Position numbers and translations under genes: made by a program. The notes beneath the pieces are model-generated. The model searched no databases. It was given only the letters and a program-made list of their open reading frames with translations, and was not told the origin of the DNA. DNA of 53,504 bases from Clostridia bacterium DTU030 (lineage in GTDB: Bacteria > Bacillota > DTU030). Of this stretch, positions 1 through 53,504 are shown in pieces. How positions within the stretch are numbered: the stretch's first letter is position 1; the number at the start of each line of letters is the position of its first letter. The stretch covers positions 4,657 to 58,160 of the forward strand of contig LFSN01000130.1 in the NCBI GenBank assembly GCA_001513125.1, given 5' to 3'.

Positions 1-4
1 GCAC

Positions 5-2089
5 TCAGCCTGTGACAATTTTGCTGAAGTCGGCCAGGCTTAAAAACAGTTTATCAATCTCCCGGAGGAGGGCCAAACGGTTGTTTTTAATCTCTTCCTC
101 CTTGGCCATGACCAGCACATCGTCAAAGAAACGGTCAATGGCGGGCTGCAGGGTAAAGAGTTTTTCTAAGACTTTGGTGTATTCCTGCCCGGCCAGGGCT
201 TCCTCCAGCTGGGGTATCAGCTCCTGATAGCTGGCGTAGAGTTCCTTCTCGGCCTCTTCCTGGAAGAGGGCAGGGTTACAAGGCTCTGTGCCGGCAGCCT
301 GCCGGGCTAAATTGTGGACCCGGTTAAACATGGCGATAAAGGAGGGAAATTCTGGCTGGCGCCGGCTTTTTTCCACTGCTTCCAGCCGGTTCCACAGCTG
401 GGCCACATTGTCAAAGCCGACGGCCAAAACGGCATCGATGCTGTCGTAGGCTGCCCCCCGATCCCGGCAGGCATTCTTGATCCGGGCGGCAAAAAAGTCC
501 AGGATCTGTTCCCGAACCCCCTGGAGGTCCTCCTTAAGTATACTCAAACGCCGGTAAATGTTGAGGCCGCAGTCAACGAGGCTGGACAGTTCCAGATTCA
601 GATCGGCGCCCAGTAAGATATTGACTATCCCGTAGGCCTGCCGCCGCAGGGCATAGGGATCAGCAGAGCCGGTGGGAATAATGCCGATCCCGAAACAGCC
701 GCAGATGCTGTCCAACTTGTCGGCAATGCTGGCTATATTCCCCACCATGGTCTGGGGCAGCTCATCCCCGGCAAAGCGGGGGAGATAGTGCTCGTAGATG
801 CCCTGGGCCACCACCGGGTTTTCGCCGTCAAGGAGGGCGTATTCCCGGCCCATAACTCCCTGGAGCTCATCGAATTCATAGACCATGTTGGTTGTGAGAT
901 CGGCCTTGGACAGCAGGACTGTCCGGTCCACCAGGGATCGCACCGGTTCCTCCAGACCCAGTTCCTCAACAATAAAGAGGGCCAGCTCCCGGACCCGTTC
1001 CACCTTGTCGTAGATGGAACCCAGGCCTTCCAGAAAAACAATGTTCTTGAGCCTCTCTACCCTGTCGGCCAGGGGTACCTTCTTGTCTTCTTCATAGAAG
1101 AACTTGGCGTCGGCCAAACGGGCCTGGAGGACCTTCTCGTTTCCTTCCCGGACAATTTCCAGGTTCTCGGCGGTCCCATTTCGTACGGTAATGAACAGGG
1201 GCAAGAGCTCCCCCGCCGGATCGGCCAGGGGGAAATAGCGCTGGTGTTCCTTCATGGGGGTTATAACCACTTCCATGGGCAAGTCCAGGTAGTCGGCCTT
1301 GAAGGAACCCACCAGGGCTGTGGGATACTCCACCAGGTATATGATCTCCTCCAGCAGGTCCTCATCCCACAATACCTTTCCCCCGTGCTGCCGGGCCAAT
1401 TCTTCGCACTGCTTCCTGATCTGCCTTTTCCTCTCTTCGGGATCGACAATGACATAGTGTTCCCGTATCTTTTCGTAATACTCTCCTGGTGCGCCAATGC
1501 TGATAGGCCCCTTACTCAAAAAGCGGTGGCCGTAGGTTTCCCGCCCCGACTCGACCCCGGCCAAGGAAAAGGGAATTACCTCTTCGCCCAAAAGGGCCAG
1601 CAGCCAGTGGATGGGACGGGCAAAGCGCAGATCACCATCGCCCCAGCGCATGGTTTTGGGGAAGGTGATGCTCAGGATGAGGTCCGGCAGCAGTTGGGAC
1701 AGGAGCTCTTTTGCCGGTTGCCCTTCATCCCGGACACAGGCAAAGACATACTCGCCGCCCTCTACCTCTTTGACCACCAAGTCCGAGACCTCTATGCCCT
1801 GGTTGCGGGCAAAGCCCAGGGCAGCCTTGGTGGGCTTACCTTCGGCATCGAAGGCCACCTTCTTGGGCGGTCCCTTGATCTCCAGCTCTAAATCCGTCGC
1901 CCTGTCTGCCAAATCGTGGACATGGAGGACCAGCCTCCTGGGCGTTCCTGTGACCTGTACTCGAGAAAAGTCCAACCTGGCCTCCGCCAGCCTTTCCTGG
2001 GCCTTTGTTTTCAGCTGTTCCAGGGTAGCAGGCATAAACCGGGCGGGAATTTCTTCCGTTCCTATCTCCAGCAGTAAATCCCTGGGCAT
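5..2089 (-). CDS. glyS: Glycine--tRNA ligase beta subunit
   Basis: A 694-residue protein matching the beta subunit of the bacterial alpha2beta2 glycyl-tRNA synthetase. It begins MPRDLLLEIGTEEIPARFM, the family signature; the central part carries the HD-like and B3/B4-like regions, and the C-terminal ~100 residues fit the DALR-type anticodon-binding domain. The beta subunit supplies tRNA binding while GlyQ carries the catalytic core. ATG start at 2089 sits behind a GGGAGGTG ribosome-binding site. Only 3 nt separate it from the glyQ stop, so the two are cotranscribed and controlled by the glycine T-box at 3048-3287. Full length for the family. Confidence 0.97.
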   Translation of the reverse strand: MPRDLLLEIGTEEIPARFMPATLEQLKTKAQERLAEARLDFSRVQVTGTPRRLVLHVHDLADRATDLELEIKGPPKKVAFDAEGKPTKAALGFARNQGIEVSDLVVKEVEGGEYVFACVRDEGQPAKELLSQLLPDLILSITFPKTMRWGDGDLRFARPIHWLLALLGEEVIPFSLAGVESGRETYGHRFLSKGPISIGAPGEYYEKIREHYVIVDPEERKRQIRKQCEELARQHGGKVLWDEDLLEEIIYLVEYPTALVGSFKADYLDLPMEVVITPMKEHQRYFPLADPAGELLPLFITVRNGTAENLEIVREGNEKVLQARLADAKFFYEEDKKVPLADRVERLKNIVFLEGLGSIYDKVERVRELALFIVEELGLEEPVRSLVDRTVLLSKADLTTNMVYEFDELQGVMGREYALLDGENPVVAQGIYEHYLPRFAGDELPQTMVGNIASIADKLDSICGCFGIGIIPTGSADPYALRRQAYGIVNILLGADLNLELSSLVDCGLNIYRRLSILKEDLQGVREQILDFFAARIKNACRDRGAAYDSIDAVLAVGFDNVAQLWNRLEAVEKSRRQPEFPSFIAMFNRVHNLARQAAGTEPCNPALFQEEAEKELYASYQELIPQLEEALAGQEYTKVLEKLFTLQPAIDRFFDDVLVMAKEEEIKNNRLALLREIDKLFLSLADFSKIVTG

Positions 2090-2092
2090 AAT

Positions 2093-2971
2093 CTACACCT
2101 CCCCTTTCGCCAAGAGCGGAAAGCCCATTTCCTCCCGCTGCTTCAAGTAACCCTGGGCACAATCCCGGGCCAGATTCCGGACCCGGTGGATGTAGCCCGT
2201 CCGTTCCGTTACACTAATTGCTCCCCGGGCATCAAGGAGGTTGAAAACATGGGAGCACTTGAGGATGTAGTCATAGGCCGGCAGGATCAGCTCCTTGTCC
2301 AAAAGCCTCCTGGCCTCTTCTTCGTAAATATCAAAGAGCTTAAGCAGAGTGGGAATGTGGGATTCGGTAAAGTTGTAGTGGGAATGTTCCACCTCAAAGC
2401 GGTGGAAGATGTCGCCGTATGTAATCCCATCGACCCAGACAACGTCGAAGACATTGTCCTTCTTCTGCAGGAACATGGCTATCCTTTCCAGGCCGTAGGT
2501 CAATTCTACGGAAACGGGCTTGGCATCAAAGCCCCCTACCTGCTGAAAGTAGGTAAACTGGGTAATTTCCATGCCGTCAAGCCAGACTTCCCAGCCCAGG
2601 CCCCAGGCACCCAGGGTGGGGGATTCCCAGTTGTCCTCGACAAAGCGGATATCGTGTTCCAGGGGGTCTATACCCAGCTGGTAAAGGCTTTCCAGGTACA
2701 GCTCCTGGATATTATGGGGAGAAGGTTTCATAATTACCTGGTACTGGTGGTGCTGGTACAGGCGGTTGGGGTTCTCCCCATAGCGGCCGTCGGTGGGGCG
2801 CCGGGAGGGTTCCACATAGGCCACGTTCCAGGGCTCTGGTCCCAGGGCCCTGAGGAAGGTAGCCGGGTTCATGGTCCCAGCCCCCTTTTCCACATCATAG
2901 GGCTGCTGGATAACACAGTTCTGCCCAGCCCAGAAGCTCTGTAATTTTAAGATTATATCTTGCAGATTCAC
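2093..2971 (-). CDS. glyQ: Glycine--tRNA ligase alpha subunit
   Basis: A 292-residue class II aminoacyl-tRNA synthetase alpha subunit, the catalytic half of the heterotetrameric GlyRS. It begins [19 protein letters not shown] and contains the signatures [15 protein letters not shown] and [17 protein letters not shown] that are typical of GlyQ. The start is GTG at 2971, chosen because GGAGG lies 8 nt upstream. It is the first gene of glyQ-glyS. Transcription comes from a TTGACA-N17-TACAGT promoter and passes through a T-box leader, so expression should rise when tRNA-Gly is uncharged. Confidence 0.97.
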
Positions 2972-3047
2972 CCTTTTTCCCTCCTCACTTCCAGGTACGC
3001 TAGCCGTTGTCTTGCCATATAACTATATATTTCCTCAGCGCGGCATT

Positions 3048-3287
3048 AAAAAACCCTCACCTCCTGCAATTGAGCATATTGCAGGGACGAGAGCTTTTCC
3101 CGCGGTTCCACCCTGCTTGACCGATCTTCTCGAACGGCCCCCTTCATTAGTATCGCCTCCAGGAGCGCCCTTCGCCGGCCCGCCAGTACAGGGCTCGCAG
3201 CTCCCCCGGATACCAGGGGAACCCTGCTCTCTGAAAAGACAGCACCGGTTACTCCTCTCCCTCATCGGCAAGGAAGGGATAAATTTG
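3048..3287 (-). promoter_or_regulatory. T-box riboswitch (glycine), leader of glyQS
   Basis: The minus strand carries the T-box sequence AGGGTGGAACCGCGG (complement of 3101-3114), followed by the usual CTCTCGTCCCT segment. Next comes a terminator hairpin (CCTGCAAT/ATTGCAGG, 3066-3085) ending in a T-run at 3048-3053. Upstream lies a stem I-like region with GAGGAGTAA and CAGAGAGC. A GGC triplet (3169-3167) following GAAG aligns with the specifier position of known glyQS leaders, so glycine is the expected ligand class. The short distance from stem I to the T-box fits glyQS leaders lacking stem II. The specifier assignment is by comparison with the remembered B. subtilis leader. Confidence 0.93.
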
Positions 3288-3292
3288 CTTTT

Positions 3293-3321
3293 ACTGTAAC
3301 AAAATTGCCGGTCCTTGTCAA
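3293..3321 (-). promoter_or_regulatory. Sigma-A promoter of glyQS
   Basis: On the minus strand TTGACA (3321-3316), a 17-nt spacer and TACAGT (3298-3293). It lies just downstream of the recO stop codon and a few bases upstream of the glycine T-box leader. Confidence 0.85.
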
Positions 3322-3329
3322 TCCCAGAG

Positions 3330-4085
3330 CTAAAAGCCCTCCCCCTGGACCAGGGCCAGAAAGCGGCGGGATTTCAACTCCCGGGGCAGGCGGTATTCCA
3401 GGCAGATCCTGAGGACCCTTTCCAGTTCCCGGCGCACGGCCGGGGCAGCTCCCAGCACCCGCAAGGTCCGGGGTGTCATTGTTAAAAAGCGTTTCAGCAT
3501 CTCCAGGGTTCCCTGACAAAGGGAAACTGCCCGCCCGTCCTGTCCCCAACAGTCGGGGCAGAGGACGCCCCCCAGTTGACCGCTGAACCTGAGGGCCCTC
3601 CCCTCGATGGGACCCCCGCAGTGGACACATTGGGTCAGCTGGGGCTGGTAACCGAGGAGGGAGAGGAAGCGCAGTTCAAAATACCGCAAAGCTAGATCAA
3701 TATCTTCCCCGTCGGTCAGCAAATGCAGGGTGCTTAAAAGCAAGAAAAAGAGGCCTTCGTTTTTTTCCCCTTCTTCAATTAAAAGATCGTAGAGTTCGGC
3801 CACATAGGCGGCGGCAGCCATGCGCTGCAGGTCCTCCCGCAGGGTGTAAAAGGATTCCTTCAGTTCACACTGGCTGATGGTGTCCAAGCCCTTGCCGGAA
3901 AAAAGGAGGAAGTCGGAGTGGCTGTAGGGCTGGGTTCCCGCTAACAGGCGGTTGCGGGGCCGCCGGGCACCCCGGGCCACAGCCCGGACCTTCCCCCTTT
4001 CCCGGGAATAAAGGGTCACTATTTTATCTGCTTCCCCAAGATAGCGGTGGTATAAAACCACCGCTTCCAGCCGATAAAGGGGCAT
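3330..4085 (-). CDS. recO: DNA repair protein RecO
   Basis: A 251-residue RecO, a mediator that loads RecA onto SSB-coated single-stranded DNA in RecF-pathway repair. It has an N-terminal OB-fold (roughly residues 1-80) and a helical middle. Four zinc-binding cysteines, as in the Gram-positive/Deinococcus type, lie at C153, C156, C176 and C179 (CVHC and CPDC). ATG start at 4085 follows GGAGGAG. It lies 15 nt downstream of the yqzL-like mini-gene, in the order cdd-era-yqzL-recO that is standard in Firmicutes. Confidence 0.96.
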   Translation of the reverse strand: MPLYRLEAVVLYHRYLGEADKIVTLYSRERGKVRAVARGARRPRNRLLAGTQPYSHSDFLLFSGKGLDTISQCELKESFYTLREDLQRMAAAAYVAELYDLLIEEGEKNEGLFFLLLSTLHLLTDGEDIDLALRYFELRFLSLLGYQPQLTQCVHCGGPIEGRALRFSGQLGGVLCPDCWGQDGRAVSLCQGTLEMLKRFLTMTPRTLRVLGAAPAVRRELERVLRICLEYRLPRELKSRRFLALVQGEGF

Positions 4086-4100
4086 TAGTTTTTCTCCTCC

Positions 4101-4238
4101 TCAACAGTATTGCTCCCCCTCTTCCCCTGTATCCCCCCCATTCCTTTCGCTGTTAAGAAGCTCCCTGTAGAACAGATAGGCCCCGATCTGGCCAGTGGCT
4201 GCAAAGAGACGCCACATGACTTCATGGGACTCCTGCAA
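4101..4238 (-). CDS. yqzL: YqzL-like small protein (45 aa)
   Basis: A very short open frame between era and recO. From a TTG start (4238), with GAGGGAGGGTGG just upstream, it encodes about 45 residues. The core reads MWRLFAATGQIGAYLFYREL, the W-x-x-F...TG-x-I-x-AYLxYxE pattern of the YqzL family, which occupies exactly this position in Bacillus. The C-terminal part is acidic and low-complexity. Function is unknown in the family. An alternative start is the ATG at 4217 (38 aa). The assignment rests on both position and motif. Confidence 0.8.
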   Translation of the reverse strand: MQESHEVMWRLFAATGQIGAYLFYRELLNSERNGGDTGEEGEQYC

Positions 4239-4318
4239 AGAAACCACCCTCCCTCTTGAGCTAGGGTGTCCCCCGCCAGCGGCAGGTATGCTGTCTCTTT
4301 TTGGTACAGGCCGGAAGC

Positions 4319-5227
4319 CTACTCGTCATAACCGAAACTGCGCAGGGCTTCCAGCGAGTCCCGCCAGTCCTTCCTTACCTTTACCCAGAGCTCCAAATAC
4401 ACCTGGCAGCCCAGGAGTCGCTCGATATCGGCCCGGGCCAGCTGCCCGATCTCCTTCAACATATGCCCGCCCCGGCCGATGATGATGCCCTTTTGGGAAT
4501 CCCGTTCTACATAAATATTGGCCCGCACCAGGATCAGGTTTTTCCCTTCCCGCTCCTTCATTTCCTCTACCTCGACGGCAATGGAGTGGGGTATCTCTTC
4601 CCTGGTCAAGTGCAGGACCTTTTCCCGGATAAGCTCTGCCACAATAAAGCGCTCCGGTTGATCGGTGACCATGTCAGGGGGGTAATACTGGGGCCCTTCC
4701 GGCAGGTAGCTTATTATTTGGTCTGCAAGGAAGGCTAAGTTTTCTCCCGTTACAGCAGATACGGATATTACCTCGGCAAAGGAATAAAGGGTACTGTATT
4801 CTGCCTCTACCCTGGCCAGCTCTGCCGGGGAAAGGAGATCAATTTTGTTTAAAACCAAAAAGACAGGGGTCTTGAGGCTGGGAAAGTGGCCGGCGATATA
4901 CCGGTCTCCCCCGCCCAGGGGCGCAGTGCTGTCAACGACAAAGAGGACCAGGTCCACCTCCTCCAGGGCACTTTCTGCCATCCTGACCATATGCTGGCCC
5001 AGCTTATGCTTGGGCTTATGGATCCCCGGGGTGTCCAAAAAAATAATCTGGGCCTCCTCAGTGGTGTAAATGCCCGTGATCCGGTTTCTGGTGGTCTGGG
5101 GTTTGGTGGCGGTAATGGCCACCTTCTCCCCAATAAACTGGTTGAGGAGGGTTGATTTCCCCACATTGGGCCTGCCCACCAGGGCTACTAAGCCAGACTT
5201 AAAGGCCTTTTCTCCACTCATCATCAC
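4319..5227 (-). CDS. era: GTPase Era
   Basis: A 302-residue Era, the GTPase that binds the 3' end of 16S rRNA and acts in 30S assembly. The G1 loop GRPNVGKS is at residues 18-25, DTPG at 65-68 and NKID at 127-130. A C-terminal KH domain contains GIIIGRGGHMLKEIG. Three consecutive starts are possible (GTG 5227, ATG 5224, ATG 5221); the GTG overlaps the cdd stop, suggesting translational coupling. The gene sits between cdd and the yqzL-like gene. Confidence 0.97.
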   Translation of the reverse strand: MMMSGEKAFKSGLVALVGRPNVGKSTLLNQFIGEKVAITATKPQTTRNRITGIYTTEEAQIIFLDTPGIHKPKHKLGQHMVRMAESALEEVDLVLFVVDSTAPLGGGDRYIAGHFPSLKTPVFLVLNKIDLLSPAELARVEAEYSTLYSFAEVISVSAVTGENLAFLADQIISYLPEGPQYYPPDMVTDQPERFIVAELIREKVLHLTREEIPHSIAVEVEEMKEREGKNLILVRANIYVERDSQKGIIIGRGGHMLKEIGQLARADIERLLGCQVYLELWVKVRKDWRDSLEALRSFGYDE

Positions 5228-5643
5228 TTCTCACCCGCTCCTTTAAGGTTGGCCCCGGAAAAGGCGGCGGGGAGGAGTTGGGCAACGGTCTTTACCCGGT
5301 ATTCCCCGGCCATGTTGGCCATGATGACGGGCATAGCAGGGGTAAATTCCGACAAAACCTGGCGGCAGGCCCCGCAGGGGGAAGGGATGTTGGGTCCTTC
5401 CGTCACCAGGGCCAGCGCCGCAAAATCGGTAAAACCTTCCGAGACCGCCTTGAAAAGGGCCACCCGCTCGGCACACATACTGGCCCCGTAGGCGGCATTC
5501 TCGATATTGCAGCCAGAAAAAATGCGCCCGCCATCGGTCTCCAGGGCTGCCCCGACGAAAAAATTGGAATAGGGGGCATAGGCCCTCTCCCGGGCCTCCC
5601 TTGCCGCCTGGATCAACCGCTGTATCCTATCTTCCGTTAACAC
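5224..5643 (-). CDS. cdd: Cytidine deaminase
   Basis: A zinc-dependent deaminase converting (deoxy)cytidine to (deoxy)uridine in pyrimidine salvage. Visible motifs are CNIENAAYGASMCAERVA (zinc Cys with the catalytic Glu of C-A-E) and PCGACRQ (two zinc Cys), the homotetrameric Cdd type. I prefer the GTG start at 5643, behind AGAAGGG, giving 139 residues close to the usual ~132-136. A TTG at 5667 would add eight residues but has a poorly spaced ribosome-binding site. The stop overlaps the era start. Confidence 0.95.
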   Translation of the reverse strand: MLTEDRIQRLIQAAREARERAYAPYSNFFVGAALETDGGRIFSGCNIENAAYGASMCAERVALFKAVSEGFTDFAALALVTEGPNIPSPCGACRQVLSEFTPAMPVIMANMAGEYRVKTVAQLLPAAFSGANLKGAGEK

Positions 5644-5694
5644 TGCAATCCCTTCTTTTCCGGCCAATACTCACCAGGCCTCCCCTGCTCCTTG

Positions 5695-6747
5695 TCATTC
5701 TATCTCCAGCCTGGTTCCCTCGGGCACCACCTGGACCCAGGTGTTGCCTGGCACCAGCTTGATGGTACTGCCCCCGGCTTCGGCGAAGCGGGTCCAGCCC
5801 TCCCGGCTCTTCTTTTCCCAGACAGCCTCATAGTTCTTGCCCAGCTGGAAGACCCGGGCCGATCCGGTTCCCACCGTCTTTAACTCCAGGCGGCCTTCGC
5901 TGTCCAGTACCCGGGGCTTTTCCGTCTCTTGCAAAATTAAATTGGTAACCAGCAGCTGCTCTCCCGTTTCGGCATCTTCATGGGGCTGGCCCCGGAAGTA
6001 GCGTTTGTAAGCCCCGTGGAGGGGGCTATAGCGGTATTCTACCACCCCTATATGATAGTGAATCCTTACTTTAGTAGCCGGTTCTCCGGGAACAGCTTCC
6101 GGGTCTGCCTCCGGGTAAAAACTGATGTCCCAGCTGGGGGTAATCTTATCTAAACCCCGCTCCTTTAGCTCGGCAAAGAGACCTTCTGTGTTGGTGTACA
6201 GGTTGTGGGGCATCTTTTTATCCTTGGTCCGCCAGTACAGGCGGGAAAAGGAAAATTCATTGAGGGAGATTATGCCAAGTTGGGCAATGTCCCGTTTTGC
6301 TTGAGGGCTGTAGCCGGCATGGCCGACGGCAGCCTGAAACTCCATGGCCCGGTCTAAAAAGTAGGGCCGGATACTACGCACTGGCCCCAGAACAGGAGCG
6401 TCCCGGTGCTGGAATAGGGCAAGGAAGCGGGTAATGCCGCCCTCCACCGGCATTTCAAAGACCCAGGCTGCCTTATCCAGGCCGGAATGGGCGCCAAAGG
6501 AGGGATCGTTGTCGATCATGACGGCAACGGGTCTGCGCTTGGTCAGTTCTTCCTCTTCAACCAGCTCACCGGTCAAAGGGGCCAGAAAACCCATTGGTTC
6601 CGGTTCCTGTTCCTCCACTGGTTCTTCTTCCCCGGGCGGAAGTTCCGCCACTTCTTCACCTTGCCTGCAGCCTGTAACACCCAGGGAAAACACGAGGATA
6701 AGCAGCAAAATAAAAAGGACAGCCTTTTCTCCCCTGGCCCAGTACAC
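5695..6747 (-). CDS. DUF3048 (YerB-like) lipoprotein
   Basis: A 350-residue secreted lipoprotein. An N-terminal hydrophobic segment ends in the lipobox VTGC near residue 27. A Pro/Glu-rich linker follows, then the DUF3048 N-terminal domain (RRPVAVMIDNDPSFGAHSG, FLALFQH, GPVRSIRPYF) and the C-terminal domain ending NTWVQVVPEGTRLEIE. Such proteins sit on the outer membrane leaflet; the YerB family has no established biochemical role. GTG start at 6747 follows GGGGGGAG. It lies 21 nt downstream of the DUF881 gene and shortly upstream of cdd, so the promoter at 7895-7923 may drive DUF881-DUF3048-cdd-era-yqzL-recO. Confidence 0.93.
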   Translation of the reverse strand: MYWARGEKAVLFILLLILVFSLGVTGCRQGEEVAELPPGEEEPVEEQEPEPMGFLAPLTGELVEEEELTKRRPVAVMIDNDPSFGAHSGLDKAAWVFEMPVEGGITRFLALFQHRDAPVLGPVRSIRPYFLDRAMEFQAAVGHAGYSPQAKRDIAQLGIISLNEFSFSRLYWRTKDKKMPHNLYTNTEGLFAELKERGLDKITPSWDISFYPEADPEAVPGEPATKVRIHYHIGVVEYRYSPLHGAYKRYFRGQPHEDAETGEQLLVTNLILQETEKPRVLDSEGRLELKTVGTGSARVFQLGKNYEAVWEKKSREGWTRFAEAGGSTIKLVPGNTWVQVVPEGTRLEIE

Positions 6748-6768
6748 ATAACTCCCCCCATTTTTTTA

Positions 6769-7815
6769 CTATTTCGGGTCATAAGCCGGCAGGGTTATCT
6801 TATCCAGCTCTTCTACCTCGAACCTGATCCCCGACAATTGATATTCCGCCTGGATCAGGTCGAGGCTGCTGGCCAAAACCTCCGGATCGCCGATGGCACT
6901 GATGGTCACTGGATTAACGGCAATTGGCTTGTGGTTTACCAGGATGATGGGGCCGGCACAGCGGATGGATGAGGTGGCGACCAACCTCTGGTCGTTGACG
7001 GCAATTCCTGCCGCCCCGGCAGCGAAAAGCTCGTTCACAATGTCCCTGATGTCAAAATCATGGACTATTTGCTCTGCGCCCGTCCCCATTTCGGCATCAT
7101 ACAGCCGGAGCACAATACCTGCTCCCGACATAGCTTCGGTACCGGCAGCTATTTTACTCTCCTGCAGCTGCAGGCGCAGGGAATCAACTTCATGCTCCAA
7201 CCTTTTCAGGCTTTCCAGCATGGATATGGGGGTTACCAGTTCGACTTTTCCGTCCACAACCTGGATCTCTACCATCTGGGAGAGGCCCTTGATACCATCA
7301 TGCTGCCGGATCTTTTCCCGGGTCTCCGGGGACAGCAAATTGGCGGGATCGTGGATTTCAATCCCCGTTTCCTCCTGCCAGCTAATGGTAATATAACCCT
7401 CCCCCATCATTTCCTGCAGCTTGGGCTCCTGCCGCACCAGGGCCAGGGCCAGCTCCCGGCGCTGGTTTTCCTGTTCCCGCAGGATAATGTCCTGAGCTTC
7501 CCGCCCGTACCTCAAGACCAGCTGGGCAATCTCCTCACCCCGGCTGGCCTGTTCAACCTCAAAGCGGAAGCGGGCCAGAACCTCCCGCACTGCCGGTTTT
7601 GCCGCCACGCCGGCATTTTCCGCCTGCTCCTGGACATAATCGCAGACAAAAAGGGCCCCCAGCCGGGCCTGTTCACGGGGGCTCAGTTCCCCGGGGAGCT
7701 CCAGTAAGCCAACAGCCAGGGCAATGACAGCAGTATTGACTATAAACAGGAGAATAATGGCGATAAGTATTAACTTGGAGAATTGTCCTTGTCCCTGCAG
7801 CTGTGCCCTTGCCAA
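6769..7815 (-). CDS. DUF881 family membrane-anchored protein, enlarged
   Basis: A 348-residue protein with one N-terminal transmembrane segment (LILIAIILLFIVNTAVIALA). A long charged, partly helical region follows, then a short coiled coil (LESLKRLEHEVDSLRLQLQ) and a C-terminal DUF881 domain. The DUF881 part is recognised by SGAGIVLRLYD, DIRDIVNELFAAGAAGIAVN, SSIRCAGP and ISAIGDP. DUF881 proteins are usually ~230-260 residues and lie near division genes; this one carries about 100 extra residues before the coiled coil and sits next to a DUF3048 gene. I chose the TTG at 7815 (GAGAGGTG six nt upstream); the frame stays open to a TTG at 7863. Confidence 0.85.
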   Translation of the reverse strand: MARAQLQGQGQFSKLILIAIILLFIVNTAVIALAVGLLELPGELSPREQARLGALFVCDYVQEQAENAGVAAKPAVREVLARFRFEVEQASRGEEIAQLVLRYGREAQDIILREQENQRRELALALVRQEPKLQEMMGEGYITISWQEETGIEIHDPANLLSPETREKIRQHDGIKGLSQMVEIQVVDGKVELVTPISMLESLKRLEHEVDSLRLQLQESKIAAGTEAMSGAGIVLRLYDAEMGTGAEQIVHDFDIRDIVNELFAAGAAGIAVNDQRLVATSSIRCAGPIILVNHKPIAVNPVTISAIGDPEVLASSLDLIQAEYQLSGIRFEVEELDKITLPAYDPK

Positions 7816-7894
7816 AACACGCACCTCTCTGTGGCAAATATAGGTAACTGGCTCCTTCTCCAACCCGCATATTTTTACAATTCCTACACAAAAA

Positions 7895-7923
7895 ATTATA
7901 TCACAGGGTCAGGGCAAATACAA
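7895..7923 (-). promoter_or_regulatory. Sigma-A promoter upstream of the DUF881 gene
   Basis: Minus strand TTGTAT (7923-7918), 17-nt spacer, TATAAT (7900-7895), about 80 nt before the preferred start at 7815. It is well placed to drive DUF881, DUF3048 and the cdd-era-recO genes. Confidence 0.75.
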
Positions 7924-7950
7924 TGTTGGCCCCTGCCTCTGCCAAAGGCA

Positions 7951-7976
7951 AACCGGCCGTTTGAAAACGGCCGGTT
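7951..7976 (-). terminator. Strong hairpin downstream of the TRAP operon
   Basis: Near-perfect inverted repeat AACCGGCCGTTT / AAACGGCCGGTT (7951-7962 and 7965-7976), about 60 nt after the TRAP permease stop. The downstream T-tract is weak (TTTGCCTTTGG), so it may act as a terminator or a 3'-end stabiliser. Confidence 0.6.
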
Positions 7977-8035
7977 CAACCAAATTCTAGCTGCCCCATC
8001 TCGATTTGACAGCCTTTTCCGCCCTATGCCGGTAC

Positions 8036-10015
8036 TTAGCCAGTTTCCCCAACCTGCCCGGCCCTTTTCCGGCGCAGGTGCTGCATAAGGGTAATGGCGC
8101 CGAGAACGGCAATGCCGAAGGCGTCGGTAGCAAGCCCTGGTTTTATCAGGGCCAGGGCAGCCACAAAAAGGAGTATCCGCTCATAGATCCGGCAGTAGGT
8201 GAGGAGATAGTTCTCAATGGAAGCGGACAATGCAATTACACCAATACAAGCACTGATAAAGGCAATGATGGCATCGACGGGCGTTGTATTAATCAGGAGC
8301 AGGTCCGGGGACAGAGCAAAGATATAGGGTATCAAAAATCCACCCGAAGCCAACTTGAGGGCAGTTATCCCTGTCTGCATGGCATTGGCGCCGGCAATCC
8401 CCGCTCCGGCATAGGCAGCCAGGGCCACCGGGGGGGTAACGTCGGCAATTATGCCGAAGTACAGGATGAAGAGGTGGGCCGCCATTACCGGCACACCCAA
8501 CTGAGTCAGGGCCGGTGCCGCCATGGTGGCAAGCACAATATATTTTGCCGTCGTGGGCAGACCCATTCCCAGTATTATAGAAGCAATCATAGTAAAGAAG
8601 AGGGTCAGGATCAGCTCACCCCTGGCCAGGGCAATAATCAAAGTGGCCACCTTCAGCCCCAGCCCCGTGAGGGTCACCACACCCACAACGATCCCTGCCG
8701 TGGCACAGGCCATGGCCACGGACACCGAGCCTCTGGCCCCCTCGGCCAGGGCCTGGATCATGTCCCTGGCATACTGCTGAATTTCAATCCGGCTGCTGTT
8801 GCCCAGCAGGTATTGAAGAACAAGATCGACGATACCAATGAGAATCGTACCAACAATCCCCCAGTAGGCAGCCTTTAAAGGGGTAAAGCCCCGCACCAGG
8901 AAATAAATAATAAAAACAACGGGCAAGAGCAGGTACAATTTCACAGCTAGCTCTCGGACTGAGGGCATTGCACTCCGGGGAAGCCCCCTCAGCCCCAGCT
9001 TGCAGGCTTCCAGGTGGACCATGGTCCCTACGGCCAGGTAATAGAGGATGGCCGGAATGGCTGCAGAGATAATAATCTTAACATAGGGAATGCCGGTGAA
9101 CTCGGCCATAATAAAGGCCGCTGCACCCATAACCGGCGGCATGATCTGCCCGCCCGTCGAGGCCGCCGCCTCCACCGCCCCGGCAAAGTGGGGCTTATAG
9201 CCAACCTTTTTCATGAGGGGGATGGTAAAGGCACCGGTGGTCACAGTATTGGCGACGGAACTCCCGGAAATGGAGCCCATCAAACCGCTGGCCACCACCG
9301 CCGCCTTGGCAGGGCCACCCCGCATGTGCCCCGTCAGAGCAAAGGCCAAGTCAATGAAAAACCGTCCCACGCCCGTCTTATCCAGAAAGGCACCGAATAG
9401 GATAAAGAGAAAGACATAGGTCGAGGAAACGGCCAGGGGTGTGCCGAAAATCCCCTCTGTGGTCAGGTAGGTTTGGTAGATTATCCGCTTCAGATCATAT
9501 CCCCTGTGGGCAAGCATTCCCGGCATATAGGGACCAAAATAGGCGTAGAGGAGGAATATTATGGCAACAATCGGCAGTTCCGGGCCAATAGAGCGGCGGG
9601 TGGCCTCCAGGACCAACAGAATGGCTATGAAACCCATAACCAGGTCCATCTGAGTCGGGGCCCCGGCCCGCAACACCAATTGATCGTAATTGGCCAGGAT
9701 ATAGACGCCAATGGATACGCCCAAGATGGCCAGCAGGTAATCATAGATGGGAATCTTGCCCTTGTCCCCCCCCTTGGTCATGGGATAGAGGAGGAAAACC
9801 AGGAGGAAAGCAAAGCTGAGGTGGACTGCCCGCTGCTTCATAGCCTGCAGGATTCCAAACCCAGCCGTATAGAGGTGAAAGGCAGACATGGCCACAGCAA
9901 TGATAAAGATAAGGGTGGCCGCAATCCCAACGGGACTGCGCAGGCGAGAAGTTTCGAGATCATACTTCTGTAAAAGTTCTTCTACCTGCAGTTCTTCCTT
10001 CTTCTCATTAACCAT
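8036..10015 (-). CDS. TRAP transporter fused permease (DctQM, 4TM/12TM type)
   Basis: A 659-residue polytopic membrane protein in which the small (DctQ) and large (DctM) permease subunits are fused. The N-terminal third has four hydrophobic segments after a soluble leader. The rest shows the DctM signatures GAFLDKTGVGRFFIDLAFAL, SGLMGSISGSSVANTVTTGA and ILGMGLPTTAKYIVLA. It uses an ion gradient to import a substrate delivered by the TAXI binding protein encoded upstream. ATG start at 10015 has AGGAGAG and overlaps the DUF1850 stop by 8 nt. Substrate cannot be read from sequence; TAXI systems elsewhere have been linked to organic acids and glutamate-like compounds. Confidence 0.93.
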   Translation of the reverse strand: MVNEKKEELQVEELLQKYDLETSRLRSPVGIAATLIFIIAVAMSAFHLYTAGFGILQAMKQRAVHLSFAFLLVFLLYPMTKGGDKGKIPIYDYLLAILGVSIGVYILANYDQLVLRAGAPTQMDLVMGFIAILLVLEATRRSIGPELPIVAIIFLLYAYFGPYMPGMLAHRGYDLKRIIYQTYLTTEGIFGTPLAVSSTYVFLFILFGAFLDKTGVGRFFIDLAFALTGHMRGGPAKAAVVASGLMGSISGSSVANTVTTGAFTIPLMKKVGYKPHFAGAVEAAASTGGQIMPPVMGAAAFIMAEFTGIPYVKIIISAAIPAILYYLAVGTMVHLEACKLGLRGLPRSAMPSVRELAVKLYLLLPVVFIIYFLVRGFTPLKAAYWGIVGTILIGIVDLVLQYLLGNSSRIEIQQYARDMIQALAEGARGSVSVAMACATAGIVVGVVTLTGLGLKVATLIIALARGELILTLFFTMIASIILGMGLPTTAKYIVLATMAAPALTQLGVPVMAAHLFILYFGIIADVTPPVALAAYAGAGIAGANAMQTGITALKLASGGFLIPYIFALSPDLLLINTTPVDAIIAFISACIGVIALSASIENYLLTYCRIYERILLFVAALALIKPGLATDAFGIAVLGAITLMQHLRRKRAGQVGETG

Positions 10016-10505
10016 TAAAGCCTCTCTCCTTTAGCCACAATTTCAACCGTGTCCCGGAAACAGGCTCAATCCGCACCAGGGTTCCAGAACGGGTCCTGTC
10101 CAGCAGGTTGATTTCCATCCCATCGAAAAGGAGACGCTGCTGGGGAATCTCCTGCACCCGCAGGGTAAAGCTCCCCAGGGGTTCGTCAATATTATCGATC
10201 CAAAAAAAATCGTCCTCACCCATATAAAAGTCATAGGGGGTAGAATAGGGAATACCCACACCGTAGTCGCAAAAGCCCGTCTTTTTCAGGACAAGCCCCA
10301 GCCTGGGATCCACGGCAAAAACCTCCACCACCGGAGACCTGTGGACCGAATGGGTGTAGATAAGGGTAAACTCCTCCCCTTTCTTTACAGGCTGGGCCAC
10401 CAAAATTTTTCCCCCTGCCACCTCATACACCAAAAGATAGGTCACCGGCTGCAATAAATAGATACAACAAAGGAGAAAAGCCAGAAAACAAAGGGACCTT
10501 TTCAC
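10008..10505 (-). CDS. DUF1850 protein of the TAXI-TRAP operon
   Basis: A 165-residue protein with an N-terminal hydrophobic segment (CFLAFLLCCIYLLQPVTYLLV). A DUF1850-type core follows, recognised by FTLIYTHSVHRSPVVEVF and the GSFTLRV stretch. DUF1850 genes regularly occur between TAXI binding proteins and fused TRAP permeases; the role is unknown, perhaps an accessory periplasm-facing factor. The GTG start at 10505 lies only 5 nt after the base of the strong hairpin 10511-10540, and I see no Shine-Dalgarno sequence. Its translation may therefore be low or structure-dependent. Confidence 0.85.
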   Translation of the reverse strand: MKRSLCFLAFLLCCIYLLQPVTYLLVYEVAGGKILVAQPVKKGEEFTLIYTHSVHRSPVVEVFAVDPRLGLVLKKTGFCDYGVGIPYSTPYDFYMGEDDFFWIDNIDEPLGSFTLRVQEIPQQRLLFDGMEINLLDRTRSGTLVRIEPVSGTRLKLWLKERGFNG

Positions 10506-10510
10506 AATTT

Positions 10511-10540
10511 CCGGGCATTGGGGGAAACCCCAATGCCCGG
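10511..10540 (-). other. Perfect intercistronic hairpin between TAXI and DUF1850 genes
   Basis: A 13-bp perfect stem CCGGGCATTGGGG / CCCCAATGCCCGG with a 4-nt loop, in the 42-nt gap after the TAXI gene. There is no T-run after it on the minus strand (AAATTGTG follows). It therefore resembles an mRNA-stabilising or partial-termination element rather than a simple terminator. Confidence 0.85.
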
Positions 10541-10547
10541 CACCCCC

Positions 10548-11546
10548 TTACATTACCTCATCATAGTACCTTTGCACACCCGGGTGAACGGGTAGGGACA
10601 TCCCGTCAAGGGCTGTCTCCAGACTCAGGTCGCCGCCCCGGTCATGGGCTGCCTTCAGGTCATCCAGGTTTTCAAAGAGGGCTTTGGTCATCTTGTAGGC
10701 CAGATCCTCGGGGAGATCCTTGGGTACAACCAGCATGGCCATAACGGCCACAGTCTTGATGTCTTCATCCTGGTTGTTATAGGTTCCCGCAGGGATCACC
10801 ACGTCGGTGTAGTAGGGATACTTGGCCTTAATAGCATCGATCTTATCCTGAGCCACGGGCACCAGCTTCACATTACTGGTTAGAGAAATCTCAGTAATGG
10901 CGCTGGTGGGGAAGCCGGCGGTGATGAAGGCGGCATCGATATGGCCGTCCCGCAGGTTGTCGGCCGCCTCCGCAAAGGAGAGATAGTCTACAGTGATGTC
11001 ATCATAGGTAATGCCATGGGCTTCCAGGATCTGGCGGGCGTTGGCCTCGGTCCCGCTGCCCACGTCGCCGACGGCAATCTTCTTCCCAACCATGTCTTCA
11101 ATGGAATTGATCCCCGATTGGCCATGGGCAACAATCTGAATAGTTTCGGGGTAAACGCAGGCCATACCCATGATTCTTTCCTGCTTGCCCTTATCGCTGT
11201 ACATTTCAATACCTTCGTAGGCATAATAGGAAATGTCGTTCTGAATTAGGGCTAATTGGGCATCCCCATCTTCAATAAGCTGGATGTTGGCAATGGAAGC
11301 ACCGGTAGCTTCGGCGTTGGCATTTACACCTTCAATGTTTTCATTGAAGATCTTGGCCATGGCCCCGCCCAGGGGATAATAGGTTCCACCGGTACCACCA
11401 GTAGCGATGGAGATGAACGCCGTTTCCGTTGCTTGACCCTCGCCTTCTTCTCCTTCAGGAGCTGCAGCGGGGCCGCATCCTACAACCAGGGCACCGACTA
11501 AAACCACTACCAACATAAGAAGGGCAATACGGTTTAACCTTAACAA
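10548..11546 (-). CDS. TAXI-family TRAP transporter solute-binding lipoprotein
   Basis: A 332-residue substrate-binding protein. The signal peptide ends in the lipobox VVGC (Cys near residue 24), followed by a low-complexity acidic linker. The TAXI family core contains ISIATGGTGGTYYPLGGAMA, GASIANIQLI, VGKKIAVGDVGSGTE and AEAADNLRDGHIDAAF. It would be anchored outside the membrane and feed the fused TRAP permease two genes downstream. Start is TTG at 11546, behind AGGGGGTTTAGAGG. A strong hairpin directly after the gene probably lets the binding protein be made in excess over the permease. Confidence 0.94.
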   Translation of the reverse strand: MLRLNRIALLMLVVVLVGALVVGCGPAAAPEGEEGEGQATETAFISIATGGTGGTYYPLGGAMAKIFNENIEGVNANAEATGASIANIQLIEDGDAQLALIQNDISYYAYEGIEMYSDKGKQERIMGMACVYPETIQIVAHGQSGINSIEDMVGKKIAVGDVGSGTEANARQILEAHGITYDDITVDYLSFAEAADNLRDGHIDAAFITAGFPTSAITEISLTSNVKLVPVAQDKIDAIKAKYPYYTDVVIPAGTYNNQDEDIKTVAVMAMLVVPKDLPEDLAYKMTKALFENLDDLKAAHDRGGDLSLETALDGMSLPVHPGVQRYYDEVM

Positions 11547-11985
11547 CCTCTAAACCCCCTTTTCATTTTCCTTTCCTTTTCCTTTCCTCTACCAGCCCCA
11601 CATACTGTTCAGTTCCCATCCTACCCTGCACTATCACCCCCTCTCAAAAATGTATCCTGATCCTGCTCGAAGCCGCCTTGAAGTTATCATTCCTAGTCCA
11701 GTGGTAACGGGACACCCTTGAAGAAATGATAGTTCGGGAAAAACTAAATAGGGAGAATAAACACAAATATTTTGCTCCTTCTTTTCCTTTTCAAATTCAT
11801 AAACTTAGCCGCCCCATTAATAAAGGTTTATTTATAATTAATTTCTCCATAGCCGCCTTTTTTCCTGCCCCTGCATAATTCTATTTGCAAAATTCCTGCT
11901 ATATGCACAATATCTGGAAAGGTCCCCTGCAGCCCCTTCGCCTTCAGGCAGCTTAGCGCAAGGGTAGAGATAGCTTCCCCGGAAC
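11547..11985 (-). other. Gene-free 440-bp interval upstream of the TAXI operon
   Basis: No coding frame I can support. It is AT-richer than its surroundings. It holds a C/T-rich tract near 11565-11600 (CTTTCC-type repeats) and a pair of motifs TATCATT...AATGATA (about 11688-11732), each next to CTTCAAGG on the minus strand, which could be an operator. A weak GC stem (CTTCCCC...GGGGAAAG, 11974-11997) overlaps the dgkA end. I see no convincing sigma-A promoter, although one must exist for the TAXI operon. Confidence 0.5.
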
Positions 11986-12363
11986 CTAAGGGGAAAGGGC
12001 TTGTACAATCTTCAGTAAGGGGGGGCCAAAGAGGAGAATGCCCACGAGGACGGCATTGCAGGCCGTTACCAGCACGGCAGCTGCCGCCACATTTTTGGCC
12101 ACCCGGGCCAGGTGGTTGTACTCCGGGGAAATGAGGTCGACGGTCACTTCAATGGCCGTATTCAGCAGTTCGGCCCCAACAACCAGGGTAATGGTCACAA
12201 GGAGCAGGACAACTTCTCCCCGGGAAAATTTGCCGGCATAGGCAGCAACCAGGGCAGCTGCTGCCATGACCGTGTGGATCCGCAGGTTGCGCTGGGTCAG
12301 CAAGGCGTAGCGGAGGCCCTCCAGGGCATAGGAAAAGCTCCGGAATACCCCCCTTATTCCCAT
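11986..12363 (-). CDS. dgkA: Diacylglycerol/undecaprenol kinase family protein
   Basis: A 125-residue small integral membrane kinase of the DgkA family. In Gram-positive bacteria the substrate is mainly undecaprenol, giving the lipid carrier for wall synthesis. The signature GAELLNTAIEVTVDLISPE carries the catalytic Glu and the metal-binding E-x-x-N-T-A-I-E region. Three hydrophobic helices are visible. The ATG at 12363 overlaps the 3' end of ybeY by 10 nt, the usual Firmicutes arrangement. In Bacillus cdd and era come next; here the TRAP/DUF block intervenes. Confidence 0.94.
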   Translation of the reverse strand: MGIRGVFRSFSYALEGLRYALLTQRNLRIHTVMAAAALVAAYAGKFSRGEVVLLLVTITLVVGAELLNTAIEVTVDLISPEYNHLARVAKNVAAAAVLVTACNAVLVGILLFGPPLLKIVQALSP

Positions 12364-12827
12364 GACTCCCGCTCCAATCCCAACCGGGCAAGGACCATTT
12401 CCTCCCGGACCCGCATTTTTTCCTTCCCTTCTGGGGTGTCATGGTCATAACCCAGGAGATGGTAGAGGCCATGGACAAGCAGATAGGTCAGTTCCCTGGC
12501 CAGGCTGTGGCCGTATTCCTCGGCCTGCTGGACCGCCCTCTCCAGGCTGATGACAATATCGCCCAACAAGTATTCTCCCGTCGGGCTCTCATAGGGGCCG
12601 TCCCCCTCAGACTGGGGAAAGGAGAGGACGTCGGTAGGGCTGTCAACCCCCCTGTAGGCCCTGTTATACTCTCTAATTTCTTCGTCATCGACCAGGGCAA
12701 TCCCCAGCTCTCCTGTCAGAGAATAACCCTCTGTTGTTAAAACCTCCTCGGCAGCCTGTTCCAAAAGCTTTTCCAGCTCCGCCGGCCACTCTACCTTATT
12801 CTGCCTGTTCTGAATCAGAATTTCCAT
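12354..12827 (-). CDS. ybeY: Endoribonuclease YbeY
   Basis: A 157-residue metal-dependent RNase for 16S rRNA maturation and ribosome quality control. The zinc site is LLVHGLYHLLGYDHDTPEGK, matching H-x3-H-x5-H. The central STDVLSFP-type motif reads SPTDVLSFPQSEG. ATG at 12827 follows GGAGAAGGGGAAG. It overlaps pgpH upstream by 32 nt and dgkA downstream, so the three are probably translationally coupled. Confidence 0.96.
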   Translation of the reverse strand: MEILIQNRQNKVEWPAELEKLLEQAAEEVLTTEGYSLTGELGIALVDDEEIREYNRAYRGVDSPTDVLSFPQSEGDGPYESPTGEYLLGDIVISLERAVQQAEEYGHSLARELTYLLVHGLYHLLGYDHDTPEGKEKMRVREEMVLARLGLERESWE

Positions 12828-14943
12828 CTTCCCCTTCTCCCTCCAATACCTTGTCTACCTGATCGGGATATTCGATCCGGTGATGGAAAATCCCTGTCAA
12901 TACCTGGACAAAGGCCTGGGCAATGATATCCAGATCCCGGAAGGTCAGATCACACTCATCCAGCTGCCCGGTGTGGAGGCGCTCCTTAATCAGCTTGTGG
13001 ACCATGCCTTCAATCCGGTTGGGGGTAGGCTTGGCCAGGGAACGGACTGCCGCCTCCACGGTATCAGCCAGCATGACTATGGCCGCTTCCTTGGTTTGGG
13101 GTTTGGGGCCGGGATAGCGGAAATCATCCTCGGCCACCTTCTGATCTTTGGCAGCTTCCTGGGCCCGGTGGTAGAAGAAGCCGGTCAGGCAGGTACCGTG
13201 GTGCTGGGCAATAATATCCCTTATTGCCCGGGGCAGATGATATTTTTGGGCCAACTCCAGCCCATCCTTGACATGGGAAATGATAATTAAAGCGCTGAGG
13301 CTCGGGGAAAGCTTGTCGTGGGGATTCTCCTTCAAGACCTGGTTCTCTATGAAGAAGTAGGGTCGTTTCAGCTTTCCCACATCGTGGTAATAGGCACCGG
13401 CCCGGACGAGAAGGGCATCGGCTCCCACCGCCTCGGCCGCCGCTTCTCCCAAATTGCCCACCAGGATACTGTGGTGATAGGTTCCGGGGGCTTCCAGGAG
13501 GAGCTTTTTCAACAGTGGATGATTGGGGTTGGTTATCTCCAGCAGTTTAATGGCAGTGGTCAGGTTAAAGCTGTTCTCCAGGTAGGGCAACAAGCCGATG
13601 GTTAAGACGGCGGCCAGGACGCCGTTTATTATACCCAGGATGGCTCCCAGGGATACTTCCTGCCAGGAGCGCAGGCCGTAGAGGCCCAGGCCGACAATGG
13701 TTACCATATTGGCTCCGGCCACCAAAAGGCCTGCCCTGGTGAGCTGGGAACGCTGGTTTAAGCGGGAAACGCTAAAGGTCCCCACCAGACCGCCAATTAT
13801 GGCCACCAGAACATAGCTCAACTCTCCTCCCACAATGAGGCCGACGAGGACAGCCATGACTATGGTAAAGAGGATGGCCAGGTGGGTGTTGAGGAGGATA
13901 GCCACCAGCATCGAACCTGCCGCAACGGGAATCATAAAGCCAAAGAGGGGGTTGGGTATGAGGGCCAGGAGCTTGGCCAGGAGCAGGTTGACAATAATAA
14001 TCAAACCAAGCAGGGCCAGCAAGGCATCGTTGTTCCAGATATCCCTCTTGAACAGATACATATAAATCAGGCCCAGGGCCAGCATGGCCAATACCAAAAG
14101 GGCCAGGCCGAAAATTTTCGCCCAGATATTTTCCACCTTCTGCAGCAGTCCCAGGGCCTCCAGCTGATCCAAATGTTCCTGGGTAATCGGTTCTCCTTCC
14201 CTGACTATGGGCAGATCCTGCACTATGGTGCGTATCACCGGTTGGACATTCATCCGGGCCCTGCTGCGCCGCCGTTCCGTCTCCTCTTCGTTAAAGACCA
14301 GGTTGGGCCGGATAACCTGGGTTGTCACAGCGGTCAAGAGTTCTGTTTCACTGTCCGGCAGGGACAGGTTTTCCACCTCGGTCCGCAGCCATTCCCGCTC
14401 TTCGGCCAGCTGATGTTCCCTTATACCCCCCTGCAGGGCAGAGGTTATCAGTTCGAGGGCTGTTTCTTCTAAAAAGTCCAGCCTCATTTCATCGAGGGTG
14501 AGGAGGGTATCCAGGGCGGTATCGGACATAATGAAGGGTAATTCCTCGGCCAGCTGCTCCCTTTTCTCATTTTCCTCCAGGTCCGTCTGGGAACGGATTT
14601 TCCTTATGGTGAGAAAGGACTGCCCCAATTCAGCTAAAACTTCATTGTTGACCACCAGGTCTGGGTCGTAAACAGGTTCCACCAGCCGGGCGGCCGTTTC
14701 CCTGAGTTCCTCTGTTTTTTCTTCGTCAATATAGTCCACGGTCCTGGGAGCCCGGTAATCGGCAGGGCTGGGCATGCCCACCTTGAGCTCCTCGACCTTG
14801 TAAAAATCCATCGCCAGGGTGGCAGTGACAATGAAAAAAACAAAGACGGCCAGGAACCAACGCCGAAGCCGGATGGAAGAAAAAAATCGTCCCGCAGCCG
14901 CTCCTTTCTGCCTCTTTTGCTGTAGGCCAAATAACGGGCTCAA
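12796..14943 (-). CDS. pgpH: Cyclic-di-AMP phosphodiesterase PgpH (7TM-HD protein)
   Basis: A 715-residue protein of the YqfF/PgpH family. It has an N-terminal transmembrane helix and a large extracytoplasmic 7TMR-HD domain (about residues 50-290). A block of membrane helices (about 290-475) is followed by a cytoplasmic HD domain with HHSILVGNLGEAA, AYYHDVGKLKRP and IIAQHHGT. The HD domain hydrolyses c-di-AMP, a messenger in potassium and wall homeostasis. Start is TTG at 14943 with GGGGGT upstream. It lies 46 nt after phoH in the classical phoH-pgpH-ybeY-dgkA order. Confidence 0.95.
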   Translation of the reverse strand: MSPLFGLQQKRQKGAAAGRFFSSIRLRRWFLAVFVFFIVTATLAMDFYKVEELKVGMPSPADYRAPRTVDYIDEEKTEELRETAARLVEPVYDPDLVVNNEVLAELGQSFLTIRKIRSQTDLEENEKREQLAEELPFIMSDTALDTLLTLDEMRLDFLEETALELITSALQGGIREHQLAEEREWLRTEVENLSLPDSETELLTAVTTQVIRPNLVFNEEETERRRSRARMNVQPVIRTIVQDLPIVREGEPITQEHLDQLEALGLLQKVENIWAKIFGLALLVLAMLALGLIYMYLFKRDIWNNDALLALLGLIIIVNLLLAKLLALIPNPLFGFMIPVAAGSMLVAILLNTHLAILFTIVMAVLVGLIVGGELSYVLVAIIGGLVGTFSVSRLNQRSQLTRAGLLVAGANMVTIVGLGLYGLRSWQEVSLGAILGIINGVLAAVLTIGLLPYLENSFNLTTAIKLLEITNPNHPLLKKLLLEAPGTYHHSILVGNLGEAAAEAVGADALLVRAGAYYHDVGKLKRPYFFIENQVLKENPHDKLSPSLSALIIISHVKDGLELAQKYHLPRAIRDIIAQHHGTCLTGFFYHRAQEAAKDQKVAEDDFRYPGPKPQTKEAAIVMLADTVEAAVRSLAKPTPNRIEGMVHKLIKERLHTGQLDECDLTFRDLDIIAQAFVQVLTGIFHHRIEYPDQVDKVLEGEGEDGNSDSEQAE

Positions 14944-14989
14944 TTATACTACCCCCACTGAATTGATACTAGTCCCTGGAAAATGTCCC

Positions 14990-15991
14990 TTATTCAAGGG
15001 GTTCTCCTGTTTGCCCTTCTGCCTCCTCCCGCCTTTTCTCATAATCCTCATAAGCCTTGATCACCCTCTGGACCAGGGCATGGCGGACAACGTCCCTTTT
15101 GGTCAGATAAACAAAAGATATCCCCGGGATATCCTTTAAGATAACCTGCACCTCTTCCAAGCCGGAAAACTGGCCCCGGGGAAGGTCTATCTGGGTAATA
15201 TCCCCGGTAACAACGGCCTTGGAACCAAAACCCAGGCGGGTGAGGAACATTTTCATTTGTTCCGGAGTGGTATTCTGGGCCTCATCCAGGAGGATGAAGG
15301 AGTCATCCAGGGTCCTGCCCCGCATATAGGCCAGGGGAGCCACTTCGATAATGCCCTTTTCCAGGTATTTCCGGAAGGTGTCGATGCCTAAAATATCATA
15401 CAGGGCATCATAAAGGGGGCGCAGGTAAGGATCTACCTTATCCTGCAGATCCCCCGGGAGAAAGCCCAGTTTTTCCCCGGCCTCGACGGCTGGGCGGGTC
15501 AGGATAATCCGGTTCACTTCCTTGTCCTTCAAGGCCTGGACAGCCATGGCCATGGCCAGGTAGGTCTTCCCGGTCCCTGCCGGACCGATGCCAAAGACAA
15601 TATCATCCCGGCGCATGGCATCCACATAGGCCTTCTGGCCCTTGGTTTTCGGCTTAATCTCCTTACCCCTGTTTGTTACGATGATAATATCATCGAATAA
15701 TACCCCCAATTGGAGTTTCTCTTCCCCCTTGATCATCTGGATTGTATAACGGACATCCTGGAGGGTAATGGTATTTCCCTGCTGTATCACCTCAAGGAGC
15801 TGCCGCAGTACCCCCTGGGCCTTGTCCACATCTTCTGCATTGCCATAGATGGTCAGCTCCGTTCCCCGAGGCAAAATCTGGACCGGGAAAGCCCTCTCCA
15901 GTAACTTCAGGTGCTCGTCAAATTTGCCAAAGAGGGCCAGTGCCTCGTCATTGTCCTGTACCACCAGTCTGGCTTTCGCCTCTTGTCTCAA
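14990..15991 (-). CDS. phoH: PhoH-like ATPase
   Basis: An ATPase of the PhoH/YbeZ family, functionally linked to YbeY and RNA metabolism. It has an N-terminal KH-like region, a Walker A motif GIGPAGTGKT, a Walker B region ILLDEAQNTTPEQMK and the sensor-like VVTGDITQIDLPRG. I prefer the TTG at 15991 (333 aa, LRQEAKARLVV), preceded by AAAGGAG at 8 nt; the frame is open upstream to 16066 but that extension overlaps yqfD. The chosen start overlaps the yqfD 3' end by 44 nt, suggesting coupling. Confidence 0.94.
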   Translation of the reverse strand: MRQEAKARLVVQDNDEALALFGKFDEHLKLLERAFPVQILPRGTELTIYGNAEDVDKAQGVLRQLLEVIQQGNTITLQDVRYTIQMIKGEEKLQLGVLFDDIIIVTNRGKEIKPKTKGQKAYVDAMRRDDIVFGIGPAGTGKTYLAMAMAVQALKDKEVNRIILTRPAVEAGEKLGFLPGDLQDKVDPYLRPLYDALYDILGIDTFRKYLEKGIIEVAPLAYMRGRTLDDSFILLDEAQNTTPEQMKMFLTRLGFGSKAVVTGDITQIDLPRGQFSGLEEVQVILKDIPGISFVYLTKRDVVRHALVQRVIKAYEDYEKRREEAEGQTGEPLE

Positions 15992-17189
15992 ACTGTTGTC
16001 TCCTTTCTCCTTCCAATGCTTCTGGTATATAACCCCGGGGTTCAGCAATATTCTCCAAAACCTCACAGGTCACCTTTACCAGGACCTTCCCTATATCCCC
16101 CTGGGGTATTCGTTTCACTTCCTCCCGCAAAATCCGGGCTTCCGGGGAAAGACGGCCCTTAATCTTTGCCAGGGCCGCCATCCTGGCCCGTTCTTCAGCT
16201 TCGGAAAGGGAGAGGCGGTGCACCCCTTCTTCCACTTCATAATATGTGACTATTATTGCTTCGACAGGGAGGGCGAGAATCCTCCAGGGCAGGAACCTTT
16301 TAATTTCTGCCTCCTCCTGGTAGTGCTGGAAGGGGACCTCCCCTGCCCCCGGCAGGAAAATTTCCCTCTCTCCCACCCGGAAGGAAATGACCCGGTGGCT
16401 CCGTCCCGTCCGGATGTATTCAACCTCCTCCCGCAGGCACTCACCATAGGCCTCAGGCCAGATCAGGGCCCAAACCATGCCCTGGGCGGCAATGGGCCGT
16501 CCCCCCAGGCTGCCGCGAATCAGGATTTCCCCCCGCTGCACTGTATCACCCACCTTTACCAGGGGTTCACCTGCCAGGAGGGCAATATCCTGGATGACTC
16601 CTTCCTCCCTGGCCACCAGGTGGCAGGGCATCCCCACCAGGGATTGGAGCTGCTTGGGCACAGCATCGATAATCAGCACCGTTCCCTGAATATCCACATG
16701 GACCCAGGCCAGCTCGGGATTGTGGAGAATGATCTGCCGGGCAAGGCTGTCAGGATCAATATTCCCCTTCCAGCTCCCCGGCCTGATACCTTCCTTTTCC
16801 ACCTCAGCCCTTATTTTTGCCGCCTGATCCGGCTCCACTATTCCGACAAGCTCTATGGACCAGATGAAGGAGCCCAGGAGATAGAGGGAAAGGAAAAAGA
16901 GCAGAGTCCCCGCAAGGAGGACCTGCCTGCCCCGCAGGCGCCGCCAGTAAAAGGGAAGGCCCTTTTTTTGCAGAATCCTCACCCGGCAGCGGGAAGAACG
17001 GGCAAGGGGGCGCAGGAGGCAAAAATTGCTGGCCCCAAGGCAGACCACCAGGCCCCCTTCCTCCCGCCGGATGCCCCACAAATAGATACCCCTGCTTATG
17101 CAGAGGTTGACAAATTTCTCCAGGGCAAGCCCCTCCACCCGCAGGTAGAGATAGCCGGTCAGGTAATACCACAGGTGCAGGACAAGCAC
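15948..17189 (-). CDS. yqfD: Sporulation protein YqfD
   Basis: A 413-residue protein of the YqfD family, needed for efficient sporulation in Bacillus and expressed in the mother cell. The N-terminal ~70 residues carry the conserved GYLYLRVEGLALEKFVNLCISRGIYLW-type pattern. A transmembrane segment (VLLAGTLLFFLSLYLLGSFIW) near residues 90-110 and a long extracytoplasmic part follow. That part includes VHVDIQGTVLIIDAVPK and GEPLVKVGDTVQRGEILIRG. GTG start at 17189 follows GGAGGTGGGGAT. It lies 11 nt after yqfC. Confidence 0.93.
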   Translation of the reverse strand: MLVLHLWYYLTGYLYLRVEGLALEKFVNLCISRGIYLWGIRREEGGLVVCLGASNFCLLRPLARSSRCRVRILQKKGLPFYWRRLRGRQVLLAGTLLFFLSLYLLGSFIWSIELVGIVEPDQAAKIRAEVEKEGIRPGSWKGNIDPDSLARQIILHNPELAWVHVDIQGTVLIIDAVPKQLQSLVGMPCHLVAREEGVIQDIALLAGEPLVKVGDTVQRGEILIRGSLGGRPIAAQGMVWALIWPEAYGECLREEVEYIRTGRSHRVISFRVGEREIFLPGAGEVPFQHYQEEAEIKRFLPWRILALPVEAIIVTYYEVEEGVHRLSLSEAEERARMAALAKIKGRLSPEARILREEVKRIPQGDIGKVLVKVTCEVLENIAEPRGYIPEALEGERRQQFETRGESQTGGTGQ

Positions 17190-17200
17190 ATCCCCACCTC

Positions 17201-17482
17201 CTAGTCCCGAAACTCCAGGCCCTGGAGCCGGCCCTCAATGATTATTTCCTCCTGGGAAATCAGGGCAATACTCAAGCTAACCCCCTGGACCACCAGCTCT
17301 CCCTTTTCCAGGCAGACCCTGATTTGGTGGGGCTCATACTGAATCAGGCCCCGGTGGTTCTCAATTACCAGGCGCAGGTTGCCCAGCAGGGTAAGCCGGG
17401 GCAAATCGAGCAAGATGTCCTTGGGGAGTTCAAAGAAATCGGCCAGTTCACTGCGCAGGGCCCGCAGCCGCCGCTGTCCCAC
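17201..17482 (-). CDS. yqfC: Sporulation protein YqfC (YabP family)
   Basis: A 93-residue YabP/YqfC-family protein. The characteristic run is ELPKDILLDLPRLTLLGN, LVIENHRGLIQYEPHQIRV and the C-terminal GRLQGLEF. YqfC is a small mother-cell sporulation protein, encoded directly before yqfD in spore formers. GTG start at 17482 with GGAGGGGCACAG upstream. A terminator-like hairpin (17561-17588) separates it from the preceding gene, so yqfC-yqfD may be a separate, sporulation-specific start of the transcript running into phoH. Confidence 0.92.
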   Translation of the reverse strand: MGQRRLRALRSELADFFELPKDILLDLPRLTLLGNLRLVIENHRGLIQYEPHQIRVCLEKGELVVQGVSLSIALISQEEIIIEGRLQGLEFRD

Positions 17483-17550
17483 CTGTGCCCCTCCTTTATG
17501 GTCCGGCTCGCCTTTCCCTTACCTAGATCTATGCCCCTGCCTCTCCCTTT

Positions 17551-17588
17551 AATACAAGAAGAGTCTCCTACCACTAGGGTGGAGACTC
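17551..17588 (-). terminator. Rho-independent terminator after the anchored unknown gene
   Basis: Minus-strand stem GAGTCTCC...GGAGACTC (17561-17588) followed by TTCTTGTATT. It lies between the unknown gene (17601-18032) and yqfC. Confidence 0.65.
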
Positions 17589-17600
17589 ACAACGGGCGAG

Positions 17601-18032
17601 CTATCCTGCTGGCGGCCGCCAGGGCCTCTGGGAACGGGGCGGCAGTAAAATCTCGGCCATAATAATACCCTGGACCCAGACCTCGGGTTGGGAAAATAAG
17701 GCCCCGCCCGCCCTCCCTTCCCCGGAGGGCTGGGACAGGATTAGGGTGTACTCGCCTTCCTCTTCCCCTTCCGTCCAGTCGTCTGAAGTTATTCCTTCCC
17801 CGGCGGCCGGAACCGGTTCTACAGCCGGTAAAGTCCGGGGTGCTGCCCTTTCCCTATCCTTTTCGGAAGATTGGGGAGGGGTTTCTAAGCTGGGAAGGGG
17901 GAGGACATCCCCTTCCCCCGGAAAGGTTCCCGGCTCCCGCCTTTTTGGAGCCGACCGCTGACTTTCCTTAAACCCTCTGATTATCCTGGAGGCAAGGGCA
18001 ATAAACAGGTAGATAAATAATAAGCGGCCCAT
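17601..18032 (-). CDS. Unknown membrane-anchored protein in the yqfB position
   Basis: A 143-residue protein I cannot assign to a named family. An N-terminal hydrophobic stretch (LLFIYLFIALASRIIRGF) suggests a signal anchor. A disordered Pro/Glu/Ser-rich linker of about 80 residues follows, then a conserved-looking C-terminal tail VWVQGIIMAEILLPPRSQRP. Tails of the form xxGIIxxEILxPPRxxRP recur, in my recollection, in small proteins of related Clostridia. ATG at 18032 follows GGGAGGGTGCC. It lies between floA and yqfC, where Bacillus has yqfB, but I see no YqfB similarity. Confidence 0.8.
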   Translation of the reverse strand: MGRLLFIYLFIALASRIIRGFKESQRSAPKRREPGTFPGEGDVLPLPSLETPPQSSEKDRERAAPRTLPAVEPVPAAGEGITSDDWTEGEEEGEYTLILSQPSGEGRAGGALFSQPEVWVQGIIMAEILLPPRSQRPWRPPAG

Positions 18033-18061
18033 GGCACCCTCCCTTCCTGCTGGGAAGCCCT

Positions 18062-19060
18062 TTAATCCTTATCCTGCTCCGGCTTCTTACCCGGCTCCTT
18101 CTCCAGGCGGGAAATAGCCTGGCGCATCTGGGTGTCGGCACTGATATTTTTCAGATTCATGTAATCCAGCACGCCTATCTTGCCCTGGCGCAGGGCCTCG
18201 GCAATGGCCTTGGGTACTTCCGCCTCGGCTTCCACAACCCGGGCCCGCATTTCCTGGACCACAGCCCGCATCTCCTGCTCCTTGGCAATGGCCATGGCCC
18301 TCCTTTCTTCCGCCTTGGCCTGGGCAATGCGTTTATCTGCCTCGGCCTGGTCGGTCTGGAGCTGGGCTCCAATGTTTTTCCCCACATCGACGTCGGCAAT
18401 ATCAATAGACAGGATTTCAAAGGCAGTACCGGCATCGAGCCCCTTTTCCAGGACAGTTTGGGAGATGGAATCGGGGTTTTCCAAAACTTCGGTATGGCTG
18501 GCTGCCGAACCGATGGTTGTGACAATGCCCTCTCCCACTCGAGCAATGATAGTTTCTTCCCCGGCCCCACCCACCAGCCGGTCGATATTGGCCCGCACCG
18601 TCACCTTGGCCTTGGCCTTAACCTCGATGCCATTCATGGCCACGGCGGCGATCACGGGGGTGGCAATGACCTTGGGGTTGACACTCATTTGTACCGCTTC
18701 CAGGACATTGCGCCCCGCCAGATCGATGGCTGCCGCCCGCTCAAAGGTCAGGGGTATCTCGGCCCGCTGGGCGGCAATGAGGGCATCTACCACCTGGTCA
18801 ACGTTCCCCCCCGCCAGAAAGTGGGCTTCCAGCTGGTTGACGGAAAGATCCAGGCCAGCCTTTACGGCCTTGACCAGGGGCAGGATAATCCGGGCCGGGG
18901 GAACCCGCCGCAGTCGCATTCCGATCAGGGTCCCCAGCCCCACCCGCACACCGGCGGCCAGGGCTGAGATCCACAAGCCCAGGGGGACAAAGCTCAAGAC
19001 AATCATCAGCCCGATAAAAACCAGGAACAAGGGTAACAGGAAAACTATCAGCTCAAACAT
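18062..19060 (-). CDS. floA: Flotillin-like protein FloA
   Basis: A 332-residue SPFH-domain scaffold protein of bacterial membrane microdomains. An N-terminal hydrophobic hairpin (residues 1-40) is followed by the FloA-specific [18 protein letters not shown]. The SPFH core and a long Ala/Glu-rich coiled coil ([19 protein letters not shown]) lead to a C-terminal end [17 protein letters not shown] at 19060 follows GGGAGGGTGTACA. Immediately downstream of nfeD, the common flotillin partnership. Confidence 0.96.
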
Positions 19061-19075
19061 TGTACACCCTCCCTG

Positions 19076-20410
19076 TCAAGCTTTTTGGCGGGGCCGGACA
19101 ACAACCCGAGCCCCTTCCACCCGTACCACCACCAGCTCGGTTCCCGCAGGTATATAAATTCCTTCGGAAATTACATCGTACCGCTCCCCTGCAATCTCCG
19201 CCGTACCGGCCGGCCGCAGGGGAGTCAGGGCCACCCCTTCCTTGCCGGCCAGCCCCTGCAAGTCTTGGGGAGCAGTATAGCCCTGTTCCTTGTCCAGCCT
19301 CTCGGTAAGGACAAACCACTGCCACCTTTTGGTCTTGGTCAGGTAGCGGAGTAAAAAGCCCACCAAAAGAACCGTCGCCCCCAGGGCAATGGCCAGGGAT
19401 ATGAGGGCCTGGACGCTGTTTTCCGCCGCCAGTACAATACTGGCCAGTATGGCGATTATTCCACCGATCCCCACCACACCAAAACCCGGTATTACCAGCA
19501 GTTCCAACAGGAGGAGGAGAACACCAAGGAAAATGAGGCCAAGGATCCACCAGCCGGCCAGGCCTGCGAACAGGTGACCGCCGAAATACAGGCCCAGGGA
19601 GAGGAGGCCCAGGGTACCCGGGACACCCCAGCCGGGAGTATAGAGCTCCAGAAGCAGGCCGGTGAAGCCCAGGGTGAGGAAGAGGGGACTAACCACCGGA
19701 TTGGTGATAAAGCGGGCTATTCTTTCCGCCGCCGTTGTTTGGAAAAAAGTAATATCCGCCTCTGGATAACCGAGATAAACCAACACTTCCTGGTAATCGG
19801 CCAGGATGGCATCGGCCAGGCCCAGCTCCACTGCCCTTTGGGCCGAAAGGCTCAGGAGTTTTCCGGCAGCAATTACACCGGGTATGTCTATATCGGCATC
19901 GACCATGGCCGCAGCCAGCTGGGGATCCCGCCCGGTTGCCTCGGCTGTAGCTACAAACTCTTCCCGCAGGGCTGAGACCGTCTTTTCGTCGGCCGGTTGC
20001 TGGCCCAGGCGGGGTTCGGCCGCCCCGATGCTGCTTCCCGGGGCCATAATGATCTCATCGGCCGCCAGGGAAATTAGGGCCCCTGCCGACCAGGCTCGGT
20101 GGACAAAGGCCACTACCGGCAGTGGTGCATTGAAGATGAGATCCTTCATTTGGGTAGCCGCATCGACCCGTCCACCGAAGGTGTTAATTTCCAGGACAAC
20201 GGCCCTGGCCCCACCGGCGGCGGCCTTCTCCAACCCCCTGGCCAAAAAGGAAACCAGTCCCAGATCTATATCCCCTTCTACAGGGATAATATAGACTGCA
20301 TCGGCAGCAGCAAGGGTCCTGCCCCCCGCCGGGGAGCCAGTAAAGACCATGCCCAGCATTACCAGCAGGGTTATCACTACCCTGCAGCCTGACCTGCACC
20401 TTCTGAACAT
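19076..20410 (-). CDS. yqeZ: NfeD-family membrane-bound serine protease (NfeD1b/YqeZ)
   Basis: A 444-residue long-form NfeD protein. A signal peptide is followed by a ClpP-like serine protease domain (VYIIPVEGDIDLGLVSFL, INTFGGRVDAA, HRAWSAGALISLAAD with the nucleophile Ser in SAGA, and GSSIGAAEP). Four or five transmembrane helices follow, then a C-terminal OB-fold NfeD domain (GKEGVALTPLRPAGTAEI, GTELVVVRVEGARVVVRP). It works with flotillins in membrane quality control or microdomain assembly. ATG start at 20410 with GGAGGAGAAGGT; 15 nt separate it from floA. Confidence 0.94.
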   Translation of the reverse strand: MFRRCRSGCRVVITLLVMLGMVFTGSPAGGRTLAAADAVYIIPVEGDIDLGLVSFLARGLEKAAAGGARAVVLEINTFGGRVDAATQMKDLIFNAPLPVVAFVHRAWSAGALISLAADEIIMAPGSSIGAAEPRLGQQPADEKTVSALREEFVATAEATGRDPQLAAAMVDADIDIPGVIAAGKLLSLSAQRAVELGLADAILADYQEVLVYLGYPEADITFFQTTAAERIARFITNPVVSPLFLTLGFTGLLLELYTPGWGVPGTLGLLSLGLYFGGHLFAGLAGWWILGLIFLGVLLLLLELLVIPGFGVVGIGGIIAILASIVLAAENSVQALISLAIALGATVLLVGFLLRYLTKTKRWQWFVLTERLDKEQGYTAPQDLQGLAGKEGVALTPLRPAGTAEIAGERYDVISEGIYIPAGTELVVVRVEGARVVVRPRQKA

Positions 20411-20526
20411 ACCTTCTCCTCCCCGTTCAAGCTGGTCCGTCCCTCCAGTCTATCCATTTCATTTTACTATACCCCCTGGCAAAATAAAAGTTCCCCTTCG
20501 GGAACAAATAAGTAAAATAAAATGCC

Positions 20527-20558
20527 TTAAAAAAACCCAGTACTTGACGTACTGGGTT
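20527..20558 (-). terminator. Rho-independent terminator after rpsU-yqeY
   Basis: Minus-strand stem AACCCAGTAC / GTACTGGGTT (20534-20558, 5-nt loop) followed directly by TTTTTTT. It closes the rpsU-yqeY transcript just before the nfeD-floA genes. Confidence 0.93.
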
Positions 20559-20566
20559 AAGTGCTA

Positions 20567-21028
20567 TTAGGCCTGCAGTTCCTCCAACAGCCGACGCACA
20601 ATTTGATTGACCACTTTCCCTTCGGCCCTGCCCTTGGTCTTGGGCATGACTTCCTTCATTACCTTACCCAAATCCCTGGGGCCGGAGGCAGCCGTCTGGG
20701 CTATGGCCTCCCGGACCAGGGCCTCAATCTCTGCCTCGGAAAGTTGTTCAGGGAGATAAGCCATCAGAACGGCAATCTCTTCCTTGAGCTGGGCCACCAG
20801 TTCTTCCCGCCCCGACCGCTCATAGTCGGGCAGGGACTCCCGGCGGATTTTAACCTCCCGGGTCAATACCTCGAGAACCTCCGGATCCGCAAGCTCCCGG
20901 CCAAGCTCAATCTCTCTGTTCTTGATGGCCGACCTTACCATCCGGATAACCGCCAGCCGGGTCTTCCCGGCCTCCCTTTCCTTCATGGCGGCTTTCATGT
21001 CCTGCAATAATCTATCTTTAAGGGACAT
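20567..21028 (-). CDS. yqeY: GatB/YqeY domain protein
   Basis: A 153-residue YqeY family protein, related to the C-terminal domain of the GatB subunit of the tRNA-dependent amidotransferase. The role of the stand-alone form is unclear, probably tRNA-related. Signatures are KEREAGKTRLAVIRMVRSAI, EEIAVLMAYLPEQLSEAE and DLGKVMKEVMPKTKGRAEG. ATG at 21028 follows GGAGGGATAGCA. It lies 11 nt after rpsU in the standard pair and is followed by a strong terminator. Confidence 0.95.
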   Translation of the reverse strand: MSLKDRLLQDMKAAMKEREAGKTRLAVIRMVRSAIKNREIELGRELADPEVLEVLTREVKIRRESLPDYERSGREELVAQLKEEIAVLMAYLPEQLSEAEIEALVREAIAQTAASGPRDLGKVMKEVMPKTKGRAEGKVVNQIVRRLLEELQA

Positions 21029-21039
21029 TGCTATCCCTC

Positions 21040-21222
21040 CTAGCGGTTCCGCATTTGACGCCGGCGTGCCGCTTCCGACTTCTTCTTCCTCTTTACGCTC
21101 GGCTTGACGTAAGCTTCCCGCTTCCGTGATTCAGAGAATATGCCCGACCTTTTACACTGCCGGCGGAAACGACGTAGTGCACTATCAAGGGACTCATTCT
21201 TTCTTATCCTTACCTCTGCCAC
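21040..21222 (-). CDS. rpsU: Small ribosomal subunit protein bS21
   Basis: A 60-residue S21: [19 protein letters not shown] with the basic tail [17 protein letters not shown]. The GTG start at 21222 is chosen because it yields the canonical N-terminus and has GGGAGAAAGG upstream; the frame is open further upstream to 21276 but lacks S21-like sequence there. S21 contributes to the 30S platform and mRNA anti-SD pairing. It is the first gene of rpsU-yqeY. Confidence 0.97.
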
Positions 21223-21308
21223 CCTTTCTCCCTCCCCTCCACTACAGCCGTCGGCCTGGTTCATACCTTCTAGCATCCTTCGTTAGAAACTAACAGGGCA
21301 ATACAACA

Positions 21309-21337
21309 ATTATACGTTACCGGCTAAGGGCTGTCAA
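21309..21337 (-). promoter_or_regulatory. Consensus sigma-A promoter of rpsU-yqeY
   Basis: Perfect minus-strand TTGACA (21337-21332), 17-nt spacer, TATAAT (21314-21309), leaving a leader of about 80 nt before the rpsU GTG. Confidence 0.93.
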
Positions 21338-21340
21338 GGA

Positions 21341-21685
21341 TTAGCCGGGGGGCCACTGGAGAGAACGGCCGCCTAGGAGGTGGAAGTGCAGATGGTAAAC
21401 CGTCTGCCCGCCATCATCCCCTGTGTTTACTACTGTCCTGAAGCCTTTTTCATCCAGCCCATGCTCCCTGGCCAGCTGCCGTATGACAGCATAGATATGG
21501 GCCAGCAGCTCCCCATCGGCCTCAGTCAACCCCAAGAGTGTGGGTATGTGCCTCTTCGGGATGAGGAGGAGGTGAACCGGGGCCTGGGGGTTAATGTCCT
21601 TAAAGGCCAGCACCGTATCATCCTCGTAGACGATTTCACTTGGGATTTCTTTAGCCACGATGCGACAGAAGATACACTCGGACAC
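21341..21685 (-). CDS. HIT family nucleotide-binding protein (HinT-like)
   Basis: A 114-residue histidine-triad protein, probably a purine nucleoside phosphoramidase or hydrolase. The N-terminal SECIFCRIVAKEIPSE and the histidine triad YHLHFHLLGGR are clear. GTG start at 21685 gives the usual family length and follows GGGGAGGGGGG; the frame extends upstream to 21751 without family similarity. It stands between mtaB and rpsU, and its end abuts the rpsU promoter. Confidence 0.94.
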   Translation of the reverse strand: MSECIFCRIVAKEIPSEIVYEDDTVLAFKDINPQAPVHLLLIPKRHIPTLLGLTEADGELLAHIYAVIRQLAREHGLDEKGFRTVVNTGDDGGQTVYHLHFHLLGGRSLQWPPG

Positions 21686-21794
21686 GATACTAACACCCCC
21701 CTCCCCTAAAAGTAACACTATCCATGCCTCTATTCTATGCCCCGGGGGCAAAATCCTCCTTCAGTTAGAAAAATGCCCCCAAGATAAGATCCAG

Positions 21795-23108
21795 TTACTC
21801 CCCTACTGCCAGTATCCCCTCACACCCATCTTCCCCCGCCGCCCTAATGGTCACCGGCACTATCTCCCCCATCAGGGTATCAGCACCTGCCAGCAGGACC
21901 CGGATGTAATTGCCGGTATAACCGGCCAGGAGCCCAGTGTCCCGATCCCGGTCGTGCTCGACCAGGACAGGCAGGGTCCTGCCCAAATAGCGCCGGTGGA
22001 AGGCCAGGGCCAATTCCCGGCCGAGGGCGACCAGGCTGTGGACCCTCTCCTCTTTTATCTGGGGGGAAACCTGCTCCTTGAAGGCTGCCGCCGGTGTCCC
22101 CCGGCGGGGGGAATAGGGAAAGACATGGAGGCGGCTGAAGCCCAGGGAGCGGACAAGGTCGTAGGTGGCAGAGAAATCCTCCGGCCTCTCCCCGGGGAAG
22201 CCGACAATCACATCGGTACTGAGGCCCAGATCGGGGATTAGCTCCCAGGCCCTTTCCACCCTCTGGGAAAACTCCGCCGCTGTATAGGGCCTGTTCATCT
22301 TTTTTAAGATGTGGTCTGAACCGCTCTGGAGGGGAATATGGAGGTGGGGGCAGATCTGGGGACGCTGGGCCATGACCTGCAGGAGCTCGTCGGTAACCTC
22401 CAGGGGCTCCAGGGAGCTGAGACGCAGCCGCTCAAGGCCGGGAACCGTCACGATCCTTTCCAGGAGCCGGGCCAGGTTAATCTCTCCCGGAAGGTCAGCC
22501 CCGTACAGGCCCAGGTGGATGCCCGTCAGCACCACTTCCTTATAGCCCCTCTGGACATAGAGCTCTACTGCCTCCCGCACCCCTTCGGGAGAAAGGCTCC
22601 TGATGGGCCCCCGGGCGTAGGGTATAATGCAGTAGGTGCAATACTGGTTGCAGCCCTCCTGGATCTTCAAGAAGGCCCGGGTACGGCTGGAAAAGTCCAG
22701 GGGCAGCTGCTCAAATTCTGTCGCTCCCCTGATGTCCCCCACAGCATTTATTAATCGCTTTTCCCGGGCAGCCTCCTCCACCAGGTCAACAATATCCCGC
22801 CGTTTCCGTGTGCCCACCAAGACATCGACGCCGGAAATAGCCTCCACCTTTTCCGGGGCCGTCTGGGCATAGCAGCCCACTACGGCCACCACCGCCCGCG
22901 GATTTCGCCTCCGGGCCTGGCGGATGGCCTGGCGGGATTTCCGGTCTGCCAGGTGGGTGACGGTACAAGTATTAATGACAATTACATCGGCCGGGGCTGT
23001 AAAGTCCACCACTTCATAGCCATGTTCTCGAAAAAGCCTTTTCATAGACTCACTTTCGGCCTGATTCACCTTACAGCCCAGGGTATGAAAGGCAACGGTT
23101 TTCTTCAT
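21795..23108 (-). CDS. mtaB: tRNA t6A37 methylthiotransferase MtaB
   Basis: A 437-residue radical SAM enzyme converting t6A to ms2t6A at position 37 of tRNA. The N-terminal UPF0004 domain has cysteines in TLGCKVNQAESE, NTCTVTH and VGCYAQ binding one Fe-S cluster. The radical SAM triad is in EGCNQYCTYCIIPYARG, and a C-terminal TRAM domain binds tRNA. ATG at 23108 with AAGGAGGAG. It belongs to the heat-shock operon tail dnaJ-prmA-rsmE-mtaB found across Firmicutes. Confidence 0.96.
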   Translation of the reverse strand: MKKTVAFHTLGCKVNQAESESMKRLFREHGYEVVDFTAPADVIVINTCTVTHLADRKSRQAIRQARRRNPRAVVAVVGCYAQTAPEKVEAISGVDVLVGTRKRRDIVDLVEEAAREKRLINAVGDIRGATEFEQLPLDFSSRTRAFLKIQEGCNQYCTYCIIPYARGPIRSLSPEGVREAVELYVQRGYKEVVLTGIHLGLYGADLPGEINLARLLERIVTVPGLERLRLSSLEPLEVTDELLQVMAQRPQICPHLHIPLQSGSDHILKKMNRPYTAAEFSQRVERAWELIPDLGLSTDVIVGFPGERPEDFSATYDLVRSLGFSRLHVFPYSPRRGTPAAAFKEQVSPQIKEERVHSLVALGRELALAFHRRYLGRTLPVLVEHDRDRDTGLLAGYTGNYIRVLLAGADTLMGEIVPVTIRAAGEDGCEGILAVGE

Positions 23109-23133
23109 AAGCTCCTCCTTGGCAAATTACCAG

Positions 23134-23910
23134 TTACCCAGGGACATAATCAGCCGCTCCCCCGCTGGTTCCCAGATCTCCTGCCGCAAAGAGAGTCATA
23201 GTCACCACGGCCAGGGCCGCCGTTTCTGCCCGTAAAATCCGGGGCCCGAGGCTTACCACCCGGGCACCCAGCTCCTGGGCCCTTTGCACTTCTTCTTCTT
23301 CGAAGCCCCCCTCGGGCCCAATGACCACAACTACACCGGCCCGCCGGGAAACTCCGGTTAAAGCAACATTTAAGCCCTGGTTATTTTCCCCTTCCCAGGG
23401 CAGGATAATTAGATAATCTTCCCGTCCATATCTTGTCAATACCTCTTCCAGGTCCAGGGGCCCATCGACCCGGGGAACAAGGGTGCGGCCGCACTGTTTG
23501 GCCGCTTCCCTGGCGATGCGCTCCCACCTCTCCCGCCTGGCCGCGGCCTTTTCCCCCTTGAGTTTAACCACCACCCGCCTGGAGGTAAAGGGAACAAAGG
23601 TATGTACCCCCAGCTCCGTTCCCTTCTGGATGATCCAGTCCATTTTTTCCCCCTTCACCAGGGCCTGGGCCAGGATCAGGGGCAATCTGGGCTCCCGCTC
23701 CTCTAAAATAGGCTCCAGGAGCCGGGCCTTGCTCGACTGGGGCCCGGCACTGATGAGTTCCGCCCGAAAGGCCCGCCCCCTGCCATCGCCCACCTCAATT
23801 ATAGCGCCGGGACGCAGGCGCAGGACCCGGTAGAGGTGAACCCCCTCTTCTCCCGTTATCGTAACCTCATTTAAATCAGTTTCCAGATTGTCCACCAGGA
23901 AACGGTGCAT
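23134..23910 (-). CDS. rsmE: 16S rRNA m3U1498 methyltransferase RsmE
   Basis: A 258-residue SPOUT-class methyltransferase. An N-terminal PUA-like domain is followed by the knotted domain with VVVIGPEGGFEEEEV and LGPRILRAETAALAV, which form the SAM site. It methylates U1498 of 16S rRNA. The ATG at 23910 (MHRFLVDN) is preceded by AAAGGAGCGATAAG and lies 1 nt beyond the prmA stop; the frame is open further upstream, overlapping prmA. Confidence 0.95.
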   Translation of the reverse strand: MHRFLVDNLETDLNEVTITGEEGVHLYRVLRLRPGAIIEVGDGRGRAFRAELISAGPQSSKARLLEPILEEREPRLPLILAQALVKGEKMDWIIQKGTELGVHTFVPFTSRRVVVKLKGEKAAARRERWERIAREAAKQCGRTLVPRVDGPLDLEEVLTRYGREDYLIILPWEGENNQGLNVALTGVSRRAGVVVVIGPEGGFEEEEVQRAQELGARVVSLGPRILRAETAALAVVTMTLFAAGDLGTSGGAADYVPG

Positions 23911-23911
23911 C

Positions 23912-24850
23912 TTATCGCTCCTTTTGGACCACCAGGGTAACCCAATCGTCCTGGGTTCTGGCTTCGCAAGTAACATAGCCTGCCTCCCGCAGGCTGTCCT
24001 GGACCTCGGCCTGGCGGGCAGTAATAATGCCAGCCAGAATCGCCTGCCCTCCGGGCAGTAAGATGGGATCCAACTGGCCAGCCAGCACCTTGATGAGATC
24101 TGCTGTCAGATTGGCGACAATGAGATGGGCCGTGTCCTGCACCCCCGCCAGTAAATCCCCCTGGCGAAGGGAAACCCGGTCCGCAATCCCATTTAGCTCC
24201 ACATTGGACCTGGCACTCTTCACCGCGATGGGGTCACAATCGATGCCAATGACGGCTGCTGCCCCCAGCCTGGCAGCGGCAATGGCCAGGATCCCCGAAC
24301 CGGTCCCAACGTCAATGACCCGTTCTCCTCCACCGACATATTCCTCCAGAAGCTGCAGGCACATTACCGTAGAAGGATGGGTGCCGGTGCCAAAGGCCAT
24401 GCCGGGATCAATTTCAACGACAACTTCTTCTGGCGAGGGGGAATACTCTTCCCAAACGGGCTTGATGACCAGCCGCTTGCCCAGCTTGGTGGTCTGGTAG
24501 TACCTTTTCCAGGCCCCGGCCCAGTCCTCTTCTTCCACCCGCCGGAACTCTATCTTGCCCTCTATGTGGGGCAGGGCAGCGAGGATCTGGTCCACCCTGG
24601 CCCTGATCTCCTGCAGGCGTGCCGGCAGGCGGGAATCGACGGGGAGATAGGCCCTGACCATCACTCCCCTTTCGGGGCCTACCGGGGGAAGATCTTCGTA
24701 TTCCCAGCCCCCGGCCCGGTAACTGTCAATCAGTTCCGGATCTTCGATAACTACTCCACCGGCTCCCAGTTCGTGGAACATGTTGGCGACTGCCTCTACA
24801 CCTTCCCGGTCAATGGATACACTAATCTCAGACCACTGCACCCTACCCAC
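23912..24850 (-). CDS. prmA: Ribosomal protein L11 methyltransferase PrmA
   Basis: A 312-residue SAM-dependent methyltransferase. The N-terminal substrate-recognition domain (WSEISVSIDREGVEAVAN) is followed by the catalytic core with DPGMAFGTGTHPSTVMCLQL, VIDVGTGSGILAIAAA and LIVANLTADLI. It trimethylates L11. The start is either GTG 24850 or GTG 24841; both sit in a G-rich region, and the first is kept because GAGG precedes it. It follows dnaJ by about 70 nt. Confidence 0.95.
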   Translation of the reverse strand: MGRVQWSEISVSIDREGVEAVANMFHELGAGGVVIEDPELIDSYRAGGWEYEDLPPVGPERGVMVRAYLPVDSRLPARLQEIRARVDQILAALPHIEGKIEFRRVEEEDWAGAWKRYYQTTKLGKRLVIKPVWEEYSPSPEEVVVEIDPGMAFGTGTHPSTVMCLQLLEEYVGGGERVIDVGTGSGILAIAAARLGAAAVIGIDCDPIAVKSARSNVELNGIADRVSLRQGDLLAGVQDTAHLIVANLTADLIKVLAGQLDPILLPGGQAILAGIITARQAEVQDSLREAGYVTCEARTQDDWVTLVVQKER

Positions 24851-24920
24851 CCCTCTGCTAATAGTTCTTCTCCTTTTATCCCAGGAGAATGGATCCCAGG
24901 CCCTTTCCCCGGCTTACAGG

Positions 24921-26069
24921 CTAATTGCCACCGAAGGCATCCCTTACCTTCTTGAAAAAGCCCCGGCCCTCCCCCTTTTCCTCATTGAGGGTGGCGGCAA
25001 ACTCCTCGAGGAGTTTCCGCTGCTTTGCCGTCAACCGGGTTGGGATCTTCACAGCCACCTGCACCAGCTGATCCCCCCGGCCGCTGCGCCGCAGGTGGGG
25101 GATGCCCTTCCCCCGCAGGCGGAATTTTGTCCCCGGCTGGGTTCCCGCCGGAATGGTCAGTTTCGCCTTGCCGTGGAGGGTGGGCACTTCAATTTCCACT
25201 CCCAGGGCTGCCTGGGTAATGGTAAGGGGGACTTCGTAGAGAATATCCACTCCCTGCCTGATAAAGTAGGGATGGGGTTTGACACTAATGTAGACATACA
25301 GGTCACCGGGCGGCCCACCATGGCTGCCCGCCTCCCCCTCACCGTCGATCCGGAGGCGGGTGCCGGTATCTACCCCCGCTGGGATGCTGACATGGATTTT
25401 CCGGGTCCGCCGGATTTTGCCCCTGCCCTTGCATTTGCTGCAGGGGGTGGTGACGATCTGGCCACTTCCCCCACAGGCGTGGCAGGTGGTGATATTTACC
25501 ATCTGGCCGAGGACCGACTGCCGCACCTGCCTGATCTCACCGGTGCCGCCGCAGACATTGCAGGTTGTCGGGTGGGTGCCCGGTTCCGCCCCGCTGCCGT
25601 TACAGTCGGGGCAGATCTCTGTCCGCATAACCTCCAGGTCCTTTTCCACTCCGGTGGCAGCCTCCTCCAGGGTTATTTCCAGATCATAGCGCAGATCCGG
25701 CCCCTGACGGGGCTGGTTTCTTCTCCTGCCACCACCGCCAAAACCCCGGCCAAAGAACATATCAAAGATATCATCAAAGCCGCCGAAGCCACCGAAATCT
25801 CCAAAGCCGCCAAAACCCTGGGGACCTGACTGAAAGCCACCGTTTTCAAAGGCGGCATGGCCAAATTGATCGTACTGGGCCCGCTTTTGCTCATCACTCA
25901 AAATATCATAGGCCTCTTTTACTTCCTTGAATTTTTCCTCGGCCTCGGGATCGTCCTGATTGACGTCGGGATGGTACTTCCGGGCCAGTTTCCGGTATGC
26001 CTTCTTAATTTCTTCCTGGGTTGCATCCCGGGAAACACCCAATATTTCATAGTAATCCTTTTTCTGCAA
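24921..26069 (-). CDS. dnaJ: Chaperone DnaJ (Hsp40)
   Basis: A 382-residue type I DnaJ. The J domain contains the HPD motif in [20 protein letters not shown] Gly/Phe-rich stretch (residues ~75-115) is followed by four CxxCxGxG zinc-finger repeats ([32 protein letters not shown]) and C-terminal substrate-binding beta domains. It stimulates DnaK ATPase. Start is TTG at 26069 with AGGTGGTG upstream. A large hairpin lies between dnaK and this gene. Confidence 0.97.
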
Positions 26070-26108
26070 AGAATTTCACCACCTTTGTCCCCAGAACAAC
26101 CGCTACCA

Positions 26109-26155
26109 GTAACGGGCCCCTTGAGCAAGCTGGGCAGCCCTGCTCAAGGGGTTAC
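26109..26155 (-). other. Large hairpin between dnaK and dnaJ
   Basis: An 11-bp stem CCCCTTGAGCA / TGCTCAAGGGG (26117-26127 and 26141-26151), extended by a GTAAC/TTAC outer pairing. No T-run follows on the minus strand, so it probably affects mRNA processing, stability or partial read-through rather than full termination. Confidence 0.75.
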
Positions 26156-26181
26156 AGGTAGTGGCAAGGACGGCCTGCCCC

Positions 26182-28032
<1,851 letters not shown>

Positions 28033-28065
28033 CTACCTCCTTCACTTCCAAATAAAGGCAGAAAA

Positions 28066-28728
28066 TTAACCCTTGGCTACCTTTACCATGCTGGGGCGCA
28101 GCACCCGGTCATGGAGCATATAGCCCCTTTGGACTTCCTCAACAACGGTACCGGCCTCTGCCGCAGCATCTTCTACCTGCAGCACGGCCTCATGCACTTC
28201 CGGATTAAAGGGCTTGCCTTGGGCTTCTATGGGTGTGACCCCTTCCCTCTTCAATATTTCCAGAAACTGCCGGTAAATCAATTCCACACCCTCGATTATG
28301 GCCGCAGCAGAAGGTTCCCCTTCAACCTGCAGGGCCCTTTCCATATTGTCGAGGACCGGCAGTAATTCCAAGAATAGGCGCTCATTGGCCCGGTTTATAA
28401 AATCCCGGCGTTCCCGATCTATCCGCCGGCGGTAATTTTCAAAATCAGCCCTGGTACGCTGCAGTAGACGCAGGTACTCTTCCTTCTCTGCCCGCTCTTC
28501 TTCTAAGGCCTGCTTTAACAGGGCAAGCTCCTCCTGCCCTTCTACACCTGTTCCTTCTTCAGCCAAAACTTCCCCTTCTGCCTGGCCAGGGCTCCCCTCT
28601 GCCTTCACAGCCTGGGGCTCCCCCTGGGATATCCTTGCTTCCTCCCCGGCCCTTCCTTCCCCTTTACCACCCTGCCCCTCGACGGTCAAATCCTGCTCGG
28701 CATCCCGGGGGCAAAGCTTTTCCTCCAT
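28066..28728 (-). CDS. grpE: Nucleotide exchange factor GrpE
   Basis: A 220-residue GrpE. A long, acidic, low-complexity N-terminus (first ~75 residues, rich in E, G and A) precedes the coiled coil (LKQALEEERAEKEEYLRLLQ). The beta domain carries the signature FNPEVHEAVLQVEDA...GTVVEEVQRGYMLHDRVLRPSMV. It exchanges ADP on DnaK. ATG at 28728 with AAGGGTGG. The tail is longer than in many homologues. It is the second gene of the operon, after hrcA. Confidence 0.96.
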   Translation of the reverse strand: MEEKLCPRDAEQDLTVEGQGGKGEGRAGEEARISQGEPQAVKAEGSPGQAEGEVLAEEGTGVEGQEELALLKQALEEERAEKEEYLRLLQRTRADFENYRRRIDRERRDFINRANERLFLELLPVLDNMERALQVEGEPSAAAIIEGVELIYRQFLEILKREGVTPIEAQGKPFNPEVHEAVLQVEDAAAEAGTVVEEVQRGYMLHDRVLRPSMVKVAKG

Positions 28729-28799
28729 ATTATTACACCACCCTTAAGGATTATATCTGCACGTTTTCCCTATCCTCTGACAGGATTGCTGCTCAGTAG

Positions 28800-28898
28800 G
28801 GACCCGCCCCCTAAAGTGTAAAAGAAGGGGCGGGTCCTGGCATACCCCTGTTAGCCTGCCAACACTGGGAGCCTCTAAAGGAGTATGTCTCCCAGTGT
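28800..28898 (-). other. Two strong hairpins in the hrcA-grpE gap
   Basis: First, ACACTGGGAG / CTCCCAGTGT (28862-28871 and 28889-28898), straddling the hrcA stop codon. Second, GGACCCGCCCC / GGGGCGGGTCC (28800-28810 and 28827-28837). Neither is followed by a T-run on the minus strand, which argues for mRNA processing or stabilisation within the heat-shock operon. Confidence 0.75.
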
Positions 28899-29918
28899 CT
28901 TGCTCAACAGTTTTTGCATATACTCGACCACCGATATTACCCGGGCATAGTCCATCCTGGTTGGCCCCAGTATGCCGATGGTCCCCATCCGGCGGCCATT
29001 GATTTCATAGCTGGCCGTTACTATACTGCAATCCTTCATCTGCAAGCACTCATTCTCTTCGCCGATTTTAATGGCGATATCCTCCGACGCCATGTCCATC
29101 AGCAGGCGGCAGAGATGATCCCGCTCCTCCAGGATCTGCAGGAGGTTGCGCACCTTCTCCACATCATTAAACTCCGGCTGTTTCAAGATATTGGTGGTTC
29201 CGCCCAGGAAAACCTTTTCGCCTTCCCCAAAGGTGAAGCCTGTGATGAGGTCGGCCAGGAATTCCTGGAGGGCCCTGTTCCTGCGAGAAAATACAGAATA
29301 CAATTCCTGCAGGAAGGAGCTGTTTAAGTCCTCCAGGGACATCCCCTTCAGGTGTTTGTTAAAAACCTGGGCGATCTGGTCCAGTTCGGCTGCTGAAACC
29401 CCCGGGGGAACCTCCATCACCCGGTTTTGCACCAAGCCTGTATCGGTAACCATAAGTACCACGACAAATTGGGAATCCAGGGGAACCAGCCGCAGCTGCT
29501 GGAAGGTCTGCTGGCCAAAAATGGGAGTCAGGATCAGGGATACATACTGGGAAACCTCCGACAGCACCCTGGATGCTTCACTAAAGACAGCATCGATTTT
29601 CGACAGCCTCTGCTGCAGGGCCCGGCTCAACCTTTCCTCGTCGGCAGGGGACAGCTGTTCCGCCTCCATCAAGCTGTCGACGAAATAACGGTAACCCTTG
29701 TAGCTGGGGATCCGGCCGGCCGAGGTGTGGGGCTGTTCCAGATAACCCATTTCCCCCAGATCGGCCATTTCATTTCTGATGGTGGCCGGACTGATTCCAA
29801 GATTGTAACGCCGGGCCAGGGTGCGGGAACCCACCGGCTCTGCCCTCTGGATATAGTCACTGACAATGGCCTTGAGGATAGCCCGCTTCCGTCCACTGAG
29901 CATAGTCATCACCCTCAT
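28875..29918 (-). CDS. hrcA: Heat-inducible transcription repressor HrcA
   Basis: A 347-residue HrcA. The N-terminal winged helix contains LKAIVSDYIQRAEPVGSRTL and NLGISPATIRNEMADLGEMG. A GAF-like domain and the C-terminal dimerisation/GroEL-sensing region ending GPTRMDYARVISVVEYM follow. It represses its own operon by binding CIRCE. The ATG at 29918 is preferred because it lies just behind the CIRCE and its embedded GGGAGAGAG; the frame is open upstream to 30044 but that extension runs through the promoter. Confidence 0.96.
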   Translation of the reverse strand: MRVMTMLSGRKRAILKAIVSDYIQRAEPVGSRTLARRYNLGISPATIRNEMADLGEMGYLEQPHTSAGRIPSYKGYRYFVDSLMEAEQLSPADEERLSRALQQRLSKIDAVFSEASRVLSEVSQYVSLILTPIFGQQTFQQLRLVPLDSQFVVVLMVTDTGLVQNRVMEVPPGVSAAELDQIAQVFNKHLKGMSLEDLNSSFLQELYSVFSRRNRALQEFLADLITGFTFGEGEKVFLGGTTNILKQPEFNDVEKVRNLLQILEERDHLCRLLMDMASEDIAIKIGEENECLQMKDCSIVTASYEINGRRMGTIGILGPTRMDYARVISVVEYMQKLLSKTLGDILL

Positions 29919-29920
29919 CG

Positions 29921-29947
29921 TTAGCACTCTCTCCCGAAGAGTGCTAA
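29921..29947 (-). promoter_or_regulatory. CIRCE operator
   Basis: Perfect inverted repeat TTAGCACTC-N9-GAGTGCTAA, 2 nt upstream of the hrcA start and 13 nt downstream of the -10 box. The ribosome-binding purines lie in its loop and right arm, so HrcA binding blocks elongation and the RNA hairpin may also limit translation. Confidence 0.98.
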
Positions 29948-29960
29948 CAATTCTCCTTTC

Positions 29961-29989
29961 AAAATACCGTAAAAGCCATTCTTTGTCAA
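29961..29989 (-). promoter_or_regulatory. Sigma-A promoter of the hrcA-grpE-dnaK-dnaJ operon
   Basis: Minus-strand TTGACA (29989-29984), 17-nt spacer, TATTTT (29966-29961), directly before the CIRCE. It lies in the 60-nt space after hemW. Confidence 0.9.
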
Positions 29990-30006
29990 GGGGAGAAGGG
30001 GTATTA

Positions 30007-31152
30007 TCAGGCAGGTAAGAACTCCAAAAACACCCGATTGGCAAAAAAAAGCCCCTTTTTTGTTAAACGGATGCCCTGGGGACTAACTTCGAGCAATTCC
30101 TGCCGGGCCAGCTTTTCTAGGCTCCCGGCATAAACTTCGAATAGATCTTGGCAAAAGCGCCTTTGAAAGCGACTCCTGGCAAGGCCCTGGCACAGGCGCA
30201 GGGCCAGGATCACCGTTTCGGCTTGTTCCAGTTCTAAAGTCAATTCTTCACTGGCAGCAAGGGGCGCCCTGCCCTCGGCCAGGGCCGCCAGGTATTTCTC
30301 CAGGGAGCTTTCATTGGCCCACCGCCTTCTTTTGCCGTCATAGGAATGGGCCCCCGGACCCAGGCCCAGGTAGGCTTCATTGTGCCAGTAGGTCAGATTG
30401 TGCCGGCACTCCCTGCCCCCCTTGGCAAAATTGGCTATCTCATACTGCTGGTAGCCGGCGGCAGGGAGGATTTCCAGGGCCAGCTGGTACATGGCCGCAT
30501 CCAGTTCTTCCGGCGGCGGCACCAGCCTTCCCTCCTCCCGCCAGCGGTAAAAGGGGGTTCCCTCTTCAAAGGTCAGGTTATAGGTAGAGATATGCTCGGG
30601 GGCCAGCTCTATTACACCCTTGAGGGTCTCCTCCCACTGGGCCAGGCTTTGGCCCGGCAGGGCGAAGATGAGGTCAAAGGCTACATTGGCAAAGCCTTCC
30701 CTGCGGAGAAGGTCGTAGGATCTGTAAACATCGCCGGCCTGGTGGATGCGGCCCAGGCGGGCCAGGTGTTCATCCTGCAAAGCCTGGACCCCCAGGCTGA
30801 TCCTGTTTATCCCGGCCCCCTTCATTACCCGCAATTTTTCCCGGCAGATAGTCCCGGGATTACATTCCACCGTTGCTTCAGTGATGTGTTCTGCCGGCAC
30901 ATACCTGTGAACAAGGGCAAACAAAGCTGCCAGCTCCCGGGCACTGAGGCAAGAAGGGGTGCCACCCCCGAAATAGAGGGTCCGCACCCTTTTTGCTGCC
31001 AACAGCTGGGAATATAGTTTTAGTTCCCTTTCCAAACCGGCAAGATAGCTCTGGACCTGCTCCCTGCCATAGGGGAAGGAGATAAAATCACAGTAGTAGC
31101 ATTTTTGCCGGCAAAAGGGCACATGGATATAGAGGGCCAAGTCCTGCACCAT
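30007..31152 (-). CDS. hemW: Radical SAM heme chaperone HemW
   Basis: A 381-residue HemW (formerly annotated as oxygen-independent coproporphyrinogen oxidase). The radical SAM motif is HVPFCRQKCYYCDF, followed by YFGGGTPS, EATVECNPGT and RISLGVQALQD. The C-terminal HemN-like domain is present. It binds heme and is thought to insert it into respiratory proteins. The ATG at 31152 (MVQDLALYIHVP) follows GGAAGGGG and overlaps nothing; an open extension to 31227 would run into lepA. It lies 25 nt after lepA. Confidence 0.94.
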   Translation of the reverse strand: MVQDLALYIHVPFCRQKCYYCDFISFPYGREQVQSYLAGLERELKLYSQLLAAKRVRTLYFGGGTPSCLSARELAALFALVHRYVPAEHITEATVECNPGTICREKLRVMKGAGINRISLGVQALQDEHLARLGRIHQAGDVYRSYDLLRREGFANVAFDLIFALPGQSLAQWEETLKGVIELAPEHISTYNLTFEEGTPFYRWREEGRLVPPPEELDAAMYQLALEILPAAGYQQYEIANFAKGGRECRHNLTYWHNEAYLGLGPGAHSYDGKRRRWANESSLEKYLAALAEGRAPLAASEELTLELEQAETVILALRLCQGLARSRFQRRFCQDLFEVYAGSLEKLARQELLEVSPQGIRLTKKGLFFANRVFLEFLPA

Positions 31153-31177
31153 TCTTCCCCTTCCCATGACACAGTGT

Positions 31178-32998
31178 TTATTTGATCTGCAGCACCGCCA
31201 TAAAGGCCTCCTGGGGCACTTCCACATTGCCCACCTGTTTCATGCGTTTTTTACCTTCCTTCTGCTTCTCCAACAATTTCCGCTTCCTGGTTACGTCTCC
31301 CCCGTAGCATTTCTGCAGCACGTCTTTCCGCAGGGCCCGCACCGTTTCCCGGGCAATGGGCCTGTTCCCCACCACGGCCTGGATGGGGATGTCGAACATC
31401 TGCCTGGGAATGAGGCGGCGCAGTTTATCCACCAGCTCCCGGCCCCGGTAATAGGCCTGATCCTGGTGGGTTATGCAGGATAAGGCATCAACCAGCTCCC
31501 CGTTGATGAATATATCCAGTTTCACCAGCTTGGCTTCCTTGTGGCCCAGGTAATCGTAATCGAGGGAGGCATAACCCCGGGTACGGGATTTAAGGAGATC
31601 AAAGAAATCATAGATAATCTCACTCAGGGGCAAATCATAGGTGAGGAGAACCCGGTTTTGGTCCAGGTATTCCATGTTGCGGAATTCCCCCCGCTTTTCC
31701 TGACAGAGCTCCATGACCGGCCCCACGTAATCGCTGGGCACAATTATGGTCGCCCGGACAAAGGGCTCGGCCAGGGCAGCTATTTCCTGGGGGGGAGGGA
31801 ATTTGACCGGGTTGTCGATATATTCGATGCTCCCATCGGTCCTGGTAATCTTGTACTTGACGCTGGGGGCAGTGGTAATTAATTCCAGTTTATATTCCCG
31901 CTCCAGCCTTTCCTGGACAATCTCCATGTGCAAAAGGCCGAGAAAGCCGCACCGGAAGCCAAAACCCAGGGCCGCCGAGTTCTCCGGCTCATAAACAAGG
32001 GCGGCGTCATTGAGCTGCAATTTTTCCAGGGCATCCCGCAGGTCCTGGTAATCACTACTTTCCACGGGAAAAAGGCCGCAGTAGACCATGGGGGTTACCT
32101 GTTTGTAACCCGGCAGGGGTGCGGCAGCCCGGTTGTCGGCATCGGTGATAGTATCACCCACCCGGCAATCCTGTACATTCTTCACACCGGCTACTACGTA
32201 ACCCACATCACCGGCAGTAAGTTCGTCAGCCGGGCTTGGTTCGGGCCGGAAGACACCGATCTCATCCACTTCGAAAACCTTCCCGCTGGCCATCATCTCA
32301 ATCCGCATCCCGGGACGGAGGCTGCCTTCCACTACCCGGACATAGGCAACGACGCCCCGGTAGGGATCATAGTGGGAATCAAAGATGAGGGCCTTGAGGG
32401 GGGCAGCCGGATCCCCCTGGGGAGGCGGTATCTTTGTCACCAGGGCCTCCAGGATCTCGTCTATGCCTTCCCCCGTCTTGGCACTGGCCAAAATAGCCTG
32501 TTCCCCGTCCAGGCCCAGGACCTCTTCCAGTTCCCGCTTGACCCGGTCGGGGTCGGCACTGGGAAGATCGATCTTATTGATGACGGGTATTATCTCCAGG
32601 TCATGCTCCAGGGCCAGGTAGACGTTGGCCAGGGTTTGGGCTTCCAGACCCTGGGAGGCATCAATAACAAGAATGGCCCCCTCACAGGCGGCCAAGCTTC
32701 GGGAAACCTCATAACTAAAATCTACGTGCCCCGGGGTGTCGATGAGATTTAAGGTGTAAGTTTCCCCATCCTGGGCCTCGTACTGCAGGCAGACGGCCTG
32801 CATTTTTATGGTTATCCCCCGTTCCCTTTCCAGATCCATGGAGTCTAAGACCTGCTCCACCATCTCCCGCTCTGTAAGGGCACCTGTCTGCAGCAGGATG
32901 CGATCGGCCAGGGTGGATTTGCCGTGATCAATATGGGCAATAATGGAGAAATTCCGGATTTTTTGCTGCCGTTCCAATGCTCGTCCAGAAGGACTCAA
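31178..32998 (-). CDS. lepA: Elongation factor 4 (LepA)
   Basis: A 606-residue translational GTPase. G1 is [10 protein letters not shown], followed by [18 protein letters not shown] and NKIDLP. EF-G-like domains and the LepA-specific C-terminal domain ([45 protein letters not shown]) follow. It is implicated in back-translocation or 30S maturation under stress. Start is TTG at 32998 with AAAGGAAG upstream. It has its own sigma-A promoter and heads lepA-hemW. Confidence 0.97.
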
Positions 32999-33035
32999 AT
33001 TCCATCTTCCTTTCCTCTCAGGAATATCTGCAACA

Positions 33036-33065
33036 ATTATAACATACTGCTTGTAGGACCGGCAA
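33036..33065 (-). promoter_or_regulatory. Promoter of lepA-hemW
   Basis: Minus-strand TTGCCG (33065-33060), 18-nt spacer, TATAAT (33041-33036). Further upstream an 11-bp inverted repeat CTCCCGGCTCC / GGAGCCGGGAG (33076-33086 and 33147-33157) may end the spoIIP transcript. Confidence 0.7.
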
Positions 33066-33173
33066 CTACCGGGCCCTCCCGGCTCCCCACCGTTGCCGAA
33101 GCAGACAAGTTAATAACCCGGCCCAGAAGGCAAGTCTGGTGCTTCCGGAGCCGGGAGCTGAAGGTGTTCTTTG

Positions 33174-34319
33174 TTAGTCCCTTTCCTCGTTAATTATGGC
33201 TGCCAGCACATCGGCCAGGTACTCGGCAGCCCTGGTAACCTCCTCCATTGTATTTTCCACCCCCCCCAATTCCACCAGGAGCATCCGGGGGGAAAGGTGC
33301 TGGTTGTACCGGGCCCGGCTGGTCCGCACCCCCCGGGAGAGCCCCGGGTACATCTGTTCCATCAGCTGACTAACCTTCTGGGCCAGCCGGTGGTTCTCCC
33401 GCCAGTTGGGATGCTCCAGGCCTAAACCATCGGTCCCCACCATAAAGAGGATGCCTGCCATCTCCTCCCCCGCCACGGTGGCAGTGGTTATGCGCCGGGA
33501 TTCGGCCGCCCCTGCGCTGGGGGCATCCCGATGAAGATCAATAATTAACTCCAGGTTAGGGTGTTGTTCCAGGATAGCAGCCACAGTTATTGCCGCATGG
33601 CTGTATGCCTCCCGGTGGACAGCAAAATCATGGGGGGTCTGATCGTGGAGAACAGGAATGCCTTTCTTCCGCAATTCCTCGGCCAGAATCTGGCCCGCCT
33701 GCACTATGCCCGAGACTTCGTCGTAGATATGGCTCGTATTATGGAGGGGAATAAAGGTCTCGGAAGCGTGGGTATGGAAAATAGCCACTCTAGGTTCGCC
33801 GGCCGAGAGATTTGCCGGGGGCCGGGGAGGAGCAGGGGTAGGGTTAACCGTTGCCACTTCCCGCCTCGGGAAAGGTTTGTTTTCTTCCCGGTCCTGGGAG
33901 GTAAAACTCACCTGCCTCAGCAGCGGCACCTGCCCCATCACAATACTCCTCGGGTCGGAAATATCTATCCAGGCCAAGAAATTAACTGCCCTTTCCCAGA
34001 AACTTTCTGATTTCGGCCCCGAAGCCTCTTCCCCCTTCTCGCCACCGTAGCGAAGGAGGGGAAGGCCCTGGAACAAGACTTCCCTGTAATCCAGGGGCAA
34101 CCAGTGGAAAAGGGAAGCAAGGAAATTATCGTCCCCTTCCCCACCCCCGGGATGCCGGGGAGCAAATACCGTCACTGCCTCCGGGGAACGGGGCCAGGAA
34201 AAGGATACCCCGGCGATGAGGATACAGGTGGCCAGGGTGAGGAGAAGGGTGCTTCGCAGCAACGGGCTTACTCTCCGGAAATAATCCGGCAGGCGGGGTG
34301 GAGAACGAAGCATGCGCAA
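33174..34319 (-). CDS. spoIIP: Stage II sporulation protein P
   Basis: A cell-wall amidase/endopeptidase of the SpoIIDMP engulfment machine in the mother cell. It has an N-terminal transmembrane segment (LLLTLATCILIAGVSF), a variable linker and the catalytic domain with AIFHTHASETFIP, LIIDLHRDAP and MLLVELGGVENTMEE. The TTG at 34319 (381 aa) follows GGAAGGTGA and is preferred. An ATG at 34355 would add 12 residues but falls inside a candidate sigma-E -10 box. Normally gpr and rpsT follow; here gpr is missing and rpsT is divergent. Confidence 0.94.
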   Translation of the reverse strand: MRMLRSPPRLPDYFRRVSPLLRSTLLLTLATCILIAGVSFSWPRSPEAVTVFAPRHPGGGEGDDNFLASLFHWLPLDYREVLFQGLPLLRYGGEKGEEASGPKSESFWERAVNFLAWIDISDPRSIVMGQVPLLRQVSFTSQDREENKPFPRREVATVNPTPAPPRPPANLSAGEPRVAIFHTHASETFIPLHNTSHIYDEVSGIVQAGQILAEELRKKGIPVLHDQTPHDFAVHREAYSHAAITVAAILEQHPNLELIIDLHRDAPSAGAAESRRITTATVAGEEMAGILFMVGTDGLGLEHPNWRENHRLAQKVSQLMEQMYPGLSRGVRTSRARYNQHLSPRMLLVELGGVENTMEEVTRAAEYLADVLAAIINEERD

Positions 34320-34352
34320 AATAAATTCACCTTCCCTTCCCGTTACACAAGA

Positions 34353-34383
34353 CATGTATATTCCCGGGTGGGAAGGAATATGT
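34353..34383 (-). promoter_or_regulatory. Candidate sigma-E promoter of spoIIP
   Basis: Minus strand ACATATT (34383-34377), 16-nt spacer, TATACATG (34360-34353). Compared with KMATATW and CATACAHT, the match is 6/7 and 6/8. Its expected transcript start lies downstream of the ATG at 34355, which supports the TTG start at 34319. Confidence 0.45.
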
Positions 34384-34419
34384 CGTTAAAAATATCCCTC
34401 CTCCCCCCATCATCATTCC

Positions 34420-34448
34420 TTGATTTTCCCCCGGGGTCATGCTACAAT
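34420..34448 (+). promoter_or_regulatory. Sigma-A promoter of rpsT
   Basis: TTGATT (34420-34425), 17-nt spacer, TACAAT (34443-34448), 39 nt before the start codon. It is divergent from the spoIIP promoter. Confidence 0.85.
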
Positions 34449-34487
34449 GTTAAATGTTGAGAAATTCCTTTCCGGGAGGTGAAATTG

Positions 34488-34760
34488 TTGGCCAATATTA
34501 AATCAGCAATCAAGCGGGCACGGCAAGCTCAAGAACGGAGATTCAGGAATGTTTCCACCCGTTCTGCCATCAAAACGGCCATCAGGCGTTTTGAAGAAGC
34601 CCTTACCGCTGGCGATATGACTGCTGCCAAGGCGGCTCTGCGTCGGACCACAATCCTCCTGGATAAGGCAGCAGCCAAAGGCATTATTCATAAGAATAAG
34701 GCCGCGCGGAAGAAGTCCCGCCTGGCAAAGCGATTGGCTGCTGCGGATACAGCTAGTTAA
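34488..34760 (+). CDS. rpsT: Small ribosomal subunit protein bS20
   Basis: A 90-residue S20: ANIKSAIKRARQAQERRFRN, central KTAIRRFEEAL, and KAAAKGIIHKNKAARKKSRL at the C-terminal end. The TTG at 34488 directly before GCC-AAT gives the canonical N-terminus and is spaced correctly from GGGAGGTGA; a GTG at 34479 overlaps the Shine-Dalgarno. It is the only gene on the plus strand and is bounded by its own promoter and terminator. S20 binds 16S rRNA early in 30S assembly. Confidence 0.97.
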   Translation: MANIKSAIKRARQAQERRFRNVSTRSAIKTAIRRFEEALTAGDMTAAKAALRRTTILLDKAAAKGIIHKNKAARKKSRLAKRLAAADTAS

Positions 34761-34761
34761 A

Positions 34762-34786
34762 AAAGCGCCCAAGGCGCTTTTTTTGT
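34762..34786. terminator. Bidirectional terminator between rpsT and the ZIP gene
   Basis: AAAGCGCC-CAA-GGCGCTTT flanked by A-run and T-run (TTTTTTTG on plus, TTTTTT on minus). It can end both rpsT and the converging ZIP-gene transcript. Confidence 0.93.
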
Positions 34787-34825
34787 TTTTGGGGAAAAAC
34801 TCCTTTCCCTTGTAGACCCCCCCAG

Positions 34826-35551
34826 TCAGGGCAGGACCCGGTGGATAACATAGGTTACCAGCAGACCCACCAAAAAACCCCCGGTGGTAAGGAAGAGGCC
34901 GTGCCTTTTGCCTTCGGGCAGGAATTCAGCGACGACCAGATACAGCATAGCCCCTCCGGCCATGGCCAGAAGAAGGCCAATAAAGTCCTGGGAGAAGCTG
35001 ATGAGGAAAAGGCCGATCAGGGTGCCGAGGGGTGTAAAGAGGCTTACCAGCAGGGTGATACCTATGATGGACCATGGGGAAACACCGGCCATGTGAAGGG
35101 GCACGGCAACGGCCATACCCTCGGGAAGGTTGTGGAGGCCAATGGCAAGGGCGATGGCCAGGCCCAGCTGGCCCGGGACCGCATAGCCGGCAGCTATGGC
35201 AAAGCCCTCAGGCAGGTCGTGGAGGGCGATGCCGATGGCAATCAGGTAGCCCATGCGTAAAAAATTTTCCTCCATCATGCTGCCCTGGGGGAAAAAAACA
35301 CCTAAGGCAGCGTCAAGGGCTCGCAGCAGGGCGATGCCGGATAAAACCCCTACTGCCGTCGAAAGATAATTGCCCTGCTGCAGGGCAGAGGGAATAAGGT
35401 CGAGGAATACTATCCCCAGCATGATGCCCCCTGCACAGCCTAAAAAAAAGGCCAGTTCCCGCTGCATGGTCCGTCCCCAAAAAAGTACCACTGCGGCCCC
35501 TATGGTGGTACCAAAACCTGCTAGCAAGCTGGAAATAATAGCTGTGTTCAT
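34826..35551 (-). CDS. ZIP family divalent metal transporter
   Basis: A 241-residue membrane protein with about eight hydrophobic helices and the two metal-site motifs of ZIP carriers, GIALHDLPEGFAIAAG and AIGLHNLPEGMAVAVP. It probably imports zinc, iron or manganese; the substrate cannot be fixed from sequence. ATG at 35551 follows GGGGTGAT; an upstream open extension to 35620 lacks family character. It lies between holA and rpsT, converging on rpsT. Confidence 0.92.
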   Translation of the reverse strand: MNTAIISSLLAGFGTTIGAAVVLFWGRTMQRELAFFLGCAGGIMLGIVFLDLIPSALQQGNYLSTAVGVLSGIALLRALDAALGVFFPQGSMMEENFLRMGYLIAIGIALHDLPEGFAIAAGYAVPGQLGLAIALAIGLHNLPEGMAVAVPLHMAGVSPWSIIGITLLVSLFTPLGTLIGLFLISFSQDFIGLLLAMAGGAMLYLVVAEFLPEGKRHGLFLTTGGFLVGLLVTYVIHRVLP

Positions 35552-35641
35552 CGGCAGATCACCCCAGACTGATGATATATTTGGCCCCATGACCAGAAAA
35601 CCCTTGGCCCTTCCTTGCATTCTATTGGAAAAGATGATGAC

Positions 35642-36673
35642 TTATGCCCCTTTGGGAGCTGTTATTTTCAACAGCAGAAGTTCCAGGACCAGTTTGGGTT
35701 CCAGCCGCCCTCCCTTGAGCTGGCCATCGGCCCACAGGCATTCTTCCAGGCAGGCCCCAATAGTTTCCTGGCTGAACTGCTTGCCCTGTTCCAGGGCTTT
35801 TTCAATGACAAAGGGATGCTGCTTTAGGCGGGAGGCTATCTCCCGGGGGCGCAGGCCTTCCCTGGCCAGCACCTGGGCAAGGCCAATGATCCGCAGCCTC
35901 TGGGTGAGTAAAAACAGGATCAAGAGGGGCGGTTCCCCCGCCGTCAGCATCTGGTTCAGCAACTGGAGGGCCCGCCGGGTCTCCCTTTTCCCCACGGCGT
36001 CGAGGAGGTAAAAGATGTTTTCCTTAATACCGGGGTCAACCAGCAGCTGGATATGCTCCCGGCTGATCTCCCCCCCTTCCCCCACATAGGAAACCAGTTT
36101 ATCCAATTCCATCTCCAGCCTGTTTAAATCGTAGACCCAGATCTGGGCCAGGTAGGAAGCCGTCGCCTTCCCTATCGTTGCCCCCTTCCGCCGGACCCGG
36201 TTCCCAATCCAATTGGCCAAATCCCGTTCCTGGAGCCGGGGAAATTCCCAGAGCCGGCCCTTTTTCTTTATCAGCTGGACAGCCTTCAGCCTCTGGTCCA
36301 CACCTCCCCGGCTGGCAAAAACCAGGCAGGTAGTTGCCGGCAGGCCCTCCAAAAGGGCCACCAGTTCTTCCCGCTGGCCCTTCCCCCTTCCGGTACCCTT
36401 ACCCCGGCTAAAGTAGGGGCTATTCTTAACAACCACCAGTCGCCGGGGAGAGCCGAAGGGCAGCATTTCCACCGCCGCCCGGATATCTTCCAGGTCCGCC
36501 TCTTCCCCATCAAAATAATCCCAGTTGAAATCCCTGCTCCCCGTCCCCAGGGCCAGCTGGTAAAGCCTTTTGATAAACTCTTCTATGAGATAATCTTCTT
36601 CGCCATAGAGGAGATAGACGGGGGCTATGATCCCCTCCTTCAACTCCTGGAAATACTGTCGATACACCACCAT
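35642..36673 (-). CDS. holA: DNA polymerase III delta subunit
   Basis: A 343-residue HolA/YqeN, the clamp-loader subunit that opens the beta clamp. Matches include APVYLLYGEEDYLIEEFI, the ELDKLVSYVG region and PLLILFLLTQRLRIIGLAQ. ATG at 36673 follows GGAGGTGAGGG. It lies 41 nt after comEC, the conserved comEC-holA-rpsT order. Confidence 0.95.
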   Translation of the reverse strand: MVVYRQYFQELKEGIIAPVYLLYGEEDYLIEEFIKRLYQLALGTGSRDFNWDYFDGEEADLEDIRAAVEMLPFGSPRRLVVVKNSPYFSRGKGTGRGKGQREELVALLEGLPATTCLVFASRGGVDQRLKAVQLIKKKGRLWEFPRLQERDLANWIGNRVRRKGATIGKATASYLAQIWVYDLNRLEMELDKLVSYVGEGGEISREHIQLLVDPGIKENIFYLLDAVGKRETRRALQLLNQMLTAGEPPLLILFLLTQRLRIIGLAQVLAREGLRPREIASRLKQHPFVIEKALEQGKQFSQETIGACLEECLWADGQLKGGRLEPKLVLELLLLKITAPKGA

Positions 36674-36714
36674 CCCTCACCTCCTCGCGCAAAGGGAGAA
36701 AGGGCCCTTTCCCT

Positions 36715-39069
36715 TCATTCCCTTTCCCCCCGGGCCTTCTCCACCCAGACCCTCTTCCCGTCCGTCCTGATCCTGACGGCGCCGTCCACATCGGTGCGAT
36801 AGATCTTTACCCCCAGGGCTTCCAGCCTTTCCAGGGTTTCCTGGTGGGGATGCCCGAAACTGTTGGGTCCGGTGGAAATTACAGCCAGGGAGGGCCTGAT
36901 CTGTTCCAAAAACTCCCTGCTGCTGGAATTCCTTGCCCCGTGATGGGCAACCTTCAAGATGGTAGCCTGGGGTACCCGGTTATATTGTAGCATATATTCT
37001 TCCCCCGTCCCTTCCAGGTCGCCGGTAAAAAGAAAACTGACGGCACCCATCCTTAAGAGTAAAACCAGGGAATTATTGTTGTAGTCATCATTGGTTCCCG
37101 TCAGGGGGCTAGGGGGAGGGTGCAAAACTTTACAATCCACGCCCCGCCCCAGCTCCAGCTCATCCCCCGCCGCCACTCCAAAGAGGGGGAGGGCAGGGCT
37201 GTCGGCAAGGCCAAACTCCCCGGGAGGGAAGCACTCGGGAAAGACAATTCCCCCGACAGGGATCCCTGCTGTGACCTGCGCCAGGCCACCCCAGTGGTCC
37301 TGGTGGGGATGGGTTAAAAAGATAAGCTCCAGGCGCCGGACTCCCTGCCGGCGAAGGTAGGGAATAATCACGTTGGCCCCGGCGTCAAAGCCCTGCTCAA
37401 GACCCCCGGGCCCTGTATCGATTAGGAAGGTCCGCCCCCCGGGCAGGGTAACTACCGCGGCATCCCCTGCCCCGACAGAAAGAAAGGTGACCTCCAGATG
37501 GCGGGGACCCAGGAAAGAACCAGCCCAGGAAAAGAGCAGTACAAAAACCAGGCCCAGGGCCAGCGCCCGGTAGGGAAGCTTTTGCCCCTTTCCTACCCCT
37601 TCCTTCTCCTCCCCGGGAAAAAGGCGGGGCAGGAGAAGGAGGAGGGCGTAATAGGCAGTCAAAAACAGGGGCCCGGGCGGGGGTACATGGAGGTAGGCCA
37701 GGGGCAGGGAGGCAGTAAAGGCAATAATTTTCAGAAACAGTGTGATTAGGATGCTGTTGGCCGCCGCCAGAATCCTGGCCAAAGGAAGGAAGACCAGGCC
37801 AACCCCACAGCTGATAAGGCCCAGGCTCATTATGGCACCTGCCAGGGGCACTGCCAGCAGGTTGTTGAAGACGGACCAGGTGGCCATACCATAAAAATGA
37901 TAGGCCAGGATGGGCCCTGTGGCCAGCTGGGCGGCAGCGGATACTGCCAGGGAGTTGGCCAGCCAGCGGGGTAAAAAGGAAAGGGCCCTGGCCAGCAGGG
38001 GATACAGGTAGAGGATGCCCCAGGTCGCCCCAAAGGACAGCTGGAAGCCGGGGGTGAAGAGGAAGCCCGGCCGCACCAAAAGGAGAAAGAGGGCGGCAGC
38101 ACTGAGGGCGGTGATGCCGTCGGAGCGCCGGTTGAGCAAGAGGCCCAAAATCCCTACCCAGAACATTATTCCCGCCCTGACCACCGAAGCCCGGAAACCA
38201 ATAACCAGCAAATAAAAGCCTACCACGAAGCCGCTGACCAGGGCAGTAAAGGGGGGCGGCCACGCAAAGAGCCTGCCCAAACCCAGGACCAGGCCGGCTA
38301 CAAAACCAACATGTAGGCCCGACACCGCCAGCAGGTGGACAACGCCACTCTTTTCAAAATGCTGGAGTATCTCTGGATCTAAAACTACCCGTTCTCCAAA
38401 GAGGAAGCTCTGTAAGACCCCGCCCTGGACAGGGGGAAGGGTGGCCTCGATAACCCCCAGCATAGCCTCCTTCACCCCCAGGGCCGAGGCCACTAGAAAA
38501 CTGCCTTCTCCCCGGGAGATGATCCTGATCCCCTCCGGCCGCGGCGAAAGGAGATACTTGATCCCCTGACGCCTCAGATAGGCATTGTAGTTGAAATCCC
38601 CAAAGTTGGCGGGCTGGGCCGGTGCCTGAACCCGACCCGAAAGCTGCAGGCGGTCTCCATAGACTATATCCTCCCCCTGCCACCGCCGGACTTCAACCAA
38701 AATAACCTCCCTTACCGGCTGCGCTTCCCCCCGTCCTTCTATGGATTGTAGCCTCAGGCTAAAGGTGAGCCTGTCCCCCCGCAGGGCAGGTTCTTCTACG
38801 ACAATACCAGTGGCAGCAATTTCCCTTCCCCGGAAGCTGTCCAGGATGCTGGGCCGCTGCCAGAGGAGCTGGTAGCGGAACATGCCCAGCAAGAGCAGCA
38901 GGAGAAAAAGAAGCAGGCCAACTTCCCTTTTCCCCTTAACCTGCCAGATAACCAGAAAGAACAATAGGGTGCAGAGGACAAAGAGGATTGCCGGCTTTAA
39001 AGCTAAGAGACTGCCGAGGAATATTCCTGCAGCATAGGCTGTGGTTATGGCTGGTAGGGTAAGGAACAT
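36715..39069 (-). CDS. comEC: ComEC/Rec2 DNA internalisation protein
   Basis: A 784-residue competence channel. It has an N-terminal DUF4131/OB-like region, a central competence domain with many helices (HLLAVSGLHVGFVAGLVLGL is diagnostic) and a C-terminal metallo-beta-lactamase-like domain. That domain carries FLSVGAGDAAVVTLPGG, LTHPHQDHWGGL and KVAHHGARNSS. It transports single-stranded DNA during transformation. ATG at 39069. No comEB or comEA lies next to it; comEA is 11 kb upstream at 49891-50469. Full length, no lesion visible. Confidence 0.95.
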   Translation of the reverse strand: MFLTLPAITTAYAAGIFLGSLLALKPAILFVLCTLLFFLVIWQVKGKREVGLLLFLLLLLLGMFRYQLLWQRPSILDSFRGREIAATGIVVEEPALRGDRLTFSLRLQSIEGRGEAQPVREVILVEVRRWQGEDIVYGDRLQLSGRVQAPAQPANFGDFNYNAYLRRQGIKYLLSPRPEGIRIISRGEGSFLVASALGVKEAMLGVIEATLPPVQGGVLQSFLFGERVVLDPEILQHFEKSGVVHLLAVSGLHVGFVAGLVLGLGRLFAWPPPFTALVSGFVVGFYLLVIGFRASVVRAGIMFWVGILGLLLNRRSDGITALSAAALFLLLVRPGFLFTPGFQLSFGATWGILYLYPLLARALSFLPRWLANSLAVSAAAQLATGPILAYHFYGMATWSVFNNLLAVPLAGAIMSLGLISCGVGLVFLPLARILAAANSILITLFLKIIAFTASLPLAYLHVPPPGPLFLTAYYALLLLLPRLFPGEEKEGVGKGQKLPYRALALGLVFVLLFSWAGSFLGPRHLEVTFLSVGAGDAAVVTLPGGRTFLIDTGPGGLEQGFDAGANVIIPYLRRQGVRRLELIFLTHPHQDHWGGLAQVTAGIPVGGIVFPECFPPGEFGLADSPALPLFGVAAGDELELGRGVDCKVLHPPPSPLTGTNDDYNNNSLVLLLRMGAVSFLFTGDLEGTGEEYMLQYNRVPQATILKVAHHGARNSSSREFLEQIRPSLAVISTGPNSFGHPHQETLERLEALGVKIYRTDVDGAVRIRTDGKRVWVEKARGERE

Positions 39070-39122
39070 TTGGCCTCATCTCCACGAAAATTGCCTTTTT
39101 CTTTTTTTCTTCTCCCCGCGAC

Positions 39123-39611
39123 CTATTCCTTCTTTCCCGGAGAAGGTTCCCCCTGCAGGTTTCCCCTTTCCTGACCCCGTTTCTTTTTCAATTTCAAGTC
39201 CCAGGCCTTGGCCCGTATGGCACCGGCACTGCGGCCAAAGATTTCAACCAGCTCCTTGGTGGGCCTTTTGGGATATAGCTGGAGTAAAAGTTTTATTTCT
39301 TCCTCTGACCAGCGCTTGGGTGCAGAACGGTTTATCTTGGTCAGGCCCAGGCGGGCCGCCTTGTTGCGAATACTAAAGACACTGCGCCCGAGCTTCAGCG
39401 CCACTTCTTCTGTATCACAGCTGGGATACATGCGCTTTAATATTTCAACCTCTTCCTCTTTCCAATAGCGTTCTCGTTTTAGGTTCAAGCTATTGGCCTT
39501 ATAAATAATGGCGGACAGTTTGCGCCCAAAAATCCGCTCCAATTCGGCACTGTCGGCAGTGGGATAGAGTTCCCGTAGGAGTTTCTCTTCTTCCGGGGTC
39601 CAGTGCGGCAT
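39123..39611 (-). CDS. Protein with three tandem Myb/SANT-like repeats
   Basis: A 162-residue basic protein made almost entirely of three ~48-residue repeats. They begin HWTPEEEKLLRELYPTADSA, RYWKEEEVEILKRMYPSCDT and RWSEEEIKLLLQLYPKRPTK. Each continues with xELxxxFGRSxxAIxxKAxxLxLxK, a helix-turn-helix reminiscent of eukaryotic R1R2R3 Myb DNA-binding units. The C-terminal ~25 residues are charged and disordered. The ATG at 39611 follows GGGGGG; ATG 39617 is too close to it. Probably a DNA-binding regulator; targets unknown. It lies between comEC and luxS. Confidence 0.85.
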   Translation of the reverse strand: MPHWTPEEEKLLRELYPTADSAELERIFGRKLSAIIYKANSLNLKRERYWKEEEVEILKRMYPSCDTEEVALKLGRSVFSIRNKAARLGLTKINRSAPKRWSEEEIKLLLQLYPKRPTKELVEIFGRSAGAIRAKAWDLKLKKKRGQERGNLQGEPSPGKKE

Positions 39612-39721
39612 TCCCATCCCCCCTTTGGGCAAAAGCAATAAAACAGCCTTTACAAGTTTACTTTAGTTTATGGAAATGGAAAGGAAAAGGTTACTGGCTC
39701 TACAGACATCTTAAAAGGGAC

Positions 39722-39750
39722 AAAAAAAGGGCACGTCCTGCCAACGTGCC
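39722..39750 (-). terminator. Rho-independent terminator after luxS
   Basis: Minus-strand stem GGCACGT / ACGTGCC (39730-39750, 7-nt loop) followed by CTTTTTTTG. It separates luxS from the SANT-repeat gene. Confidence 0.9.
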
Positions 39751-39770
39751 GGAGATTTGCCCCTTTTTTC

Positions 39771-40205
39771 TTACAAGGCCGCCAATACCAGGCTTGCATA
39801 CTCCTTGGCCCCGGCCAGGGAATGATCCCGGTAGTGGCCGCACTGGACCTCGTTGGCGGCCGGGACTTCGCTGGCGGCCAGGACCTGCTCCAGGGCCCTT
39901 TTCAGGGCTTCCTTTACCTCCTCTACTTCCGGTTCCCCGAAGAGGGTCAGATAGAAGCCGGTCCGGCAGCCCATGGGGGAAAGATCAATAATTCCCACCA
40001 ATTCCTCCCTCAGGTAAACAGCCAGGAGGTGCTCCAGGGTGTGGAGGGCGCCGGTGGGCATGGCCCCGGCATTGGGCTGGAGAAAGCGGAGGTCAAATTT
40101 GGTGACAACATCGCCCCGGGGACCGACCAGCCGATCTGCCCTGCGCACATAGGGGGCCTTTACCTTCCGGTGATCCAGCTGAAAGCTCTCAACCTTGTCT
40201 GCCAT
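39771..40205 (-). CDS. luxS: S-ribosylhomocysteine lyase LuxS
   Basis: A 144-residue LuxS, cleaving S-ribosylhomocysteine to homocysteine and DPD, the autoinducer-2 precursor. The metal site is GALHTLEHLLA (H-x-x-E-H) plus the later CGHYRDHS, and the catalytic Cys lies in DLSPMGCRTGFY. ATG at 40205 follows GAGGAGGTAG. It is monocistronic, with its own promoter and terminator. No mtnN/pfs or methionine gene is adjacent, so its metabolic partners must be elsewhere. Confidence 0.96.
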   Translation of the reverse strand: MADKVESFQLDHRKVKAPYVRRADRLVGPRGDVVTKFDLRFLQPNAGAMPTGALHTLEHLLAVYLREELVGIIDLSPMGCRTGFYLTLFGEPEVEEVKEALKRALEQVLAASEVPAANEVQCGHYRDHSLAGAKEYASLVLAAL

Positions 40206-40225
40206 ATATAGCTACCTCCTCAGAT

Positions 40226-40253
40226 TTTATAGTATACGCTATTTGTTTCTCAA
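40226..40253 (-). promoter_or_regulatory. Sigma-A promoter of luxS
   Basis: Minus-strand TTGAGA (40253-40248), 16-nt spacer, TATAAA (40231-40226), about 20 nt before the luxS start. Confidence 0.7.
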
Positions 40254-40695
40254 CGCCAGCGGATGGGTGTCCTATGGGCTGGCCCCTTTGCCGCCGGGCT
40301 CCGCGAGCACGGCCGCCCTTTCTAGAGGTTAGAGGTTGGAGGTTCGAAGTTAGAAGAGAATGATTGGATTAAAGGCAGTCGCCGGCTTTGCAAAGTGGCC
40401 AGCCTTGCCTAAAATAGCAATTTTGGCTATGCGGCATTGTGGCAATGGGCCGTAACGGTTATCGGTCGTTTGTAATCAGTAATCTAGCGCGTGGTGTGCC
40501 GGTAGTACCCCGAAAACGGCCTTGAGATGACTAGATAAAAAGAGAGCAGGCGAGTTAGGGAAAGCAGAGACACAGACTATCGCTCCGAAGGGGCGAGTTG
40601 TGTTGCTGCCCGAACAAGCCGAGCTCGTTCAGTAGGCCTGTTAGTCTCCCTTCCGGCTACCAGTAGTACAATCGGCTACTGGCAACTGGAAACCA
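40254..40695. other. Non-coding interval with degenerate repeats between luxS and the binding-protein gene
   Basis: No supported gene. It lacks the strong purine-strand bias of the rest of the window. It contains a degenerate short repeat (GGTTAGAGGTTGGAGGTTCG, 40327-40346, continuing as GAAGTTAGAAG). Small stems are also present: ATAGC...GCTAT near 40414, CGCTCC-GAAG-GGGCG near 40580, and CCAGTAG...CTACTGG at 40659-40681. It could be a decayed insertion, a dispersed intergenic repeat or an RNA gene; I recognise none. Confidence 0.5.
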
Positions 40696-42033
40696 TTATT
40701 GTAACTGGGCGAAAACCTGCTCTGCAAACTCCCGGGGAGTGAGTTCCCCGGATAATAGCTTCTCGAGGCCGGGGGATAAAACCTCCCCCTTCCATTTCTC
40801 TTCCTGCCGCCACTGGGCCAAATCCCGGGGCAGGGGCAAGAGGTAGTCCTGGCTCCGCAAAAGAAAGCGGATGTTGGCAGGGGATAGCTCCCCTTCCCCC
40901 CCGGCCAGCAGGTCCCCCGGCCTATAGGCAGGGAGGGACCACAAGCGCTGGGCCACAGCCTGCCCCTGTTTTTGGCTGAAATAGCGGGCAAACTCCATGG
41001 CAGCCTTTACCTGGTCGGCCCCCTGGAACCGGCGCTGGCGAAAAACCCGCACCAGGGCCAGGGTAGGTGCCGAGTATTCCCTGGCGCCGATCCCGTGGGG
41101 AGGCGGTAAAAACACCAGATCCGGCTGATGCCGGGCCTGGAGGGCCCTTATCCCCGCCCCCCTTATAACCCAGGTGTTTACTGGTCCTACCAGGGCCGCC
41201 CGGCCGGCCCAAAAATTTTCTAACCAGGCAGGGTCCGTCTCCCCTCCCCGCCACAGGCCTTCTGAGCAGAGAAGATGGGTAAAGGCCGCCGCTTCCGCCA
41301 GACGAACCAGGCCCCCATCCCCTTCCTCCCTAAACCCTCCCAGGGAAGTAGGGCCATTGTTGGCAAGAAGGTGGTAAAACAGTTCCTCCGCACCGGGTCC
41401 CGTGGAAAAAACTATCCCTGCCCCCTCACCTCCAGCAGCCAATTGCCGGGCCAGGTCAAGGAATTCTTCCCAGTTCCAGCCCAGGGTCTGCACCTGGCTT
41501 ACATCTAGGCCAGCCCCTTCCAGGAGGGGGCGGTTCCCTGCCCAGACCAGGGGTGAAAACCAGGCCGGCCAACCCCATAGGTCTCCCTCCCACTCCACGG
41601 CAGCCAGGACACCCGGAGAGTAGGAGGCCAGTTCCTCCGGGGCCAAAAAATCGGTGATGGGCAGCTGTAAGCCCGGGTGATACACTATCCCCCTGGGAAA
41701 GGGCTCCGAGTAAACATCGGGAGGAGAGCCCCGCCCCAGGGCCTGCTCTAAAAGCTCTGGCCCTTGGGCAAAGGGCAGGGGCCGGTAGTTGATAGTAATG
41801 TTGGGGTGCTCTTTTTCAAACTGGGCAATCAATTCCTGGACCAGATCCCGGTAATTGGTGCCATCTTCCCATGTCATGGGCAGGGGATAATCCCAAAATT
41901 CCAGGGTATAATGCCGGTCGGGATTAATCTGCACCTCGGGATCGACATAGGTCGGCTGGGTAGCCTGATAGAAAAGATAGAGCCCTACCAGGATTATAAC
42001 AGCCAGCCCGATTACTGCCCCCTGCCGCCCCAT
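40696..42033 (-). CDS. Orphan ABC-type extracellular solute-binding protein (family 1)
   Basis: A 445-residue sugar-type (family 1) binding protein. The N-terminal signal/anchor GLAVIILVGLYLFYQ has no lipobox Cys. The mature part begins with YTLEFWDYPLPMTWEDGTNY and includes FEKEHPNITINYRPL, PPDVYSEPF and GWNWEEFLDLARQL, all typical of this fold. No permease or ATPase gene is nearby. The ATG shares its A with the TGA of the L,D-transpeptidase gene, so translation is coupled. It may serve a distant transporter, or bind a wall- or spore-related ligand. Confidence 0.9.
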   Translation of the reverse strand: MGRQGAVIGLAVIILVGLYLFYQATQPTYVDPEVQINPDRHYTLEFWDYPLPMTWEDGTNYRDLVQELIAQFEKEHPNITINYRPLPFAQGPELLEQALGRGSPPDVYSEPFPRGIVYHPGLQLPITDFLAPEELASYSPGVLAAVEWEGDLWGWPAWFSPLVWAGNRPLLEGAGLDVSQVQTLGWNWEEFLDLARQLAAGGEGAGIVFSTGPGAEELFYHLLANNGPTSLGGFREEGDGGLVRLAEAAAFTHLLCSEGLWRGGETDPAWLENFWAGRAALVGPVNTWVIRGAGIRALQARHQPDLVFLPPPHGIGAREYSAPTLALVRVFRQRRFQGADQVKAAMEFARYFSQKQGQAVAQRLWSLPAYRPGDLLAGGEGELSPANIRFLLRSQDYLLPLPRDLAQWRQEEKWKGEVLSPGLEKLLSGELTPREFAEQVFAQLQ

Positions 42034-42983
42034 CACCAGTCCTTCCCCCCTTCTGCCAGGCCCAGGAGAAAGAGAAGGTTCCGGTCTGCTACACCGCTGG
42101 CCGGCAGGCGATAAAAATGCTGGAGCTCCCGGACAGCCCCCTCGGTGGCCTTGCCGTATACGCCATCGGCACGCCCTACATCCAATCCCAGTTCCCGCAG
42201 GCGCCACTGGAGGGGAACCACACCCTGGCCCACATCCCCCGGACCCAACCGCCCGGGAATGGGAACTGTCTTTATGCGGGAGCCGATAATCGTTACCAGG
42301 GTGCCCGGGGTGACCCAATCGAAAAGCTCGATGACATCGTGGTTATACATCCTGATACAGCCACTGCTGACTTCCCAGCCGATGGAGGCAGGATTGTCGG
42401 TACCGTGAATACCGTAGCTGCCGAAGGGGCAGCTGAGGCCCATCCAGCGGGCCCCAAAGGGCCCTTCCCAGACGCTGCTCATGCTGTTGATCTGCCATTC
42501 CCCCAGGGGAGTCGGTGTCGTCCACTTTCCCACAGCAACCGGGTAGATTTTGTAGGGTTCACCATCGGCATAGACGATCAAAAGGAGGGCATCGGTGTCA
42601 ACGAGGATGCTTATCTCCCCCTGGGGCGGGGGCAGGGATTGTTCCACCACCGCCTTTTCCTCACTCCAGGCAAGATAGGCCCAGGTGGCCGGATCCATAT
42701 TACCCGTTACTGGCAGCCCCAGATCGGCCTGAAATCTCTTCACCGCCTGCACCGTAGCGGGGCCGTAAAGGCCATCGGCCCTCTCCCGGTAATAGCCCAG
42801 CTGGGACAAACGCTCCTGCAAATCGAGGACCTCCTTTCCCCTGATGGGTGGGGTAGCATCCTGGAGTAAGGGCTGCCCACGACAGTTGCAGGCGGGTTCT
42901 GTCCCGGCCCCCCTTGCAGTGATGCAGGGCAGGAGGAGAAAGAGTACGAGGAAAAAGACTACTTGATAACCTGACTTCGGCAT
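42033..42983 (-). CDS. L,D-transpeptidase (YkuD) flanked by two peptidoglycan-binding domains
   Basis: A 316-residue exported protein. The signal peptide (YQVVFFLVLFLLLPCITARG) is followed by a PG-binding module (LQERLSQLGYYRERADGLYG). The YkuD catalytic domain has the HGTDNP motif and SSGCIRMYN, including the nucleophile Cys. A second PG-binding module (LQWRLRELGLDVGRADGVYG) ends the protein. It crosslinks or remodels peptidoglycan. The ATG at 42983 (MPKSGYQ) follows GGGG; an upstream TTG at 43004 is less likely. It is the first gene of a two-gene unit with the binding protein. Confidence 0.93.
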   Translation of the reverse strand: MPKSGYQVVFFLVLFLLLPCITARGAGTEPACNCRGQPLLQDATPPIRGKEVLDLQERLSQLGYYRERADGLYGPATVQAVKRFQADLGLPVTGNMDPATWAYLAWSEEKAVVEQSLPPPQGEISILVDTDALLLIVYADGEPYKIYPVAVGKWTTPTPLGEWQINSMSSVWEGPFGARWMGLSCPFGSYGIHGTDNPASIGWEVSSGCIRMYNHDVIELFDWVTPGTLVTIIGSRIKTVPIPGRLGPGDVGQGVVPLQWRLRELGLDVGRADGVYGKATEGAVRELQHFYRLPASGVADRNLLFLLGLAEGGKDW

Positions 42984-43028
42984 TTTCCCCGGCCCCCTGC
43001 ACAAAGTTCCATTCCCTTTCTGCTGTAA

Positions 43029-43057
43029 TAATTATGCCCGGGGAATTGACAATATCA
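43029..43057 (-). promoter_or_regulatory. Weak candidate sigma-E promoter of the transpeptidase unit
   Basis: Minus-strand TGATATT (43057-43051), 14-nt spacer, CATAATTA (43036-43029). The -35 is 6/7 against KMATATW, but the -10 is only 5/8. An overlapping sigma-A reading (TTGTCA-N16-TATTAC) is equally possible. Confidence 0.3.
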
Positions 43058-43094
43058 CCCTGGGATACCCTGCCTAACCTTTGCAGCCCGCCTC

Positions 43095-43487
43095 CTACCC
43101 GAAAAAGATCTCAATTTCCCGGGCGGCACTTTCGGGGGAATCGGAGCCATGGACGAGATTGCGGGTCAGACCCTCTGCCCAGTCGCCCCTGATGGTTCCC
43201 GGCGTGGTGCCGGCCGTGTCTCCCATGAGCCTGCGGACTGTCTCTATGGCCCCGGGACCCTGCAAGATCATGGCCACCAGGGGGCCGGAAGTGATAAATT
43301 CTATTAAATCTTGATAAAAGGCTTTACCCCGGTGCTCCCGATAATGGGCCTCGGCCCTTTCTTGGGAAATCTGCTCCATTTTCAGGGCTGTTATTTTAAG
43401 GCCCTTTTCTTCAAAACGGCTGATAATTTTCCCCACCAGCCCCCTCTGTACGGCATCGGGTTTGATTAAGACCAGTGTTTGTTCCAT
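43095..43487 (-). CDS. ndk: Nucleoside diphosphate kinase
   Basis: A 130-residue NDK, which balances nucleoside triphosphates. It shows [19 protein letters not shown] at the N-terminus, [20 protein letters not shown], and the active-site His in [15 protein letters not shown] at 43487 follows GGAGGAAGGGAT; the frame is open to 43565 without NDK similarity. It stands alone between the transpeptidase unit and the two-P-loop ATPase. Confidence 0.96.
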
Positions 43488-43605
43488 ATCCCTTCCTCCT
43501 GAACTTGATTTTCTAGTCATTATTTCCCCGGCCATCTTTTTTACCCTTCCCAATGGTCCCCCCATGCTCTAGAAACATTCTTCCCCCGGGGGAAAATCTC
43601 CTCCA

Positions 43606-43637
43606 AAGGGAAAACCGGGATCCCGCCGGATCCCGGT
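43606..43637 (-). terminator. Rho-independent terminator after the two-P-loop ATPase
   Basis: Minus-strand stem ACCGGGATCC / GGATCCCGGT (43614-43637, 4-nt loop), followed by TTTTCCCTTT. Confidence 0.8.
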
Positions 43638-43653
43638 CTTAATGAAAATATTG

Positions 43654-44769
43654 TCAGCTGCCCGCCGCCCCAACTTCTTCGGCATAGGCCAGGATTTCCT
43701 GCAGGATCTCCTCCCGCCGGCGGGCAATGGCGGCAAAATCCATGTAGGGTGTATAGTAGGTTTCGAGGCGGTCGTGGTGTTCCTTGGCCCGCCCGATAAA
43801 CTTTATCGCCTGGTTGAAAAGGGTAAAGAACATCTCCCGGTTTTCATTGACCAGGGTCGTGTACTTGGCCACCACCTTCTGGTTCAGGCCCTCGTTTAAG
43901 TTTATGACCCTGTCCCCGGGATTGTAACAATAGCGATGGGGTTCGATGGACTTGGTCAGGGCAACATCCAGCTCTTTAATCACTATGTGCTCTACCTTCT
44001 CCGGATTCAGGGGACAGTGGTATAATTCAACGGTGTAACCCCGCTCCAGGGCGGCCGTGGCTATCTTTTCAATCAGGGTCGACTTGCCGGTACCCGGCTC
44101 CCCTTCGATGACATATTTGACAGAACAGGGTCCTATTATGGTGTCGACATAGTTTAACATTCCCTCGGGGGTGATAGCCCGGGCAAAGAGGTGTCTTTTG
44201 TAACCGATCTGAGAAGAAACGGGTATGTCGGTAAAAAGCTCCCTGTGAAGCTCCTCCGTCTGCTGGTTGGCATAGGCAAAATCCATGGCTTCCATGTTGG
44301 CTTCTTCCCAATCCCGGTAGACCAGCTGGGCCGCCTTTAAAAAGCGATAGCCCCGCTTGTACATCCGGCTCGATTCACGGCTGATCTCCATTATTTTTTC
44401 CTTGAAGGGTTTGATACGGGAACTATCCCAGTATTCCCCCAAATAAATAATCTCTTCCAGGGCGCCGGGATATTTGGGATCCATGGTATGGGGAGCCATT
44501 CCGTCCATGATGGCCACTCCCAGCTTGGGGATCAGGATGCCATCCAGGGAACCGACATCGGAAGCGCAGCAGTGCATCTCAATATCGTAACCGCGGTTCA
44601 GCATTTCTTCGGCAATCCTGCTCATGAAGGTGGATTTGCCCACCCCTGGACCGCCTTTGATTATCAGGACCCTGGTCGCGTCGGGAGGAATTATATAATC
44701 GTAGAAGGATTTAAAGCCCTGGGAAGTATTATTGCCGGGAAAGACCTTTTTCACATAGCCCCTGGCCAT
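43654..44769 (-). CDS. Two-P-loop ATPase of the PRK06851 type
   Basis: A 371-residue protein with two homologous halves. Each has a Walker A motif: VLIIKGGPGVGKSTFMSRIA (~residues 36-55) and YVIEGEPGTGKSTLIEKIA (~residues 216-234). Each also has a following conserved stretch, EMHCCASDVGSLDGILIPKL in the first and ELYHCPLNPEKVEHIVIKEL in the second. It matches what I know as the PRK06851 ATPase family of Clostridia and Bacilli; no function is established. ATG at 44769 follows AGGAGG; the frame is open upstream to 44901. It has a strong terminator. Confidence 0.88.
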   Translation of the reverse strand: MARGYVKKVFPGNNTSQGFKSFYDYIIPPDATRVLIIKGGPGVGKSTFMSRIAEEMLNRGYDIEMHCCASDVGSLDGILIPKLGVAIMDGMAPHTMDPKYPGALEEIIYLGEYWDSSRIKPFKEKIMEISRESSRMYKRGYRFLKAAQLVYRDWEEANMEAMDFAYANQQTEELHRELFTDIPVSSQIGYKRHLFARAITPEGMLNYVDTIIGPCSVKYVIEGEPGTGKSTLIEKIATAALERGYTVELYHCPLNPEKVEHIVIKELDVALTKSIEPHRYCYNPGDRVINLNEGLNQKVVAKYTTLVNENREMFFTLFNQAIKFIGRAKEHHDRLETYYTPYMDFAAIARRREEILQEILAYAEEVGAAGS

Positions 44770-44922
44770 TAAGCCACAACCTCCTTTTTGCCCTAATTCA
44801 CTTCTTAACATATTACTATTGTGGTTCCCTAGCTGTGCTTGTCCCAGGGCTAGAAAAAAAGAAGGAAACCAGTCCCGGCAAGGGATGGTGCCTTCCCGCA
44901 ATAATCCTTCCTTAAGCTGCCT

Positions 44923-45447
44923 TTAACGGGCCGCCTTCCTCCCGGCAGCCAGGCGAAAGACCAGGCCGGCCAGGAATAGATTGACGGCCGCTGCAATGGC
45001 CAGGGGCAGGAGGAGGCCGCTGAAGATTACCATGTTCCAAATGGGCAGGGTATAGACGACAGAAACCAGGGAATGAAGGATAGTTATGGCTATTATTCCG
45101 CTAAGAAGGCCCGCCCTGTCATTTATATACCAGAGACAGGCCGCCCAGAGGGCCATTTGCAGGGCCGCCAAAAGGTGGAGCCAAAGGCCCAGGGGAAAGC
45201 CACCGACGGCAGCGACCAGCAGATGGCTGAGGCCGGCAACCAGGCCGCCATCGGCCCAGCCATAGAGCAGGGCCGCCAGGTAACCGGGGAAGGTCTCCAG
45301 GGCCACAGGACCCGTCGGTAGAGGCAATCTGAGGACAGAACCACCGAGGCTGAGGAGGATAAAAAAGGCTATCCTGATACTCCTCCTCAAGGCCAAGCCT
45401 TCGGGCAGCTGCGAGAGCCTCCGAGGCTGCAGTTTCGGTTCTCCCAT
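44923..45447 (-). CDS. ECF transporter S component-like membrane protein
   Basis: A 174-residue protein with about six hydrophobic helices. The first part, GGSVLRLPLPTGPVALETFPGYLAALLYG, fits substrate-specific S components of energy-coupling-factor transporters. No ecfA or ecfT is adjacent, as is common for group II systems sharing one energising module. Substrate unknown, with no riboswitch visible in the short upstream region. ATG at 45447 follows GGGAGGTGGAATT. Confidence 0.78.
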   Translation of the reverse strand: MGEPKLQPRRLSQLPEGLALRRSIRIAFFILLSLGGSVLRLPLPTGPVALETFPGYLAALLYGWADGGLVAGLSHLLVAAVGGFPLGLWLHLLAALQMALWAACLWYINDRAGLLSGIIAITILHSLVSVVYTLPIWNMVIFSGLLLPLAIAAAVNLFLAGLVFRLAAGRKAAR

Positions 45448-45503
45448 AATTCCACCTCCCTGTCTGCTGTATCTTCCCTCACTTGCTAATTATTCAGATC
45501 CGC

Positions 45504-45534
45504 AAAAAAATATGCCCTCTCCTGGGAGGGCATA
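45504..45534 (-). terminator. Rho-independent terminator after the DUF296 gene
   Basis: Minus-strand stem TATGCCCTC / GAGGGCATA (45511-45534, 6-nt loop) followed by TTTTTTTGCGG. Confidence 0.9.
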
Positions 45535-45567
45535 GCTGTCAATTGTGGACTGTTTTGTTAACTTTAT

Positions 45568-45996
45568 CTATTTTTGCCAGAGGGAAAGGGAGGTCATGGC
45601 ATCGTATTCCCGTTCCAGGTGTACTCCCTCCAACTCCTCGATAACAAATTCCGCCGCAAAGATCTTGGTCCCGGGCAGGAGGTGGCCGCCCCAGACCCGG
45701 CCCTCTTTATCGCCCAAAACAATATGGACATGGGCAAAGGGTTTGCCGTCTTTGAGGGAAATATTCCCAATGCAGGATAAAATCTCCATGCTTGCTGGAA
45801 ATTCAATGGTCTTATATTCCTTCGAGGCCTGGTCAAAAAAGGCTACCCTTGCTTCCTGCACAGCGCCGATGAGGGAAAGGGCTCCGGCCTTGATCCCTTC
45901 TTTTTCTACCAGCTCTTCCAGGGCTTGCAAGAGATCGGCACCGTGTTCAAAACGGCCCATAAGTTTCCGTCCACCTGTACTTTCTTTAACTAACAT
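45568..45996 (-). CDS. DUF296/PPC-domain protein
   Basis: A 142-residue protein consisting of one PPC (DUF296) domain. Matches are GRFEHGADLLQALEELVEKE, AGALSLIGAVQEARVAFFDQ, EILSCIGNISLKDGKPFAHVH and GRVWGGHLLPGTKIFAAEF. In plants the domain accompanies AT-hooks. Bacterial stand-alone versions form trimers with a putative metal site (the HVH and GGH histidines here), and their role is unsettled. The ATG at 45996 follows AAAGGAGG. Monocistronic with a strong terminator. Confidence 0.9.
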   Translation of the reverse strand: MLVKESTGGRKLMGRFEHGADLLQALEELVEKEGIKAGALSLIGAVQEARVAFFDQASKEYKTIEFPASMEILSCIGNISLKDGKPFAHVHIVLGDKEGRVWGGHLLPGTKIFAAEFVIEELEGVHLEREYDAMTSLSLWQK

Positions 45997-46123
45997 CCTA
46001 TTCCTCCTTTGACCGGTAGTAAGTTTTTCCAACCTGTAGTTATACTACGCCATGCCTGCCCCTATTCCTCTTTTCCCCGGCAGAGGGGAGAAGATATACC
46101 CAGCCTGAAAAAGCAGTAGGGGA

Positions 46124-46163
46124 CAAAATAATTCAAGGGGATGCACCCAAAAGATGCATCCCC
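46124..46163 (-). terminator. Terminator after the SASP gene
   Basis: Minus-strand stem GGGGATGCA / TGCATCCCC (46137-46163, 9-nt loop) followed by TTGAATTATTTTG, starting 5 nt after the SASP stop. Confidence 0.85.
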
Positions 46164-46168
46164 CGCCG

Positions 46169-46342
46169 CTATTGCTTCAGGGTCTGTTCAGCCCGCTGAA
46201 TGGCCAACTTGACCAAGTTACCACAATCGCGAGAGGTTACCCCACCAAAGCCCTCTCTTCTAACGATGTCGGCAACTCCGAGTTCTTCGGCTAATTCGTA
46301 TTTCAGCTTCTCGGACATAATCCCGTTCCGCCGTCTACTCAT
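46169..46342 (-). CDS. Alpha/beta-type small acid-soluble spore protein (57 aa)
   Basis: A short gene of 57 codons. Key parts are LKYELAEELGVADIVRREG, FGGVTSRDCGNLVKLAIQRA and a C-terminal EQTLKQ. The ELG and the G-x-x-(T/S)-S-R-x-x-G-N-x-x-K arrangement is that of alpha/beta SASPs, which coat and protect spore DNA. Classical members have two GG-containing helices and 60-70 residues; this is the shorter clostridial variant. ATG at 46342 follows AAAAGGAGTGAGG. A candidate sigma-G promoter lies upstream and a terminator downstream. Confidence 0.88.
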   Translation of the reverse strand: MSRRRNGIMSEKLKYELAEELGVADIVRREGFGGVTSRDCGNLVKLAIQRAEQTLKQ

Positions 46343-46385
46343 TAGCCCTCACTCCTTTTTTAGTTGGCCGCAATAGCGGTAGCCA

Positions 46386-46414
46386 TAGTATCTCCTTCCC
46401 CGGCAATTCTATGC
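46386..46414 (-). promoter_or_regulatory. Candidate sigma-G (forespore) promoter of the SASP gene
   Basis: Minus-strand GCATA (46414-46410), 17-nt spacer, GATACTA (46392-46386), close to the sigma-G pattern GnATR-N17/18-CATnnTA with one mismatch. The expected transcript start is about 35 nt before the ATG. Confidence 0.55.
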
Positions 46415-46471
46415 CGGCAATTGCAGCCACTTTTGACAGTTTTTCAAAAAATTAGACATGCCATGGGGCAA

Positions 46472-47266
46472 TCACTCCCCCTTCAATTCAGAGGGCTTTG
46501 GATGTTGGATGCCGGTATTGGGATCAAGGTAATAATTATCCCAGAGGATCAGCTGGGATATGGGCACTATCTCATAGCCGGCGGCCTGCAGGTGCTCCAG
46601 GATGGGCCCCAGGGCGGCAGGGGTGTGCCTTGCATTGTTGTGGAACAGGACTATGGCTCCTGGTTCAATCTGCTCTAAAACCCGGCTGGTAATTTCCCCG
46701 GCGGTGAGGTCCCGCCAATCGAGGGAATCGACACTCCACTGGATTGTCTTCATCCCCAGCTCTTCCGCCACCCTGATGAGGGTGTTGTTGTATTCACCAA
46801 AAGGGGGCCGGAAGAGTTTCGGCCTCTGCCCGGTCAGGCGTTCCAGGAGCTTGTTGGTGTCTTCCAGTTCCCGGTAGATTTCCTCTTCCGTGAGGGCATT
46901 CATGTGGGGGTGGGTCGCCGAATGATTGCCCACCTCATGCCCGGCAGCCACAATCTGTCTGGTCACCTCGGGATACTTTTCCACCCAGAATTTGACCAGG
47001 AAAAAGGTGGTCTTGACCTGATATTTGTCCAGGATCTCCAGGAGCTGGGGAGTATATTCAGCACCCCAGGCAGCATCAAAGGAGATGGAAAGCTTCTTTT
47101 CCTCGGTGGCAACGGCATAGATGGGAACCAGGCGCTCCTGGGATGAGGACACGGGCCAACCGGCTGGCAGATACTCCCCGAGAAAGGTTGCGATGCCAGC
47201 AAAGGAAAGAAGGAGGACGACAAGGCCGAGGGCAAGCCTTCCCCGGGACAAATAGTAGACCTGCAT
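46472..47266 (-). CDS. pdaB: Polysaccharide deacetylase, PdaB-like sporulation type
   Basis: A 264-residue CE4-fold protein with an N-terminal transmembrane anchor (LALGLVVLLLSFAGIATFLG). Motif 1 is SISFDAAWGAEYTPQLLEIL, in which the second Asp of the usual DD is replaced by Ala. Motif 2 is GHEVGNHSATHPHMNAL with the two metal His. Motif 3, LFRPPFGEYN, and a late LFHNN follow. The FDAAWG variant is typical of PdaB-like spore proteins. ATG at 47266 follows GGGAGGGGG. A good sigma-E-like promoter lies just upstream. The PdaB name is by similarity; cortex modification is inferred. Confidence 0.85.
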   Translation of the reverse strand: MQVYYLSRGRLALGLVVLLLSFAGIATFLGEYLPAGWPVSSSQERLVPIYAVATEEKKLSISFDAAWGAEYTPQLLEILDKYQVKTTFFLVKFWVEKYPEVTRQIVAAGHEVGNHSATHPHMNALTEEEIYRELEDTNKLLERLTGQRPKLFRPPFGEYNNTLIRVAEELGMKTIQWSVDSLDWRDLTAGEITSRVLEQIEPGAIVLFHNNARHTPAALGPILEHLQAAGYEIVPISQLILWDNYYLDPNTGIQHPKPSELKGE

Positions 47267-47300
47267 CTTCCAACCCCCTCCCGCCGCTTTTCCTTACTGA

Positions 47301-47329
47301 ACTTTATGTGCCCAGGAGGGGGAATATGC
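47301..47329 (-). promoter_or_regulatory. Candidate sigma-E promoter of pdaB
   Basis: Minus-strand GCATATT (47329-47323), a perfect KMATATW, with a 14-nt spacer and CATAAAGT (47308-47301), 6/8 to CATACAHT. It lies 34 nt before the pdaB ATG, as expected for mother-cell expression. Confidence 0.65.
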
Positions 47330-47384
47330 CCCACCGGCAGGAAAAGCTGGATGGGAAAGGGTATTAGGGGGCCACAAGCCGGAT

Positions 47385-48395
47385 TTAAATCTCTTCCCGG
47401 TACAAAAGCCGGGGTCCTATATCCTCCAGGGTCTTACAACCTGTCATGATCATGGCCTGGATCAGTTCCCCCGTCATCCGTTCCAAATGGAGCTTTACCC
47501 CGGCAGCGCCCCCACCCACGGCCGCCACAATTAAGGGCCGGCCCACCAGCACGGCATCGGCACCCAGGGCCAGCATCTTTAAAACATCGACCCCCGTCCG
47601 GACGGCACCGTCGGCCAGGATGGTAATCTTCCCCTTTACCCGCCGGGCAATGGCCGGCAGCACCTGGGCCACACCGGGTGTATGGTCTAAAACCCGCCCC
47701 CCGTGGTTGGAAACAACTATGGCAGCAGCACCGGCTTCTACAGCCAGCTCTGCCTCATCGGGAGTCATAATGCCCTTTAAAATGAAGGGCAGGGGGATAT
47801 CCTCTACCAGCTCCTTTAATTGGGCCGGGGTCTTTGGTTCTACATGCACACCCAGGAGGCGCATATTGATCAGGCCCGCACCATCTATATCGATGCCAAA
47901 GGCAACAGCTCCCCCTTCGGCCACCTTCCTGCCCCAGGCAATAATTTTTTCCTGCTCCAGGGGCTTAAAGATCATAATTCCCCGCCCCGACTGCCTTTTA
48001 ATTTCCTCCAGGGCTATTTCCCCCACATGTCCCGCCATGCCCATGGTGCCAGCCAGAGAGCAGCCTTCCAAAAGGGCAGCGGTCAGCTCAGCGTCGCTCA
48101 TTACCCCACCCAGGTTGGTCTGGGCACCGGCTATGGGGGCACCTAAGATGGGAGTGGCCAGCTTGCAGCCAAAGAGCTGCAGGGCTGGATCGGCATCCCT
48201 GGCCCCGTGTACAGTGCGCAGGTTTAACTTCCATTGGGCCAGGGCTTCATAGTTGGCCCTAAAGGAACTGCCCGTCCCAACACCGCCAAAACCGGGGACT
48301 TCACCGGCACAGGCCCGGCCGTCACACTGGGGACAAACCCGGCAGTAACCCTGTAACCTTTCCCGGGCCCTCTGCCTGATCTCGTTCCATTCCAC
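47385..48395 (-). CDS. FMN-dependent alpha-hydroxy-acid oxidase-like protein, copy 1
   Basis: A TIM-barrel flavoenzyme related to L-lactate dehydrogenase (LldD) and glycolate oxidase, with an N-terminal cysteine cluster CRVCPQCDGRACAGE. The FMN/active-site motifs are VSNHGGRVLDHTPG, LADGAVRTGVDVLKMLALGA and LVGRPLI. GTG start at 48395 (336 aa) follows AAGGGGGGA; the frame is open to 48413. It lies 47 nt downstream of its paralogue. Substrate unknown. The cysteine cluster, absent from classical LldD, may bind an Fe-S cluster or zinc and could connect to an electron carrier in an anaerobe. Confidence 0.88.
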   Translation of the reverse strand: MEWNEIRQRARERLQGYCRVCPQCDGRACAGEVPGFGGVGTGSSFRANYEALAQWKLNLRTVHGARDADPALQLFGCKLATPILGAPIAGAQTNLGGVMSDAELTAALLEGCSLAGTMGMAGHVGEIALEEIKRQSGRGIMIFKPLEQEKIIAWGRKVAEGGAVAFGIDIDGAGLINMRLLGVHVEPKTPAQLKELVEDIPLPFILKGIMTPDEAELAVEAGAAAIVVSNHGGRVLDHTPGVAQVLPAIARRVKGKITILADGAVRTGVDVLKMLALGADAVLVGRPLIVAAVGGGAAGVKLHLERMTGELIQAMIMTGCKTLEDIGPRLLYREEI

Positions 48396-48442
48396 CAGTT
48401 TTCCCCCCTTCAATCTCCCTACTAAATTTTACTTGAGCGGGA

Positions 48443-49474
48443 TTACAGCCAACTAGAGGGTACCCGCACTATGGCAGGGCTAATTTCCCGAAGGTTCCTG
48501 CAGCCGGTCAGGATCATGGCCGTTCTTAAATCTTCGGCAAACTCTTCCAGCTGCAATTTTACCCCTTCGGCCCCGCCACCCACCGCCGCAATGACAATGG
48601 GGCGCCCGACCAGCGCCGCTTCTGCTCCCAGGGCCAGGGCCTTGAGGACATCGACACCGGTGCGGATCCCCCCATCCATGAAGACCCGAATCCTCCCCTT
48701 GACCGCCGCGACAATCTCCGGCAAGACTTCAATGGTTCCCGGCGTATGATCCAGGGCCCGGCCGCCATGGTTGGAGACGACAATTCCCGCTGCTCCCGCT
48801 GCGACGGCCGCTACAGCATCCTTTACCGTCATGATCCCCTTTAAAATAACGGGCAGCCGGGTACTGCCTATAATTTCCCGAAGCTGGGCAAGGGTTTTCG
48901 GGCCCACGGGTTCTCCCATGCGGTTCATGTAGCGGAAAGCAGCCCCATCGATATCGATCCCTACCGCCAGGGCCCCGGCCTCCTCGGCCCATTGCATCCT
49001 CTTGATAATCTCCTCCGGTTCCCTGGGCTTTATGATGGGAACGCCCAGGCCCCCGTGTACCCGCAGGGCCTCCAGCCCCTCCGGATAGAGGGTGGGGTCA
49101 GCCCCGTCTCCCACCATGGCCAGGGTGCCGGCCGCCACAGCGCCGTCCACCTGGGCCCTGATAAATTCCCTGTCGGTTACAATCCCTCCCAGATTTCGTG
49201 CCGTCCCACACATGGGGGCCCCTAAAAGGGGAAAGGCCAGCCTTTGCCCGAAGAAATCGTAGGTCAGATCTGGTTCGGCCGCCGAATGGATGGTGGACAG
49301 GTTCAGCCGCACCTGGGCCAGGGCACTGACGTTGTTGATAAAAGCAGCCCCCGTACCCTTGCCCCCCATCCCCGGCAGCTCCCCGGCACAGGCCCACCCG
49401 TCGCAGACCGGGCAGACTCGGCAGATACCCTGGAGCCTTTCCCTGGCTGCCTTGCGCACTTCCCTCAAGTCCAT
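48443..49474 (-). CDS. FMN-dependent alpha-hydroxy-acid oxidase-like protein, copy 2
   Basis: A 343-residue paralogue of the downstream gene, similar along its whole length. It has CRVCPVCDGWACAGELPGMGG at the N-terminus, VAVGIDIDGAAFR, VILKGIMTVKDA, VSNHGGRALDHTPG and MDGGIRTGVDVLKALALGA. The conserved His-Gly-Gly-Arg places the catalytic His. ATG at 49474 follows GGGAGGACCC. Both copies look intact, so retention after duplication suggests different substrates or a heteromeric enzyme. The unit heads at this gene. Confidence 0.88.
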   Translation of the reverse strand: MDLREVRKAARERLQGICRVCPVCDGWACAGELPGMGGKGTGAAFINNVSALAQVRLNLSTIHSAAEPDLTYDFFGQRLAFPLLGAPMCGTARNLGGIVTDREFIRAQVDGAVAAGTLAMVGDGADPTLYPEGLEALRVHGGLGVPIIKPREPEEIIKRMQWAEEAGALAVGIDIDGAAFRYMNRMGEPVGPKTLAQLREIIGSTRLPVILKGIMTVKDAVAAVAAGAAGIVVSNHGGRALDHTPGTIEVLPEIVAAVKGRIRVFMDGGIRTGVDVLKALALGAEAALVGRPIVIAAVGGGAEGVKLQLEEFAEDLRTAMILTGCRNLREISPAIVRVPSSWL

Positions 49475-49580
49475 ACTGGGTCCTCCCTTTATTTATTACA
49501 TTAAAAAAATAACTACTATAACTACTATTTCTCCTCTTTGAGTAATTTCCCTCCTGTCCCGGGGAGTTAATAATCATGAT

Positions 49581-49609
49581 TAGAAAAAAAGAAAAGGGCC
49601 CCCTGCCCT
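49581..49609 (-). terminator. Terminator between the small unknown gene and the oxidase pair
   Basis: Minus-strand AGGGC-AGGGG-GCCCT (49595-49609) followed by TTTCTTTTTTTC. It separates comEA and the small gene from the oxidase genes. Between it and the oxidase start lies a 9-nt tandem repeat (TAGTAGTTA twice, near 49512-49530). Confidence 0.75.
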
Positions 49610-49622
49610 TCCCCTATCCGGA

Positions 49623-49829
49623 TCATTTAATGAGGTAATAACAATAATCCAGCTGCTCCTCGTCGGCACTGCTCAGCCTTTCCGCCAATTGCTCCCTGGT
49701 TTCCCCGGCCAGGGGGGCATAATAGAGCCCCAGCATCTCCTTACAGACGGTCCGGCTGGCGTGGGATTCCCTGTTCCTCATGACAAAAGCCAGGATCTCG
49801 TCTATTTTCTCCTCCCTGCTTGCCGGCAC
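49623..49829 (-). CDS. Unknown small protein (68 aa)
   Basis: A 68-residue acidic protein, largely helical in appearance: SREEKIDEILAFVMRNRE, then a stretch with two Cys and several Tyr, ending EEQLDYCYYLIK. No recognised family. The GTG at 49829 is preferred because GGGAGGTG lies 6 nt upstream; the frame is open to 49901, overlapping the comEA end. It follows comEA and is closed by a terminator, so it is probably in the comEA transcript. Confidence 0.65.
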   Translation of the reverse strand: MPASREEKIDEILAFVMRNRESHASRTVCKEMLGLYYAPLAGETREQLAERLSSADEEQLDYCYYLIK

Positions 49830-49890
49830 AAGCTGCACCTCCCGACTGCCTTTCCCCTTAGGATGGCTGTGCCGGCCAGGGACTATTCCC

Positions 49891-50469
49891 TCAGGGAGCA
49901 TAAATATAGTCCTTTAAGTTTTCGTAGGTTTTCTCACCAATACCCGAAACATTTTTCAGATCTTCAGGCCGCCGAAAGGGGCCCTGCTGCTCCCGGTAGG
50001 TAATAATCCTCTCCGCCAGGGTGGGACCAATTCCCGGCAGGGTCTCCAGCTCGGCCTTGGTCGCCCGGTTCAGATTAATTTTCCCCGTACCGGAAGCAGA
50101 ATAGCTGCCACCGCCCCCGGCAGTCTCCTCCAGAGTCGGCACATAGTAGCGCTGGCCGTCGATGAGAATATCGGCCAGATTGAGAGCGTGGATATCGGCA
50201 TCTTCGGTCCCGCCCCCGGCCGCCTCCACGGCATCGATAACCCGGGAACCCTCAGGGAGGCGGTAGACACCGCTCCTTTTCACCGCCCCGGCTACATGGA
50301 CGACTACCTCTCCGGGCTCCAGATGCTCTCCCTCTTCTTCCCGGATCGGTTCCAGCGCCTCTACCACAGGGGGCTGCTGATACTGGCGCCACAGCGTCAC
50401 ACCGCCTCCCGCCAGCAGGACTCCAACCAGCAAGATAATGACATAATACTGCTTCGGGAGATTGAGCAC
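49891..50469 (-). CDS. comEA: Competence protein ComEA (DNA receptor)
   Basis: A 192-residue protein with an N-terminal membrane anchor (VIILLVGVLLAGGGVTLW). A SLBB-like domain follows (GEVVVHVAGAVKRSGVYRLP, DAVEAAGGGTEDAD, NLADILIDGQRYYVP), then a Gly/Ser linker. The C-terminal helix-hairpin-helix DNA-binding module is KINLNRATKAELETLPGIG with the second hairpin NVSGIGEKTYENLKDYI. It binds incoming DNA outside the membrane. GTG start at 50469. It lies downstream of leuS and away from comEC. Confidence 0.95.
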   Translation of the reverse strand: MLNLPKQYYVIILLVGVLLAGGGVTLWRQYQQPPVVEALEPIREEEGEHLEPGEVVVHVAGAVKRSGVYRLPEGSRVIDAVEAAGGGTEDADIHALNLADILIDGQRYYVPTLEETAGGGGSYSASGTGKINLNRATKAELETLPGIGPTLAERIITYREQQGPFRRPEDLKNVSGIGEKTYENLKDYIYAP

Positions 50470-50606
50470 CGCTGTTCCCCTCTCCTACAGGAAAGTTGCA
50501 AAGATAATGGTCTAAATCTTGCAGTTGGAGGGCTTCCCTCCTCGGCCTGTATCTGGCCTGTGAGAATCATATATTCTCCCCCCGCCGGCCTTTTCCTCCT
50601 TCCCCC

Positions 50607-50637
50607 GGGAAGGGAAAAGGGCGGCCAGGCGCCGCCC
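50607..50637 (-). terminator. Rho-independent terminator after leuS
   Basis: Minus-strand stem GGGCGGC / GCCGCCC (50619-50637, 5-nt loop) touching the leuS stop codon, followed by TTTTCCCTT. Confidence 0.8.
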
Positions 50638-53114
50638 TATTTGACCACAATATTGACCAGTTTTCCAGGTACATGGATGATCTTCACAATCTCCTTGCCC
50701 TCTGTCAGGGCCCGGATCCTCTCCAGGTCCAGCACCCTTGTTTCCAATTCCTCCTGGGAAATGCCCACCGGAACCTGGAGGCGCTCCCGCAGTTTTCCGT
50801 TCACCTGGATTACTATTTTAACCTCCTCCCGAACAAGGGCAGCGGGATCATAGACGGGCCAGTCCTGCTGGTGAACACTGCCATCATGGCCCAGGATGCG
50901 CCACAATTCCTCCGTCAGGTGGGGGGCAAAGGGGGCCAGCAGGAGGACGGTCTTCTCCAGGACTTCCCGGAGCAGGGCCGGGTTTTGTTCTGCCAGCTCC
51001 AGTTTATCCTGATATCTATAGATGCCATTGACCAGTTCCATGATGGCACTGATGGCCGTATTAAAGTTAAACCTCTCAATATCCTCGGTGACCTTCTTGA
51101 TGGTTTCATGGAGCTGGCGCCGGAGGCCAGTATCTTCTTCTGAGGCCGACTCCTTAGCCTCGCCTGCCGCCTTTATAAGATCGACATTATTGTTCACGAG
51201 CCGCCAGACCCGGTTGAGGAAACGCCACGCCCCTTCTACCCCCTGGTCGCTCCAGTCCAGTTCCCGCTCCGGCGGGGAGGCAAAGAGAATAAAGAGGCGG
51301 GCCGTATCGGCACCGTATTTTTCAAAGATCTCTTCCGGTGTCACCACATTCCCCTTGGATTTGGACATCTTGGCTCCGTCCTTGATCACCATCCCCTGGG
51401 TCAACAGGTTGGTGAAGGGTTCCAGACACTGGACGAGGCCGGCATCGTACAGCACCTTGGTAAAAAAGCGGGAATAGAGGAGGTGGAGGACCGCATGTTC
51501 AATGCCGCCGATATACTGGTCCACAGGCATCCAGTAGTTGACGGCTTCCTTCCCAAAGGGAGCCTCTTCGTTCCCGGCATCGGTATAGCGGAGGTAATAC
51601 CAGGAAGAACAGATAAAGGTGTCCATGGTATCGGTCTCCCGCCGGGCCGGCCCACCACACTTGGGACAGCTGGTATGGACAAATTCCCCTACCTGGGAGA
51701 GGGGTTGAACAGCTCCTTCTTTTAAGACCACATCCTCCGGCAGCATTACCGGGAGCTCTTCCTCGGGCACCGGAACTGTCCCGCACTGGTCGCAGTACAC
51801 AATGGGTATGGGCGCACCCCAGTAGCGCTGGCGGGATATCAACCAGTCCCTGAGCTTATAGCTGACTGCCCGCCGGCCGATACCCTTCTCTTCCAGGTAA
51901 TCGGCAATGGCCTCCTGGGCCTCCGCCACCGGCAGGCCGTCAAAGGGACCGGAATTAACCAGGTAACCGTCGGCAGCATAGGCCTCAGTGAGCTCTTCCG
52001 GCACCGGTGCATCCTTCTCGGGAACAATGACGATCCTTTGCGGAATCCCATATTTTTTTGTAAAGGCAAAGTCCCTGCTGTCATGGGCCGGTACACCCAT
52101 GACGGCACCGGTTCCGTATTCCATCAGGACATAGTCGGAAACCCAGATGGGTACTTCTTCGCCGTTGACGGGGTTGATGGCATAGGCCCCCAGGAAGATT
52201 CCCTCTTTCCCCAGCTCTTCCCCGTCCTTGCTTGCGTCCCGCCTCTTGATGGCCTTTTTGACAAAATCCCCCACGGCCTCTTCCCGTTCCGTTCCCCTTA
52301 CCAGGTCCATGACCAGGGGATGTTCCGGCGCCAGGACCATGAAGGTGACCCCGAAGAGGGTATCGTGGCGGGTTGTGAAAACGGTAATTTTCTCTTCCCG
52401 GTCTTTGATGGAGAAGACCACCTCGGCTCCTTCGCTGCGGCCGATCCAGTTTTCCTGCATGATCTTAACGGGCTCGGGCCAGCCTTCTAAGAGCTCCAGG
52501 TCCTTCAGGAGGCGATCGGCATAATCGGTAATTCGCAGGAACCACTGTTCCAGTTCCTTCTTTTCTACCTGGGTCTCACAACGCCAGCAGCTCCCGTTTA
52601 TTACCTGCTCATTGGCCAGGACTGTCTGGCAGGAAGGACACCAGTTCACAGGGGCTTTTCGCCTGTAGGCCAGGCCCCGGTGATAAAAGAGCAGGAACAA
52701 CCACTGGGTCCAGCGGTAGTAATCGGGCAGGCAGGTTGTTACCTCCCGGTCCCAGTCATAGCTGGTGCCCAGCTGCTGCTGCTGCCGGCGCATATTGGCA
52801 ATATTGGCGGCAGTCCATTTGGCAGGATGGATACCGTGTTGGATGGCGGCATTCTCTGCCGGCATGCCGAAGGCATCCCAGCCCATGGGATGGAGTACAT
52901 TGTAGCCCTGCATTGTTTTGTAGCGGGCGACGACGTCGCCAATGGAATAGTTGCGGATATGGCCCATATGCAGGGCTCCAGAAGGATAGGGAAACATCTC
53001 CAGTACGTAGTACTTGGGTTTATCGGCAGTCAGGGTGACCTTGTACTGCTTTCTGTCTTCCCAATACTCTTGCCACCTGGCCTCTATGCTTTTAAAGTCA
53101 TAGTGCCCCTCCAT
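50637..53114 (-). CDS. leuS: Leucine--tRNA ligase
   Basis: An 825-residue class I synthetase. The HIGH-type motif is [17 protein letters not shown] zinc-type insert has CPSC and CWRC, and the CP1 editing domain includes [16 protein letters not shown] and [16 protein letters not shown]. The KMSKS loop is [13 protein letters not shown]. The C-terminal anticodon domain ends [12 protein letters not shown] at 53114 follows AAAGGAGGAGTCAAGT. Expression passes through a leucine T-box that contains a tRNA-Ala gene. Confidence 0.98.
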
Positions 53115-53144
53115 ACTTGACTCCTCCTTTTACCACAAATATAC

Positions 53145-53453
53145 AAAAACCCCTCGAACCTGACCTTTGCCAGGGACGAGAGGCTAATTTCCCACCCGCG
53201 GTACCACCCTGCTTGGTAAGAAACAAAATGGTGGAGCTGAGGGGGCTCGAACCCCTGACCTCCTGAATGCCATTCAGGCGCTCTCCCAACTGAGCTACAG
53301 CCCCATCTTGTCTTTACCCACTTATTATCTTCCATAACTCCAGGGCGAGTTCGGCACATCCTCTCTACCGGTTTCCACCAGCCACCGGCTCTCTGTCAAG
53401 GAGTATCTGCCTACTACTCCCCTTCATTGCCCGGGAACCCATATTTATTTACA
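53145..53453 (-). promoter_or_regulatory. T-box riboswitch (leucine) of leuS, containing a tRNA gene
   Basis: Stem I runs from ATGAAGGGGAGTAGTA (complement of about 53413-53428) through the apical CAGAGAGCCGGTGG (53395-53382). It ends at GAACTCGCCCTGGAG near 53338. The triplet CTC at 53349-53347 directly after GAA is the specifier, hence leucine. The T-box AGGGTGGTACCGCG is the complement of 53197-53210. CTCTCGTCCCT and a terminator (CCTCTCG...CGAGGGG plus TTTTT at 53149-53145) follow. A tRNA-Ala gene fills 53229-53304, between stem I and the T-box, where stem II/III elements are expected. Confidence 0.93.
53229..53304 (-). tRNA. tRNA-Ala (anticodon GGC), inside the leuS T-box leader
   Basis: A 76-nt gene folding as a complete cloverleaf. 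The acceptor is GGGGCTG / CAGCTCC with a G3:U70 wobble, the alanine identity element. The D arm is GCTC...GAGC, the anticodon stem CCTGA/TCAGG has loop ATGGCAT (anticodon GGC), and the T arm is AGGGG-TTCGAGC-CCCCT. Discriminator A and encoded CCA complete it. No terminator lies between it and the flanking T-box parts; the only strong promoter visible is that of the leuS leader. Confidence 0.97.
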
Positions 53454-53459
53454 GCCCAT

Positions 53460-53488
53460 ATTATAAAAGAAGTCCCGGGAAAAGTCAA
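53460..53488 (-). promoter_or_regulatory. Sigma-A promoter of the tRNA-Ala/T-box/leuS transcript
   Basis: Minus-strand TTGACT (53488-53483), 17-nt spacer, TATAAT (53465-53460), about 25 nt before stem I of the T-box. Confidence 0.93.
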
Positions 53489-53504
53489 GTATCGACTCAG
53501 GCAA

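Follow-up and report, generated by a model that had tools for sequence, protein, structure and literature searches.

The window, by which we mean the whole 53,504-nt stretch of DNA analysed, carries on its minus strand a leuS gene with a composite leader. Read 5' to 3', the order is promoter, leucine T-box stem I with a CUC specifier, tRNA-Ala(GGC), antiterminator, terminator and leuS (Table 1). A previous sequence-only reading had proposed that a complete tRNA-Ala(GGC) lies inside the leucine T-box of leuS, and both this proposal and all of its coordinates hold. ARAGORN called a tRNA-Ala(GGC) at 53304-53229 (-), and the Rfam tRNA model scored the embedded tRNA at 66.1 bits against a cut-off of 29. 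The RF00230 T-box model matched 53436-53169 (-) over model positions 1-219 (85 bits, E=4e-19), while the N-terminal 401 aa of the leuS product scored 603 bits against TIGR00396, for which the cut-off is 548.

Table 1. Features of the tRNA-bearing leuS leader, in transcript order.
Feature	Position	Strand	Basis
Promoter, sigma-70 type, TTGACT-N17-TATAAT, for the whole leader	53460..53488	-	11/12 matches
T-box stem I region with AGTAGTA and AGAGAG elements (limits approximate)	53328..53436	-	RF00230 alignment
Specifier codon CUC (Leu) in ...GAA-CUC-GCC...	53347..53349	-	Read from sequence
RRRxG purine motif, AAGUG, 5' of stem III	53319..53323	-	Motif described in PMC7583486
Stem III 5' strand, GGUAA-AGACAA	53308..53318	-	Covariation across loci
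tRNA-Ala(GGC), complete, with G3:U70, A73 and encoded CCA; stem III apical loop	53229..53304	-	ARAGORN, Rfam
Stem III 3' strand, UUGUUUCUUACC	53215..53226	-	Covariation across loci
AA directly after the stem III 3' strand	53214-53213	-	Discriminator motif
Antiterminator, AGGG-UGGUACC-GCG ... CGU-CCCU; T-box bulge UGGU matches an ACCA 3' end	53172..53210	-	RF00230 alignment, sequence
Terminator hairpin, CCUCUCG...CGAGGGG, and U tract	53145..53183	-	Sequence and fold
leuS, leucyl-tRNA synthetase, 825 aa	50637..53114	-	TIGR00396

Both antiterminator segments, AGGGUGGUACCGCG and CGUCCCU, were aligned by the RF00230 model, and the terminator hairpin overlaps the antiterminator 3' strand; this hairpin was missed by a simple terminator scan because its loop is long. 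The T-box match falls below the RF00230 gathering score of 93 bits, probably because of the lost stems and the insert. Loci that carry the tRNA insert and keep stem II score 100.7-142 bits, and two further tRNA-bearing loci (L042 and L136) also lie below the cut-off. The core features that were looked for are present, namely a specifier matching the regulated gene, an antiterminator/terminator pair and the RRRxG-stem III-AA arrangement. By these features the window leader is a predicted leucine T-box, with everything tested for that class except the Rfam cut-off and the optional stem II elements. A consensus promoter had also been noted, and a promoter scan agreed: it found this site and nothing else resembling a promoter in 53100-53504, the stretch from stem I to the tRNA included; a separate promoter isolating the tRNA, named beforehand as a possible refuter, was rejected on the same scan. 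As had been anticipated, the tRNA-Ala would be transcribed regardless of leuS readthrough, because the terminator comes only after it. Among the tRNAs recovered from the incomplete window genome there was no tRNA-Leu(GAG), which the complete genome of a relative (G005) does have.

Other T-boxes occur in the same genome. A second, weaker one lies in the window at 3080-3274 (-) (L015, 59.5 bits), upstream of an ORF at 2971-2093 (-), and two tandem T-boxes about 60 nt apart occupy contig C56 at 8400-8615 and 8676-8908 (L001/L002), both over the Rfam cut-off and with ordinary stem III hairpins.

The embedded tRNA looks functional from its sequence. The AlaRS identity elements G3:U70 and A73 are present in the window and kept in 69/69 loci, CCA is encoded in 57/69, and the base preceding G1 is U in 50/69. 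By an Ala(GGC) gene pattern, a single such gene was detected in 61 of 66 genomes, single-contig genomes among them, and this one gene was the embedded copy wherever the matches listed permitted checking. An Ala(CGC) gene also exists, and we do not claim the embedded copy as the only Ala tRNA. The window genome is an exception to the single-gene rule, in that its embedded copy is joined by a second Ala(GGC) gene adjoining rnpB. A gap of 12 nt separates this second copy from rnpB, which lies upstream of it in the same orientation (L186:73-526, contig C30), and the same pair is found in a same-genus genome (L188:209-661); given the shared strand and the 12-nt distance, RNase P RNA and this tRNA, a substrate of the enzyme, are probably transcribed together. 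A tRNA search of the single-contig genome G005 recovered no Ala(UGC) and no Ile(GAU), perhaps having missed rRNA-spacer copies. In a thermodynamic fold of the whole leader, stem III forms, with a pairing probability of only about 0.2-0.45 for the cloverleaf acceptor. tRNAs are often mis-predicted in such folds, and the weak cloverleaf suggests that folding order may matter.

The tRNA had been thought to replace the stem II/IIA-B/III region, and here the earlier reading has to be corrected. The tRNA lies, by comparative sequence evidence, in the apical loop of stem III, which is kept as an enclosing helix, while stem II/IIA-B is mostly kept in distant relatives that bear the insert. The sequences flanking the tRNA pair with each other: the mean native duplex energy is -11.0 kcal/mol, compared with -7.16 +/- 0.28 kcal/mol for partners swapped between loci, and 0/2000 permutations were as low as native. 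In a helix-blind alignment of 56 distinct rows, anchored only on the RRRxG motif and the AA before the antiterminator, standard pairs fill 78% of cells, as against 59% when shuffled and 26-44% in slid registers. Changes on both sides of a pair occur in 88 cells versus 26, and the covariation score is 0.60 versus 0.26, a value reached in 0/500 shuffles. Both anchors are present in 65/69 loci, and 48 of these 65 have at least 5/6 pairs. The 5'-RRRxG-stem III-AA-3' arrangement is the T-box discriminator motif, of which stem III is an indispensable part (PMC7583486). For the locus L038 (142 bits), the Rfam alignment includes both strands of stem III and places the tRNA as an insert in the loop between them. 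The leucine T-boxes of relatives that lack the tRNA are ordinary, with a small stem III at the same spot, as in the empty site of L281 (GAGUG-GGUAA-UUUA-UUACC-AA, against AAGUG-GGUAA...[tRNA]...UUACC-AA in the window), and the other T-boxes of the window genome have an ordinary small stem III as well. The idea that the tRNA is a mere neighbour of the T-box is ruled out by the stem III covariation across the tRNA and by these empty-site relatives. In L099, L132, L145, L146 and L163, stem III next to the motif is only short or weak, so the idea that stem III clamps the two halves together after excision may fail in some loci.

The loss of stem II and IIA/B is, by the motif evidence, a separate matter. 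A CCGUUA-type stem IIA/B motif, sought with a loose pattern, is found in 54/69 related loci and is absent in the window's class. Since most distant relatives with the same insert keep the motif, its loss is read as separate from the insertion and confined to the window lineage and a few others. In two loci from Coprothermobacterota and Caldisericota (L136, L146), stem I is very short and the stem III enclosing the tRNA is weak, possibly marking a reduced form.

Misassembly at this locus, the other refuter named in advance, is itself refuted by conservation across many assemblies: the same leader lies inside contigs of two same-genus genomes (G002, 92% identity; G001, 88%) and of many distant genomes. 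With the leader as query, the same arrangement was found in 12/12 of the closest genomes and in many distant families, and single-contig genomes with this layout include G005, G027, G059 and G020. The covariance check suggested earlier gave matches to this leader with both T-box and tRNA models, the former below its gathering score, and the insert recurs in leuS leaders of relatives. Genomes from across the phylum, 300 in all, were searched with a generic pattern in which a tRNA T-arm is followed 24-54 nt later by a T-box core; 68 matched, the reversed control pattern giving 0-1 hits per genome. After G085 and G246, whose only match looked like chance, were removed by eye, the arrangement stands in 66 of the 300 sampled genomes, from 23 families. 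This is an undercount, as G038 was missed despite a T-box of 124.8 bits with a tRNA inside. In the phylum of a Chloroflexota genome (that of L092), about 22 of 201 genomes match, nearly all of them visibly a tRNA and a T-box. Named carriers include Desulfotruncus, Desulfofundulus, Desulfallas, Thermosyntropha, Syntrophomonas, Tengunoibacter and Sphaerobacter, and there are further carriers among MAGs labelled Coprothermobacterota, Caldisericota, Armatimonadota and Actinomycetota.

The pairing of tRNA and regulator is constant throughout this range. Among the matches listed, the embedded tRNA is Ala(GGC) in all 69 distinct loci, and the specifier is CUC in 69/69 (68 by regular expression and L095 by eye). 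A generic any-tRNA scan found no other convincing tRNA type ahead of a T-box core among the matches listed; two Ser tRNA matches before T-box cores (L134, L151) were judged to be chance. These leaders serve leuS directly, or else an operon with an AMP-ligase, ilvE or GNAT gene ahead of leuS. Where another gene comes first, leuS was found downstream in 8 of 9 loci checked and was not found in the stretch of L055; non-leuS targets for the AMP-ligase-, ilvE- and GNAT-first loci were rejected on this count. In the Desulfotruncus/Desulfofundulus/Desulfallas group (L055, L078, L118, L157), an AMP-dependent ligase-like gene comes first, and in L078, L118 and L157 leuS lies about 2 kb further downstream of it. 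The first gene is ilvE-like in L109 and L148 and GNAT-like in L111, L127 and L163, with leuS downstream.

When presence of the insert is mapped onto a 110-row leuS tree, 15 changes are required, of which well-supported branches force at least 9; shuffled labels require more, 25.7, and the tree cannot tell gain from loss. The constancy of the Ala(GGC)-Leu(CUC) pairing speaks for a single old origin followed by losses or leader transfers, rather than for repeated invention. As judged from its distribution, the arrangement is widespread and old, and no one-off.

In common with the leucine leuS T-boxes of RF00230, the window leader has an AGAGA-type stem I element, a CUC specifier, the RRRxG-stem III-AA motif, an antiterminator/terminator pair and leuS downstream. 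It differs from them in holding a whole, functional-looking tRNA gene for another amino acid in its stem III loop, and stem II and IIA/B are missing in the window lineage. The glyQS T-box of B. subtilis likewise combines stem I, a short linker, stem III and an antiterminator with no stem II, and shows that stem II/IIA-B are dispensable (PMC6197855, PMC7583486); unlike the window leader, it has an ordinary small stem III loop without a tRNA. A 2020 review noted unexplained insertions in every T-box domain, stem III included (PMC7583486). T-box leaders with lineage-specific insertions or a tandem layout resemble ours in having insertions, and no description that we found names a tRNA gene as the insert. 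Our literature search, which covered openly licensed papers and left subscription literature outside, found no description of a tRNA gene inside a T-box, in keeping with the earlier remark that no example was known. The regulator is a leucine T-box and the gene an ordinary tRNA-Ala(GGC); it is their combination that we did not find described, which does not prove it new. In mixed tRNA-mRNA transcription units, RNase P and 3' enzymes cut the tRNA from a longer transcript. There the tRNA sits beside a coding sequence, whereas in the window leader it sits inside a regulatory fold that must join both of its sides.

We favour the reading that this is a bifunctional leader, at once a leucine-specific transcriptional T-box controlling leuS and the primary transcript of a tRNA-Ala(GGC) placed in the stem III loop, and we put its probability at roughly 0.8. 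Points that speak against it are the weakly predicted cloverleaf, the loci whose stem III is short or weak, the second Ala(GGC) gene of the window genome and the lack of tRNA-Leu(GAG) among the tRNAs recovered from that genome. What we read from sequence is the anatomy, how far it is conserved, the covariation of stem III and the marks of function in each part; the order of events is our inference from these. RNA polymerase would make stem I, next stem III with the tRNA, and last the antiterminator or terminator. Every transcript from the promoter would carry the tRNA, making the supply of tRNA-Ala independent of the leucine decision. With the polymerase near the terminator, binding of uncharged tRNA-Leu(GAG) at stem I would stabilise the antiterminator, a decision that probably precedes RNase P and 3' processing. 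The tRNA would then be cut out as an ordinary tRNA. The layout supports the earlier suspicion of a tension between maturing the tRNA and keeping the riboswitch intact. Because stem III brackets the tRNA, excision would open the stem III loop and need not part the sensor from the antiterminator; the two stem III strands could remain annealed, leaving the leuS mRNA with a processed 5' end.

A leaner account, to which we give appreciable weight though less than even odds, takes the leader as two nested and independent units. The T-box would work, the tRNA would be excised without a part in control, the terminator would double as the tRNA terminator, and the layout would persist since a genome that lost it would be left without its only Ala(GGC) gene. 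The single promoter and single terminator serving both parts, the usual single-copy status of the tRNA and the patchy spread across the leuS tree (at least 9 of the 15 changes being forced) all agree with this. However, compensatory changes maintain the helix that encloses the tRNA, so the riboswitch is under selection to work with the tRNA inside. The nested-unit account is a minimal version of the bifunctional leader rather than its opposite.

We tentatively entertain, as a somewhat improbable reading, a two-piece riboswitch. In it, RNase P and 3' processing would remove the tRNA from the stem III loop, base pairing in stem III would rejoin sensor and expression platform, and leucine control or the lifetime of the leuS mRNA would respond to when, or how completely, tRNA-Ala matures. 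Maturation of the tRNA might also act as a second regulatory input, with cutting before or after tRNA-Leu binding setting T-box function or the life of the leuS mRNA. This we regard as unlikely. Sensor and antiterminator do lie on opposite sides of the tRNA, and T-box leaders can be endonucleolytically processed, as with the B. subtilis thrS leader cut by RNase Y/J1 (PMC11313650, PMC3542257). That leader is only loosely comparable, since no tRNA is released from it and the enzymes that cut it are not those of tRNA maturation. Against a maturation input, co-transcriptional decisions probably precede cleavage, and spacer lengths vary between members. Another candidate, in which the embedded ACCA end pairs in cis with the UGGU bulge as a self-antiterminator, was rejected as not general, 12/69 loci being without an encoded CCA.

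It is very improbable that the tRNA fold is chiefly a structural domain of the riboswitch, a rigid stem III cap aiding pausing or folding, rather than mainly a tRNA source. Its position in the stem III loop and its identity are indeed constant, and stem III belongs to the discriminator and is a known pausing site (PMC7583486, PMC6197855). Yet the GGC anticodon is kept throughout alongside the identity elements (69/69) and sole-gene status in 61/66 genomes, all of which points to selection for translation and not for a cap. Across loci, 5' spacers of 0 to about 18 nt and 3' spacers of 0-29 nt separate stem III from the tRNA, a variation that leaves no fixed geometry and fits excisable cargo better than a rigid cap, and relatives manage without the tRNA altogether. 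An assembly or binning artefact, or a decayed T-box beside a tRNA gene, can be set aside with near certainty: the window does end at a contig end and its T-box score is below the gathering cut-off, but the same layout recurs in dozens of independent assemblies, single-contig genomes and isolates included, several insert-bearing relatives score 100-142 bits, and CUC is kept in 69/69 loci.

For annotation, the finding is a caution: with a tRNA inserted and stems lost, such T-boxes can score under the Rfam cut-off. It also supplies a natural precedent for putting folded RNAs into stem III, and indicates that the working fold of a tRNA-sensing riboswitch can accommodate a functional-looking tRNA gene. 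The arrangement has been kept in several bacterial phyla, always with Ala(GGC) as the tRNA and Leu (CUC) as the specificity. In these leaders a single RNA has to switch a gene and also serve as precursor to a tRNA whose gene is often the genome's only one of that kind. This raises the question of whether a riboswitch can regulate while, or after, an essential RNA is cut from its middle, and offers a natural view on the timing of RNase P relative to co-transcriptional decisions. If the two-piece reading were true, the production of one tRNA would be coupled to the charging of another.
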